DNA from: Periplaneta americana
Lineage: Eukaryota; Arthropoda; Insecta; Blattodea; Blattidae
Reading direction: 5' to 3'
Length of the DNA stretch: 64,000 nucleotides
Assembly (NCBI RefSeq): GCF_040183065.1
Contig: NC_091119.1
Span: forward strand, 186,476,543-186,540,542
The notes beneath the pieces were generated by a model. It was given only the letters and a program-made list of their open reading frames with translations, was not told where the DNA came from and ran no database searches. Positions 1 through 64,000 of the stretch are shown in pieces (position 1 is the first letter of the stretch; each line of letters opens with the position of its first letter). Made by a program: the position numbers and the translations under genes.

Positions 1-781
1 ATTGTTGGTCTTGCCGCCTCTTGTTTTGTTTCCTGTGAGGGTGTGTTCGTGTGGTGTAATGTAGAGTCAAAGAGTGTGTGTTTGTTCTGAAATTGAGTTG
101 TGTGTTGAGAATTTCATTGGGGTGTGTTTTTGTGTGTCTGTATATTTCATATTGTTCTAGTGTGTTTAGTTTCTGGCTTTTTGGTTGGTTGTGTAGTATT
201 TCCATGTCTGTGTTGATGTCTCTGTAGATGTGGTTAGCATTTGTGATGTTTTCTTCATATGTGGAGGTGTTTTGTAATTTTGTTATGTCTGTGATGTGTT
301 CTTTGTAACATGTTTGAAATGATCTGTCTGTCTGTCCTATGTAGAAGTTGTTGCAGGTGTTACATTTGACTTTATATACACCTGTGTGGTTGTATTTGCT
401 TGTTTGTGTTGTTTGTGTGTTGAGATGTTTTTGTAGAGTGTTATTTATTCTGTATGCGATGTTGTAATTTAATTTCTTAAATGAGGTTGCAACTTTCTGT
501 GTGTTTTTGTTTTCGTATGTAAGTGTGATGTATTTTTTGTGTTCTTGTGTTTGTGTTGTATTCTTATGTTTTTTGTGATTATGTTTTGTCTTACGTATTA
601 TGTTGTCTATTATGTTAGGGTTGTATCCGTTTTCTTGTGCTATGTATTTGACTGTGTTTAGTTCTTCGTTGTAATCCTGTTGGTTCATTGGTATGTTGAG
701 TAGTCTGTGTATCATTTTTCGGAATGCAGCTTGTTTGTATTGTGTTGGGTGGTTGGATGTGTTGTGTATTTTGTGTTGTTT
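1..781 (-). CDS. Penelope-like element, C-terminal part with GIY-YIG endonuclease (partial, runs off window)
   Basis: Read on the minus strand from about 781 down to 1, one frame stays open for about 250 codons and leaves the window without a stop. It begins in a linker (FRKMIHRLLNIP) and reaches a GIY-YIG nuclease core: VYKVKCNTCNNFYIGQTDRSF, with the CxxC zinc-like pair just before YIG and the following RSFQTCYKEH helix. This order (RT thumb, linker, CxxC, GIY-YIG) is characteristic of Penelope-like retroelements, where the nuclease nicks target DNA for reverse transcription. The RT palm itself is missing: homology stops at an A-rich junction near 781, so this is a 5'-truncated copy. The absence of any stop or frameshift is unusual among the decayed elements here and suggests a fairly young insertion. 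Composition is strongly skewed, with the plus strand T/G rich. The family is confident; the exact Penelope clade is not determined. Confidence 0.85.
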
Positions 782-889
782 TTTTTTCTTTCAAATTGGC
801 ACATAATTGTTTTTAATCATTGTTCATTGTAAATTGATTACTAGGCCGATCTATCGAACCCTTATTTAGGGCGGCTTTTGTTGATACTA

Positions 890-928
<39 letters not shown>

Positions 929-980
929 TATTTTTATTATTATTATTTTTATTATTTTCTTATTATTATTATTATTTTTA

Positions 981-1046
<66 letters not shown>
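890..1046. repeat. (TTA)n microsatellite
   Basis: Long run of TTA/ATT with a few interruptions. Such tracts in this window commonly sit at LINE 3' ends, but no element end is recognised here. The tyrosine-rich open frame across it is only the repeat being translated. Confidence 0.95.
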
Positions 1047-1047
<1 letters not shown>

Positions 1048-1909
1048 TAGTTTTAAAGGTAAAAGAATATTACAGATAAAGAATGAACTATTCAGGAGTA
1101 TCATTTCTTTAATTAGCTAATATTCTGAAGCTAAAAATGTGTTGTGAATTCCATAGTTGCTTCGTACAGAATTATTTTTGATTTTCAAATACAAAATTAC
1201 ATTTTTCTTACGCACTTATCACAACTGTTACAAATCACGCCACTCTTGTAACTGTACATTATAATGCATAATTAAACTGTATAGAATCAAGTTCCTAAAG
1301 TATTAGAGCACTTTATTTCTTCTAATCTTTATGTAATTACTTATATAATCGTGTAATAGTCAATTAAATTCCACTCGAGTTTTGATTTTCTCTAGATAAA
1401 TCAAAACCTCTAGTCAGATTACTGTTGATAAAAACTGTTCTTGAGCACATAGTAGCACAAGTGTATTTTGTCCAGTTAATTTCTGTTCATTTAAATCATT
1501 TTTCTGTTAGGTTTGTTAGCTGTGCAAAATGTTCTGTCATAGAGGAGGATTGAGAGGACCAACAATTTGCATTATGTAGATATTGCAGTGTAGAGTGCAT
1601 GCATTGTCCTGATGTTGTCACCGTGTTAGCATCAAAAATGGATATATTAATGTATAATGATAATATTGTGGACTGTTTAAATATTAATGTCCTGACTGGA
1701 GTGACGATATTGTCACATCTACATCACAAATTATAACATCAGCTGTAATGTAATGATTTAAGTAGCAGAATCAGATAACTGCGTGTGGTGATTAAAATTA
1801 TGGCATATAATAGAAATTTAAAGTTAGCCATAACATCCTATTAAGTATAAGCATTTCATTAAGGCTGAGGTGTACAGAGTGGGAGGAGTATATGTGCGCC
1901 GGGGTGGTA
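1047..1909. other. no recognisable feature
   Basis: AT-rich sequence with no long open frame, no tandem array and no recognised element on either strand. Confidence 0.6.
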
Positions 1910-2076
1910 TCCGGTGTGGCTTAGTGGATAAAGCATCAGCACGTAGAGCTGAGAACCCGGGTTCAAATCCCGGTGCCGGAGAGAATTTTTCTCCGTTCCA
2001 CTACTCTTTCATCGTACGATGACATAGAATATCTCCATGGAAACATCATATGTACTTCGGTACATTAAAATAATAT
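1910..2076 (+). mobile_element. tRNA-derived SINE (family A), copy 1, 5' part
   Basis: Positions 1910-1980 fold as a tRNA: a 7-pair acceptor stem (five Watson-Crick, two G-T), a TCAGC/GCTGA anticodon stem with loop ACGTAGA, and a perfect CCGGG/CCCGG T stem holding the box B sequence GGTTCAAATCC. The box A-like TGGCTTAGTGG lies at 1916-1926. The tail contains GAGAATTTTTCTCCGTTCC, shared with the second copy near 5045. The pseudo-anticodon would be GTA, but the loop has C in place of the invariant U33, and the conserved non-tRNA tail marks a SINE rather than a gene. The tail seems to resume beyond the DNA transposon that follows, from about 4836 to 5040. Confidence 0.75.
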
Positions 2077-2556
2077 ATATCGTCGCTTAAGAACCAATAC
2101 CGCGTAACTGACATTTTTGGTCAAAACTGTTTTTTTGCACAGATGGTACCTCCACTGTCGTCTGCATGCATTGACAAGCGCAGGAATTTGATTGCATGAA
2201 TGGCCTGCGTGCGAAGGAGGGGGGTACAATACCGCGTAACTGAAGTCACGAGAAGTCTGTAGGAAATACCGCGTATGTGACAACAGATATTACGTCTACA
2301 CCCTGCGCGCCCTCAGTACGGAAGCTGGTTCTCGTTACTACTTTGTAAAATTGTATCAACAGTGTGTAATATTCTGAGAAGATTAAAGAAGTGTTCAGTT
2401 TCAATTATTTAAAAGGTAAATATAATAGAATTATTTCACTAATGTCAATTGAATGTTAGTTGAGCTGAATTGCCGCAGAATCTCCAAGTTCATTCACTGA
2501 AATATAGCACATTTAATATTTTATTATTATATAGGCCTACAGATACAAGAAAAGAA

Positions 2557-3800
2557 ATGGACAATGAATCAGACGACAGTCAGTTTAGCGAGAACGAAAT
2601 CCTATCTGTGGTATGTTCTGCATTCAAGACGGGAGAAACTTCTGTGAACATTAACAAAGGTATGGCATAAGAAGTATCACAGTTATTAAACGTTTATTTT
2701 TCTTCAGTTACGGAATCATAACAGCAAACTTAATTTAAGTACTTAATATAAATAATCATGAATGGGGCCGCTGAAATAATTTGCGCTACATTTATGGTGC
2801 TGAGCTTGGTTCCTTCCATTTCCTCCGGTAGGAGGAAGATCTAAATTGATGATAATATTTACTACACATGTTTTAAGCCATTTATATCACATTTATAAAC
2901 ACTAGTAATCTCATCTTATTCGTAGGTGTACTGCCTGATAATTCAAATGCAAAAGAAAACCGTCCTTCTGGAAATGGGCTGCTGCAGATCAGGGATTATC
3001 CAGCCAGTGTTACCGGTAATGTTATGATCGTATTATGCAGTCTGGTATGATTTAAAGCAACGCTATTAAAATAATACAGCTAGAAATAGGATAGGACAGA
3101 AACTGAAGACAATACCATGTCAATGAAGGACCTACGCCAAATTTCGGAAGCGTCTTCATATGTAGACGACCCCGAAGAATTTGTGAGTGCTACTTATTCT
3201 ACATCTTTACATTCGTCAGAAAAAAGTAAAGAGAAGAATCTACAAGCGTTTCATGGAAATTTGACAGAAAAGAAATAGAAGTTCAAAGCCACAAAAGGGT
3301 AAGTGGAAGAAAATGAAAAATAGAAAACTTAGAATGGAAGAGGAAGCTTATCTTAGCTACAAGAGATCGAAAGATGGCAAAGTAACACATGATACGGAAA
3401 GAGATGCAAGGAATTTGGGACCAGAGTGTAGTTATAAAATGTGCCAAAATTCGAAAGTAATGGGCTGTAATTTAATTTCTAATGAGAGAAGACATCTTTC
3501 AGGCATTCTGGAAACCTATGACTTGGAACAGAGGACCGTTTACGTATCAAATCTACGAAAAGACCTCACAGTACAAATTCTGAATCGAGAAGAAAGAGAA
3601 CATTTGTCTACAACCTAAAAGTTGATGAGAAAAAAATTCAGGTTTGCAAAAATATGTTTCCGTGTACATTGGGAATTAAAGAATGAACTGTGCAATATTG
3701 GTTAGCTAATAGTACTGATGGCGTCCCTTCAGTAAAAAAAAAGTCCTGTTCTCGTGCAAAAGCACAGAAAAAAATAGCATTAGTAGCCTGCCTAAATTAC
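2557..3800 (+). pseudogene. decayed transposase-like coding region inside the TIR element
   Basis: Several open segments in the same orientation look like pieces of one protein. The first begins MDNESDDSQFSENEILSVV at 2557 and runs into a GT, compatible with a splice donor. A second segment lies after a CAG-like acceptor near 2935. A third, 3313-3618, has a cysteine cluster (GPECSYKMCQNSK). From 3619 the frame continues KVDEKKIQVCKNMF, then CTLGIKE, a stop, and TVQYWLANSTDG. The CxxMF...LGI...TV pattern recalls a widespread arthropod transposase-like family. No DDE catalytic region is visible and at least one in-frame stop is present. Family placement is by recollection; it could be another mobile-element protein. 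Confidence 0.5.
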
Positions 3801-4016
3801 CGTCACATTATTGTATATAGAACCGATTGTGCCATAGTTTTTATGATAGTATTCCACACTAGGGTTACTCAAGGATTAGTTTTTGTGATTTCAGCATAGG
3901 CCTATAATTATTTTTTTATTGTGTTTAACGAATATTGTTCCTGAAAAATTATCATCATTATTATATTTTATATGATTTTCTTTTCATTATTCGCAAGTCA
4001 GTCAAGTCCATTGTCA

Positions 4017-4062
4017 ATAATAATAATAATAATAATAAATACTATTATTATTATTAATTATT
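4017..4062. repeat. (TAA)n / (TTA)n microsatellite pair
   Basis: A short TAA run followed by TTA runs inside the TIR element. Confidence 0.85.
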
Positions 4063-4159
4063 TTATTATAAAATTATATTTGTCAGCAACGTTTTAGCAA
4101 CAATTCTACTTTCTATTCATATACGTAGTGTGAAAATAAAGTACCTGATATCAGATTGT

Positions 4160-4161
4160 CA

Positions 4162-4205
<44 letters not shown>

Positions 4206-4281
4206 ATTTACTTACTTACAAATGGCTTTTAAGGAACCCGAAGGTTCATTGCCGCCCTCACATAAGCCCGCCATCGGTCCC

Positions 4282-4321
<40 letters not shown>

Positions 4322-4325
4322 ACAA
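4160..4325 (-). mobile_element. RTE-like LINE, last ~75 bp, between TTA tracts
   Basis: Positions 4206-4280 read on the minus strand encode GDRWRAYVRAAMNLRVP-like residues (here DGGLCEGGNEPSG in other frames), a stop, then AAAAGCCATTTGTAAGTAAG. This is the same C-terminus and 3' end as the longer copies at 6194-6851 and 45768-46772. It is bracketed by (TTA)n at about 4163-4204 and 4281-4320. It is an extremely 5'-truncated LINE copy inserted inside the DNA transposon. Confidence 0.7.
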
Positions 4326-5040
4326 TAAACATTGAACTGTGTCTTCTTTTTCCTTTCCCATAGTTTCAGCATTTGACTGACTAAGAATGCAGCAATCATT
4401 GTCTGGAACGTAATCTAGTGCTGATTCAAGCTACAACCTACCGACCTTGACCTCAAGTCAGATGGTAGGACAACAATTCAGATAACACATTGACATATAC
4501 AAGAGCACGAATAATATTTCCAGAAGGCAGTTTTCACGCAAAGAAAACGCTTGTCAGCATGTGTCCTGAAGCTGCTAAAGTTGCCTCACAATACCGCGTA
4601 ACTAACAAAATGTAGTCAACGGCAGAGTTCCAATACCGCGTAAGTGACATGGCTAAATGTCTACGGCCATGATCATCCATTTTCACTTAGTTACAAATTA
4701 GTTATGCTATTTCATAGCCATACACCATTTTTCAAGACTATTGCGTTATTTTTATGGTTTTTATTCGGTTTTTTCCTTCTCCTGTAAAATTTACATTTTG
4801 TCAGTTACGCGGTATTGGTTCTTAAGCGACGATATGCTATTCGTAAATCACTTTGTGACTTAAGACGGCGCTTATTCCGTCGGATCCCGGCCAATCAGTC
4901 ACTCATACGAGTGCACCTCCGCACATGTATGGACATTGTCCTACGTTCATACATATCTATGACGTAGTGCAGAGGGCTGGCCACTAGAGGGAACCCAAGA
5001 GGTGGAACTTAAACTGAGACGATTCGATCCGACATCGGGA

Positions 5041-5160
5041 TGGGAATCCAGTGTGGCTTAGTGGATAAAGCATCAGCATGTAGAGCTGAAAACCCGGTTC
5101 AAATCACGATGCCAGAGAGAATTTTTCTCCGTTCCACTACTCTTTCATCGTATACTTGTA
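5041..5160 (+). mobile_element. tRNA-derived SINE (family A), copy 2
   Basis: Matches copy 1 through the tRNA-like head (TGGCTTAGTGGATAAAGCATC) and the tail GAGAATTTTTCTCCGTTCC. Box B is damaged (CGGTTCAAATCACG). It follows directly on the apparent continuation of copy 1 after the DNA transposon (about 4836-5040), so the two may form a dimer or tandem with a unit of roughly 400 bp. Confidence 0.7.
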
Positions 5161-5530
5161 TTGCTTGATAGAAAGATAAATATAAACTTATCCTGGACCA
5201 CATCGAAGTTTTCCGATGGTCCTTAGCGAAGGAAGAAATATTTACTCTGGACTTTAGCGAAGAAAAGAGTGCTTTCGTAAGCTATACTTAGGCCTATCAA
5301 AGATTTACCCTGGACCATAGTGAAGAAAGTTTTGCAACATCATGATAATACCTCTGGTTTACGTCATAATGTGTGTGAAAATGTCTAAAATAATAGCTTA
5401 TTTGGGACGGAGTTAATCAGCTCAACCTGAAATCGAAGTCGTGCTTGAGTAAAGTCTCAGATCTGGATTTCAAGTTGCTGCCGTCTGAGCTAAGCCGTTG
5501 GCTATTAAGTTGAAACGAGAGGTCAAAATT
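5161..5530 (-). mobile_element. possible tRNA-derived SINE relic (about 5400-5500)
   Basis: On the minus strand 5495-5400 reads ACGGCTTAGCTCAGACGGCA, a good box A, followed some 45 bases later by ACTTCGATTTCAGG, a degenerate box B. The rest is not recognised. The upstream part, 5190-5330, holds three loose repeats of a GGAC(C/T)...GCGAAG motif. Confidence 0.35.
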
Positions 5531-6193
5531 TAAAAAAAAGAAGTCCCAAATAATTATTTGAACTTTTCTGTTTTAAAATTACGTAATACGATTTATGAGT
5601 CAAGCTATTTTATTTCTCGTCTCACACTACTGCATAAAAATAAATATATTTGTAACTGTTTCGTTTAAAAGGTGTCTTATAACTGAACGTTTGTTTCATA
5701 AGTTGGCGGTATTCCTTATGACTTTAATAATGACTTTGTTGTGAATTTTTAAATCAAATTTAGTATTACGGTTATGTGTTTTTGACAATGTAAGCTTTTC
5801 TAATGTTCACTTTGTCGCTAATTTTCTCTGGAATTAAAAAATTAACATTATATGTACCTTATTTTCAGAAACTAAGATAGCTAGAAGCTTAAAATTTTTA
5901 TACTTATCTACAGTATTACATTAATTGCTGAGCTCTAGTTCTAGTTTTGAACGTGAACACTAATACAATTTCAATTCTTTAAAAAGAAGTCGTTTACAAA
6001 AAATAAAAACTTACAACTTTTCTAAGTAGACTTTGTAAAAAAAAAAAGTGCTGTGCGCTTTTAAAATTGTAAAGAAAAGCAGCAAAATTTTGATAGAGAT
6101 ATCACTAATGTTATCTGAGATAAATAATATAATAATAATAATAATAATAATAATAGTTTACTTCAATATTTTACCTGGCGCTTCAGAAGGTGT
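5531..6193. other. no recognisable feature; short (TAA)n at 6127-6155
   Basis: AT-rich with no open frame of interest. The (TAA)n tract lies just before the LINE fragment that starts near 6190. Confidence 0.6.
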
Positions 6194-6851
6194 ATGATTA
6201 TGTCTCGTGACCAGAATATTGTACAAAATGGAAATATAAATATCGGAAATTTATCCTTTGAAAAGGTGGAAAAATTTTTATATCCTGGAGTAACGGTAAC
6301 AAATATAAAAGACACTCGGGAGGAAATTAAACGCAGAATGAATATGAGAAATGCTTGTTATTATTCGGTTGAGAAGCTTATGTCATCCATTCTGCTCTCT
6401 AAAAAACTGAAAGTTGTTGTTTTGTATGGTTGTGAAACTTGGCCTCTGACTTTGAGAGAGGAACAGAGGTTAAGACTGTTTGAGAATAAGGTGCTTAGGA
6501 AAATATTTGGGGCTAAGAGGGATGAAGTTCCAGGAGAATGGAGAAAGTTACACAACGCAGAATGCACGCATTGCATTCTTCACCTGACATAATTAGGAAC
6601 ATTAAATCTAAACGTTTGAGATGGGCAGGGCATGTAGCAATTATGGGTGAATCCAGAAATGCATATGGAGTATTAGTTGGTAGGCCGGAAGGAAAAAGAT
6701 CTTTTGGGAGGCCGAGACGTAGTTAGGAGGATGATAATAAAATCGATTTGAGGGAGGTGGGATATGATTGTAGAGACTTTATTGATGTTGCCCAGGATAA
6801 GGGCCGATTGCGGGCTTATGTGAGGGCGGCAATGAACCTCCGGGTACCTTA
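6194..6851 (+). pseudogene. RTE-like LINE, C-terminal part of the reverse transcriptase protein
   Basis: The translation starts MIMSRDQNIVQNGNINIG and continues through VLYGCETWPLTLREEQRLR, KVLRKIFGAKRDEVPGEW, RLRWAGHVAIMG, GRPEGKRSFGRPRR and ends MNLRVP plus stop. The post-RT 'GCETW...RLRWAGHV...GRP' region is typical of RTE-like non-LTR retrotransposon proteins. The RT palm (YADD) is absent, so the copy is 5'-truncated. A frameshift near 6560 and a stop at 6724 (in place of RRWEDN) break it. Compared with the copy at 45768-46772 it also lacks about 15 residues before GCETW. It is a dead insertion and the clade label is provisional. Confidence 0.85.
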
Positions 6852-7964
6852 AAAGGCATAACTAGGCATAAGTAAAGGTACTTCAGATGGTTGATTTAGC
6901 ACTGGTGATGTAATGCTTGTGATCTGACCTTCATTTGTTTTAGTGCCACTTTTAGTGATAGAATAGAAGTTTCTTTTAGACTTATTTCTGATTTAACAGT
7001 ACCGAAGATGAAATTTCTCAGCTTACTCGTTTTATCTGAACAATCCTCTGAAGTATTTCCGTTGGTATTTTGTATAAAACGAAAAGTAGAAATTTCGGCT
7101 GTTTGGAATGGAACACGTAACACTGTTTTGTGTTTATTTGATTCTGATGTGAAAACTATGTAGTGATAGTAATGGTTTAATATCGACTCTCATTTCAATT
7201 TCGACATTGGGGGATCATAAAATCCGGAACGTACGTATCTGAGCGTGTGTGGACTTGATACGACCTGAACCCCGTCTGATGTTGTGAGCGTTTGGCCAGA
7301 TATTCGTAGAGATTTAAACGAATCCAGAGTTATTGGCTAAGGAACGATGGGTCCTATTCCAAGTTGAAATAACTTTCTACGGCTGTAAAAAGAGAAGTAG
7401 ATTGAACTGGTGAAGTGTCGGAGAAGGCTTTGCAGCAACTGGAGTTCTGGAGATATGAAGGGGGCCCTCACTGTAATAAATCAAGATGATTCAGTAATTT
7501 GAGGGATCTTCATAAACCGTCTTCGATTCCTGATGACTTTCCGATTTCCTTATTGCTTTAAGCAGCTGTAAGCAATATTTCATTACTTTCTTGATATATT
7601 GACTCTAGGATTATTTCGGACCGTGTAGAAAACAAACATCCCTACCGCTGCGTGCCGGCCCCTTTCGGTTATACGATCCGTTGAAGTATATATATTGACA
7701 CAGTAACAAGACAGGATTTATTTCTCTGGACTTCAGACATCCCCAAGGGCCTAATATACTGTACTGGAGGTGAAGTCATTTCAGTGTTTGAAGGTCAACT
7801 AGAAGCATCAAGGGCCATTTTAGCCGCCACAGAGATATATAAATATCTGCCCAACCCAGCAAACGTGCTATAGGCCTACTAACTACAGCCTCTGTATTAT
7901 TATTTATTTATGAATAGAACCATAGTTGGTAGTAATATTAAATAAGTATATAATAAATTTTCAA
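6852..7964. other. no recognisable feature
   Basis: Mixed-composition sequence; the open frames on either strand are short and match nothing I recognise. Confidence 0.55.
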
Positions 7965-8340
7965 TCTTAAGATATATCAACTAGCAAATGTTTATTTGCT
8001 ATTTAATAAAATATATGAACGTTTTCGCCGTTTGGGGCATCTTCAGATATAACAAAAAACATATAATCTGGACCTATAATAATAAATTATGCAAATAACA
8101 AAGAATAAAGAACAATGTACAGTATGTATGCAATACATGAGCTTTATGTAAAATATGACATAATACAGGATAATTATTGATATAATCTTTAGATTTTGAA
8201 ATTGAATTGGACGGATATTTTATACATATAGCTCATGTTACAAATAAAATATACAATTATGATTAAAATTTGTCAATGTTAAAATTTATAATGATGATTG
8301 ATAAAATAGATATTTTAAGAGTAATCATTAGTTGAGGATT
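7965..8340 (-). mobile_element. Penelope-like element 2, 3' tail segment
   Basis: On the minus strand 8065-8022 reads TCTGAAGATGCCCCAAACGG followed by CGAAAACGTTCATATA. The pattern CTGAAGA, short hairpin (TGCC...GGCG), then AAAACGTT is the kind of tail seen in Penelope-like elements and recurs in the palindrome at 27953-28326. It lies on the same strand as the GIY-YIG relic at 10190-10510, so both are probably one element interrupted by the LINE at 8341-9440. Confidence 0.5.
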
Positions 8341-9440
8341 GTATGTATGTATGTATTTATTTACACTGCAAGTGGGCAAGCACCCGGTGGCAGTGGTATA
8401 TACAATATTAACAATACACAGTTAAAATGATAAGCAATACACAATAAAATTTACAATACATAATAAAATTTACAACACACATACAATTTTATACACAATA
8501 CAATAAGAATACACAATACAATTTAACACAATAATAATAAAACATAAAATAAAACACCTAATTTTACAACACAACCTACATGATTATGTATAGGTCCTAC
8601 ATAATTTTCAATAGTCTTTCACTTTACTCTCATCTCATTCCCTGTAGTGGCACTATGACGCATTTCACTGACACTTTAGCACACATTTCACTGACACTCT
8701 GTAACACATTTCACTGACACTATAGAACACATTTCATTGACGCTATAAATTATCACTGATCGGAACTGTTCACTGCACTGTAAAACCATAACTTCACTGA
8801 CTCACCTCGCTTCACTGATACAACAGTTCAAATAAATCAAATAATTGCATTCTTATGCATACTTATAAACAGAACTACATTTAAACTAAACATTTCTAGT
8901 CTAAGGCCCTCTTACACGCTATTTTTAAATAATTTACAATTTAAACCAAGGAAGTAAACTCGTCAGGCTAGATAAATACATGCCACCTTAAAAAATTAAA
9001 TGTTGAATGTCACCTTAATTTTAATTTTCACTTTATACACAACTCTTTAAATTATTCTTGAATCTCCTTAAGGAAGGACAGCCCTCAAAGACCGCTGCAG
9101 GTAGGTCATTCCAATCATTTATAGTTCTATTTAAAAATGAGAATTTACCTACATCCGTTTTCTGTTTCCTACATTTGATTTTAAAATCATGATCGTTCCT
9201 ACCATAGTACGTTGGCTTTTCTAACCGAGCCGTTATGTCTACCCATGCTTTCTGACCTAGATGTGCTCTATACAAGCCTAGATGTGCTCTATACAAAAAC
9301 CTAGATGTGCTCTCTAGGATTGTCATAGGATATACGATAATTTGCGTAGCTGATGTTCGTGTGTTATGTATGTGTTTCATCTGAAAATTGTGATGGAGAA
9401 ATGATAATAAGTGCAAAAATATATACGAGTTATTATATAG
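8341..9440 (-). mobile_element. LINE (CR1/Jockey-like), C-terminus and 3' UTR
   Basis: Minus-strand frame 9416-9033 reads HIHNTRTSATQ, YYGRNDHDFKIKCRKQKTDVGKF, SFLNRTINDWNDLP, CPSLRRFKNNLKSCV, stop. The 'R.QRTDVGK.SF.NRTI..WN.LP' ending is typical of CR1/Jockey-group RT proteins. A 20-bp tandem triplication (CCTAGATGTGCTCTATACAA, 9255-9318) adds a repeated LYRAHLG. The 3' UTR extends to about 8341, contains four copies of a ~27-bp unit (CACATTTCACTGACACT, 8655-8745) and ends in a (TACA/ATAC)n tail at 8341-8356. It is 5'-truncated near 9440 and apparently sits inside a Penelope-like element. Confidence 0.75.
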
Positions 9441-10189
9441 AGAGACAGATAATTATTATTATTATAAGTCTACTTACTGAAAAACGTTCGCTAATGAACT
9501 AATGTTATTTTATGTTGGAGATTGCTGTTTTAATTATCTGACTTGGTGACATCTTATTGATTATAAATGACTGTTACGTGTAATCAGATTTGTTGAGATA
9601 TTTGAAATGAATGCTCGTTGGTTATGGATGTCGTGGAGTATACGATGATTTCGTAATAGATAAATCATAAGTTAGGTATGAATTTCAATCATTCACTGAA
9701 AGTTAAGTAGAGAAAATCAACATTATAATTCGTAATAATTAGTAATAACTAGATGAGCTATAATACCAAATATATGTAAGTGATTTAAGGCAGCGATAAT
9801 AATTATTATAAGATTACTTACAGAGATCGTTCGCTTATGAAATGGATGTTGTTTGACGTTGGTGGTTACTCTAATTTGATGGCATCCTATTGATTATGGC
9901 TATTGCGTGTCATCAGATTTATTGAAGTATATAAATGAAGATATTCTATAAATAAATAAGAATATTAATTATTAATTTGTTTTTCAATTTGATATGAGGA
10001 AAGGATGTAATTGTTTTAATGAATTTGACGGCGTTCGAATACTTACATTTGTATGTGTTGGTGGTTTTAAGAGAACTGAGGCCTAGATAATCGTGTGTAT
10101 TGAGGTATGTAGCGGCGGAGGGATTTGAAAGGAACTATTTGAATGGCGTGTCAAGATCAATGTGAACAAGTCTATTTTAAATTGCATAC
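9441..10189 (-). repeat. diverged ~160-bp direct repeat in Penelope-like element 2
   Basis: 9450-9612 and 9797-9948 resemble each other over their length, sharing ACTTACNGA, CGTTCGCT, ATGAA, GATG(A)CATC(C/T)TATTGATTAT and TCAGATTT(A/G)TTGA. The repeats lie about 347 bp apart in the same orientation, downstream of the GIY-YIG relic. Penelope elements often carry duplicated terminal segments, which this could be. Confidence 0.5.
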
Positions 10190-10515
10190 AGTGGATTTTT
10201 AAAGTTTAATAAATTTTCGTTAATTATATTTTGATCTTTATTATGGTAGTAGGCAATGAAGAATTCTTCTACTGCATTTATGAATTTATTATCATTGTAT
10301 GTTTTTAGGATACTTAATGTATTCTGGTAGTGACCTAATTCATGTCCGGTATTAATTGTGTTGCATATTTTGATTTTTCTCTATTATTTTTGAAATCATT
10401 GACATGTTCCTTATATCTTTTTTTATATTAGGTTTAGTTTGGCCTATGTATTTCTTACCGCATGTGTGACATTTAAGCATATATATGTCTTTACTATTTA
10501 ATTTATCTTTAGGAT
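10190..10515 (-). pseudogene. Penelope-like element 2, GIY-YIG endonuclease relic
   Basis: Read on the minus strand, 10515-10190 gives NPKDKLNSKDIYMLKCHTCG, KKYIGQTKPNIKK, a frameshift in an A run, then RYKEHVNDFKNNREKSKYA, INTGHELGHYQNTL and NKFINAVEEFFIAYYHNK. This matches the GIY-YIG core of the left-edge copy (CxxC, YIGQT, YKEH) but is a different, more decayed subfamily. The frameshift, loss of the RT and truncated start make it non-functional. Confidence 0.75.
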
Positions 10516-10559
10516 TTAGGATTTATTGTGTTATGAAGACGTATATAAATAAAATTCTG

Positions 10560-10734
10560 CCGTGGACACAAGGAATAATGAATAATTAATTAAATGACAA
10601 TGAGAGAAAGGGAGTTGGAATACGGGGCTTAGAGAATAGAGAAGAATGGAGAAGGGCTATAGATAGAATCGTGAAAATTGGTACAGGAAAATTTAGGACT
10701 AGGACCGTGTAAAATCTGATGATGATAACGGTAC

Positions 10735-10787
<53 letters not shown>

Positions 10788-10790
10788 TAC
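10560..10790 (+). pseudogene. LINE C-terminal relic and (TAA)n tail
   Basis: Plus-strand 10590-10710 reads EREGVGIRGLENREEWRRAIDRIVKIGTGKF, then a stop, resembling the last residues of a LINE RT protein (EWRRAI...GTG.). It is followed by a (TAA)n tract at 10737-10786. Only about 40 codons are visible, so the clade is open. Confidence 0.45.
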
Positions 10791-11955
10791 TGCTACTACC
10801 CACCATTATTCGTTTCCAGCTATTGAACATACTTTATAGCGGCTTGTAAATCCAATCCTCTCAATTTTTCAATTAATCTGCCATTCACGACGTACCATTG
10901 TTTATGCCCGTGTCACCGGCTGAAAGTCGTTATGTTTATATATTGATGTTTTCCGTTGCGCAATTTAATTTGTCGCTTGGAAATCTGCGTTGATACATAC
11001 TTAATAAACATTGAAGCAGAAAAGGATAGGACAGTAGAATAAAGTATTTGCACACGTGTCTCCATGGCTACTAAAACAGCACACGAGCGAGTTCCGTACG
11101 TCAATCCACGATAAATTAGAGACAACGTAGACGATGTCAGAGCCTCCTAGCGGCTACACAAGTAGTAATATCTCCTTAACAATCCTATTCGTCTTCGGGG
11201 GGATTCTTTATAAGAAAGTCCGCAAACAAACCCAATAACGTTGCTGAACTGTATGTCCACCCCCACCCCATCCCCACGAGGAGAAAATATATTTGATTCT
11301 TCTGTGTCTCACAGCGTACCGATATTGCGTCAGTTTTAGAAAACAAATATGTGGGGACATCTGCATGGGCGGTATTGAACTAAACTTGAGTGTGATGTAA
11401 AGTTTGTGAGGCTGCTTGATGTTGACCCCTTGAAAGTAAACAAAGGAAGTCGGAGCCTTACGCCCTATTCTAACTCACATTCTACAACGAGAATCGTGTA
11501 TGAAGATTAGTGCCAAAATCTCTGTGCAGTAAAGAAACATTGTTTATAGAAAAGTGTTTGAATCTGCATCAGGATATTAATTCTCTAATTTTCTGTTAAA
11601 ACAAACTTGTTTTGTTTTGATTTTGATTTCATCAATAAAACTACTTTTATAACGTAAGGACTAATAAAACGTATCTACAATCAAATTGCTACCATAGTGA
11701 TAACCATTACCATAACCATAACCATAACCATACATAGTGTTGTTTCTGCATGAATTAAATTAAATATTACATAGTGGTGCAAAAAATACGGTATGCCCTT
11801 TTAGGTGATATTAAGGGACAGGACCTATATAAAATAACAAAACTTGCCAAACATGAAAACATTTTATGTTTGTTACTTTTTATTGAAAGTATCGCTTCAT
11901 CTTAGTCCGTTAAATTAAAAAAAAAGCGAATAATTAAAATTTGTTTGAAGAAACG
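10791..11955. other. no recognisable feature; small ACCATA repeat
   Basis: Nothing coding is recognised. A short (ACCATA)n run occupies 11697-11732. Confidence 0.55.
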
Positions 11956-12360
11956 TTTCGATTATCCAACTTAATTAATTTATTCTGAATTTAATGTATT
12001 TAATATTGAACAAATTGATAAGAATACGCTGTTAAAATTTTATCATAAAAATCGTAATAAGTTTGTATTACAGACACATAATTATGACACAAGACGAAAT
12101 ATTAATTCAGCATTAGTAGAACCTAAATGTCTCACATCTGCTGGTCTAAAGCATAGCATTAATTTTGGCCCTCGGTTGTACATGCTTTAATTAAATTACA
12201 CCCAGAACTTCTAACATGTAACCCACTAACATATAACAAGAAAATCAGAAACGTGTTAATATCTTCAATTTGATTAAATAAATTTATAGCCTATGTGTAT
12301 GAATTAATCAACCTATATTATATTTGTATCCTATAATTTTGAAATATAGGCCTATATACA

Positions 12361-12412
<52 letters not shown>

Positions 12413-12835
12413 CTACTTTTCACGTGCGATATTATTCTTCTCTAGTGTTAACATTATATAATATTAATTCCATTGTCGCTGTAATTTAAATTGTAATTTA
12501 AATTTTAGTTCCTATTTTATTTTACTTATTTATTTTTATTATTTTTTTTCTATATTTCTCTTATATTAATATTGTATTATATAATTTCTGTAACTGTAAT
12601 TTTAATTCTATTTCCTATTTTATTTTATTTTATATTCTCTTATAGGCCTATTAATATTATATCTGAACTGCGACCGAACACGAGCGCTGCTCATTCGGTC
12701 TCAAATTTTGTTAATACTACTGTAGGCTATCTTGTTTTTTTATATTGTTTGTATTATATTTTCTATTTCTCTTGTTTGTTTGTAATTATATATTCTTTAT
12801 TCTGTATATTTAAATTTAAATAAATTTAAATCCAT
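11956..12835 (+). mobile_element. LINE 3' end (GLKHSINFGP family), with conserved hairpin and (TA)n
   Basis: 12060-12270 encodes THNYDTRRNINSALVEPKC, TSAGLKHSINFGPRLY and IKLHPELLTCNPLTYNKKI, the C-terminus of a LINE RT protein. The same family occurs on the minus strand at 58190-59310. One frameshift breaks the reading near GPRLY. The 3' UTR has a (TA)n tract at 12361-12409 and a hairpin at 12672-12700: GACCGAA pairs perfectly with TTCGGTC and an inner GAGC pairs with GCTC. The element seems to end near 12835 in a TTTAAATTTAAATAAAT tail. Confidence 0.7.
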
Positions 12836-13889
12836 GTCAGTCGCGCAAGCGCGCGCTTTAGAGCCCAGGAGAGCCTGAGCGCTTTACAGCGGAAAGGAAA
12901 GAGACAGGCGAAAGAGGTAGTATACTGTATGCCGCTTGGTCGAGCTATATTTAGGGATGGCCAGCACTGATTCAATAGATAAAGGGAAGAGAAGTTATTA
13001 AAACTGTATCCATGTTAATTTTTACATGTGCCTGAGAAGTATAAGTGCATTATAATAATATAAGTTTTAATTTTAATGCTCATTTTTCACAAGTTTCCAT
13101 TTCTATCCAAAAGCAATTATTACTTAACTTTTTTTATAAAAAAAAGTGAAATTTTAAGATATGTTTATTTCGTGTACCGAAACAATGTTTTCTTAAATCT
13201 AATATTTCGTAAATACCTATTACTGAAGATAGGGCATTGAACATTTTGAAAATATTCGCATGGAAAATGTTTGTAGGGAAATGAATTAACAAAGCAAGTA
13301 CTGTTACATCCTAAACTAAAGATAATGTATGTGCCCATGTGTTGTAAAAACGACAGCTCTATAGCTTCAGCAGATTTAGAGAAAATAATTTAATATTTTC
13401 ATGATAGGAAGTTGCGCACCAAGTCACCTTAAAAGGATAATGCGATAAGAGGTTTTTTTTATGTAATATTAGTTACAGTTAAAACATTTACAGTACCTAG
13501 ATAACTTTGCTTTGTACTATAATATTATTTTAATAAGTTTATTGATTTCTTTTACAAGGCTAAAGATACCATCAATATAAATTCCAACTAATCATGTCAT
13601 ATTAAATCTCTTTCTTTCGGATATCACTTTCTTTATGAATGATGTTTCATTCACTTAATACAGCATAGTTGTACTACTAATATTCCATCTTAACTCTTTA
13701 TTATGTTATTAACGTTTAAAACATAACTGCACTATTAATAAATTGGTGTTAGTACTTTTTTTTTACAGACAATATAGATAATATTAAACAGAAAGAAGCT
13801 ATATAAAAATAACGACATAAAATTTCATGTTCCGTTTCAAGTTTGTACACCGCTGTTTTCTTGATCCAACAGGCTGCTTATTCATATAA
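12836..13889. other. no recognisable feature
   Basis: A locally GC-richer start (12837-12950, with GCGCGCTTTAGAGCC) followed by AT-rich DNA. The GC-rich part looks like a repeat edge, but I could not find its partner. Confidence 0.5.
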
Positions 13890-14481
13890 GGTCTTACTAA
13901 TAAAAGCTCTGTATACAGACGTTTAACTGCCTTATACTTATACAATGAGTAGCGCGTTTATAAGTCGTGTGTAAATTCCTTACTAATAATCACTACATAC
14001 GTCGTGTATAACAGTTACACAGCTACGTCATAGTTTCGTCATTACTTCGTTACGAAAGGTAATAGAATATCTGAGGTTCTCTATTGCATCCGGCAGAGCG
14101 CTCTAGTGTGGCGTGTTAAGTATCGAGAGTACAACTGGCTGTAATCGATTACCACACTATATTTTTGTCAAAGAGTACAAGCTACCGCAATATTATTCTA
14201 ATTATTCTGTGCTCTTTGGTTTGTTCTTCTGTGGTTACAAGGCAACCATCATCAAAAAATGACAGTCGATACGAACAGCTGTTAGAGGAGCGGCCATTTT
14301 TTCTCTATACAACGCTTAAACAAGGGGTTTCGTGTGTATAACTACTGCAACGCAATTTCCATTGTATAGTTACAGACTGTTTATACACCCATCGCTTATG
14401 CATGGTTTATTAATAACGTTTTCTGTCTCAACTCTGCATAAGTCTCGTATAAAAACTATACACGGTTTACTAGTAAGACTG
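13890..14481. mobile_element. MITE-like element with degenerate terminal inverted repeats
   Basis: The left end GGTCTTACTAATAAA (13890-13904) is mirrored at the right end by TTTACTAGTAAGAC (14466-14479). Inside, related segments on both sides (TATAACTNNTGCAACGC, TACACGG, TATACA) extend a weak inverted symmetry. No coding capacity is present in the 590 bp. The superfamily and target duplication could not be fixed. Confidence 0.5.
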
Positions 14482-15094
14482 ATACATAATTCTTTCTCCT
14501 TCCGTACCTAGCGCTTGATGCCCGCGCACGACGAGATCAGAAAAATGCGCTTGCTTTGACGTCACTGATCTATGTAAATATCATAAAACTTCAAATCAAA
14601 TTTACATTTTATATATGCAACGTTGTAATTCTTGAATAAAAACAAAAATACAAACAATTACAAAATGCAAATAGAATAAAAATAATAAATAAATATAAAA
14701 AAGAAGCAAAGAAATCCGTATCATTATATGACGCCAAACAACTTACAGATATAATTTTTAAGTGGTTATGTGCGGTCTCATGATATTTAACTGTGGAAAC
14801 TTCTTTTCTCGTTTCTGTAGAATAAAATGTTCTGCATTTTTCAGTTTTCAGAATTCAATGACTTTGACATTATTAAAGATATTGATTTGAAATTTGTGTG
14901 AGGTGCATGTAAAGTAACTTAATGAACAATTTTAATTGAGGAAATTCTTATATTTTCCATTTTGTATGAAATATAAATTTTCGAAAAAAAAAATTAAAAG
15001 TTAGATATTTAAGTGATAATAGGTATTATTCCTGCCTTCATTTGCGTAACTTATCATGAAAAATAATCATGGTACCGTCTAAATATAGTCCACA
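14482..15094. other. no recognisable feature
   Basis: AT-rich, with a short GC-rich patch at 14510-14570; nothing identified. Confidence 0.55.
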
Positions 15095-15280
15095 TCTTTG
15101 GAGTGACGGTTAGCGCGTCTGACTGCGAAACCAGGTGGCGCGGATTCGAATCCCGGTCGGGGCAAGTTACCTGGATGAGGTTTTTTTCCGGAGTTTTCCC
15201 TCAACCCAATATGAGCAAATGCTGGGTAACTTTCGGTGCTAAATAACCTGAGACATTGATCAACATTAGAATTTTATGTA
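15095..15280 (+). mobile_element. tRNA-derived SINE (family B), short copy
   Basis: Head GTGACGGTTAGCGCGTC (box A) and GGATTCGAATCCCGG (box B), then CAAGTTACCTGG, a GAGG...CCTCAACCC hairpin body and TGCTGGGTAACTTTCGGTGC. It lacks the middle part of the longer copies at 52520 and 58828 and ends near GCTAAATAACCTGAGA. Confidence 0.85.
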
Positions 15281-15329
15281 AATCAAACTATCTGGAACAT
15301 TGTCGGCCACTTTTCAGACAATCACGGAT

Positions 15330-15855
15330 TTTAACAATCATAAATTTGTATATATATGACTAGTACTTTACACTCGACAAAATATCGACAATTACTCATT
15401 AGTGGCCAATATACATGATCATGAAATTAGAAATAGTGAACAAATTAATATTCCATGTTGTAGATTACACAAGAGCAACACAAACTTTTTAATTATGTGA
15501 ATGAAATTATATAATAAGCTCCCAAGTTAATGTTATAAACTACCAATCAATAGCTTCAAAACTAGATTTTACAACTGGTTATTAAATAATCCTTTTTATT
15601 CCGTTGCTGAGTTTTTCAACACAATTTGTATGAAATTGTATTTTAATAAATAAGTTTAATTGCAATTGAGTCAGTTTTCTTTAATGTAAAAGTTTCAAAT
15701 TATTTCATGTTTTCATTGTATTATTTAAATTTTACTGTTTCTTTTATTAGTGTTTTTTAAAAATGTATTTATATGTTTTTCAACGTATTCTGACGAAGCC
15801 TAAAACTGTGTGTCTAATGGCCAAATAAATTGAACTGAATTGAATTGAACATAGT
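15330..15855 (+). pseudogene. LINE C-terminal relic with TTGAA tail
   Basis: 15395-15600 reads SLVANIHDHEIRNSEQINIP, then MKLYNKLPS, LPINSFKTRFYNWLLNNPF and YSVAEFFNT. The 'KLYNKLP...FK..L..WLL...FYSV.EF' ending is a common LINE RT C-terminus, also seen near 62132-62310. Several stops and frameshifts are present. The 3' end at 15827-15850 is a repeated TGAATTGAA. Confidence 0.6.
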
Positions 15856-15981
15856 AAAATAGCCAAATAAAAATTAAAAATTAAAAATCTACATATAATT
15901 GTGGCGTTATATCTGTTTAGATTAATGTTTAATAAATAATTTGGATATATTAAAAATAAGATTTCATCTTATTCCTGCATA

Positions 15982-16770
15982 TTGCTCGTAATTTCTTCCT
16001 TTCCTCGTAATTTCAATCTTTCTCCGAAATTTCCCTCTTCCTCTTTACATCCCTTCCTCTTTCCCCGTAATTTCTCTTTTTCCTCCTCATTTCGTCTCTT
16101 ATTTCATTCTACTTATTCTGAATATCCTTTCTTTCTTTCTTTCTTTCATTCATTCATTCATTCATTCATTCATTCATTCATTCTTTCTTTCTTTTATTCA
16201 TTCTTTCTTTCATTCATTCATTCTTTCTTTTCATTCATTCTTTCTTTCTTTCTTTCTTTCATTCATTCATTCACTCTTTCTTTCTTTTTTTCTTTCTTTC
16301 TTTCTTTCCTTCCTTCCTTCTTTCTTTCTTTCTTTCCTTCTTTCTTTCTTTCCTTCCTTCTTTCTTTCTTTCCTTCCTTCTTTCTTTCCTTCCTTCTTTC
16401 CTTCTTTCTTTCTTTCCTTCTTTCTTTCTTTCCTTCTTTCTTTCTTTCCTTCCTTCTTTCTTTCCTTCCTTCTTTCTTTCCTTCTTTCTTTCCTTCTTTC
16501 TTTCCTTCTTTCTTTCTTTCTTTCCTTCTTTCTTTCTTTCCTTCTTTCTTTCTTTCCTTCTTTCTTTCTTTCCTTCTTTCTTTCCTTCCTTCTTTCCTTC
16601 CTTCCTTCTTTCTTTCTTCACACTTCTTTCTTTCTTTCTTCACACTTCTTTCTCTCTTTCTTCACACTTCTTTCTTTCTTTACACTTCTTTCTTTCTTTC
16701 TTCACACTTCTTTCTTTCTTTCTTCACACTTCTCTCCTTGTTTATTCCCATTATTATCTCATTACATTAA
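15982..16770. repeat. pyrimidine microsatellite array, (CTTT)n and (CCTT)n with (ATTC)n
   Basis: Strand-biased C/T tract. An (ATTC)n block at 16146-16182 leads into interspersed CTTT and CCTT units to about 16618, then ACACTTCTTTCTTTCTT repeats to 16740. The long Ser/Phe-rich frame on the plus strand and the Lys/Glu/Arg-rich frames on the minus strand are consequences of the 4-bp repeat and are not taken as genes. Confidence 0.95.
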
Positions 16771-17367
16771 ATAATTTCATCCTCTCCCTTTTTCATTCTC
16801 TTCATTTCGTTTTCTCTCTCTTGTTGCAAAGCACGCGAGTAACAAATGATCACTCACTTTCTCAGCGCCATTAATAAGAAGAAGGCCCACTATTGTAAAA
16901 CTTAATGTCCCACTCTTGTGAAGCAGCACGAATGTTTGAAGTCAAATTACTGGAAAGATATTCGCGGAAGGGTGACTGAAATGGAAGCTGTAAAAGCCTT
17001 ATTGCCGGGCAGTATTGCAGTCGCTGTGCTTCTCGGCAAAAGAATTGCACGAAACCAGACTTGGGATGTCTGCAAAGAAATCCATCTAGTTGAGGGCGTA
17101 TCATTGCATGCTCCGCCGGCTCTCTGGTGGATGGTCTGTCCGTGTCACTAGATCTCCAGGTACATAATCTACAATCTGGGAAGTTGCATCCACAGAGTCC
17201 CCGATATCTGCCTGTCTGACCTACATTTCTAAGCAAGATGAGAATCCAGTCTGTGTTATTGACACAGTATTGAACCATCAGCTCGATTGCTGCTGAAATA
17301 TCAATAGAACTCAAAAGTAGAAAAGGCTTTGTTATTCCGATACCTGATCTTCATGCGTCCTAAAATA
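16771..17367. other. unassigned region with a 147-codon minus-strand open frame
   Basis: Frame 17314-16871 (minus) is open for 147 codons in a stretch of near-balanced composition; the product (MSSIDISAAIELMVQYCVNN...) has several Cys and Arg residues but no motif I recognise. No promoter or splice evidence was seen. It may be chance or part of an unrecognised repeat. Confidence 0.3.
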
Positions 17368-17496
17368 GTTCATTCATTCATTCATTCATTAATTCATTCA
17401 GTGTTCTGTCCAAGGGCAGGTCTTTCACTGCAAACCCAGCTTTCTCCAATCTTTCCTGTTTTCTGCCTTCCTCTTTGTCTCCTCATATGATCCATA
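17368..17496 (-). mobile_element. 3' end of a minus-strand LINE, separated from its body
   Basis: On the minus strand it reads RKQKTGKIGESWVCSERPAL-like frames and, in the expected frame, KDWRKLGLQ, stop, KTCPW, followed by a (TGAA)n tail at 17369-17400. This is the terminal part of the LINE whose RT lies at 18404-19480; the CR1-like copy at 17497-18403 separates the two. Confidence 0.65.
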
Positions 17497-18062
17497 TGCA
17501 TTCTCTTAACCCATTCAGAAACTTCTTTCCGCCAGAATTAAAACAGACTTTAGTGCAAACCCTCGTACTACCACTGTTTGATTATTGCGACGTAATACTT
17601 ACAGACTTGACGACTGACCTTTCGAACAAGCTGTAGCGTGTGTCAGATTCATCAGCAATGCTCACAAATTTGACCACATTACACCCTCGTTCAAATCTTT
17701 ATCCTGGCTGCAACTTAGTAACCGTAGAACACTTCATTCGCTGTCTCTTCTGTTTCGAGTTCTCCACACTTCTACTCCAAATTATCTTCGTTCCCGGTTT
17801 AACTACTTATCCTCCAATCACAACCTAAACACCAGGTCACAGGAGAGCCAAATCCTAGCAATTCCTGCCCATAGAACATCCCACTATTCATTCTCTTTTA
17901 CTGTCTCAGTCCCCCGTGAATGGAATTCTCTACCTCAGAAGATTAGGGGCTGCCAGACAATAACCACTTTCAAGAAAAGGCTAAACGATTTCTTACGGGC
18001 GCAGTCAAATTGAAGTTATAATTGTGATCGAGTTTAATAATTTATTTTAATTTAAGTATGAC

Positions 18063-18093
<31 letters not shown>

Positions 18094-18351
18094 GTTATTA
18101 TTATTATTGTTATTATTATTATTATTACTATTATTTTATTGGTGTTGTGAAGATGAAAAGAATTGTTATTGTATTATATTAATTATGTATTATATTGTCT
18201 TGTATTGTAGTATTGTATTGCTTTGAATTGTATTGTATTGTATTGTATTGTATTAATTATGTTATATTCACAGCATTGTAGCAATTTTTTATCATACTGG
18301 TTGAGTGGAAGAGAAGGCCGAATGGCCTTAACTCTGCCAGTTAAAATAAAC

Positions 18352-18403
<52 letters not shown>
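17497..18403 (+). mobile_element. CR1-like LINE, C-terminal part and complete 3' UTR
   Basis: Plus-strand frames give LPPELKQTLVQTLVLPLFDYC, DVILTDLT, then LSWLQLSNRRTLHSLSLLFRV, NYLRSRFNYLSSNHNLNTRS and FTVSVPREWNSLPQKIRGC, TTFKKRLNDFLRAQSN, stop at about 18012. This ordering (FDYCD, LNTRS, WNSLP, FKK.L) fits CR1-group RT C-termini. Frameshifts are present near 17640 and 17720. Two (TTA)n blocks (18062-18135, 18352-18401) flank a 3' UTR with GGTTGAGTGGAAGAG, a hairpin AAGGCC-GAAT-GGCCTT (18314-18329) and ACTCTGCCAG. The same tail occurs at 55060 and 56283. It interrupts another LINE. Confidence 0.8.
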
Positions 18404-18404
<1 letters not shown>

Positions 18405-19480
18405 CTTAATGTCGTCTATTAGGCTATCTGATATCTTCTTCTCCCATTCACCATTCCTTCCAGTGCATCCTTCAGCAGACAGTTTCTTGTCAGCCATTGA
18501 CCCAACCAATTCCTTTTCCTCTTTCTGATCAATTTCAGCATCATTCTTTCTTCACCCACTCTTTTCAACATAGCTTAATTTTTTATTCTGTCTCTCAACA
18601 TCACACGTTCCATTCTTGTCCATATCCACATTTCAAATGCTTCTATTCGCTTCTCTTCACTTCGTCATAATGTCCATGTCTCTGCCCCATACAATACCAC
18701 AGTCCATACAAAGTACTTCACTAGTCTCTTCCTTAATTCTTTTCCAGAGGTGCGCAGAAGATGCCCCTTTCTCTATTAAAAACTTCCTTGGCCATTGCTG
18801 TCCTCCTTTTGACTTCCTGGCAGCAGCTCATGTTACTGGTTATAGTATTTGAAGCTGTCTACTTGCTCTCCTGCCTCATTTAGAATTCGCAAGTTTTTCC
18901 TTCTTTACGTTTCTTTCTATGACCATGGTCTTCGTCTTATTTGCTTTTATCTTCATCCCATACTGCGCACAGCTTCATTCAGTAACATACTCTTCTGCTA
19001 AAAACGCCATATCATCAGCAAATCTTGTGCACTTCATTCCTCATCCTCCTACTATCACTCCTCACATATTCTGAAAACAGTTCTTCACTAAATCTTCCAA
19101 GTAGATGTTGAACAGGGTAGGTGATGAAGGGCATCCTTGTCGTACTCCTCTACCAATTTCACTTCCTTCTGACATTTCTTCACCTATCCTGATTTTGACC
19201 CGTTGTTTCATATAAAGATTACTGAACAGCTTTCTCTCTTTCCAATCCACACCTATCTCCATTAGGATCCCTATGAGCTTTTTCCAATCCACTCTGTCAA
19301 AAGCCTTTTCTAGATCCACAAATATTACATACACTTCTTTATTCTTCTCTAGGTATCTTTCACCGATTGTTCGTAGTAGTCCAATAAGCATCTCACATGC
19401 CTGTTCCCTCCCTGAAGCTAAACTGCTCTTCTTCCAACTGTCTTCCATCTTAGAATATAAACTTCCATGCCTCGAAGGAA
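18404..19480 (-). pseudogene. LINE reverse transcriptase, decayed
   Basis: The frame at 19448-19062 carries RT motifs: LRTIGERYLEKNKEVYVIF, VDLEKAFDRVDW (motif A), and IGRGVRQGCPSSPTLFNIYL (motif B region). Below 19062 the reading continues with breaks through FADDMAFLAEE-like, QYGMKIKANKTKTMVI, RNVKKEKL, AAARKSKGGQQW and KRIKEETSEVLCMDCGIV, reaching the junction at 18404. Its expected 3' end is at 17368-17496 beyond the CR1-like insert. The clade is uncertain (RTE- or Jockey-like). Confidence 0.8.
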
Positions 19481-19766
19481 CTTAATATTAATATTTCATA
19501 CAACTGCTAATTACAATTTATTTATAAACATTTAATTGACCTCTGTGAGAAGTTTCAGACCAATCTGATAATAACTGTTGTGTAAGGAGCTTTTTTATTC
19601 AATAAAATCTTATAATTTTGAAGTTTAGAAAACAGCATTAAATAAACATTTCTCTCAACACTCACGCAACGTATGATTGGCCACATTTGATTATATGGAA
19701 CGGTAACTTAGAACGGTGAGGTTTTAGATTAGAATGGGGTGCGTCTGTATAGCCACAGGGAGCATT
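19481..19766. other. no recognisable feature
   Basis: AT-rich DNA between a LINE and a SINE; nothing identified. Confidence 0.5.
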
Positions 19767-20032
19767 TTGTAATTTTTAGTTGATTATTTTACGACGCTGT
19801 ATCAATTACTAGGTTATTTAGCGTCGATGAGATTGGCGATAGCGAGATGGTAATTGTAGAGATGGGGCCGAGAATTCGCCATAGATTTCCTGACATTCAC
19901 CTTACGGTTGGGAAAAACCTCGGAAAAAACCCAACCAGGTAATCAGCCCAAGCTGAGATCAAACCCGCGCCCGAGCACTACTTCAGACCGGCAGGCAAGC
20001 CCCTTAACCGATTGAGTAACTCCGGTGACTAG
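19767..20032 (-). mobile_element. tRNA-derived SINE (family C), near full length
   Basis: Minus strand: head CACCGGAGTTACTCAATCGG (box A) with CGGGTTTGATCTCAG (box B), body GATTACCTGGTTGGG...TTTTTCCCAACC forming a hairpin, GTAAGGTGAATGTCAGG, and tail GACGCTAAATAACC...TTGATACAGCGTCGTAAAATAA. The tail is the one carried by family B although the tRNA head differs. Confidence 0.85.
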
Positions 20033-21089
20033 CATTTTGTATTTATTTGCAAATTTCTTTTTTCTCTATTACAGTACTGTATATAAAAGTTACGTGACAT
20101 AGTTTGGAGGCTCTCAAATAGGAACTGAAACAATATGAAACTAGATGGTTCAGATATAATTAAGAATATAAAAACAAAAAAAAAAGTATTTTCTTAATTT
20201 TTCGCTATTATTTCACCATGGCGTTCCTTTACAAGGTAAAGCACATCCAACTCTTCAGTTTTCAAGGATAATAAACCTCAATTCATTATTAGAAACAGAA
20301 CAAAATTCACGATAGGCCTATATGTTGGCAGAATCTATAGAAAAAACCACTACAGTGTAGTAGTGTAATGAGCATCCGCTTCATATATCAGTACAAAGCA
20401 CATTAAAAAAATAGGATTTCATGTAATAAAAATAATGTTGTTTTTACAGTGTGAAAATGTTACAGGTATTACTTTGGACAGTACGATCTTTTTGAAACAA
20501 AAAGCCAACTTTGCTCAGACAGCGTATTCGTTACACAGAGCACAAAGCACAACAAACCTTCTGCTTTCTCTTGATTTTCATGCGTCTCATCCCCACAACA
20601 CTTTGCGCTCAGTCTCTTGTTACACGCATCTGCATGTAATCTTCTCTCAGTGTGTTTTTAATTTTACAGCAGGACAATGACATGTGTTCTTCAGTGCTTG
20701 GTTTCCATGAATACATTCCACTAAACCTCCATAACTGAGCATTCCTTGTCGCTCTACATTTTAGGAATAGAATAGAATATTTGGCTCTTTTAATAAATTT
20801 TATCAGCTATTAAATATAATTGTATTTCGAGTAAGCTCGTAGCGAGATTATCTGTACCTTTACAATTTCAGTTTCGGAAAATGTTCATTTATATTAGGAA
20901 AACATATATACAATTTCGGAGAAAGTAGTTTGCCATATAAAGAGAAAGGAGTGATTATGTACGCTTAGTGCACCAAAGCTACTAATTCATGGATGTTCAA
21001 CAAAAAACCTCTTTCAACATGTGAATATTTCAGTTCGTTGAAGCTTCTTTGCAATCTTATTCCTGTAAGATCCGTTCCTGGCAGATCCT
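20033..21089. other. no recognisable feature
   Basis: AT-rich; short open frames only. Confidence 0.55.
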
Positions 21090-22100
21090 TTAAGGGAAGA
21101 CTCCACTGAAAATCATGAAAAATTTTACAAATTTTTTTTAGCTATTTCACTTATTCAGAATTTATATTTTCATACCCCAAATGGATTCAGCTCAATTCTG
21201 ATTACAAATACTCGAATGTTTACACATTGTAAATTAAGGCTGGAAGGGGGCGTGGAATTTAAAGAGCTGTCAAAATTGTTTTTCATCGAAGAATTATTTT
21301 TTAAAATTTCTGATTACAAATCTAGTAACTTTTTGTTGGCTCCCTGAAGTTACTAGATGAATGTAGTGGAGGAGAATATTAATTTACATAAATATTCATT
21401 TTATTTTCAAATCTATTTTTCTGTGCTCATTTTTGTTGATTCAACACCAACTTTCTTGTGCCAAATATTAATCAATCTTGATGAAATTTTTACTGCAAGT
21501 ATTTATGAGGCAGCTGCATGTTTCTATGCATTTGTTTTGTGAGAAATGCTGCTAGTATATTTTGTTAATATTTTTCTTAAGAAATATATTAATAAAATAA
21601 ACTAGCAGCATTAAGAAAAATATTAATAAAATAAACTAGCAGCACTTCTCACAAAATAAATGCATAGAAACATGCAGCTACCTCATAAATACTCGCAGTA
21701 AAAATTTCATCCAGATTGATTAATATTTGGCATAAGAAAGTTGGTGTTGCATCAACAAAAATGAACACAGAAAAATAGATTTGAAAATAAAACGAATATT
21801 TATGTAAATTAATACTCCTCCGCTACATTCATCTAGTAACTTCAGGGAGCCAACAAAAAGTTACTAGATTTGTAATCAGAAATTTTAAAAAAGAATTCTT
21901 CGATGGAAAAACAATTTTGACAGCTCTTTAAATTCCACGCCCCCTTCCAGCCTTAATTTAAAAACTGTAAACATACGAGTATTTGTAATCAGAATTGAGC
22001 TGAAACCATTTGGGGTATGAAAATATAAATTCTGAATAAGTGAAATAGATAAAAAAAATTTGGAAAAATTTTCATGATTTTCAGTGGAGTCTTCCCTTAA
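21090..22100. mobile_element. 1-kb palindromic foldback element bounded by TTAA
   Basis: The arms (about 21094-21565 and 21632-22096) are near-perfect reverse complements, beginning GGGAAGACTCCACTGAAAAT and ending in its complement. TTAA stands at both borders (21090-21093, 22097-22100), as for elements with TTAA targets (piggyBac or Kolobok groups). The centre (21566-21632) contains a partly repeated ATATTAATAAAATAAACTAGCAGCA segment. No coding capacity. Transcription through it would give a hairpin of some 460 bp. Confidence 0.9.
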
Positions 22101-22243
22101 TACATCTCGTTGTAGGCATAATAAAATGACGCTTAAGGAAATAAACTGGAAATGTCGTTGGGAACCGAATTTTTGCCACGTGCACGAAACTTACTAGGAA
22201 GCAGTTGTATATTCCGTAAAACTTATTTATCAGTTGGTTTTTC

Positions 22244-22563
22244 TCTTTTAGTTGTGGTCTGAGTCATCCAGCCTACGACTCGCGTAACGGATTGCACGTT
22301 GGTTCGAGTTCTTATGGGGAGAGAAATTCTTAAGGAATTTCGGTGTGTATGTATGCCACCCAGTACCACAATGCACTTGGGAAGCTAATATAGGTAGCGA
22401 AATCCGGTTGCGCAAGCCAGGTACAACGGCTGGGGGGGACCATCGTTTTAACACCAACACCTCGATTCTGGTTGTATGATCGTCCACCTCTTCTTGGGCA
22501 TGTGAATGTAAGACCGTTAGCCGGCTGGTGGCATGGGCTCTTAAAGGGCTGTAGCGGCACTGG
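22244..22563 (+). mobile_element. tRNA-related SINE (family D)
   Basis: The head contains CTACGACTCGCGTAACGG and box B GGTTCGAGTTC. The body has GAGAGAAATTC, GCACTTGGGAAGCTA, GGTAGCGAAATCCGGTTGCG and AACGGCTGGGGGGGACCATC, and the end is TTAAAGGGCTGTAGCGGCAC. The terminal GGGCTGTAGCG equals the 3' end of the RTE-like LINE at 57563-58185, suggesting that such a LINE mobilises it. The overlapping 132-codon minus frame is incidental. Confidence 0.6.
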
Positions 22564-22834
22564 TTTCTTTTATTTCCTCTTTCAATATTCATATTTATAT
22601 TCAATTTATATTTTCTGCACTTTTGTTTTCCTATGCCACCACACACCCGTCAACAATGTGACTTATTTTTAATAATTCACCTTACAACAATGGGTATTCC
22701 ACTCAACACAGCAACACAATAGTCGTTATTGCACTTCACCAGCGACAATGACAATACACGTGTATTATTGAGAACAACAACAATGTACTCCTAATTTCAA
22801 TTAATGTTCACAAAGCACTTAGTGCAGAAAAAAA

Positions 22835-23420
22835 CTGTCAGTTCTCAGTTCACAGTTCGCTTGCCTTGACTAGTTCTTCTAGCTCACTATTCAAATTCAC
22901 TGCACATGGAACTCAGGCCTTCCGGATGCGTCGCCCTCGCCTGGCCATTGCCACAGTTACGGACTCAAGTTCACAGTTCGCTTGTCTTGGCTACTTCTTC
23001 TAGCTCACTGTTCAAGCTCACTGCACATCGAACTCAGGTCTTCCGGATGCGACGCTCTCGCCTGGCCACTGTCACAGTTACGGACTCACTCAAGTTCACT
23101 GCACGTCGAACTCAGATCCTCCGGATGCGAAGCCCTCGCCTGGCCACTGTTACAGTTACGGACTGACTCAAGTTCACTGCACTTCGAACTCAGATCCTCC
23201 GGATGCGACGCCCTCGCCTGGCCACTGTCACAGTTACGGACTCACTCAAGTTCACTGTCCGCCGAACTCGGATCCTCCAGATGCGTCGCCCTCGCCTGGA
23301 CATTGCCCAGTTACGGACTCACTCAAGTTCACTGCACGTCGAAATCAGATCCTCCGGATGCGTCGCCCTCGCCTGGACACTGCCCAGTTACGGACTCACT
23401 CAAGTTCACTGCACGTCGAA
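22835..23420. repeat. ~78-bp minisatellite
   Basis: About seven units containing GGACTCACTCAAGTTCACTG, CACGTCGAACTCAGATCCTC and CGGATGCGTCGCCCTCGCCT. Because 78 is a multiple of three, the frames stay open across several units (for example 22982-23515), which explains the long open frame there. Confidence 0.9.
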
Positions 23421-23954
23421 CCCAAGTATTCCCAGTAGCGGTTCACCACACGTCGAACTCCGGAATTCCAGATGCTCTCGAAGGCTGGCTTCCTTGCTCG
23501 AAAACTCACTTGTAGACTTGAAGACTCAAGACTCACTGAAGACTGCGACGGTTACCTGGTGCCACGAGTTGTTTGCGCCATTTGCGATGGTTGCCCTCTT
23601 CTTATTCTGCCGCGTCGCCGACAGAGTAGAAGTCGGTTTGCTCAGTTGGACGGATGCTGTCCCCCGGTAGAGGTGATCTCTTCTCAGGAACCTTGTGGTT
23701 TTGTGGGTGTAGGATATAATGTGATGTTTGTCATTCACACGAAAAGAAACCAAGGAGTAAAGTTCCACTAAGTATGTTTATTCGGATCACGTCCCTTACT
23801 TGAGTCCAAGCGACGGAATACTGGCTGTTGTCTTCCGTGTGATCTCGGCAACGTAATTATCTCGTCTAACGCCAGTTTAAAATCGCTGCTACCACTTTTT
23901 GAGTAATCACAAACTAAAAAGTGCGAAATCTACACTTTATCACTTCGATCGGCT

Positions 23955-24270
23955 TGATGGCCGTGAACTATATCAGAAACTCGATCGGCTCAAAATGCCG
24001 AGGACTTTACGACGTACGCGATCGGCTGGAAAACCGAGAATGGTATGATATACGCGATCGGTACAAGTGCCGGTAATGTTATGAGTACACACACGATCGT
24101 CTCAAGTGCCGGTAATCTTCTGACGCACACGATCGGCTCACGACCGGTAGTATTCTGAGTAAACACGCGATCGGCTCAAATGCCGGCAAGATTCAGAGTA
24201 AACACACGATCGGCTCAAGTGCCGGTAATCTTCTGACGCACACGATCGGCTCACGGCCGGTAGTATTCTG
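23955..24270. repeat. ~40-bp GC-rich tandem repeat around CGATCGGCTC
   Basis: Eight or nine units carrying ACACGATCGGCTCAAGTGCC and GGTAATCTTCTGACG or GTATTCTGAGTAAACA variants. Part of the array is itself duplicated: 24086-24152 resembles 24205-24272. Confidence 0.85.
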
Positions 24271-24877
24271 AGGACGCGTCTCGTTACGCCACCCTTTTAA
24301 ATACTAGCTATGGTGACGCGCTCACCAGACGCTACTATTGTTTGCTAGCTTCAAACAACGCTACAAGCGCGTTCCTAGACAAGGAAAAACCCCCGCTTCT
24401 GAAGCTAAAGTTCAGTAACCTACCTCGCGTCTATTGGGTTTAAATGCGATAGGCGCCTGGCAGACGGCGTGAACAAAGTGCCTATTACACGCTTCGCTGA
24501 TCCCCGACGCGTAGGTTGAACATCTCAAAGAAATAGAGAAATGTCTAAAATGAAGCTATACTATGACTTATATAAAAGAAAAATATCTTCCTATAACTGG
24601 ATCACCCGACTACAGCTTCAAGACTAACTTCAGAAGACTCGCGCTTTTATTTATTAAACCACGTGTTCTCGGACCTTCGATTCGCGTGGCTTACAGAATT
24701 TTCGAGAGAGAAGTCCGCGTCTCGATGCTTCCTTACTTCCGCTCAATCATAGTAGCTTTTCTCCCCCCTCGCTCCGTACCGCGGTTAGCGTCAGGGTTCG
24801 TGTTTCCCCGCACCCCCTTCTTGCTAGATGCGTGCGCAACTCCCTGACGCAACGAGAATATTCCAAATGGCGCCACA

Positions 24878-25516
24878 ATATCATTTACAAAATTGCTTGT
24901 TTCTTAAACAGCACTTGATGAATGGAAGGAAAATTTGCATTGGATTTTAGTTTACAGTAGAATGAGCAAGACATACTGTCTCCTAACACACGACCTTACC
25001 TACAGAGATCGTTTGGAATATTTCTTTCATACACCGAACTAGACAGTAAATAAATTTCACAATAATTTTTTCTAGAAACTTTTCAGCTACAGAGTGAACA
25101 TGAATTACAGCTTTGTAATGGCTTCGTACGTGAAAAATGTTCAGAGATAAAGGGAAAGAGGAGATCAAAAAGTAAAAGAAGCGCAGACATTTACTCTGCC
25201 TTATGTTTTGCATAAGTAACAGCTACAGAATCGCATAAATCTCGGAGCGAATTACAGTGTTCTTTTACTTGATGTTTTTGTGTTAAATGCTGGAGTATAT
25301 ATCATGTTGGAAGTTGTGAATCTATGTGTACTTGAAAATACATGAAAATACAGCGGTATTGAAATATTATATTTAGGATTCTCAGTAAGAAATATTTAAA
25401 GCACCGAATTCAACACATTCTGCCTTCATTAATGACACACACTATGACTTTCATCACTTTAAAAATTGTCACTGGAGAACATATTCGGAGATAGTAAAAT
25501 GTTAAAATGTTATAAT
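24878..25516. other. no recognisable feature
   Basis: AT-rich; nothing identified. Confidence 0.55.
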
Positions 25517-25728
25517 TTATTTAACGACGCTCGCAACTGCAGAGGTTATATCAGCGTCGCCGGATGTGCCGGAATTTTGGCAGGAGTTCTTTTACATGCC
25601 AGTAAATCTACTGACATGAGCCTGTCGCATTTAAGCACACTTAAATGCCATCGACCTGGCCCGGGATCGAACCCGCAACCTTGGGCATAGAAGGCCAGCG
25701 CTATACCAACTCGCCAACCAGGTCGATG
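25517..25728 (-). mobile_element. tRNA-derived SINE (family E)
   Basis: The head at 25724-25653 (72 nt, minus strand) keeps a perfect 7-bp acceptor stem GACCTGG/CCAGGTC, box A GTTGGCGAGTTGG and box B GGGTTCGATCCCGG. It is followed by GGCATTTAAGTGTGC, GACAGGCTCATGTCAGTAG and the end GCGAGCGTCGTTAAATAAA. The final GCGTCGT(A/T)AAATAA is the same terminus as in families B and C. The attached tail argues against an independent tRNA gene. Confidence 0.8.
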
Positions 25729-25759
25729 AGATAGTAAATATTGATTAAATAGTTGTAAT

Positions 25760-26010
25760 ATGTATTAATTTATGTCCATAACAGGGCAAAGCCCCAATTA
25801 CAATATACAGCACAGATAAAAAAAAACATAGAATTGCATATAACACAAAAAAGAGGTAAAACAGATAAAAGTGTAATTACGAATTAAAAATGGAAAAGAG
25901 AAAAAAACAAATAAATACCACCTAAATAAAAGACACAGACACAGATATAAATGAAAAACACCAAATAAAAACAAATAAAAAGAAAAACAAAGTACAGCCA
26001 AAAATGCAAA
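25760..26010 (-). mobile_element. probable LINE 3' UTR
   Basis: Minus strand ends ...TATATTGTAATTGGGGCTTTG, CCCTG. The GTAATTGG(A/G)GCTTTGC motif is shared with the LINE tail at 40570-40605. No coding part is recognised upstream. Confidence 0.45.
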
Positions 26011-26294
26011 ATGTAGGCGTAGCTATCATTGGAAAATTGCAGAGCAAATACAACACCATGCTGATAAATTCAATATACAGCACTACACAGCAGGCCCAAT
26101 AGGCTCAATTAATTTATTCGAAAAAACTCACTAACACAGAACATGTGTTTCAAGTAATGCTTTACATAACTTTTTCTTGTACATATTGTACGATAACGAA
26201 AAATCTAAATCCTGTTTATTTGATAGATGATTGTAAGTCCGAAGCATTAACTGTATTGCAATATGTGTCGGCATATTAGTACAAATATGGCTTT

Positions 26295-26565
26295 TTAGTT
26301 ATCATCATCTTTATCATCATGATAATCCAAAACATGTATTAGACCAGGTGGTCTGTTACGGTCTCACATCAGTCCAACTCTTAGCTGGGCGACCAACAAA
26401 TTTTCTTTCACGAGGAGCGTACTGCAGTATTTGTTTCGGTATGAGTGTTCTATCCATCCTTTTGAAATGATTAACATATTGTAATATTGATTCGACTTTG
26501 AGTTATTTCAGGATATCATTATTTCTTTCGTCGTTCCATTTTGTGTCTCATGAAGTCCATCTCGG
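26295..26565 (-). pseudogene. LINE C-terminal relic
   Basis: Minus-strand translation with stops reads KWNDERNNDIL, VESILQYVNHFKRMDRTLIP, KQILQYAPRERKFVGRPAKS, WTDVRP, and ends in a (GATGAT)-type tail near 26297-26320. The 'HFKRMD...P.Q.L.Y.PR.R..VGRP...W.D' pattern is the post-RT tail of an RTE-like LINE protein. Confidence 0.65.
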
Positions 26566-26782
26566 CAGCGATTAAAACTGTCGGGCAAGAGTTTTTTTGA
26601 AATTGCGATTCGTGTATAACTCTAAATGAATGATGGTTTTAAAATTGTATTTATTATGCATGTTTTTATAAATTTGGTAAATTTATTTTGTATATCAAAG
26701 TCATGTGTAAATGATAATGAATGTCTAAGGTATTTAATATTGTTCATCCTTTCCAATTATCTGTTACTGAGGTACATCTTGC

Positions 26783-26783
<1 letters not shown>

Positions 26784-26859
<76 letters not shown>

Positions 26860-26935
26860 GTATATGTATATGTATATATATGTATCTGTGTGTGAGTCTA
26901 TGTATGTATGTATGCATGCATGCATGCATGTGTAT
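26784..26935. repeat. (TA)n, (GTATAT)n and (GTAT/GCAT)n microsatellite
   Basis: Alternating TA and TG-rich units over 150 bp, ending in (GCAT)n at 26912-26928. The open frames of Tyr/Ile are repeat translations. Confidence 0.95.
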
Positions 26936-26974
26936 ATTTATAAATATATGTCTACATGTTATTATATTATGTCT

Positions 26975-27440
26975 ACAAATGTACATATATTAGCGAAATG
27001 TCCTAATATGATCTACAAGTTCAACATGTCTATTCATGTTAAATTCTCTAGGTATTTCCATTATAATTTCAAGCCTTCAATCATATTAATGTTTATCCAC
27101 CGTATGTATCTTATATGTTATATCTCTACATAAGTAAGTATGTATGTAAGTATGCATGCATGTATGTATGTATGTATGTATATGTGTGTATATTAGCGAA
27201 GTGTCATAATATTATCTATAAGTGCAACATGTCTATTCATGTTAAATTCTCTATGTTTTTCGATTGTAATTTCAAGGCCTTAATCTAATTAATTTATATA
27301 TGTTTTACGCTTACAAGTGTATATTTATTGTATGGTAGTCTGTAAGTTTCAATTTGTTATGATCAGTTTAAAATATAACCATAATATACTATATGTAAAA
27401 TAGGGTTTATAAATATGGAATAAATACTACTACTACTAAG
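26975..27440. repeat. two direct copies of a ~115-bp segment, with (CTA)n end
   Basis: 26990-27105 and 27190-27300 share TAGCGAA(A/G)TGTC, CAACATGTCTATTCATGTTA and AATTCTCTA, separated by a (GTAT)n tract. The stretch ends AATAAATACTACTACTACTA near 27438, which looks like a retroelement tail, but no coding region is seen. Confidence 0.65.
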
Positions 27441-27744
27441 GTATAGTTCCCTGTAAAGTTGATGTGAAGCATTTCAAGGGAAAAATTCCTCCAGGGCGGG
27501 TATCAAATAGTTCTTTTTCAAGTCAGCTTTACAGGAAGCAGTACTTGAAAAGAGCCAGATTTGTGTAACACGTGTTACTGTTTCGATAACAGAAAACCAC
27601 AAATTTAAGTCACACAGTAAGGGTGCACCCAATGCTGGACTCTGACGTTCTGTCAACTCACTTGAGCGTAAGGGGAAAATTGAGCCGGGGTCTGGTATAG
27701 TTCCTGGGTAGCTCAGCCAAAGATCTCGGATACGATACCCTGCC
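27441..27744. other. unassigned; weak tRNA-like half at 27703-27748
   Basis: 27703-27748 has CCTGGGTAGCTCAGCC (box A-like) and GGATACGATACCC (box B-like) but too short a gap between them. Probably a deleted SINE head. Nothing else identified. Confidence 0.3.
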
Positions 27745-27860
27745 AGTCCACACCTGTGGAGTAACGGTTAGCGCGTCTGGCCGCGAAACCAGGTGACCCG
27801 GGTTCGATTCCCGGTTGGGGCAAGTTACCTGGTTGAGGTTTTCCCTCAACCTAATATGAG
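27745..27860 (+). mobile_element. tRNA-derived SINE (family B), truncated
   Basis: GTCCACACCTGTGGAGTAAC, GGTTAGCGCGTCTGGC (box A), CCGGGTTCGATTCCCGG (box B), CAAGTTACCTGGTTGAGG and CCCTCAACC. It stops at CAACCTAATATGAG (27858) without the conserved 3' tail and abuts a LINE RT relic. Confidence 0.85.
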
Positions 27861-27952
27861 CTATGCGTCCTACAGAAAGATATTGACTTACTTTTACTGA
27901 TATTGATTTTCATTTTATTTTCTATTGTCCAGGTTTCAATAACGTTAAGATC

Positions 27953-28326
27953 ATTAATGTTTAGGTGAGGGGTTTGGACTTTTCCCATTGCTGGTTGTCA
28001 CAATCAAAAAATTAAGACAACGTTTCGAAGGGTAGTTCTCCCTTCGTCTTCAGGTGGAAGGAAGGACAGAAAGGAAAAAACCTACTGTTGGGATCGTTAC
28101 GTACAGCTATACTGTTGGGATCGTTACGTACGTACGTACGTACGTTACGATCCCAACAGTAGGTGTTTTCCTTTGTCTCCTTCCTTCCACCTAAAGACGA
28201 AGGGAGAACCACCCTTCGAAAAGTTGTCTTAATTTTTTGATTGTGACAACCAGCAATGGAAAAAGTCCAAACCCCTCACCTAAACATTAATGATCCACCA
28301 TTGCTTTCCAACCCCTCATTTAGATC
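27953..28326. mobile_element. Penelope-type palindromic insertion
   Basis: The arms (about 27953-28100 and 28145-28294) are inverted copies beginning ATCATTAATGTTTAGGTGAG. Each contains CC(T/A)AAGACGAAGGGAGAACC, a CGAAGGG...CCCTTCG hairpin, then AAA(C/A)GTTGTCTTAATTTTTTG, the Penelope tail pattern also seen at 8022-8065. The centre is (ACGT)n (28118-28146). The flanks repeat AACGTTAAGATC (27941-27952 and 28327-28338), a 12-bp target duplication. No coding sequence. Confidence 0.75.
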
Positions 28327-28566
28327 AACGTTAAGATCGTTTTGTAAGGCGGCGATATCGGATTCATCATTAATTTGTCTATCTATATTATACAGTCACC
28401 CGCGAATAATCTTACCTGAGACGTAGTATTTCTATTTATATCGTTTATATATACTATATAAGAAACAATAGGGGTCCAACAACCGCCCCTTGAGGTACGC
28501 CTGATGTTACATTTCCTAGTTCCGATATTTCTTTTCCTAGTCTTAACTTTTCGGTCCTGTTCTCTA

Positions 28567-28747
28567 AGGGCCGTATTCATAGATATTTTTAGCGCGGGCT
28601 TTCGGTGGATCATCAGCATTTTTCGTATTCATAAACCAGTGTTAGCGAGAGAATATGATTTGAATTCTGTACTAGTAACCAGTGGATAGCCGGGGTTAGC
28701 TTAGTACGCTCGTAACGCGTGCTGCGAAATGTCTATGAATACCACCC
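28567..28747. mobile_element. MITE with GGGCCGTATTCATAGA ends, copy 1
   Basis: Ends GGGCCGTATTCATAGA and TCTATGAATACCACCC form an inverted repeat. The body has GCGCGGGCTTTCGGTGGATC, TTAGCGAGAGAATATGA, GATAGCCGGGGTTAGC and GTACGCTCGTAACGCG. It lies in an RT relic with 3-bp flanks TAA and TAC, compatible with the TWA target of PIF/Harbinger elements, one base having mutated. An inverted second copy lies at 41902-42060. Confidence 0.75.
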
Positions 28748-28885
28748 TACTACTCGATTATCTATTGGAAGCCTGCTTAGTTTCTCTAAAAGTTTTCGTG
28801 AGGCACTACGTCGAAAGCTTTAGCGAAATCGATTACAACTCCATCTATTCTCCCCCCCCCCCATCAACTTCATCGGATAAATCTT

Positions 28886-29738
28886 GTCATCGAATAAATT
28901 AAACAGTAAAATGCCATAATTGTGATTTAATCAATGAAATACAAACTGAGTAGCTATTTAATAGATGGAATACATCATACAAGAATTCCTATTAATCACC
29001 AAGCTCTAAGGCCGATGGGATCCAAGACTTGTAAGACAGAGATGGAACCAAGCAGGAACGGGTCGTAGAGCGTAATCCATTTAAGGAAGAAGGGAATACT
29101 TGACAGTGGTTTCAGCTTTGATTTTTAAAGCAGTATACTTTTTACACTGTTTCCTTTCCTTTAAGAATGGCTTTAGTTACAGCCGATGACAACCACTTTA
29201 AAGTATTCAAATGTAGGAATATGTAGGCTATGAATTTCATGACTTTAATATGTATTCAAATTAATTGTAATTGTTTTAATAATTTATAGAGCACGGAACT
29301 GCTCTCTCGCAGCAATGAAATGCTCTTCTTATTTAGTTCCTCTCATTCTGCGCCGAGACACAATTTTAATTGAAGTGCGGGTTCAGTTCCCTTCCTCGCC
29401 CCTCACCCCGCCCTGAGCCTGGACCGGCAGTCGACACAAAAGTGGATTTAACAAGATTCATTCAGTGTCGGCATATTAGTTTCCTGCTTTATCCCAGGCT
29501 AATAGACTAGGATTGTGGCTTGTAACGGATAGCGAAGTGTCATATTTCTCGGAATATATCAGAGAAGAAAAGTAATGTATTATATGTTTAGTAATTTTTT
29601 TATAATTAATAATAAAGAGGAACGGCTTTTTTACATCACAACTGTACAAGTTCCTCATGTTTAATTTTGGCTTTGAAATAGCAGAGACGTACAAAGTGGT
29701 TATGTATATATTTAAAAATAAATAAAGTAATTAAAAAA
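28886..29738. other. no recognisable feature
   Basis: Partly GC-richer (29320-29450, CCTCGCCCCTCACCCCGCCC). No motif or open frame I can name. Confidence 0.5.
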
Positions 29739-31010
29739 ACATTGAGGTTGTAACAACACTAGGCCTATATTTTCTAAATGCGAACAAAATGTAATTCCCA
29801 ACAACTAAACATTCGAGTTTATAATAATAAGTTCGATAAAAATAGTCGAATCAAAGCAAAGATGATAGGAATAAAAGGTTCCTTCGAATAAAAACATTTG
29901 AGGTTATAACACTTAATTTTCTCAATGCGGACAAACTGTAATTCTGAACAACTAAATATTTCAGGTTATAAAAGATGAGGAAAAATACTTCAATTGAAAC
30001 ATAGATGATAGGAATAAAAGGCTCTTTGAAATGAAAAGAACTAAACATTTGAGGTTATAATATCACTTTATTTTCGCAATGCGAACAAACTGTAATTCTG
30101 AACAACTAAATATTTCAGGCTATAGAAGATCAAGAAAAATACTTCAATTGAAGCATAGATGATAGGAATAAAGATTCTTTGAAATGAAAAGAACTAAACA
30201 TTTGAGGTTACAATAACACTTTATTTTCTCAATGCGAACAAACTGTAATTCTGAACAACTAAATATTTCAGGTTATAGAAGATCAAGAAAAATACTTCAA
30301 TTGAAGCATAGATGATAGGAATAAAAGGGTCTTTGAAATGAAAAGAACTAAACATTTGACGTTATAATAACACTTTATTTTATCAATGCGAACAAACTGT
30401 AATTCTGAACAAACTAAATATTTCAGGTTATAGAAGATCAACAAAAATACTTCCAATTAAGCATAGATGATAGGAATAAAAGGGTCTTTGAAATGAAAAG
30501 AACTAAACATTTGACGTTATAATAACACTTTATTTTATCAATGCGAACAAACTGTAATTCTGAACAAACTAAATATTTCAGGTTATAGAAGATCAAGAAA
30601 AATACTTCAATTGAAGCATAGATGACAGGAATAAAAGGCTCTTTGAAATGAAAATAACTAAACATTTGAGGTTGTAATAACAATTTATTTTCTCAATGCG
30701 AACAAACTGTAATTCTGAACAACTAAATATTTCAGGTTATAGAAGATCAACAAAAATACTTCCAATTAAGCATAGATGATAGAAATAAAAGACTCTTTGA
30801 AATGAAAGCAGCTAAACATTTGAGGTTATAACACAGCATTTTATTTTCCCAATGCAAACGAACTGTAATTCTGAAGAACTAAGTATTCGAGGTTATAATA
30901 ATAAGATTGAGAAAAACAGTCGAATCGAAGCAGAGATGATAGAAATAAAAAGCTCCTTGGAATAAAAACAATTGAACATTTGAGGTTATAACAATCCTTT
31001 ATTTTGAACC
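29739..31010. repeat. ~153-bp satellite, eight units
   Basis: AACATTTGAGGTTATAA recurs at about 29739, 29892, 30043, 30196, 30350, 30505, 30660, 30814 and 30975, spacing 151-161 bp. Each unit includes CAATGCGAACAAACTGTAAT, GAACAACTAAATATTTCAGG and ATAGATGATAGGAATAAAAG. Outer units diverge more than inner ones. Confidence 0.95.
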
Positions 31011-31870
31011 CTTTTATCATTGCTTATCTACAATTTTAAACGTGTTTAATTTTATTGTAAACCATTTTTACTTATATAATTAATTGTGCAATTATTGTTA
31101 TTAATTATTGTTGCAATCTCACATAATCGTTTGATTGCTGATACATCGAAGAAAAAACGATACAAATAAAAGAAATTAACGTGGGAGGAAAAAAACTATC
31201 ACTTAGTTAAAAGCATGCTGTTCAAAATTAATATCAGTGTAATTCGATTCCCATTGGTCAATGAGCTCGTTCATGGTAATATCAATTGAATTTTGTGTAC
31301 TTAATTTTTAATATCTTATTTTAGCTATCATAAACCATTGATTTCATTTTTAAATTCTGAAGAAGTTGAGTATAAAAGTGTTAAATTTAACCTCAATTGA
31401 TCGCCATTCATTCCACAAACATTTAGAAGTTTTACTACACATCTCAGAAATTGTGCCTTTGTCGTGCGTTCAGTCTACGCACAAATATCTTGTTTCATTT
31501 TTTAGAACATCAGTGAATATCGATATTATGGTGGTATGTATGTTTCACATGTATTTTATTTCTATTTCCAAATACGTATATTTGAGCGGGTATTGTTTTC
31601 TTTCTTTGTTATTTTTCTGTGAAGTGCAATAGCGATATCAATAATTTGGCAAGTCACGTATGATGCTTTTTTTTTTTTTGCTGCCCTGTTGGTTGTATTG
31701 GAAAAATCCACAATACAGTGATATTATTTTCCTTGTGACAGCTTTCGGATAATGTAGACAACACTGTTCCGCTGTGATCAGTTCCATGTTCTTATACGTA
31801 TATGTATTTCATAACGTAGCAATTTACATTCAACGTTATAATGTAATATCTATCAAAGACATCCAGAAAA
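31011..31870. other. no recognisable feature
   Basis: AT-rich; an 88-codon open frame at 31366 matches nothing I recognise. Poly-T at 31668-31679. Confidence 0.55.
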
Positions 31871-31875
31871 GACCT

Positions 31876-32455
31876 TTCTTTCTTTCTCTCTATATTTCTT
31901 TCTTTCTTGTATCTCTTTCTTTCTCTCTTTCTTTCTTTTCTCTATTCCTTCTTTTCTCTCTTTCTTTCTTTTCTCTTCCTTTCTTTCTTTGTTTCTCTGT
32001 TTCTCTTTTTCCTCCCTCTCTTTCTTTTCTTTCCTTCTTTTCTCTCTTTCTTTCTTTCTTTTCTTTCTATTCTTTCTTTCTCTCTTTTTCTTTTCTCCTT
32101 CTATCTTTTCTCTCCTTCTTTTCTCTCTTTTTCTTTTCTTTCTCTCTCTCTTTCTTTCTCTCTTCTCTCTCTTTTTCTTTCTTTCTTTTCTCTCTCTTTC
32201 TCTCTTTCACTCTCTTTCTTTCTTTCTCTTTTTGTCTTTTTTTCTCTCTTTCTATCTTTCTTTCTCTCTCTCTTTTCTCTCTTACTCTATATTTCTTTCT
32301 TGTATCTCTTTCTTTCTCTTTTTCTTTCTTTTCTCTCTTTCTTTCTTTTCTCTCTCTTTCTTTCTCTCTCTTTCTTTCTTTTCTCTCTCTTTCTTTCTTT
32401 CTCTCTCTTTCTTTCTTTCTTTCTCTCTTTCTTTCTTTTCTCTCTTTCTTTCTTT

Positions 32456-32488
<33 letters not shown>

Positions 32489-32972
32489 CTCTCTTTTCTC
32501 TCTTTCTTTCTTTCTTTCCTTCTTTCTTTCTTTCCTTCTTTCTTTCTTTCTCTGTTTCTGTTTCTCTTTTTCCTCCCTCTCTTTCTTTTCTTTCCTTCTT
32601 TTCTCTCTTTCTTTCTTTTCTTTCTATTCTTTCTCTCTTTTTCTTTTCTCTCTTTCTTTCTTTTCTCTCTTTTTCTTTTCTTTCTTTCTCTCTCTCTTTC
32701 TTTCTTTCTTTCTTCTCTCTCTCTTTTCTCTCTCTTTCACTCTCTTTCTTTCTTTCTCTCTTTTTCTTTCTTTCTTTTCACTCTTTCTTTCTTTCTCTCT
32801 CTTTTCTCTCTTTCTCTCTATATTTCTTTCTTTCTTGTATCTCTTTCTTTCTCTCTCTTTCTTTCTTTTCTCTATTCTTTCTTTTCTCTCTTTCTTTCTT
32901 TCTTTCTTTTCTTTCTTTTCTTTTCTTTCTCTCTTTCTCTCTTTTTTCTCTTTCTTTCTTTCTTTCTTTCCA
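31876..32972. repeat. 1.1-kb (CTTT)/(CTCT) pyrimidine array
   Basis: Almost pure C/T on the plus strand. Larger duplications are visible: the segment with TGTTTCTCTTTTTCCTCCCT occurs at about 31995 and 32560, and TTTCTTGTATCTCTTTCTTT at about 31905, 32294 and 32832. All overlapping open frames (up to 422 codons, Phe/Leu/Ser) are artefacts of the repeat. Confidence 0.97.
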
Positions 32973-33119
32973 AATTCTTGACACAATATACAGGATAATG
33001 CACGACATTCTCCCCACAGCGGTCTATAGAGGTGATTCCTGATGTTATTTGGAACAAAAAATGTAAATAAATTAGTGGGATCATATTCATAATTGCGAAG
33101 TTACAACACATTTTCGAAA

Positions 33120-33270
33120 CGCGTCACAGTCAATGGAATGCAAGGCTTGTTTCTACCATAACACCCTTACATTACTGCATCTGGGAATGGATGAAAGACA
33201 TCGTATATTGGTTTAAGGTAGAAACAAACGAAGAGTTGCTTCACCGCATTCTGGATGCTACATGAATATA
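33120..33270 (+). pseudogene. mariner/Tc-type transposase scrap
   Basis: 33170-33262 reads TLHYCIWEWMKDIVYWFKVE followed by TNEELLHRILDAT and a stop. It resembles the 'WG..KD.VY...V.T..EL..RI' tail after the last catalytic Asp of mariner/Tc-like transposases. Only about 35 codons survive and the DDE residues are not visible. Confidence 0.5.
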
Positions 33271-33479
33271 GTTTGCACCTCGTTATTGCTTTAGTGTTGT
33301 GTTTATATAGAAATAAATATGAACTATCGTAAACAACGTTTTATCAGTATTTACTTGTCTGGCATATACAATACAACATTATTTTATTTACACATTATGC
33401 ATTGTACTAACATCTATGCTAATAATAAATCTGTAGCCGAAATTTTTCTGGTAATTTTCGATTTTTCAAAAATAATTGG

Positions 33480-34479
33480 TCCTAACATATATAATTAACC
33501 ACCCTGAAACCGAAAATCGCTTTTTTGAAATTTTTGTTTGCGTGTTTGTCTGTCTGTCTGGATGTTTGTTACCTTTTCACATGATAATGGTTGAACCGAT
33601 TTATATGAAAATTGGAATATAAATTAAGTTCGTTGTAACTTAGAATTTAGACTATATGGCATTCAAAATATTTTATTTAAAAGGGGGGGGGGTTATAAGG
33701 GGGCCTGAATTAAATAAATCGAAATATCTCGCTTATTATTGCTTTTTGTGAAAAATGTTGCATAACAAAAGTTTCTTTAAAAATGATTTCCGATAAGTTT
33801 TATTCTATGCAAAATTTTGATTGGACTGATATTTAAGGATATACAAAACTTTTAAAATAACAATATAGTACATTTTCACCGCCGCCTCAGATTATAACGT
33901 TGTTGTTCCTGCAGTAAGTCCTATATGCAAAATATAAAATTTTTGAGTAGGAAGAAAAAAACATATTTATTCATTCCATGGCAATGGTACATAGGAGATC
34001 GTGAATTCTTACATTTTCAAAAGAAAGAAATATAATTACATATCACTATATATGCTGTATCACTATTTAAGTTATTTGAAGGGTTCAAGAACCATAGAGG
34101 GCCAAGCGTCATTTACTGAAGACGTAGAAAACAAGGGTTAAAATTAAGTTATTACCATAATTCAGTGGAAACATATAGCAAGTAATATAAAGTTTACACA
34201 TTAAAACTAAATGATATGTAAATCTTCATTAAACTATGGTTGCATGTAATAACAAATAAGAAACATGTTAAAGGAATTGTCATTGCACCAAACGAGTGCT
34301 CTCTGGACCAAAATGACCGCATTTTAATTATTTAAATACGATTTAAATTAAGTAACATATTAAACGATTTATCCTTCTATCAAACACGAATGTTCCCTGG
34401 ATCAAACGTCCTATTTTAATTATGTAATTACTTTATATTTATTTCTAACGGGTGCAGCGGAGCGCACGGGTACGGCTAG
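33480..34479 (+). mobile_element. non-autonomous Helitron
   Basis: It begins TCCTAACATATATAATTAAC at 33480 and ends GGGTACGGCTAG at 34479, followed by T: a 5' TC start and 3' CTRR end. A GTGC-AGCGGAGC-GCAC hairpin at 34452-34467 sits just before the end. The subterminal TGTCTGTCTGTCTGG...AACCGATTTATATGAAAATT is typical of insect Helitrons. No Rep/helicase coding capacity. The length is 1,000 bp. Confidence 0.8.
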
Positions 34480-35004
34480 TAGGTAATAAAAATTGTTGGT
34501 TGCATATTGCATGACTTCAGGAATACTTCAGTGCTTGTCGATCGATGGACGTTCGATTCAAAGAGTGAACAGTCTCGCTATTCTGCAGACGCTGTTTTTA
34601 TTCTGCACGCCTTCTTTACATCCTCTTGCCTTTTTGACGCGGTTTGCTCTTTACTCCTTATGCGATAAGGGCTCCTGTATCACAATTGAGTCATTCACAT
34701 TTTCCAATACACACTCCTGAAGTGGCTTTAGTTTCGAGCATGCAAATTGCAGCAGAAGCGAGTGATGAGAAAGATATTCTTTTTTCCCCTCGCTCAGAAG
34801 TGATGTCTTATGTAAGAGCCAAAAGCATATTACAATGTCAGATAATTCCTAAGATACTCCTCACATACGGAAGCTAAATATGTAGTGCGATGTTGTATCA
34901 GTGTCCAGGTTTTCTGAATTTAAAGAATCTCAAAGATAAACCAAAATGTTAGACTGAAACAGGTCTAAGGCGCAGCTTTAATTCCGGCCCAAGATGTATA
35001 ATGA
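34480..35004 (+). other. mostly unassigned; LINE scrap at 34930-35000
   Basis: 34938-35000 reads PKC, stop, TETGLRRSFNSGPRCIM, resembling the AGLKHSINFGPRLY motif of the LINE family at 11956 and 58190. The rest, with two 75-codon open frames, is unrecognised. Confidence 0.4.
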
Positions 35005-35492
35005 TTTTTATGCTCGACCATGCCGAAACGTAGTAATTACACACCTGGTAGCAGCCTTTTAATGGATCTCATTAAAGTACACCTATTCATTAAAGTTCAG
35101 GTGTTCCACCAATCAGAAAATACCATTGTAGCAATATGAAAGCGCACGTATCGATTATTCTCGGATATGCAATCGAAAGACAACTAGTTCTGTTACTATA
35201 ATAATTAGCGTTAATTGTAAATAATATTCAAATAAATTAAATTTGTCATCTCGTTTTTAAATGTCTAATTCAATTTCAAGGTTATATCATGATTAATGTT
35301 TATTTTACTCTCTAGATTATATCAAGGTCAATGTCGACATTTGTTTCTCGGAAAAAAAATATACTTTCGCGTCTGCGCACATCTCACAATTTATGAGGTA
35401 TTGCACAAGGTCAGTTCCGCTCCTCAGTCAGATAAGAATGACATGAATACTTATGAATAATTTCAAGTTAGAAATATGGTCGAGCATGAAAA
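35005..35492. mobile_element. putative MITE with TTTTNATGCTCGACCAT ends
   Basis: TTTTTATGCTCGACCAT at 35005-35021 is mirrored by ATGGTCGAGCATGAAAAG at 35476-35492, one mismatch in 17. No coding capacity; the target duplication is not clear. Confidence 0.5.
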
Positions 35493-35509
35493 GTGGTATG
35501 AAACTTGAC

Positions 35510-35601
35510 TATAATGGTAATTAAGACGCTCGTATGAAAATTATAAAACTCGCTTGCGCTCGTTTCATAAACATACTCGCGTCTTAATTACTATCATTAT
35601 A
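35510..35601. repeat. inverted repeat (hairpin) of ~92 bp
   Basis: ATAATGGTAATTAAGACGC and its near complement GCGTCTTAATTACTATCATTAT flank a centre with ACTCGCTTGCGCTCGTTTCA. It could be a small foldback element adjacent to the TIR element. Confidence 0.7.
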
Positions 35602-36325
35602 GGCTCGTTGCATAATGTACTATTTAAAAGGAGAATCACAAACTGAAATCATTAAATAATAAGTTAATTTAAAAAACAAGTGCATGAAATTTTTTTTGAA
35701 ATCATAATTGTCATATTAAATTTTTATTATTTATTTTTGTCACTTTAGCACTGTCCTTTTTATGTGTTGTAATGTTTTATTGCCTTTTCATTTTTATGTA
35801 CGAGTACATTTACATTTAATATTTTAATCGTAGTTATTCCTGATAAATTTTTTCGATATAGTTCATTATTTGTCACACTCGGCTTCAAGCCTCTTGCTTT
35901 TCAAAGTGTGATTCTGTTAATAATACAATTGTAATATGTATATTTTATTATATTCCGAACATAGTTTAAGTATGATTTGGAAACAAAAGAAGCGCGTATT
36001 TTGTTTGTTTCATTTTTGTTACTATTGTGTTGTGCTTTTGTGATAATATATTTTATATTTCACTATACAGAGTGATCTGTAGCTAATGCCATTAATTTCA
36101 AGGGGTTATTCTTTTACCCTTTGCAACATAGTGGTTTTCTTTCTTTCTCTACAATTATAGCACAGATGTTCAATCATACAACCACGCCTTGAGCCTACAT
36201 CTGTATCTGAATTTTAATAAAGCCAAGTCTAATTCTAAAATCTAATGCATATAGGGATTGATAATTTTGTTTGTTTTTATTCCCTAATGCAAGCAATTCA
36301 AGCATACAGGAAAAGGCGAGCTCAG
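35602..36325. other. no gene; short dispersed motif at 36066-36116
   Basis: ATACAGAGTGATCTGTAGC, TAATGCCATTAATTTCAAGG, GGTT resembles 51872-51925, so the two are probably fragments of one interspersed element. Otherwise AT-rich. Confidence 0.45.
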
Positions 36326-36640
36326 TCGTCTTCTCTGAATCCTTGGTTATCATCTTCTCTGAATCCTTGGTTATCATCGTCTTCTCTGAATCCTTGGTTA
36401 TCATCTTCTCTGAATCCTTGGTTATCATCGTCTTCTCTGAATCCTTGGTTATCATCGTCTTCTCTGAATCCTTGGTTACCATCGTCTTCTTTGAATCCTT
36501 GGTTATCGTCGTCTTCTCCGAATCCTTGGTTATCGCTGCCTTCTTTTCTTCATTATCCTATTCTCTGTATTCTTGGTTATTGTTTTCTCAGAATCATTGG
36601 TTATCGTCGTCTTCTGTTAATCCTTGGTTATCACCTTCTC
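36326..36640. repeat. 24/27-bp minisatellite (TCTTCTCTGAATCCTTGG)
   Basis: About eight good and three degenerate units of TCTTCTCTGAATCCTTGG plus TTATCATC(GTC). Unit lengths of 24 and 27 keep both strands' frames open, giving ITKDSEKT repeats on minus and SSLNPWLS on plus. Not taken as a gene. Confidence 0.92.
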
Positions 36641-37255
36641 CTTTTTTTTCTTCATATTTCATTTTCGTCCTCGTCTTTCCTGATTGTCTTTTTCGTCGCT
36701 TTACGCTTAGCTCTTATGTTCGCCTTCTCGTCTTTTTCAGTTATAAATAGTCTTTATTCCTCTCATTGTTGTTTGAGTAACTCCCTGACGTGCCAGGGAA
36801 TAGTCGAACCTTTCTCTCTAACTGCAGTGAATAATATAGTAAAAGCATAAATTCGAGGCTACAGGTGTATAACAATATTGACAGAGAGCTGAGGAATTCG
36901 AGAAATATTAGCAGAATAAATTTTATATTCTGTACTTGTAGAATTATATTCCTAATAACATAAATTCGACTTGGAACCTGATTTCCAACAGGGACAGTCG
37001 ATATTCTGAACATTCGTCCATTTAAACCAAGGAAACGAATAATTATTATAGTTAAATATTACGCTAGTGATGAAATGATGCATACTCTATTTTATTTTCA
37101 GGTATGTTGCCTGCGTTCTACACCATGAAAAATAACTTCTGCATTCAAGTTGCAACTAATGTAAGTAGCGATCATATGTTACTACGCAACTGTTAACCCT
37201 TAAATTGATGAAGTATCCTAGAGGATACAACAGTTTAATTTATGCCATAACAGTT
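36641..37255. other. no recognisable feature
   Basis: Mixed sequence between a minisatellite and the dispersed repeat; nothing identified. Confidence 0.5.
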
Positions 37256-38022
37256 AATAGTAATATACGTTACAAGAGCGGTATGTTGACGTTTTCATGT
37301 TCGAGGTAAAGATTGAAAAAGCGAAACGTAGTTGAGCTTTTTTAATTTCCGAGAACATGAAAACAAACATACCGCTCGTGTATCGTACATTATTTTGTGC
37401 GAAGATCATTTATTACATACCTGAAAGGCGAATTTCTAATTAGTTGCAATGAAATCACCATCTTGGTTTCTGTTTAATGACGGCAACTTTAGAAAACAAA
37501 AATATCTATACTCCAGCAGGCCGTGATATACGTCTGTCTTTTTTTTCCCAGTCTATAAATGCGAACTTAAAACAAACGGTAAGGTTCTGTAATGATTTAT
37601 TTTTCATTTTAATATTTTAACAATATTATTTATATAACATATTGCAGTAATAACATCGGAATCTGGAATCTTGTTGATTTTTTCACGGCTTCCTTAATGT
37701 TACTTGTATCAGGAATACAATAGCTTTCGTGGAGTAGTAGAGTTTACTTAATTTTTGCAAATATTTAAAAACAATAATTAACAGTGCAATTTAGGTGAAA
37801 TTGCAGTGGTAAGTTTCCAATTTATAATTATTACTATGTTAAACGTCTCTAAAAATAATATGTTAAAAGCCTAAAGCAGTAAAATGAATGTCGCGCTTAA
37901 GCGGTAAGAAGAGGGAAATTGTTATGTGTGTTAGGTTGGGAATACTGAATGTGGTATTTCACACTTACCGCGTATTGGTTCTGTGCGGAAAACAAGCAAA
38001 TACGCACGATCTCGCACAAAAT
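37256..38022 (+). repeat. ~0.8-kb dispersed repeat, copy 1
   Basis: Matches 49442-50246 almost throughout, same orientation. Near its start, GAGCGGTATGTTGACGTTTT and AACATGAAAACAAACATACC are arms of a hairpin (37275-37375). ACATTATTTTGTGCGAAGATC (37385-37405) is mirrored by GATCTCGCACAAAATAATGT at the end (38009-38028), a possible inverted terminus. No coding capacity. Confidence 0.9.
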
Positions 38023-38180
38023 AATGTGACAGAAAACAAATTGTAGGGACATGAAATGTAAGCATAATTAAAGATTAAGTTGTTTTCTTCACAGTCCGTC
38101 ACGGTTTAAGAAATACCAGTTCTAATTAAGTAAGGATTAGTGTGACTTGATTTAGCTTAATTTCCGATATGTCGAATATA
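38023..38180. other. spacer, nothing identified
   Basis: Short AT-rich stretch between the dispersed repeat and a LINE relic. Confidence 0.4.
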
Positions 38181-38720
38181 TTGCTGGATTTAATAAGAAA
38201 TCCATCAGAAAATCTCTTGGCCACGTGTTGGGTTTTTGTCGGAAAGGAGAGTTATTGCGTAACAACAGGCATCGTAGAGTCCGTGGAGCTATCGCCTGTC
38301 TTCTTCGGAACAAGGGTTGGGAAGTTCATGAAAAGGTCCACTGCATTTCTGAAGACGAGTCTCACAGAAGAGCGGATATAATAGCAATAAACAGGCAATA
38401 ACAAAAGGTTGTTATCATAGATCCAACTTTACGCATGGAGAGAGATCTGAACCAAGCTCATCAGGTTGATCAGGAAAAGAGCCCCATTTATGAACCTTGT
38501 AGTCCTTACCTTAGTGCCAAGTATAACATCCCTCTCTTCAATTGGTCAGTGACAAGTTTATTTTTTGGTGCTCGGAGTTCTTTACCAAAATTTATATATT
38601 TTTTAAAACAATTATCAATAACATCTTTCGAAATTCAAAAAATCATCTCGCAAATTCTTGAAGATTCCCTGCAGATTATACAATTTCATTTATACCACTC
38701 AGAAGGCCTTAATTAAGGAT
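38181..38720 (+). pseudogene. LINE with C-terminal restriction-like endonuclease, decayed copy
   Basis: 38208-38398 reads KSLGHVLGFCRKGELLRNNR, HRRVRGAIACLLRNKGWEVH and EKVHCISEDESHRRADIIAI, then two stops. The frame resumes VVIIDPTLRMERD, EPCSPYLSAKYNIP, SLFFGARSSLPKFI to 38716. The 'GH.LG.C' half of a CCHC finger followed by RADI...IDPT.R is the arrangement of LINEs that use a restriction-like endonuclease after the RT. The copy at 54440-55055 is the better preserved relative. The CRHC half and the RT are missing here. Confidence 0.75.
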
Positions 38721-38953
38721 ATGCTAATTTTAAATAAAATCTTTTATTTATAAGTAGGCTATAATTTTAAAGTCATCTTCTAAGATTTTATTTTATAATT
38801 GATAATCAGTGGTGCTTAAGTATTATATTTTATTTTTATAACAATACTCACATTTAATTAATTATATTATTATTTACTATTAATTCCCGGATCCTCGTGG
38901 TCATCCTTAATTAAGGCCGGGCGATCTATTTCTTTCTCTCTCTATATTAATTA

Positions 38954-39005
<52 letters not shown>

Positions 39006-39439
39006 TAGTTATGGTATAAGATCCATGAAGGAGAAATTTAACCAATCAATATACGTGGATAAATTTCCTAGTCAAATTCTCAGGAGCACTGTACCCATCG
39101 CAGCAATCTATTCTCTACTCTACAGCCTAATAAAATACCGACACTCTTTTCGCAATGTCGTTGAGCACGAGAAGTTGCCTACTTATCCGGGCGCTCCATT
39201 CTTTTTATTTAGATTAGTTCTCCTCCATTCTCCTTCTTATTGCACTTTGCATTCCATAACAAACTTGATTGATTGACATTGATTAAATCCGTGTCACCCA
39301 TTTTTTTTTTTCCAATTATTTAATATGGTGTATTTGGATTATTGAAGTTCAAATTTTGATATCTGAACATCAGAAACCTTAATTTGGATTTTTTTTTTAT
39401 TTGAATACGTCTACAGGGTTAGTTAAAAGTCCCGCACAA
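38721..39439. other. unassigned, with (TA)n at 38952-39003
   Basis: CCTTAATTAAGG occurs at 38707 and 38906. The rest, including an 83-codon frame at 39025, is unrecognised. Confidence 0.5.
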
Positions 39440-39990
39440 CCTAAATACAGTAACTGTTGAAGCATGTGGTTCAGTGACATGAAACATGGTATGTCGGGAT
39501 AACCATATACTAAGAACTCAATAATGGTATTACCGAGTTTTTCTGCTTCCGGTTTAACCGGAAGTAACTCCAACATTCTTATTTTGAATGGAACACCAAG
39601 TATATTATTTTATTTTTGAATAAAGCTCATTAAGAGCTTTTCAAAAGTACCCACACTCGATACTTCTGTACAAATTCAGTGTTGCTAAGTCAAGAAAACA
39701 GAAAAGTGTATCGAATATTAAAATTAATAAATGCACTACCTAAATAACTTTTGAAGCATACGGTTCAGTGATATGAAACTTGGTATGTGAGGATAACCAT
39801 ATGCTAAGAACTCAACAATGGTATTACCGAGTTTTTTCTACTTCCGGTTTAAACGGAAGTAACTCCAACTCTCTTCTTTTAAATGGAACACCCAATATAT
39901 ATTTTTTATTTTTCAATAAAACTCATTAAGAGCTTTTCAAAAAGTACCCACACTTGATACTTCTGTACAAAGTCAGTGTTGCTAAATAAA
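39440..39990. repeat. two tandem ~298-bp units
   Basis: 39440-39690 and 39738-39990 share GATAACCATAT(A/G)CTAAGAA, CTTCCGGTTTAA(C/A)CGGAAG, CTCATTAAGAGCTTTTCAAA and TACCCACACT(C/T)GATACTTC. Each contains the hairpin CTTCCGGTTTAANCGGAAG. Confidence 0.9.
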
Positions 39991-40139
39991 AATGGAAGTG
40001 GTGCAAGATATTCCTAACGCCTAGTTAAATCATTCCTTAAATTGTTTCTATGATCGAGTGACACATTGTAAAGCAGCTGAGGGCTACCAATTTGAACACA
40101 TAATTTAGAAGGTGAGTTAGCTTTGTTTTGTTTTTGTTA

Positions 40140-40184
40140 AGGAAGGAGTATTTTATTATTTTACTTATTTATTTGCTTACTTTT

Positions 40185-40215
<31 letters not shown>

Positions 40216-40610
40216 TTTTCAAACTTACTGATTTATTTACTTATTTATTTACATGCTTACTTACTTATTTATTTAATCATTTATTTATTTACTTATTTAT
40301 TTATTTACTCATTTATATAATTATTTACTTACTTATTTTTTAAATTATTTATTTATTTGTTTGTTTCTTTATTTTTTATTTATTTACTCATTTATTTGTT
40401 GATTTGTTTTTACTTATTTATTTATTTTTTTGTTTGTTTATTTACTTGTTTACTTATTTGTTTGTTTATTTATTTATTTGTTTATTTATTTGTTAGTTTG
40501 TTTATTTATTTATTAGTTATTCATTTATTTATTATTTATTTATTTATTACTTATTTATTTAATTATTTATTTATTTACAGTGCAAAGCTCCAATTACAAT
40601 AGACATACAA
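40140..40610 (-). mobile_element. LINE 3' tip with a 400-bp (AAAT)n-type tail
   Basis: Minus strand: GTAATTGGAGCTTTGCACTG (40604-40578) followed by a long degenerate (TAAA)n running to about 40145. The GGAGCTTTGC motif also ends the relic at 25760. The tail is unusually long. Leu/Ile/Tyr-rich plus-strand frames are repeat artefacts. Confidence 0.65.
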
Positions 40611-41901
40611 ATATTTGCTTAGAACGTAAAAATTTGCCTAGAACGTAAGTGTTAAAATAGTGTTTACAAGAATAAAGAATGGCGATCGTCTAAAACGATG
40701 TAGGCAACATTTTGTATCGATTCTGTAATAGTGAACTTACTATATTTGTATCGCAATTTATTGTAACAGTATTGTTTACGTCAAATTCATCCGAACCGAT
40801 ATTTCACCGACGTTTTCTTTTACTACAATGAATTCCGATTGACAACCAGCGTGGATATCCGAGGCTGCAGTTATGCTCAATGTAAGAAAACTACATATTA
40901 CATATGAATATGGTACGTGTAGTCTTGAAAGAGGTAATACCGACTGAAGGTACCATCACACTGAAATTCGCAGGATTATAGCGCTTCCTTATGAAGCTGA
41001 AGCCACACTTGATTGCGCCGAGTAAGAGGAATTGTATTACACTGTAGGTTTAATTTGCTTCTTGACGCAAGTGTTTGTAGGAGAAGAGGAAGACAAGAGT
41101 TCAGCGGGCCACGAAGTCAATCTAGCGAGCGGAGCGATCGGGTAGAAAGGACATGAGCTCGTGCCCCTTCTCAATCGATATAGAGAAGTTCATTATGACA
41201 GCAGCCAAGTTCATCCCCAGCTGAATTTGGTTCGCAGCCAATATGAGAGAGAATATTCCGGGTAACTGACCTCCATTCAATTCTTCGGAAGGACCCATTC
41301 ATGAGATCTCTCTATCGGCTCACAAAAGTTTAAGAGAGGAGGCGTTTTCAGCAGGGAGTCTTACAATAAAGATTCAATCAAGTGTTCAAATTCGAGCCAT
41401 AACCCTTCTTATCCTTTGCCGTGTCTGAGAGGATATCCGAAAAATATCGCTAGCTACTATTAAATGGACTGCCTTATAGCTGTGCTCAGATACCTTGAAG
41501 TTTGAGTGTACTCTTAGCTTATCAGTTTCTTCTTGGAGCAGTGCTGAGGGTAATCCAAGACAGAGTACTCTTCTCCTCTCCTTTTTACTATACTTCAGGC
41601 CGCAGATTATCTCGAATTTCTCTTTCTTTAACCCACAATTTATCATAAAATTTTGGTGATCATAATCGTGAATTTGGCTTTTGTTACCTATCCCAAATTT
41701 TAACATTTTCTTTCCTTATCCGAATAAATTTACCTATATTTTTTCTGGGAATATTTTGATCAAATCTCTAATTCTCAAATTGGTATAGATATTAGACACA
41801 TTTAAATTCGAGAAAAATAGTTCTTATATTTTGATCGCATCAAATATTTAAATTACCAGAATTGAGACTCAGACTTGAAAAAAAAGTCTTAAACATTGAG
41901 G
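40611..41901. other. unassigned; 106-codon minus frame at 41706-41386
   Basis: The minus frame begins MLKFGIGNKSQIHDYDHQNF and ends RQRIRRVMARI; no motif recognised and no splice or promoter evidence. The rest shows nothing. Confidence 0.35.
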
Positions 41902-42060
41902 GTGCTATTCATAGACATTTCTCTAGCCCGCGCTACGAGCGTGCTAAACTAGCCCTGGCTATCGAGTGATTACTTGTACAGGATTCATATCATATCATAT
42001 CGCTAACGCTGATCATCCACCAGAAGCCCGCGTTAAGAATGTCTATGAATATGGCCCTAA
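41902..42060. mobile_element. MITE with GGGCCATATTCATAGAC ends, copy 2 (inverted)
   Basis: GGGTGCTATTCATAGACATT at the left and GTCTATGAATATGGCCC at the right. The interior shares CTAGCCCGCGCTACGAGCGT, GATCATCCACCAGAAGCCCG with the reverse complement of 28567-28747. Flanks TGA and TAA fit a 3-bp TWA target with one change. (ATCAT)n at 41988-42000 is local. Confidence 0.75.
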
Positions 42061-42439
42061 ATGTGTTATAATCATTATAAGATTCCAAACTCTTGGAAGA
42101 TTTCGAAATGAAAAATATAAGAGCATTGAAGAGATTTTCAAATAAAATTCTCTTAATTTATAATTGTATCAAAATACTTAATTTATTATAATTGAAACCG
42201 TGTACACAAATTTTGGAGTTGAAACATGCGTCATTATTAAACAAAATAGAGTAAAAGATTTTGTTGCATTGTCATTGTGTATCAGTCTCTAAGTAACAAT
42301 ATCACATTTGCGTAGAAACTACAGATCAATGGTCATATATACTCATATTGTTGAATATACAATGTCATTACTCATTAACATGTTTTCGTAATAATTATAC
42401 ACAATACTAGAGGTGTCCCCTAAATGTGAATCTCATATC
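42061..42439. other. no recognisable feature
   Basis: AT-rich; nothing identified. Confidence 0.5.
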
Positions 42440-44975
42440 AGGTCGAGAAAGAGAGATCAAGAATTGACTTAATCTAAGACTTTTTTTACGAAGAGATAGT
42501 GGAAGAACAGAGGGAGGTTGAGGAAGACTGGGGACAGAAGTTTTAGGATAAGTATTGACAGTATGTTGAGGTTGGATACGGACAGAACGTTGAACATAAG
42601 TAAGGGCAGTATTTGAGGATCAGTAGAGACTAGGTGTTGAGGATAAATATGGACAAGGACATTGAAAATGAGTAGGGGCAGTATTTAAATATGAGTAGGA
42701 AGAGCATGTTGAAGATTAGTTGGAACTGGATGTTGAGAATAAGTAGGAATAGAATATGGAGGATGATTATGAAGAGAATATAGAAAATGAGTAGGAAAAG
42801 GGTGAAGAAGATGAGTGGGAACTTGATGTCGAGGATAAGTAGAAACAGAATGTCGAGGATATGTAGGAACATTATTTCGAGAATAAGTAGCAACAGGATG
42901 TCGAAGACGAGTAGGAACAGAAAATTGAGGATGAATAGGAACAGGACAGAAAGTCGAGGATGAGTAGGAACAGGATGTCGAAGATGAGTAAGAACAGAAA
43001 ATTGAGGATGAATAGGAACAGGACAGAATGTCGAGGATGAGTAGGAACAGGATATCGAGGATGAGTAGGAAGAGAAAATTGAGGATGAATAGGAACAGGA
43101 CAGGATGTCGAGGATGAGTAGGAACAGGATGTCCAAGGTGAGTAAGAACAGAAATTTGAGGATGAATAGAAACAGGACAGGATGTCGAGGATGAGTAGGA
43201 ACAGGATGTCGAAGATGAGTAAGAACAAAAATTGAGGATGAATAGGAACAGGACAGAATGTCGAGGATGAGTAGGAACAGGATGTCGAAGATGAGTAAGA
43301 ACAGAAAATTGAAGATGAATAGAAACAGGACAGGATGTCGAGGATGAGTAGGAACAGGATATCGAAGATGAGTAAGAACAGAAAATTGAGGATGAATAGG
43401 AACAGGACAGAATGTCGAGGATGAGTAGGAACAGGAAGTCGAAGATGAGTAAGAACAGAAAATTGAGGATGAATAGGAACAGGACAGGATGTCGAGAATG
43501 AGTAGGAACACGACATCGAAGATGAGTAGGAAGAAAAAATTGAGGATGAATAGGAAGAGGTCAGAATGTCGAGGATGAGTAGGAACAGGATGTCGAAGAT
43601 GAGTAAGAACAGAAAATTGAGGATGAATAGGATCAGGACAGGATGTCGATGATAATTAGGAACACGATGTCGAAAATGAGTAGGAACAAAAAATTGAAGA
43701 TGAGTAGGAACAGGATGTCTAAGATGAGTAGGAAGAGAAAATTGAGGATGAATAGGAACAGGACAGGATATCGAGGATGACTAGGAACAGGATGTCGAAG
43801 ATGAATAAGAACAGAAAATTGAGGATGAATAGGAACAGAACAGGATGTCGAGGATGAGTAAGAACACGATGTCGAAGATGAATAAGAACAGAAAATTGAG
43901 GATGAATAGGAACAGGACAGGATGTCGAGGATGAGTAGGAACACGATGTCGAAAATGAGTAGGAACAAAAAATTGAAGATGAGTAGGAACAGGATGTCGA
44001 AAATGAGTAGGAACAGAAAATTGAGGATGCATAGGAACAGGACAGAATGTCGAGGATGAGTAGGAACAGGATGTCGAAGATGAGTAAGAACAGAAAATTG
44101 AGGATGAATAGAAACAGGACATGATGTCGAGGATGAGTAGGAACAGGATGTCGAAGATGAGTAGGAACAAAAGAAATTGAAGATGAGTAGGAACAAAAGA
44201 AATTGAAGATGAGTAGGAACAAAAGAAATTGAAGATGAGTAGGAACAAAAGAAATTGAAGATGAGTAGGAACAGGATGTCGATGATAAGTAGGAAGAGGA
44301 TGTCGATGATGAGTAGGAACAGGATGTCGAAGATGAGTAGGAACAAAAAAAATTGAGGATGAGTAGGAACAGGACAGAATGTCGAGGATGAGTAAGAACA
44401 GGATCTCGAAGATGAGTAGGAACAGGATGTCGATGATGAGTAGGATAAAAAAAATTGAGGATGAGTAGGAACAGGATGTCGATGATAAGTAGGAAGAGGA
44501 TGTCGATGATGAGTAGGAACAGGATGTCGAAGATGAGTAGGAACAAAAAAAATTGAGGATGAGTAGGAACAGAATGTCGATGATGAGTAGGAACAGGATG
44601 TCGATGATGAGTAGGATCAAAAAATTTAGGATGAGTAGGAACAGGATGTCGATGATGATTGGAACAGAAAATTGAGGATGAGTAGGAACAGGATGACGAA
44701 GATGAGTAGGAACAAAAAATTGAGGATGAGTAGGAACAGGATGTCGATGACGAGTAGGAACAGGATGTCGATGATGAGTAGGAACAGAAAATTGAGGATG
44801 AGTAGCAATGGGACGTCGTGGATTGGTCGGTATAGGATGACAATGAATACGAACATAATGTTGATTACGGACGGGATGCTGAGGATAAGCAGGGACAGGA
44901 GGTTAAATCTTAGTACGGAGAGGAGGTTGAGTATGTGTAGAGGCAAAAGGCTGAGTATGGGTAATGAAAGGAGAT
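42440..44975. repeat. 2.5-kb minisatellite of ~24-28-bp units
   Basis: Basic unit GATGAGTAGGAACAGGATGT plus CGAG. In the core (42870-43650) three variants (…GGATGTCGAAG, …GAAAATTGAGG, …GGACAGAATGTCGAG) alternate in a higher-order unit of about 78 bp. At 44160-44270 a four-fold run of a 26-bp AAAAGAAATTGAAGATGAGT unit appears. The edges (42540-42860, 44800-44960) are much more diverged. Minus-strand Ser/Tyr/Cys-rich frames up to 374 codons span it in all three phases and are artefacts. Confidence 0.95.
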
Positions 44976-45767
44976 CGAAGGTAAAGTACGTTCGGACACA
45001 GTATTACTTCCATTGTAATCTTACCATTGAGTAGATGTTTCCAGTAACGCATGTAGTAGGTTGTCAGATTGAAATGAATTCAAAATAATAACTCGACAAT
45101 GTAGTCTGTGTTGAAATTCTTATGAAATGAACATATTTCTCTCAAGTCGTCCTTATTAAAGTGCCTGCAATTTGGTTTTGATTTGTAACCGCCACGTGGA
45201 AACGGGAGCAAATATATTCAGCTTTTATTGGACGTTACTTTATTGTGTTTTCCGCGTATTAAATTAGGCATAAATCGCGTCCATTCTGTATTGTTTATGT
45301 GCTCACAAATAAATTTCACTTGGCAGATCGAGCAATGCAACGGGAGACGAGATATTATGTCATATAAAGTTATGAATACGGCCTCCATTTATATTGATCG
45401 TTGTTTTGCTACCATGTCTCCCCTTTTCCTCAGAATTGACACGAATAAACGCAGCGCATAGCTACCAGGTTCTTTCCAAGGCTTTGCAATCTATTTGTTT
45501 TGCTGTTTATGTACTATAACTGGTTGCGTAGCAATATGTTTTTAATTAATTAAGCTATTAAAATAGTCAGAAGTTGTTTTTGAGTTTTTAATAGAATTTT
45601 ATAATTGTTATACTCAGTAGACTACGTAATTGTCATTTAGGCCTATCATAAAGTAGAATTAGGATATGAATTGCAAATAACTTAATTATGTATCATGTTT
45701 AGTTAATATTTCATTATAGCCCGTGTAAGCTTGTTAATGTGCATGATAATGATTTTTATATTTAAGT
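44976..45767. other. no recognisable feature
   Basis: A 77-codon frame at 45228 matches nothing I recognise; the rest is AT-rich. Confidence 0.5.
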
Positions 45768-46772
45768 ATGACTTTACTTGAAACATACAACAGAGTTCGT
45801 GTAGGTCAGTTTTTGTCAGATGCGTTTCCAATTCACTGTGGGCTAAAGCAAGGAGATGCACTATCACCCTTACTTTCTAACTTTGGACTAGACTATGCCA
45901 TTAGGAAAGTCCAGGATAATAGACAGGGTTTGGAATTGAACGGGTTACATCAGCTGCTTGTCTATGCGGATGACGTGAATGTGTTAGGAGAAAATCCACA
46001 AACGATTAGGGAAAATACGGAAATTTTACTTGAAGCCAGTAAAGAGATAGGTTTGAAAGTAAATCCTGAAAAGACAAAATATATGATTATGTCTCGTGAC
46101 GAGAATATTGTACGAAATGGAAATATAAAAATTGGAAATTTATTCTTTGAAATGGTGGAAAAATTCAAATACCTGGGAGCAACAAGGTAACAAATATAAA
46201 TGACACTCGGGAGGAATTTAAACACAGAATAAATATGGGAAATGCCTGTTATTATTCGGTTCAGAAGCTTTTATCATCCCGTCTGCTGTCAAAAATCTGA
46301 AAGTTTAGAATTTATAAAACAGTTATATTACCGGTTGTTGTGTATGGTTGTGAAACTTGGACTCTCCATTTGAGAGAGGAACAGAAGTTAAGGGTGTTTG
46401 AGAATAAAGTTCTTAGGAAAAAATCTGGGGCTAAGAGGGATGAAGTTACAGGAGAATGGAGAAAGTCACACTACGAAGAACTGCACGCATTGTATTCTTC
46501 ACGTGACATAATTAGGAACATTAAATCCAGACGTTTGAGATGGGCAGGGCATGTAGCACGTATGGGCGAATCCAGAAATGCATATAGAGTGTCAGTTTGG
46601 AGACCGGAGGGAAAAAGACCTTTGGGGAGGTCGAGACGTAGATGGGAGGATAATATTGAAATGGATTTGAGGGAGGTGGGATATGATGGTAGGGAATGGG
46701 GTAATCTTGCACAGGGTAGGGATCGATGGCGGGCTTATGTGAGGGCGTCAATGAACCTACGAGTTTCTTAAA
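45768..46772 (+). pseudogene. RTE-like LINE, RT palm to C-terminus
   Basis: 45768-46190 reads [20 protein letters not shown] (motif B), [15 protein letters not shown] and [14 protein letters not shown], the YADD catalytic motif, then [17 protein letters not shown] and FKYLGATR. A frameshift near 46187 and others to 46330 break it. The 46340-46770 frame continues VYGCETWTLHLREEQKLR, RLRWAGHVARMG, GRPEGKRPLGRSRRRWEDN-like and WRAYVRASMNLRVS, stop. Motif A and the endonuclease are missing (5' truncation at about 45765). It is the fullest copy of the family also at 4206 and 6194. The stop is followed by TAAAAGCCAAAAGTAAGTAA. Confidence 0.88.
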
Positions 46773-47500
46773 AGCCAAAAGTAAGTAATAATGGATAAAA
46801 ACTGACAAATATTTTCGCTTTCGCGTCCATTATGTCTGTTACTGGAATTACACCGTTTTGTCTGAGAGGGATCAAATTCAGACGGGAATCGAAACGACGT
46901 CCTTTTACTGAAAAGTCTTCGGCTGTGACTACGCTAGGTCTAAGTCTTGTAGCAATGTGTATGTCAATGCGACTGCCTTCTCCAGGTTACATAACTCACA
47001 ACACTCTGCAGAATCCATGGTTCCCGGCTAGGCACTTTAATCGAAGGAACACTAGTGCGTTCTCTATAAATTTGTTTATGCCGCAGTGAGATCATAAGAC
47101 GTCATGTCGCGTTTCACAGCCCGCGCGTTATGTGAGAGGGTGATATTGGGTCGCGGAGCGCCGGGTAATATTTCTTCCGTCCCCGGTAAACTAGAGTGTT
47201 GCATTCCAGAGCTGACATTGAAGTGAGCTCCACTATTTTACTGGGAACGGAGGGTGGCAGGACATTCCTGAGTGTATGCACGTGGGAGGAACAAGTAGAA
47301 ACGGCGATAACAAGAGACATGCAGGAGTCCGTCCTGTTCTTCGACTGATTCCTGTTCCCTCCAATATCAGCAGCGGCCGGTGTCCAATATCGCCCTCCTT
47401 TGATAATTCGGATCACATCTCTATCGTGAAATATCGCCGAATCCAATCACGCTCGCCAAGACAACAATGTGACTCTGTTTAATTAAATTTTGGTATTTAT
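46773..47500. other. unassigned, GC-richer patch at 47080-47470
   Basis: Balanced composition unlike the surroundings. A 110-codon minus frame (47446-47114, MDSAIFHDRDVIRIIKGGRY...) and an overlapping plus frame at 47276 are open; neither has a recognised motif. Candidate single-copy DNA or the edge of an unknown repeat. Confidence 0.35.
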
Positions 47501-49430
47501 GCACCATGAACACTTTAATATGTGTGCGTCTCACTACTTCCATGTCCCTTCCTCTACGACTCCCTTCTGCTTCTTCTCTATTTCTCTTTCTCTCATTATA
47601 TTCTTTTATATCTCTGTTTTAATCCTCCATTTTGTTACGTGTTCTATTTCTCTAGCCCACTATCCTTAACTTTCTTTCTGTCGTAACCTCGTAACTTTCC
47701 TTAATGCACTCTCTCACACACTCTGTTCTCTTCCTCTAGCCTACATCTTTACTTCTTTCTCATTTTTAATTTTGTGTTTCTCTTATCCCGATTTACTCTT
47801 TTTCCGGCGTTCTTTCCTCTGTTTCTTTCTTTCTTTTTTCTTTCTTTTTTTCCTTTCAGGATTTCCTTTCTATATTAATTTTAGTATCTTAATTCGCTCT
47901 TAAATTTTTTACACTTAAATTTTTCCATATTTTTATCCCTTTTCCTTTTCCAACATTCATATTTTTTTCATTTATATTTTTTATTAATTTTAATTATACT
48001 ACCACTTTGTTTTCTTTCATTTCTATATTTCTCCCTTTTTCCACTCACCCTTTCACTCCTTATTTTGCATTTACATATTCCTCCATTTATCTGTTTTTTC
48101 TTCTTCCTTTTCCTTTCACACTTTTCCCTCCCTTTCACTGTTTCTCCCTTTTTTCTTTCTCTTTTTCTGTTTGTCCCTCTTTCTATCTCTTCCTCTTTCT
48201 GTTCTTCACTTTCTTTCTTCCTCCCTTTTTTCTTCCTTTTTCTCCTTTTTTCCTCCCCATTTTTTCTTGAATTTTTCCTATCCTTTTCTTTGTGATTTCC
48301 TTTCTTTCTCCCTTTTCACTCTCTCTTTTCTACCTATCTCAATTTTCTTTCCTCCCTTTTTCCTTTCCTCCCTTTTTTCTCCTTATTTCTGTTTCTACCT
48401 ATTTCTCTTTCTCCCTTTCCTCATTATCCTTCTCTTCCTCCTTTTTCCTCCCTGTTTCTCCTTCCTTTCTCTCCCTCTCCCAAATTTCCTCTCTTCTTCC
48501 AGCTCCCTTTTTCTTCTCCTTTTATATTCTCCCGTTTTCTCCTTCTTTCTTTTCTCTTTCTCCCCTGTCGTCCTCCTCCTTCTCCCTTATTCTCTTTATT
48601 TTTATGTCTCATCTTTTCCATTGTCTCTTCATCTCTTTTCCTTCTATCTTTTTCTACTTTTCCTTATTCATTCTATTTCTCCTCCCCTCTATTTCTTCCT
48701 TATCCCTTCTCTTTTTTGATCTTTATATTTTTATACATATTCTTTTTCTACCTTCTTTCTTCCTTTTCACTTCTCTCTTCCTCTCCTTTTTATCCTTCTC
48801 CCTTTTTCTACCTTTTTATTTTTCTCCCTTTTAATCTTTCTTCCTTTTTGTCATCCTCTCTTTTTGTTCTCTCTTTTTCCCGTCTCCTTTCTTCTCTTTG
48901 CGTCCCTTTTTCCCCGTCTCCCTTCTCTTTGTCTCCGTTTTCCCCGTCTCCTTTTTTACCCGTCTCCTTTGTTCTCTTAGTCTTCCTTTTTCCCTATGTC
49001 CCTTCTCTTTGTCTCCGTTTTCCCCCGTCTCCTTTTTCACCCGTCTTTCTTCTCTTTGTCTTCATTTTTTCCCGTCCGTTCTTCTCTTTGTGTCCCTTCC
49101 TCCCCGTCTCCCTTCATCTCTTTGTCTCCCTTTTTCCCTGTCTCCCTTCTTCTCTTTGTCTTCAATTTTCCTCGTCCCTTCTTCTCTTTGTGTCCCTTCC
49201 TCCCCGTCTCCTTTCTTCTCTTTGTCTTCCTTTTCCCCGTCTCCCTTCTTCTCTTTGTCTCCCTCGTTCTCTCTGTCTTCCTGCTGATTCTCCTCTTCTC
49301 TTCTTCTTTTCCTCCTTTTATCTTTTCATCTACTATAGGTTATTATATTTCCTCTTTCTATCTCTCCTTGTTCTTCCTGTTTGTCTGTCGCTTATTTATT
49401 GTCTTTCTCTTTCTGTGTTTGTGTCTCTGA
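47501..49430. repeat. pyrimidine-rich tract with degenerate ~36-bp repeats
   Basis: Strong C/T bias throughout. From about 48850 to 49285 there are imperfect units of TTTTTCCCCGTCTCC, CTTCTTCTCTTTGTCTCC. Long Ser/Phe/Leu/Pro frames are a result of composition. Confidence 0.85.
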
Positions 49431-49441
49431 AATATGTATAG

Positions 49442-50246
49442 AATAGTAATATACGTTACAAGAGCGGTATGTTGACGTTTTCATGGTCGAGGAAAAGATT
49501 GAAAAAGCGAAACGTAGTTGAGCTTTTTTAATTTCCGAGAACATGAAAACAAACATACCGCTCGTGTATCGTACATTATTTTGTGCGAAGATCGTTTATT
49601 ACATATCTGAAAGACGAATTTCTAATTAGTTGCAATGAAATCTCCATGTTGGCTTATGTTTAATGACTGCAACTTCGGAAAACCAAAATATCTTTCTTCA
49701 ACATTGTTGTTATAAAATGTTTTCTGTGTTTCCTATACTCCAGCAGGCCGTGATATACGTCTGTCTTTTGTCCCCCAGTCTATAAATGCGAACTTAAAAC
49801 AAATGGTAAGGTTATGTAATGATTTATTTTTCATTTTAATATTTTAACAATATTATTTATATAACATATTGCAGGAATAACATCGGCATCTGGAATCTTG
49901 TTGATTTTTTCACGGCTTCCTTAATGTTACTTGTATCAGGAATGCAATAAGTTTCGTGGAGTAGTAGACTTTACTTAATTTTTGCAAATATTTAAAAACA
50001 ACAATTAACATTGCAATTTAGGTGAAATTGCAGTGGTAAGTTTCCAATTTATAATTATTACTATGTTAAACGTCTCTAAAAATATGTTAAAAGCCTAAAG
50101 CAGTAAAATGAATGTCGCGCTTAAGCTGTAAGAAGAGGGAAATTGTTATGTGTGTTACGTTGAGAATACTGAATGTGGTATTTCACACTTACCGCGTATT
50201 GGTTCTGTACGGAAAACAAGCAAATACGCACGATCTCGCACAAAAT
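49442..50246 (+). repeat. ~0.8-kb dispersed repeat, copy 2
   Basis: Near-identical to 37256-38022 with an extra ~38 bp (about 49692-49735, ACATTGTTGTTATAAAATG). The same hairpin near the start and CTCGCACAAAAT end. The extent of the match defines the element's borders as AATAGTAATATACG and CTCGCACAAAAT. Confidence 0.9.
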
Positions 50247-51229
50247 TTGTTACGCTTCTCACTAGAGGGCACGGTGGTTCGACACCGGGGAAGATCATAG
50301 TGATGACATGTGATGGATAAACATGTTTTTTTCATTGTAATTCTGTTTCCCTTGTTCACTTTATGTTGCTCTAGATTCACGTTATTATATTCTTCAAATA
50401 AGCACTGCAATATTAAACAGAACTTTCGTTTAACTTTCGTCATTATGCCATATAGAGTCTGCCGTTTTATATTTTCCCCCTTTGTTTACAAGACGTTTCA
50501 TCCAAATAACTCAAACTGGATACTTTATTATTTTACTGTTGAAGATGACCTTCCCTGGGAAAGTCATTAATTTACTTTTATATTAGTCCGCTTTTCGAAT
50601 TAACGTCCAACACGAATCTTACTATCTGTTGGATCGTGAGTGGATTTTTGTGTCTGTAAATGAGATTAAAAAATTAAAGCTCAGAATCAGAACATAGATC
50701 TGTAACTATCGGATTTAATGTGGAATTTTACTCGGGTATATATTCAGACTCCGAAGCGAGGATCAATTCATTGGAGAACATATATAGGCATCGATAGAGA
50801 GTAGGGAGATAGATAATCTTGTAAGGCGGGCCACAGTCCGTCCCCCGATATCCCGTTGTATGACCGCCAAGCAGTGTATAGGTCTATTATTACATTAACC
50901 CCTTTTGTTATTTTGCCATTTTACTTGTGTGACTTTATGCATACATCTTCTAATGGGCCATTATCTCTTAAATGTTCAGTATAAAATAGTATTATTACAC
51001 CCATACGAAAGGGTACTCTTAATTGCCGCAAACCACATTTATCCACCACAAGCTAGCCTATTTAATGCTTTTCTTCTTCTTACTCTTCTTCTTCTTCTTC
51101 TTCTTCTTCTTCTCCTTTGGTGACAAAGCAAAAAATATTAATTTAATTTTTTTAGTTTCTGTTAAGAAAAAATCCTTCATTTCTTTTATATCTTCTAAAA
51201 ATCTGCAACAAATGTACACTTAAATATCT
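50247..51229. other. no recognisable gene; (CTT)n at 51068-51113
   Basis: AT-rich with a (CTT)n microsatellite. An 86-codon frame at 50310 is unrecognised. Confidence 0.5.
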
Positions 51230-51482
51230 TTAGTTAGTTATTTAACGACGCTGTATCTACTACTTGGTTGTTTAGTGTCGATGAGATTGGTTATAACGAG
51301 ATGGTATTTGGCGAGATAAGGCAGAGAATCCGTCATATATTAGCTAATATTCGCCTTACGGTTGGGGAAAACCTCGGAATAAACCTAACCAGGTAATCAG
51401 TCCAAGAGGGAAACTAATTCACGCCCGAGCGCAACCGGATCGGCAGGCAAGCGCCTTAGCTGACTGAGCTACGCCGGTAGCT
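51230..51482 (-). mobile_element. tRNA-derived SINE (family C), full-length copy
   Basis: Minus strand head CTACCGGCGTAGCTCAGTCA (box A) ... GGCGCTTGCCTGCCGATCCG, CGGGCGTGAATTAGTTTCCC (damaged box B), GATTACCTGGTTAGG...TTCCCCAACCG hairpin body, CGTAAGGCGAATATTAGC, tail GACACTAAACAACC...AGATACAGCGTCGTTAAATAA. Same family as 19767-20032. Confidence 0.85.
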
Positions 51483-51518
51483 ATTAATCATTATTTTCAC
51501 ATAAATTCTAAGGTAAAA

Positions 51519-51726
51519 ATTCTGCAGTGCTTGGGGAAAGTGACACAAGTCAGTTTCCACAAACCTTTTTTGATAATTTATTGACAACTTACACTGGTTT
51601 ATGTCGATTTGACTTTTTTCTGTATGAATTATTGTAATGGCAGATGTTCCGTAAGTTGTCAATAAATTATCAAAAAAGGTTTATGGAAACTGACTGATGT
51701 CACTTTTCCCGAGCACTGCAGAATTC
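51519..51726. mobile_element. 208-bp foldback MITE
   Basis: Arms 51519-51592 and 51651-51726 are inverted copies (AATTCTGCAGTGCT(T/C)GGG, AGTTTCCA(C/T)AAACC, GATAATTTATTGACAACTTA) around a ~58-bp loop. No coding. Confidence 0.85.
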
Positions 51727-52225
51727 TCAAAAAGTAATTAATGGTGGCACATGTTCATGAAACAACTGACTGTGTACAAAACTTACAGATTATTTTTTCA
51801 TTTGAACAAGCTTGACCTATCCTAAGAATATGAGACAAATAACATCAAAAAATATCTGGTACATCCTGAATATACAAGGTGAACTGTAAGTAATGTCATT
51901 AATTACAAGGGGTTGTTGTTTTAGATATTTCAAAAAAGAAAGTTTAGTACAATTTTGATCGTTTTTGCTTAATTTCTGAAATATAAATAGTTGTATATGA
52001 AACATTTCATAGCATGTTTTGGGAAAGCCATTGATTTAATTCTCAATATTTATAGTCAATTTAAGAGAGCAGTGTATTATGATAATATGTGATTGAAATA
52101 ATTTTAGTTTTGTCCTTTAAATGTACAGACATTTAATCTGAACAAATGTAGCTTTTCGTTCTTAAAAATGAATTTTAAAATATCTACATTTATCATAACT
52201 CAATTTTTTTAATTTTGTTTTAGCG
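51727..52225. other. no gene; dispersed motif at 51872-51925
   Basis: TACAAGGTGAACTGTAAGTA, ATGTCATTAATTACAAGGGG resembles 36066-36116. Otherwise AT-rich. Confidence 0.45.
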
Positions 52226-52490
52226 TAATAGAGTTTGCGGGAAAAACGATGAATGTCACAGTTTTCTTAAGGTTGATGTCATTATCTATTTCAATGGATC
52301 ACTGCGAAATTGAATGTTGTTCTTATGAAAAATGGTAAAAAGGAGAATTATCACCACGAATACAGTAATCCTTTCCTTTATTTTCTATAGAAACAGCACT
52401 ACATCTTGCACTTATAGACTCAATTAGATCGTTATGTAATCCTTAATAGAAATGTGACATTCATCGTTTTTCCCGCAAGCTCTTCTATTA
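52226..52490. mobile_element. MITE with ~30-bp terminal inverted repeats
   Basis: TTGCGGGAAAAACGATGAAT, GTCACA (52234-52260) is mirrored by TGTGACATTCATCGTTTTTC, CCGCAA (52453-52479), extending outwards through TAATAG. The interior is not palindromic and not coding. Confidence 0.85.
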
Positions 52491-52519
52491 TTGTAATAAT
52501 TAGTGATATACCGAATGGT

Positions 52520-52772
52520 CCACACCTATGGAGTAACGGTCAACGCGTCTGGCCGCGAAACCAGGTGGCCCGGGTTCGAATCCCGGTCGGGACAAGTTAC
52601 ATAGTTGAGGTTTTTTCCGGGGTTTCCAATACGAGCAAATACTGGGTAACTTTCGGTGCTGGATCCCGGACTCATTTCACCGGCATTATCACCTTCATTT
52701 TCATTCAGACGCTAAATAACGTAGATGTTGATACAGCGTCGTCAAATAAACCAATAAAATAAAAATATACCG
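52520..52772 (+). mobile_element. tRNA-derived SINE (family B), full-length copy
   Basis: Head GTCCACACCTATGGAGTAAC, GGTCAACGCGTCTGGCC, box B CGGGTTCGAATCCCGG, then CAAGTTACATAGTTGAGG, TGGGTAACTTTCGGTGC, GGACTCATTTCACCGGC, and tail GACGCTAAATAACG, TTGATACAGCGTCGTC, AATAAACCAATAAAA. Confidence 0.9.
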
Positions 52773-52788
52773 AATGTTGTATTTCGTT

Positions 52789-52831
<43 letters not shown>

Positions 52832-53275
52832 TTTTCTTAAATAATAACAGTGTAGGCTATATCTCCAATAAATGATTTCTTAGCATCGCCACAGATACAC
52901 TTGATTGACTTGTCACTATCTCTGGGACTAGAGAGTTATTGAAATTTATATTTTCTCCGCCATTCATAAAATAAACAGTTTGACTCGTAGACATTTTGTT
53001 TTCCAGCATTAACTTCCCATGATTGTACGAGAAGATTCGAAGAGAACGGCAGTTACGTAGACCTTCGGCTCCCCCCTACTACCAATAATGCATAGCACAA
53101 TGTCAATACGGCGGTTGCTGTCGTCTGCGATACAACGAACTTTTCTGTTGATTTTCGAGTTCATTTTTTTTTTCTGCTTATTATATGCTTATTTAAGTTG
53201 TGTTAACTCTCGCTAGTGGTTTTATACTTTATTTTATCCGTCTTAGTATTTATTTTATTATTGTAAATATTTTTG

Positions 53276-53322
<47 letters not shown>

Positions 53323-53339
53323 GTAATGAATTAATTTGT
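52773..53339. other. unassigned, with (TA)n 52794-52829 and (TTA)n 53279-53321
   Basis: Two microsatellites and nothing else recognised. Confidence 0.6.
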
Positions 53340-53374
53340 ATTACTATCTTTGTATCATCTCCGTGACGGATATT

Positions 53375-53407
<33 letters not shown>

Positions 53408-53575
53408 CTATTATTTCTAACATAAACATTATTATTGATCTCTTTAAAATTTATGGAGACTACTGGACTGTACCCGAGCACGAGCATGTTTCATTTCGGG
53501 TATATATTCATATGTATCATTTCAAATGTAAATTGTGAATAAATTTGAATTTGAATTTGAATTTGTTTAGTGTTT
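53340..53575 (+). mobile_element. LINE 3' tip with conserved hairpin and (GAATTT)n tail
   Basis: Hairpin 53471-53502: TACCCGA pairs with TCGGGTA around GCACGAGCATGTTTCATT. It ends GAATAAATTTGAATTTGAAT (53537-53566). The hairpin is homologous to those at 12672 and 58207. No coding part is recognised. Confidence 0.65.
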
Positions 53576-54231
53576 TAATTTCTTAATGCTCTTCTAATTC
53601 CATAGACAAATAGTTATGCAATAATTTAAATTGACTACAAGCCGCCACTGAATTTGAGGACACACGTAACCTGCATCGCTTTTGTTTGTGTAGTGGGTCC
53701 GGCGCAGATCGCCAAGAGGTAGACAGACATCAGAGTATGCTTTGTAGCGTCACCTTAAACTCTGGATTCCAAACGGGAAGAGGGCTGTTATGAAGCTCTC
53801 TTTGTGTGTAAGATTGTGAATTAATTCCGGGCCTAGCGCTCCGGGCCATCGCGGTGGATGTCAGACTTCTATATAACTATTTGTTAAAACAGTTGCTTCA
53901 CCCTGCAAAGTATGCTGCCTGCCTGCCTCGGGTTTATCCATCGCATTTTTCGAAATGCATGTATTTTATATTTTTTGAGGGAAAGTTCGGATATGTTTTC
54001 CAGTCACAGTACGAAACATTCCACGCATTCTCTGAATCTTTTATCAAGTTATCCAGAGCGCGAGCGAATAACACATTTTTAGACATTTGCACATTCGTTG
54101 ATATGTGACATTGTTTTACTGTTGATCTGAGCACTTAACGTATAATCATTGCAGAAAACAAGTGAATTGCGTGAAACGCTAATATAATATGGCTGTTATT
54201 TTCATGATACCGGTAATGTTTATTGTGATTT

Positions 54232-54236
<5 letters not shown>
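53576..54236. other. no recognisable feature
   Basis: Balanced-composition sequence with an 84-codon frame at 53854; no motif recognised. Confidence 0.45.
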
Positions 54237-54270
<34 letters not shown>

Positions 54271-55058
54271 GAGAGAGAAGAATTCAAAAAGGATAGCTGC
54301 CCTTGAAAAAGGGTACCGAGCGGTAACAGCACCTAAATTAATTGTAGATAAACAATATTCTATTTTGAATTTTAAATTATATTTTTATTTTATTTTAATT
54401 TAATTTATTTCTGGAGGGCAGCTATCCTCGACATGAATAATTTATTTTTCATATATAGAGCTGTACAGATGGTTATTTACAATTAACAAGGAATGTCTTA
54501 CAACATTAATGGCTATATCTTGAAGTTCCAAAAGATCGATATGGAAACGATGAAAGAAATTGATACAAAATCTTGATATAGTGCCCCTTGCACCAAAGAG
54601 CAAGCCAATTACTTCCCAGCGACGAACGGGTACGTGGTATTTCTCTTCCAGATAAGGAAAGCAGGGTTCATAATGTCTTTCCTTTTCCAGATCTACTTCT
54701 TGTGGCTGGAATTCGGCACCCTCAAATCTTATAGTGGGATCGATTATGAAGCCAATCTTTTGATTGTTATCAATTTCTATGATGTCGGCACGTTTGGTGG
54801 AGCCAGTGGATGAAATACAATGTACTTCTTCATAAATGTCAAACTTTCCAGACTTCTTGAGACATTCAGCAATTCGGCTTCTAACCCAGTGATGACGATT
54901 GTTCCGCAACAGTTCCCCTTTTCTGCAGACACCAAGAACATGAGGAAGGGTTTCGTACTCGTTGCAATGGCGGCAATGGGATTCTTGGCTCCTACCAGGA
55001 ACACTACGTACTGAGATGACATTGCAATTCATTTTTATAGCGTTAGTCCATTGAGAGG
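54237..55058 (-). CDS. LINE C-terminal CCHC plus restriction-like endonuclease region and 3' UTR (truncated)
   Basis: The minus-strand frame from 55032 is open for 196 codons to 54442; upstream TCTCAATGGACTAACGCT extends it by SQWTNAIK to the truncation at 55058. It reads SVPGRSQESHCRHCNEYETL, PHVLGVCRKGELLRNN (the CxxC...HxxxxC finger), then EEVHCISSTGSTKRADIIEI, IGFIIDPTIRFEG (acidic residues as in PD-(D/E)xK nucleases), EPCFPYLEEKYHVP and GLLFGARGTISRF. This order fits LINEs of the R2/R4/NeSL type with a nuclease after the RT. The RT is lost, so it cannot be autonomous, although the frame is intact. The 3' UTR (54441-54270) has a 14-bp inverted repeat and ends in (TTA)n. Confidence 0.75.
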
Positions 55059-55092
55059 TGGAAAGGCAGAGTTAAGGCCGTAAGGCCATCGC
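55059..55092 (-). mobile_element. fragment of the CR1-like LINE 3' tail
   Basis: Minus strand CTGGTTGAGTGGAAGCGATG, GCCTTACGGCCTTAACTCTG, CC, as in 18283-18340 and 56298-56340. It joins the truncated 5' end of the endonuclease-type LINE directly. Confidence 0.7.
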
Positions 55093-55794
55093 TTCCACTC
55101 AACCAGCAAAAAGTATACATACATATGTATCAACTTAGAAAGAATTAAACAATTTGATTTAGATAAGAGCTACATGTATACAAGAGTTATTTACGAATTA
55201 AACAAGAAAATACTATGAACTATTAATTAAACACTGAAATACAAACTATGTAGCAGAATTAAGCTAAAATACATAGACTATTAATATATTTCAAATAATG
55301 TTAGATAATAGAAAGAGATTTATTATGAGACAATTTTGAAAATACAGCACTATCAGGATGCATCTCTTAGTTTAAAGAGAAAATAGGGTATAAGTTATTC
55401 AAAAGTCACAAAAAATTTGAAAAGACTCTAATTATGTTAAAAAAATAAGTTCACAGAAAAATAATGACACAGTTTTGTTCTTAAAAGGACAGGTATTTTT
55501 AAAAAATTCAGGAAATGAATGAAAGTATTCAAACTTTGTAATACAGTTTTGTTCAAGAAAAATGCGTTCTATTAAGAAATAGTCCACTTTCAAAACAGAA
55601 ACATAGTAACAGAGTGATTGAATAAGTAACTAACTGACGACTGACTGACTAACTTAATAACTTATTAAATAAATGAATAAATGAATCAATAAATAAATGG
55701 AAAGGTAGTTAGATGGATAAATAAATAAGTAGATAACTAAGTAAATAAATAAATGAATGAATAAATAAATAATAATTCACATAAATAAATAATT
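55093..55794. other. no gene; (AAAT)n-like low complexity at 55660-55790
   Basis: AT-rich, ending in degenerate AAATAAATGAATAA repeats. Nothing coding. Confidence 0.55.
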
Positions 55795-56041
55795 GAAGTG
55801 TCGGCTGGAACAACGTTATAAGTTACATTTGATAAAATTTACAGGAGCTGCAAAAATGTGTACACGTACAACGTTGTTCTTATAGGTTAGCAAACTTTTG
55901 AGTGGACAAATTTCACGTACTGCATTGATGGACAGTTGCAAGCCAAGGAGTATAGCAAGGTAACATGACATACAACATTATTACGCGGAAACACGCCAAA
56001 TGAAAATTTTGTAACTACAACGTTGTTCCAGCCGACGCTTC
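55795..56041. mobile_element. MITE with 23-bp terminal inverted repeats
   Basis: GAAGTGTCGGCTGGAACAAC, GTT at 55795-55817 is mirrored at 56019-56041 with one difference (GT/GC). Flanked by AATT on both sides. A third CAACGTTGTTC lies at 55866-55882. No coding. Confidence 0.85.
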
Positions 56042-56249
56042 AATTAATGAAATAATTAAATTATTAATTTATTGAATTGTTAAATACATAAATGATCATT
56101 AATAATGCAACACATAAATTGCATTAAATTTATTTTAGTTTGATTCGTGTTCACAATTATTACAAAAAAGAACCAATTCCTTAACCATGTAAAATATCAG
56201 AATACCACATTTTGTAAAATAATTTTCAGACGGTTAAAAAGAAAATGTT

Positions 56250-56254
<5 letters not shown>
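56042..56254. other. spacer
   Basis: AT-rich, nothing identified. Confidence 0.4.
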
Positions 56255-56287
<33 letters not shown>

Positions 56288-56556
56288 TTTATTTAACCTG
56301 GCAGAGTTAAGGCCATACGGCCTTCTCTAACACTCAACCAGGAGTAAAAACTGCGTTATAGAAACACTACAAATTTACAAAGTACACACAAAACTGAATA
56401 AGATAATAATAATAAAATGTAAACAACATGTAAGAAGAAATCAGACATAATATATAACATACAGAAAGAAAGAAAAAAGCATAATAAAATGTGAACAGCA
56501 GGTCAAAAATAAATGAGGCCTACAAACTATAAAAAATAAGACAATTATTGATGATG

Positions 56557-56591
<35 letters not shown>

Positions 56592-57180
56592 GAATAGTAA
56601 TGATAATAATAATGATAATAATAATATTAATAATAATAATAGTAATAATAATAATAAATAAAATAATAATAACAAGCCTAATAGTAATAATAATACTAAT
56701 AGTAGTAATACAATAGTGCAGTACAAAGCATACAATGAATACAATATTTTTAAGTATACACAGTAAGGAAAATTATGTTTATATATAGCTCAACTTATCA
56801 CATTAGATTTATACCATTATCGGAAAATATGAAAACAAAAATATAGAATAAGTTAAATATCACTAGAACATAAAAAAATGTGAATACGTGGAAACATGCA
56901 ATACAACACTTGTCATAATAGTAAGTTAGTTTGGCAACTCGTCATAAGATAATTTTCTAACTTGGATTTGAAAGATTTCAATGTTCGGCAGCCCTTGACT
57001 TCAGGCGGCAGAGAGTTCTAGTGACGAGAGGTAGCAACAGTGAAAGATGAGGAATACAGAGATGATGTGTGAAGTGGAATTTCTAGCGTGTTATCGCGTT
57101 GTGATCGAGTATTAATATTATGATAGCGAGAGAGAGTATGAAAACACTGTAAATGAATTTATATTTTGTATAAAATTCCA
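56255..57180 (-). pseudogene. CR1-like LINE, C-terminus and 3' UTR
   Basis: Minus-strand 57120-56920 reads NINTRSQRDNTLEIPLHTSS, LYSSSFTVATSRH, stop, NSLPPEVKGCRTLKSFKSKL, ENYLMTSCQTN. It parallels the plus copy at 17497-18403 (LNTRS..., FTV..., NSLP, FKK.L). The 3' UTR contains (TAA) microsatellites at 56557-56710 and the tail GGTTGAGTG, GGCCGTATGGCCTTAACTCT with the AAGGCC-ATAC-GGCCTT hairpin (56309-56324), then (TTA)n at 56255-56284. Confidence 0.75.
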
Positions 57181-57269
57181 GACACCGAACATTTTTGTAG
57201 GCCTAAGTTGAAATTGTTACGTTTTATGTACGATATTAGGCCTATATGGGCAATGTCTCTTTCTTTTTT

Positions 57270-57442
57270 ATTTTTTATTTATTTTAGTAGGTTATTTTAC
57301 GAAGCTTTATCAACATTTTAAGTTATTTAGCGTCTGAATGAGATGAAGGTGATAATGCCGGTGAAATGAGTCCGGAGTCCAACATCGAAAGTTACCCAGC
57401 ATTTGCTCATATTGGGTTGAGGGAAAACCCCAGAAGTAACCT
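57270..57442 (-). mobile_element. tRNA-derived SINE (family B), 5'-truncated
   Basis: Minus strand CCCTCAACCCAATATGAGCA, AATGCTGGGTAACTTTCG, GGACTCATTTCACCGGC and the tail GACGCTAAATAACT, TTGATAAAGCTTCGTAAAAT. The tRNA head is missing. Confidence 0.85.
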
Positions 57443-57562
57443 CTTTCTTTTCTATGTATTTTTCAAATAACAAAAATAAATCTTACCTTACCGCTTTCAT
57501 TTCATTTAATTTCATTTTTTTTTTCATTTCATTTCATTTATTTAATACTATAAACTTGAGCT
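57443..57562. other. spacer with (ATTTC)n
   Basis: ATTTCATTTCATTTATTT low complexity. Confidence 0.5.
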
Positions 57563-58185
57563 AACAGCTTTACATATTTAGGATCAGTGGTCACTAGCGA
57601 TAATAACATGTCCAAAGAAATCTCTAATCGATTAATGAAAGCAAACAGAGCATATTTTGGCTTGAAATATCACTTTAGTTCGCATGCTCTATCCAGGAAA
57701 GTAAAAGTTATTCTTTACAAAACATTAGTGAGACCAGTTTTGACATATGCAGCAGAAACGTGGTCAATCTCCAAAAATGATTAAAAAGACTGGAGATTTT
57801 CGAAAGAAAGATTCTGCGAAGGATCTATGGCCCAACATTTGAGGAAGGTCTCTGGAGGAGGAGATGCAACTATGAATTATATAGACTTCTAGGAGAGCCA
57901 AATATAATCAATACAGTTAAAACTAGCAGATTGAGGTGGCAGGACATGTAATATGCATGGACCCAAGTGAACCTTGCAAAAAAATTGTAATAAATCCGGG
58001 AGGTCAGAGAAGACGAGGTCGACTGCACTTGCGATGCATTGATGGAGTGGAAGAGGATGCCAGAAAGTTGGGGTGCAAGAATTGGAAGGCTGCTATACAA
58101 GATAGAGACGGATGGCTACAATTACTAAGGGAGGCCCAGGCCCACCAAGGGGGGCTGTAGCGCCAATGATGATGATGATGACACT
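57563..58185 (+). pseudogene. RTE-like LINE, post-RT region and 3' end
   Basis: Reads SFTYLGSVVTSDNN, MSKEISNRLMKANRAYFGLK, LYKTLVRPVLTYAAETWSIS, a stop/frameshift, KRLEIFERKILRRIYGP, RLRW (small deletion), GHVICMDPSEPCKKI, GGQRRRGRLHLRCIDGVEED, GCKNWKAAIQDRDGWLQLLR, EAQAHQGGL, stop. This is the region after the RT palm in RTE-like proteins. At least two frame breaks. The 3' end is GGGGGGCTGTAGCGCC followed by (AATGATG)n, where it meets another LINE tail to tail. Confidence 0.85.
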
Positions 58186-59310
58186 TGAGCTACATTAGGC
58201 ATTGCAGCCCGAAAGAGCAGAAGCTCGTGCTCGGGCGCAGTTCAGATGAGTTATACAAAATATATCACACAATTAAGAGAGTTCATTGAGCACAATAACA
58301 TTAATAAATGGTAAAATAATACAGCATGTAATAATAGGGTCTATATACAAATAGAAAATACAAAAGTACATGAATATTAGAGTATCAATTTTTAACTCAA
58401 TTAGCTTAAACAATTAAATAATTAATCTGATTTGTTTTTTAAATCTATGTGTGTTCAGTGTACTTAGCTCAGGGTAAGCTCTAATTAATGTATTATATAT
58501 TTTGGGTCCAAAATTTATTCTGTGTTTTAATCCAGCAGTTGTGTGGCATTTGGGAGTATTTAGAAATAAACTGTAGTTTTGTCTCGTATGGTATTCATGA
58601 GGATCAAATTTAAATTTATTGTGGTTTTTATGGAAGTAAATCAGCAATGTTTGTTTATAAATTTGTTCTAGATTTGATACAACAAATTCCTGAAAAAATA
58701 ATTTTGTAGGGTAATCAAAACGTTTATATAGACAAATTTTGATAATTCTTTTTGGAGCAAATTTAAAGGATGGAGAGTCGATTTTGCCATTCCTCCCCAA
58801 CCTAATATACCATACTGAATTATTTATTGAGTCCACATCTGTGGAGTAACGGTCAGCGCGTCTGGCCGGGAAACCAGGTGGCCCGGGTTCGAATCCCGGT
58901 TGGGGCAAGTTACCTGGTTGAGGTTTTTTCCGGGGTTTTCCCTCAACCCAATACGAGCAAATGCTGGGTAACTTTCGGTGCTGGACCCCGGACTCATTTC
59001 ACCGGCTTTATCACCTTCATTTCATTCAGACGCTAAATAACCTAGATGTTGATACAGCGTCGTAAAATAACCCAATAAAAATTATTGATTGAAACAGAGC
59101 TAAGTACACAGTACGCAGAACATAAACGGGTATATAAGAGCGTAGAATGGAAAATTTGTGGATTGTTTTACGCAGTCTGTTACACAGGAAGGAGATATGC
59201 TTGTCCCATTTTAAATGTAGGTCAATAATAATGCCTAAATATTTAACTTGTGGGGATATACTCAAAGCGTTACATGAGCAAGTAGCTAGGTTACAATAAT
59301 GTATTTTCAG
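58186..59310 (-). pseudogene. LINE RT C-terminal half (GLKHSINFGP family), split by a SINE
   Basis: Minus strand. Upper part (59310-59089): ISPQVKYLGIIIDLHLKWDK, HISFLCNRLRKTIHKFSI, YVLRTVYLALFQS. After the SINE (58827 down): IIQYGILGWGGMAKS, with breaks, HEYHTRQNYSLFLNTPKC, TAGLKHRINFGPKIYNTLIR and AYPELSTLNTHRFKKQIRLI, stop at about 58416. The 3' UTR has a hairpin at 58207-58236 (GCCCGA/TCGGGC with inner GAGC/GCTC) and ends at a (CAT)n tract near 58170-58185. Several stops mark it as dead. Same family as 11956-12835. Confidence 0.82.
58828..59088 (+). mobile_element. tRNA-derived SINE (family B), full-length, inside a LINE
   Basis: GTCCACATCTGTGGAGTAAC, GGTCAGCGCGTCTGGCC, CCGGGTTCGAATCCCGG, CAAGTTACCTGGTTGAGG, CCCTCAACCCAATACGAG, GGACCCCGGACTCATTTC and the tail GACGCTAAATAACC, TTGATACAGCGTCGTAAAAT, CCAATAAAA. 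It is flanked by AATTATTTATTGA and AATTATTGATTGA, a near-perfect target duplication. Confidence 0.92.
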
Positions 59311-59371
<61 letters not shown>

Positions 59372-59372
59372 G
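59311..59372. repeat. (TTA)n microsatellite
   Basis: About 20 TTA units at the 5' (truncated) border of the LINE. Confidence 0.95.
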
Positions 59373-60072
59373 CCTAGTAAAGAAAGATTCAGTTCTGCAT
59401 CACAAGGTACGGAATTTCCTCAATCGTTCTGTGTGTATTTGATGCAAATAAATTAAAGCATTTGAGCAGGAAACTCTCTCGAAGCAAACGTTCATAAGCT
59501 CCTCTTTAACCAGCAAGAGGAAATAGAGTAATTGGTTCGGGAGCTTGTAAAGTCTTGCCAACAAGACAAGCTGCAGGCACAGAGATATTTAGAAAGCGTG
59601 TAGCTCCCATGTCATCGAATTTGTCTTCGCCGCGTGGGTGGAAGGAAGGAAGAAGCGAGGAATTCAATGAGTTCTTCTTGCTCCTCGACAAAATGCCAGC
59701 GTGAAGCGAGAGGCAGCTGACCGCTATTCGTCTTCAAAAGTCCGCTCCTGCTCTGCCATTGTCTCTAAGTAATGCTACGGAGGCTTTATCGTCCGGCGTA
59801 ATGCAGACTTGGATATTGCAGAGATCCCGCTCCAATAACATGATATTGCAATTCCTCTCTCTGTTGGGGTAAAATAGTTCAATATCTCTTCCTAAAGGTA
59901 CAGTACCAGGCCTCTGAAACGAGTACTACTGCAGCCTTGTTGACCATGTCCTGAAATGAGTTTAACTTGGTTTGGAAATTATTTCCAAGATTGATACCTT
60001 GAAGTTTTCCAATTTCCTTACAATCATTTTTTCAATTTATAAATCGCATTAGTAGAAACAAGTAATTAAATA
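59373..60072. other. no recognisable feature
   Basis: Balanced composition; a 61-codon minus frame (59691-59506) has no motif I recognise. Confidence 0.45.
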
Positions 60073-61215
60073 GAGTAAGGGTGGGTATTGTCGGATACCA
60101 TTTTGATGTTTCAAAATAAAGGTAATTGAAAAAAGTTAGAACTGGAATTACTTAGTATTATAATAACCTCTTGGGGTTCCTGCAGATTGTACATAAGTAT
60201 TAGGTAATTTACATAATATGTATTTGCTGTATAACTTGCAAAGAGAAAACAGAAATAATATCATCACTGACAGAATGGGAAGCTAATGTCGGATACATTA
60301 GACATTATTATGTCATTGACACATAGGCAACTAGCTTCTCTTCAAGTGAAGCTGGGAGTATTGGTTTTCGTCCAAGTTTCGATTTAACGGCTTTGGTGGG
60401 CTCAGAGTTGCACCGTACATAATCAAATAATGTTGATCGAGGTACATTGAATCTTTTGGAAGCAGCAAGATAGCCCATTCTTTTGTCCCGTACTGCGACA
60501 ATGGCATTTACCATATCTTCAGACTTCCATTTTTTTAGACTGAATTTCTTTTTTCTTTTACTTTAGGCATCTAAAAATATCAGAAGAAGAAACAATTAGT
60601 TACTTCATAATATTCGATTAATTAGAAAATTAATTACTTACATTAATTAAAAATACCCAGGAATAAAAATGTAGTGGTTTGTTATAGAAAACATATAAAT
60701 GGGTATGAGGCAGCTTTTATGTAGCGAGCAGCATTGAAAGACAGCCGACAATGCCCTCGGCTAGTATCCGACATTGCCCTCGGCTAGTATCTGACATTGC
60801 CCTCAGCTAGTATCCGACATTGGCCGACTCTTCACAAACAGTAAAACAAGCCAGCTGCATGAAACATGTTGTCGATAGCATTTCTGCAATTAGAGAATTA
60901 AGAAGCCTTATCTATGGTATATCAAACAGTGCATACCATGTTGTGTAAATATAAGAATAACTTGTAACGAAAAATCACATTACTTACCCTCAAAAAGATT
61001 TTTTTTTTTTTTTTTTTTGCACAAACGTTGAAAACACGCTATTCACACACAGTGAAGCACTCAACAGTAATGGCTATTCATGCAGATTTTCGTCTACTTG
61101 TAGAGAACGTAATGCATTATTTTCACATCAGATTGCACCAGTCGATGGAAAAGAAATATGTTATCCGAGATTATCCGACATTACCAGACCTATCCGACAA
61201 TCCCCTCCCCTACTC
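60073..61215. mobile_element. pogo-like DNA transposon, internally decayed, TA target
   Basis: Left end GAGTAAGGGTGGGTATTGTC, GGATA (60073-60097) and right end TATCCGACAATCCCCTCCCC, TACTC (61191-61215) form a 25-bp inverted repeat with three mismatches, flanked by TA at 60071 and 61216. TATCCGACATT-like motifs recur at 60283 (reversed), 60762-60823 (three ~25-bp tandem units CTCGGCTAGTATCCGACATTG) and 61171. A Psq-domain coding remnant lies inside on the minus strand. The rest of the transposase (DDE) is gone, so the element is non-autonomous. Confidence 0.82.
60308..60573 (-). pseudogene. pogo/Tigger-type transposase N-terminus with Psq helix-turn-helix
   Basis: From 60573 the minus strand starts MPKVKEKRNSV, breaks in a T/A run, then is open from 60514: MVNAIVAVRDKRMGYLAASK, RFNVPRSTLFDYVR, LGRKPILPASLEEKLVAYV. 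The 'M..AI.AV....G...A..RFNVPRSTL' pattern is the Pipsqueak-type HTH of pogo/Tigger/CENP-B-like proteins, which binds the element's ends. The frame ends at a stop near 60308, before any DDE domain. Its place inside TA-flanked inverted repeats supports transposase rather than a host gene. Confidence 0.8.
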
Positions 61216-61714
61216 TATAATAAATGGCTAATTTCAACTCCAAAACCTAAAATATTCACTCTTTCCTACAAGATTTTGTAAGTACTGAAACGTGCCATGG
61301 ATTATTTCACAATGGACAAGGTAATTACAATTTTACCAGCTTCACTCTGCTACGAATTAAACACCCCACCCAACGCTTTCAGATTAGTCCGTCTAAATCT
61401 ACGAGGTCTAAAGAACATAATGTCTAATCTGCAATTATGCCTAATGAAAAATATATCTACAATTTATCCATGTATAAAGGGGAAAGGTCTCATGTCAAAA
61501 TGACTAATTTTGATTGAAGTCTAATTACAAAAATGTCTCCTGGAGCATGGTCTAATGTCGAAATGTCTCATCCCAAAAATCTAACTTTGAATTACATCTA
61601 ATCACAAATAATGTCTACTCAAGTATGGTCTATTGCTGTAGTAACAATATCAATTAACTTCATGGTACAAGGTCAACTGAAAATATGGGATAAATAACAT
61701 TGTAACTCCTAAAT
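61216..61714. other. no gene; loose ATGTCTAAT repeats
   Basis: Short recurring words (AATGTCTAAT, ATGTCTC, GTCTAATGTC) between 61418 and 61640 suggest an old tandem array or an unrecognised repeat. Confidence 0.4.
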
Positions 61715-62131
61715 ACGAGGCGTGTCCATAAAGTAACTTTCCCACTCGTCCCACAGCTAGCAAACCATATGTTGCGCGAAACGACTGCGTAGCGCATGCG
61801 CTAGCGGAACTTCCCGAGTGCTCTCAGTAGCTTCGTTGCATTGGTTGAAGATGGACGTTCCTATTCCAGCTCCTGCCGCGTGTGAAGTGCGATCTGTGAT
61901 AAAGTTATTTAATGCACAGGGCATAGCGCCGATTGAAATTGATCGTCAGCTGTGCCAGGTCTATGGGCAAGCAGACAATTTTCAGCAGGACGCCAAAATG
62001 TGCATGACGAGGAGCACAGTGGGAGCCCAACCATCATCGCAGACGACCTTGTGGAGCAAAGCACCATCTGCTTGCCCATAGACCTGGCACAGCTGACGAT
62101 CAATTTCAATCGGCGCTATGCCCTGTGCATT
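61715..62131 (+). pseudogene. mariner-like element, 5' part folded into an inverted duplication
   Basis: CGAGGCGTGTCCATAAAGTA (61719) is a mariner-type end. The coding start follows at 61851: MDVPIPAPAACEVRSVIKLF, NAQGIAPIEIDRQLCQVYG, the N-terminal HTH of mariner transposases, then broken frames with GRQNVHDEEHSGSPTIIADD. 61911-61975 is exactly repeated in reverse at 62067-62131 (65 of 65). Beyond 62131 the sequence is unrelated, so the DDE domain and 3' end are lost. Confidence 0.8.
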
Positions 62132-62480
62132 CAAAAAATTAGAGATAACTTTGAAATTATAGTTTTAAGAGTATCTAATAAAATTCCCCGCCATTTGTTT
62201 TATATGAGCAAGGGTGAATTTAAAAGAATTGTCTCTGGTTGTCTCATACATAAGTCCTTTTATAATATCAGTGAATTTTTTAATACTGAATATGAAAATT
62301 TGTAAATTTTAATATATTTTATTGGTAATTTTTTTATTTTAGACTAAGTCTAAAACACTTTGTGCGCAATGACTGTAAATAGATAGAAATAGAGATAGAA
62401 ATATCATCAAACCTACCACCTCGACGGACAATAAGTTGTATTTTTCCCTTGTAATAAGGAAATGTACGTTTTTAAATGCG
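62132..62480 (+). pseudogene. LINE C-terminal relic
   Basis: 62140-62305 reads INFEIIVLRVSNKIPRHLF, YMSKGEFKRIVSGCLIHKSF, YNISEFFNTEYENL, stop. It resembles the 'NK.P...K..FK......L....FY.. .EF' ending at 15330-15855. A CCCTTGTAATAAGG hairpin follows at 62447-62461. Confidence 0.5.
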
Positions 62481-63539
62481 GTATATTTTGGATGTAGAAC
62501 TTTAGCATAAAATGTTTCTAATCTCTTACTAAAAATGTCCACGAAATTCGTTGATAAGTTGCAATAAATCACGTAGAATTTGTTTTATAAATTTGCCATG
62601 ACTGATTGAGTAATATGGCAGCTATAATTTTACAAATTTTAATTAAATTGACAGACTGAAGTGTTATCTTAACATTCACATTTCATTGCCGATTTAACGC
62701 CTGTCAGAGAATATGAATATTGACTGGAATTCAGTTAGCGAAATTCATTAAAACTTCATAAAAAAAATATGGAACTGGGCTTGGAAATACGAAGGATCAA
62801 AGCAACAGTTAAGTATTCATAAATTACAGTCATGGACTACAGATAATCAGGCCATAGACATAATAAAATAAGCGAATTAGAAATAAGACAATGTGCAGAA
62901 AATCTGCCTGATTGCTTATTTCCAACAATTTTCAGGAACTGATATCTCCATTAAGTGCATACAGTAGGTGGGGACAATAATATTAGAAAAAGTAACATGT
63001 TATAAAAGTTAATTTTGTGAATTTACGATCTAATTAAAAAAGTAATTTTTAATTTCATGTGTTATAATTAATTATTTGAACTGATCAGGATTGATACAGG
63101 GTAAAGAAATAGCTCTCTAGCAAGATTAATTAAACGAAGGGTCCGAGATACGTCAGTATTACCTACATTTTTCGACACGATATAGGATGATTCAGAAAAA
63201 TTGAATAGCTCTGTAAGGATCCTGTTGAATGTACTATGTAGACTAGAGCAAATAATGTTACATGAACATGGGTCTGATTTTCAATATTATGTAAATTATT
63301 TGTATAAATTTATTCTGTCGCAATATGAACAAGGCTTTTAATTTCTTTACGAATGTATGTACTTAATAGTGCCCACGTCTTAACCCAGAAATGTACGCAA
63401 CTTGCCAAACAGTCTGTAAACTGCGCCACTTATTCCTATAAAGATAGAGTAAATTGCGCTACGAACATAAAATAATGTTCGTCACCTAGACTGTGTAAGC
63501 TGTGTCTTGGAAAATATGCAATATGCGCCATAGATCGTA
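62481..63539. other. no recognisable feature
   Basis: AT-rich; nothing identified. Confidence 0.55.
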
Positions 63540-63591
63540 GTGGCGGTGGTGGTGGTGGTGGTGGTGGTGGTGGTGGTGGTGGTGGTGGTAC
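63540..63591. repeat. (GGT)n microsatellite
   Basis: About 16 GGT units on the plus strand, preceded by GTGGCGGTGG. Able in principle to form two-tetrad G-quadruplexes. Confidence 0.95.
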
Positions 63592-64000
63592 ATTCGGTCT
63601 AATAATAATTATTATTACTAATTTTATTATTAGTTGCGAAGGGCTTTCTAGTTCCGTACCTATTTTGTCTGCTACCTCCTAAACTAGGTTATTCAGATAT
63701 ATCTACGTTTCATGTAATCAGGATTCCTCTATTAAAATTCTATAGGACTTAAACGTCTAAATTATCCATAAATTCCTGACTGAAAAGTGCCTTTTTAGTA
63801 TTTTTGCGAATATTAATACAAAAATGCCGCCACTGAAAATGCGAAAAGTTCAAAAACTACGAAAATTGTGTTTAAAAAAAAGCTCTAACAAACACTGGTC
63901 TGGCAAGTCCGTTCCATATTGTTCTCAGAAGGGGAGAGAAGAAGATTTCATCTAATTTCCAGGAACCCAAGTTTCTTTGAAAACATCCATCAGCATTAAA
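63592..64000. other. no recognisable feature
   Basis: AT-rich to the right edge; nothing identified. Confidence 0.55.

Follow-up and report, generated by a model that had tools for sequence, protein, structure and literature searches.

A two-tier hairpin kept across four families of LINE-like 3′ tails in a cockroach genome

Introduction

Does a hairpin that recurs in a window of 64,000 nucleotides of Periplaneta americana DNA (the whole stretch analysed here) serve LINE elements in their own copying, or is it a remnant of common descent? The first-pass annotation had placed one hairpin, built around CACGAGC, at three LINE 3′ ends (12672, 53471 and 58207), had linked it to a C-terminus of the GLKHSINFGP type, and had claimed that pairing rather than sequence is kept.

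Such a signal would have precedents, for which we draw on excerpts of the papers cited below by accession. In zebrafish ZfL2-1 and ZfL2-2, deleting or swapping the 3′ stem-loop stops retrotransposition, and in ZfL2-2 breaking the stem does so as well; a different stem can stand in for the original one (PMC4176376). The ORF2 region between the endonuclease and the reverse transcriptase (RT) binds the stem-loop in ZfL2 (PMC4176376). UnaL2 requires a stem-loop plus a tandem repeat (PMC4176376, PMC5135761). An asymmetric internal loop, separated from the terminal loop by 4-6 bp, is given as a characteristic feature (PMC5135761).

Results

Three hairpins of one layout

At all three places the hairpins have the sequences first reported. 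They belong to different families of copies (A to D, sorted further below), and each follows a conserved block:

12672..12700, plus strand: two-tier hairpin of family B, GACCGAA-CAC-GAGC-GCT-GCTC-A-TTCGGTC
58207..58236, minus strand: two-tier hairpin of family C, GCCCGAG-CAC-GAGC-TTCT-GCTC-T-TTCGGGC
53471..53502, plus strand: hairpin of family A, lower stem whole, upper stem partly decayed; found by a covariance model built without 53471
12663..12671, plus strand: conserved block immediately 5′ of the family B hairpin, CTGAACTGC, within the 42-nt block common with the 58k copy
53463..53470, plus strand: conserved block 5′ of the family A hairpin, CTGGACTG, aligned by the covariance model match
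58238..58245, minus strand: conserved block 5′ of the family C hairpin, CTGAACTG, from the blastn block against the 12k copy

The arms at 53471-53502 read TACCCGA...TCGGGTA around CACGAGC. In the shared layout a lower stem of 7 bp is topped by an asymmetric internal loop with CAC facing 1-2 nt, then by an upper stem of 4 bp (GAGC/GCUC) and a terminal loop of 3-5 nt; the upper stem above the CAC internal loop had been overlooked in the first-pass annotation. Taken in the order 12672, 58207, 53471, pair 1 of the lower stem is G-C, G-C and A-U, pair 2 is A-U, C-G and C-G, and pair 7 is A-U, G-U and G-U. The two compensating differences reported earlier are thus pairs 1 and 2, which show double changes within the window.

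Folding of 12672-12701 yields -14.3 kcal/mol (z -4.4) and of 58206-58237 -18.2 kcal/mol (z -4.1), and for both none of 200 shuffles folds as well. The 53471 hairpin alone reaches z -2.5, with 6/200 shuffles as good, and with its flanks it folds no better than shuffles (z -0.95, 34/200). This fold is weaker because the upper stem has partly decayed, with TTTC in place of the GCTC of the family A loci. The CTGGACTG block in front of it is found in 7/8 family A loci; L018 has CTGGAGTG.

Likeness beyond the shared geometry

Between the family B and family C 3′ UTRs of the window (12k and 58k), blastn aligns one block of 42 nt with 36/42 identities (E 2e-9), composed of ATCTGAACTG and the hairpin; the next matches between these UTRs are brief stretches of AT-rich sequence, with E no better than 0.017. 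The hairpins at 58207 and 53471 have 20/23 positions in common (blastn, E 4e-4). For 12672 against 53471 the hairpin is absent among the blastn matches listed, which are AT-rich sequence.

A covariance model made solely from 12672 and 58207 recovers 53463-53502 with E 0.0018, the next best match having E 0.97; these E-values are rough, the calibration being short. The three window sequences alone give no significant covariation, as 55/500 shuffles reach it. A geometry of this kind (7 bp, internal loop, 4 bp) is present at 242 places in the window; seven of these have at least 7 G/C in the 14 stem bases, 12672 and 58236 being two of them, and the 53471 hairpin falls outside this geometry. A search for target-site duplications (TSDs) around the three window copies gave no convincing pair.

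Copies across the genome

The genome containing the window has 3,231,669,367 bases (3.23 Gb). The core pattern has 10,082 exact matches there (5,010 + 5,072) and its reversed control 0. When the whole lower stem is left free (CTGNACTGN8CACGAGC) we count 9,235 matches (4,568 + 4,667), with 7 (3 + 4) for the control; a pattern that frees both lower arms and takes a loop of 3 nt gives 5,037 (2,532 + 2,505), with 0 + 0 for the control. Among the 3-nt-loop matches listed, which come from the first part of one contig, we recognise by eye families B, D and variants. The search patterns fix CACGAGC, and the 3-nt-loop one GCTC too, so that constancy of these motifs within those lists is no result; it counts only between copies found otherwise, namely in the window and in the 12k-58k blastn block.

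In public collections the patterns matched 0, 11 and 0 times in viral_contigs and 3 times in genome_contigs. All 14 matches lie in DNA of 52-72% GC, none with AT-rich LINE flanks (by eye), and we regard them as chance matches. No relative was returned when viral_contigs was searched at the protein level, and none was found among plasmids.

The UnaL2 3′ element is Rfam RF00436. Its covariance model had no match on the window (E up to 1), nor, with E allowed up to 10, at the two hairpins out of three that were scanned in this way. Across Rfam, every family stayed below its gathering score at the hairpins, and the four unrelated matches that appear at a permissive threshold are far below it.

Four families and paired changes

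Thirty core-pattern loci sort by their flanks into families A (8), B (10), C (9) and D (3), all drawn from this one genome. The window holds one type each of A (53471), B (12672) and C (58207); D lies outside it. Terminal loops are mostly ATAT or ATTAT in A, GCT in B, TTCT in C and TTT in D. Pair 1 is A-U in A, G-C in B and C, and C-G in D; pair 2 is A-U in B and C-G in A, C and D; pair 7 is A-U or G-U, with G-U in A, C and part of B.

Seven representatives of A to D each fold into the two-tier form, with 49/49 lower-stem cells paired. This supports, over four families, the earlier claim that pairing is kept rather than sequence. As few as 3/20,000 shuffles pair as well as the seven representatives, and 381/20,000 do so when each family has one representative. 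Only about three double changes separate the families, and each of them falls at pair 1 or pair 2; pairs 3-6 are invariant between families and therefore silent on pairing, and CCGA/TCGG and CACGAGC are the same in 7/7 representatives. If the observed substitutions are dropped at random on the stem, all pairs are kept with a probability of 4e-5 to 2e-3; this null model is a simple star with family C as ancestor, and strong transition bias gives about 0.001-0.002.

We set the alignment of the representatives by hand to the family geometry, because MAFFT put family A off by one base, and it leans towards structure accordingly. Judged from the aligned sequences, support for pairing appears good, but with few events and a structure-led alignment. 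The hairpin is supported as kept across four families with differing flanks, pairs 1 and 2 changing doubly with pairing retained.

In 7/7 representatives the CAC internal loop, facing 1-2 nt, stands 4 bp from the terminal loop, in agreement with the asymmetric loop described in excerpts of PMC5135761. The terminal loop is of 3-5 nt, and not all representatives have the 5-7 nt given in the same source.

Decay within families

To neutral decay, which inserted LINE copies should undergo, we owe the rule that covariation must be judged between families and not, as proposed in the first-pass annotation, over all copies. Within families we compared 69 distinct segments, chosen regardless of the lower stem from 100 listed places of the 9,235, with identical ones merged and no segment excluded for being short. 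All seven lower pairs are kept in 53/69 (families by loop: 13/21 in A, 30/34 in B, 10/14 in C), and 16/69 lack at least one, as decay would give. In family D one of two copies has all seven lower pairs; the third locus, L043, has a shorter spacer and is unmatched by the pattern.

Overall, 93% of cells are paired, compared with a mean of 83% and a maximum of 87% in 1,000 shuffles. This within-family cell shuffle ignores relatedness, and families were set there by simple downstream words, which misfile 3/69 rows.

Coding ends, bodies and tails

Around the hairpins the window contains the following parts of elements (we infer the exact end of each tail):

11954..12181, plus strand: degenerate LINE ORF C-terminus with one stop, RFDYPT...GLKHSINFGPRLY; matched in tblastn by the C-terminus of the 58k copy at 45/76 identities, E 9e-26
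12810..12831, plus strand: 3′ tail of the family B copy, AAATTTAAATAAATTTAAAT
52810..53470, plus strand: family A body upstream of the hairpin, by blastn to other A loci; no ORF found
53538..53565, plus strand: 3′ tail of the family A copy, AATAAATTTGAATTTGAATTTGAATTTG, like the tails in L015 and L035
58417..58740, minus strand: LINE ORF C-terminus that closes with GLKHRINFGPKIYNTL...KKQIRLII, followed by a stop and the 3′ UTR; from the ORF list
57495..57543, minus strand: rest of the family C tail, TTAAATAAATGAAATGAAATGAA..., compare L025

Relatives of the 58k C-terminus lie upstream of the hairpin and on its strand in 19/30 loci. They are 87-93% identical to it in family C (matches at least 39 aa long; two short ones have 76% and 100%), 46-58% in family B and 45-46% in family D (both for matches over 80 aa). 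In B, C and D the order on one strand is ORF C-terminus, hairpin, tail. The 11/30 loci that have no same-strand relative of this C-terminus are all 8 of A and 3 of B; L041 has an additional match on the opposite strand. The proposed link to the GLKHSINFGP-type C-terminus holds for B, C and D; no such C-terminus was found at the loci of A, the family of 53471. In the same way, the placement at LINE 3′ ends stands for 12672 and 58207; at 53471 we see a LINE-like tail, with no coding region found.

YADDTVV, an RT active-site motif, is read in L053 (family D) and L045 (family C). The L053 piece scores 20.4 bits for RVT_1 in Pfam, below the 29.6 cut-off, the pieces being C-terminal fragments only; the other two of the three C-terminal pieces and the 58k ORF end have no RT match in Pfam.

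For family A, no ORF or LINE coding region was found beside the hairpin in the 8 loci and the window copy. Its body extends at least 660 bp before the window hairpin and closes with a LINE-like tail, and other family A copies begin at varied 5′ points, a 5′ truncation as in LINEs. We dropped the idea that family A consists of several bodies with one tail, since the 1.1 kb shared by L057 and L058 includes a repeat that has inserted into family A. In both loci this repeat lies upstream of the hairpin, at a distance of about 0.3-1.1 kb, and it resembles the window near 35.5 kb (by eye).

All four families include copies with an AATAAA-like sequence 3′ of the hairpin, and the distance from the hairpin to this sequence and a short tandem repeat is roughly 45-130 nt in most copies. 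The end repeats are TTTGAA, TGAAA, AAAT or ATT in most of the 30 loci, with little or none in some copies; several other B copies finish in repeats of the AAATAAATAAA type. Within ±1.5 kb, ARAGORN finds 8 tRNA genes in 7/30 loci, and the single one upstream on the strand of the hairpin is 1.4 kb off, in L035; decayed heads would escape both counts.

An insertion in the 58k copy and neighbouring repeats

The family C tail of the window is split:

57564..58182, strand not assigned: foreign insertion splitting the family C tail, with TAGCTCAAGT at 58192-58183 repeated at 57563-57554

Here TAGCTCAAGT is the target duplication flanking the insertion, and the family C tail resumes beyond it. Family C copies such as L022 pass from GTAGCTCAAGTG straight into the tail, unbroken. 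By eye, the inserted piece is presumably the 3′ end of another LINE on the plus strand; it is reversed relative to the C tail and has a CAT/ATG repeat end.

Several other repeats were seen in the window. A different stem-loop (by eye) forms around GGCCTTAACTCTGCCAG at LINE-type 3′ ends, around 18300-18345 (plus), 56298-56345 (minus) and 55063-55105 (minus); two copies continue into TTAAATAAATCATT or TTAAAATAAACCATT with ATT repeats, the third breaks off, and 0/100 shuffles give three matches. Rfam has tRNA-like matches at 52528-52587, 58835-58907, 27750-27822 and 5047-5117. Those at 52528 and 58835 are probably SINE heads, because both adjoin the same repeat, ACGAGCAAATRCTGGGTAACTTTCGG; the one at 58835 interrupts the 58k LINE. 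Long low-complexity repeat arrays, with several frames open, occupy 42630-44902 and 31753-33100.

Discussion

We now propose that the hairpin is likely the 3′ recognition element of a stringent-type LINE lineage, situated ahead of AATAAA and a microsatellite tail. By its sequence the layout is that of stringent-type LINE 3′ stem-loops. Tails that have otherwise drifted apart carry the same fold, which suggests, by analogy with the studied elements, that the copying enzyme recognises this shape. We infer from the same analogy that RT/ORF2 binds the hairpin: the ORF2 protein would bind it in the LINE RNA and, once bound, would bring the 3′ repeat to the nicked target site and begin target-primed reverse transcription. 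Since the terminal loop changes from one family to another, a likely contact surface would be the CAC internal loop, which is constant, together with the GAGC/GCUC helix. A further step, rather unlikely in our judgement, is that B, C, D and the ORF-less A share one code located at the CAC loop and GAGC/GCUC, not at the terminal loop, with enzymes that cross-copy and A as a non-autonomous passenger.

Four other readings have to be weighed. The hairpin could act more generally in the 3′ UTR, in the processing, stability or export of the LINE transcript, for instance aiding polyadenylation at AATAAA, and would then not be read by the LINE's own protein; we think this unlikely. The AATAAA-like sequence that follows the hairpin in all four families suits it, and the diverse end repeats (TTTGAA, TGAAA, AAAT, ATT), to be compared with the TGTAA repeats of UnaL2 in excerpts of PMC3747384, speak against it. 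That last argument is itself weak, as SART1 is stringent yet poly(A)-ended (PMC3747384).

It is distinctly improbable that recent common ancestry or an exchange of 3′ ends explains the likeness, with pairing unselected and the double changes coincidental. The identity of CCGA/TCGG and CACGAGC in all representatives and the small number of double changes, only about three, would fit such a history. Against it, the flanks of the B and C window copies give weak AT-rich matches while the block keeps 36/42, and under the simple star model with C as ancestor all pairs would survive with a chance of 4e-5 to 2e-3, the value varying with transition bias.

An action as DNA or as a host target, such as a protein-binding site or a small-RNA source, is in keeping with the high copy number; we regard it as highly improbable, for an asymmetric internal loop and a G-U pair 7 in A, C and part of B fit RNA better. 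Finally, chance hairpins beside AT-rich LINE ends are scarcely credible: the geometry is indeed frequent in the window and 53471 fails it, but geometry alone is rejected by the blind recovery of 53471 by the covariance model and by the genome counts with their controls.

As a candidate 3′ recognition element of LINEs, the cockroach hairpin can be set beside several known systems. SART1 is telomere-specific. Like SART1 (R1 clade, silkworm), where a 3′ stem-loop is required, the cockroach hairpin is found in an insect LINE (PMC5135761, PMC3747384), and unlike SART1, which has a poly(A) end, its copies are dispersed and carry diverse tandem repeats (PMC3747384). It resembles eel UnaL2 in that the stem has a small internal loop and a short tandem repeat comes after it (PMC5135761, PMC3747384), and differs from UnaL2 in that the GGAUA loop is absent. 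With zebrafish ZfL2-1 and ZfL2-2 (L2 clade) it has in common a stem-loop near the LINE 3′ end; in ZfL2 specificity lies in the terminal loop, whereas here it is the terminal loop that varies, with constancy in the internal loop and upper helix, in patterns that fix CACGAGC (excerpts of PMC4176376). This comparison with the L2 clade is one of hairpin layout, the LINEs here being read as C-terminal fragments.

The 3′ hairpins of monocot L1 elements and SINEs are similar in their compensatory changes, variable paired stem and conserved unpaired bases (PMC3747384). Those hairpins belong to plants and the L1 clade and are common to SINEs (PMC3747384); no SINE partner was seen here with ARAGORN, which decayed heads would escape. 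The SINE tails of Blattella differ from the tail with the present hairpin in excerpts of PMC9191728. We recognised no description of this hairpin among the papers listed on cockroach and termite LINEs and SINEs, a survey that drew mostly on papers outside the subscription journals and not on Repbase; among the papers listed for the core letters, no title or abstract opening dealt with LINEs. It would be a known kind of LINE 3′ signal, here in a new place, and may be recorded elsewhere.

With roughly 10,000 natural copies, these families make a compact set for how a LINE enzyme discriminates its own RNA from that of others. The part constant across them is not the terminal loop, which decides the specificity of ZfL2. 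The hairpin also offers a handle to find old LINE copies and to classify them by their tails.
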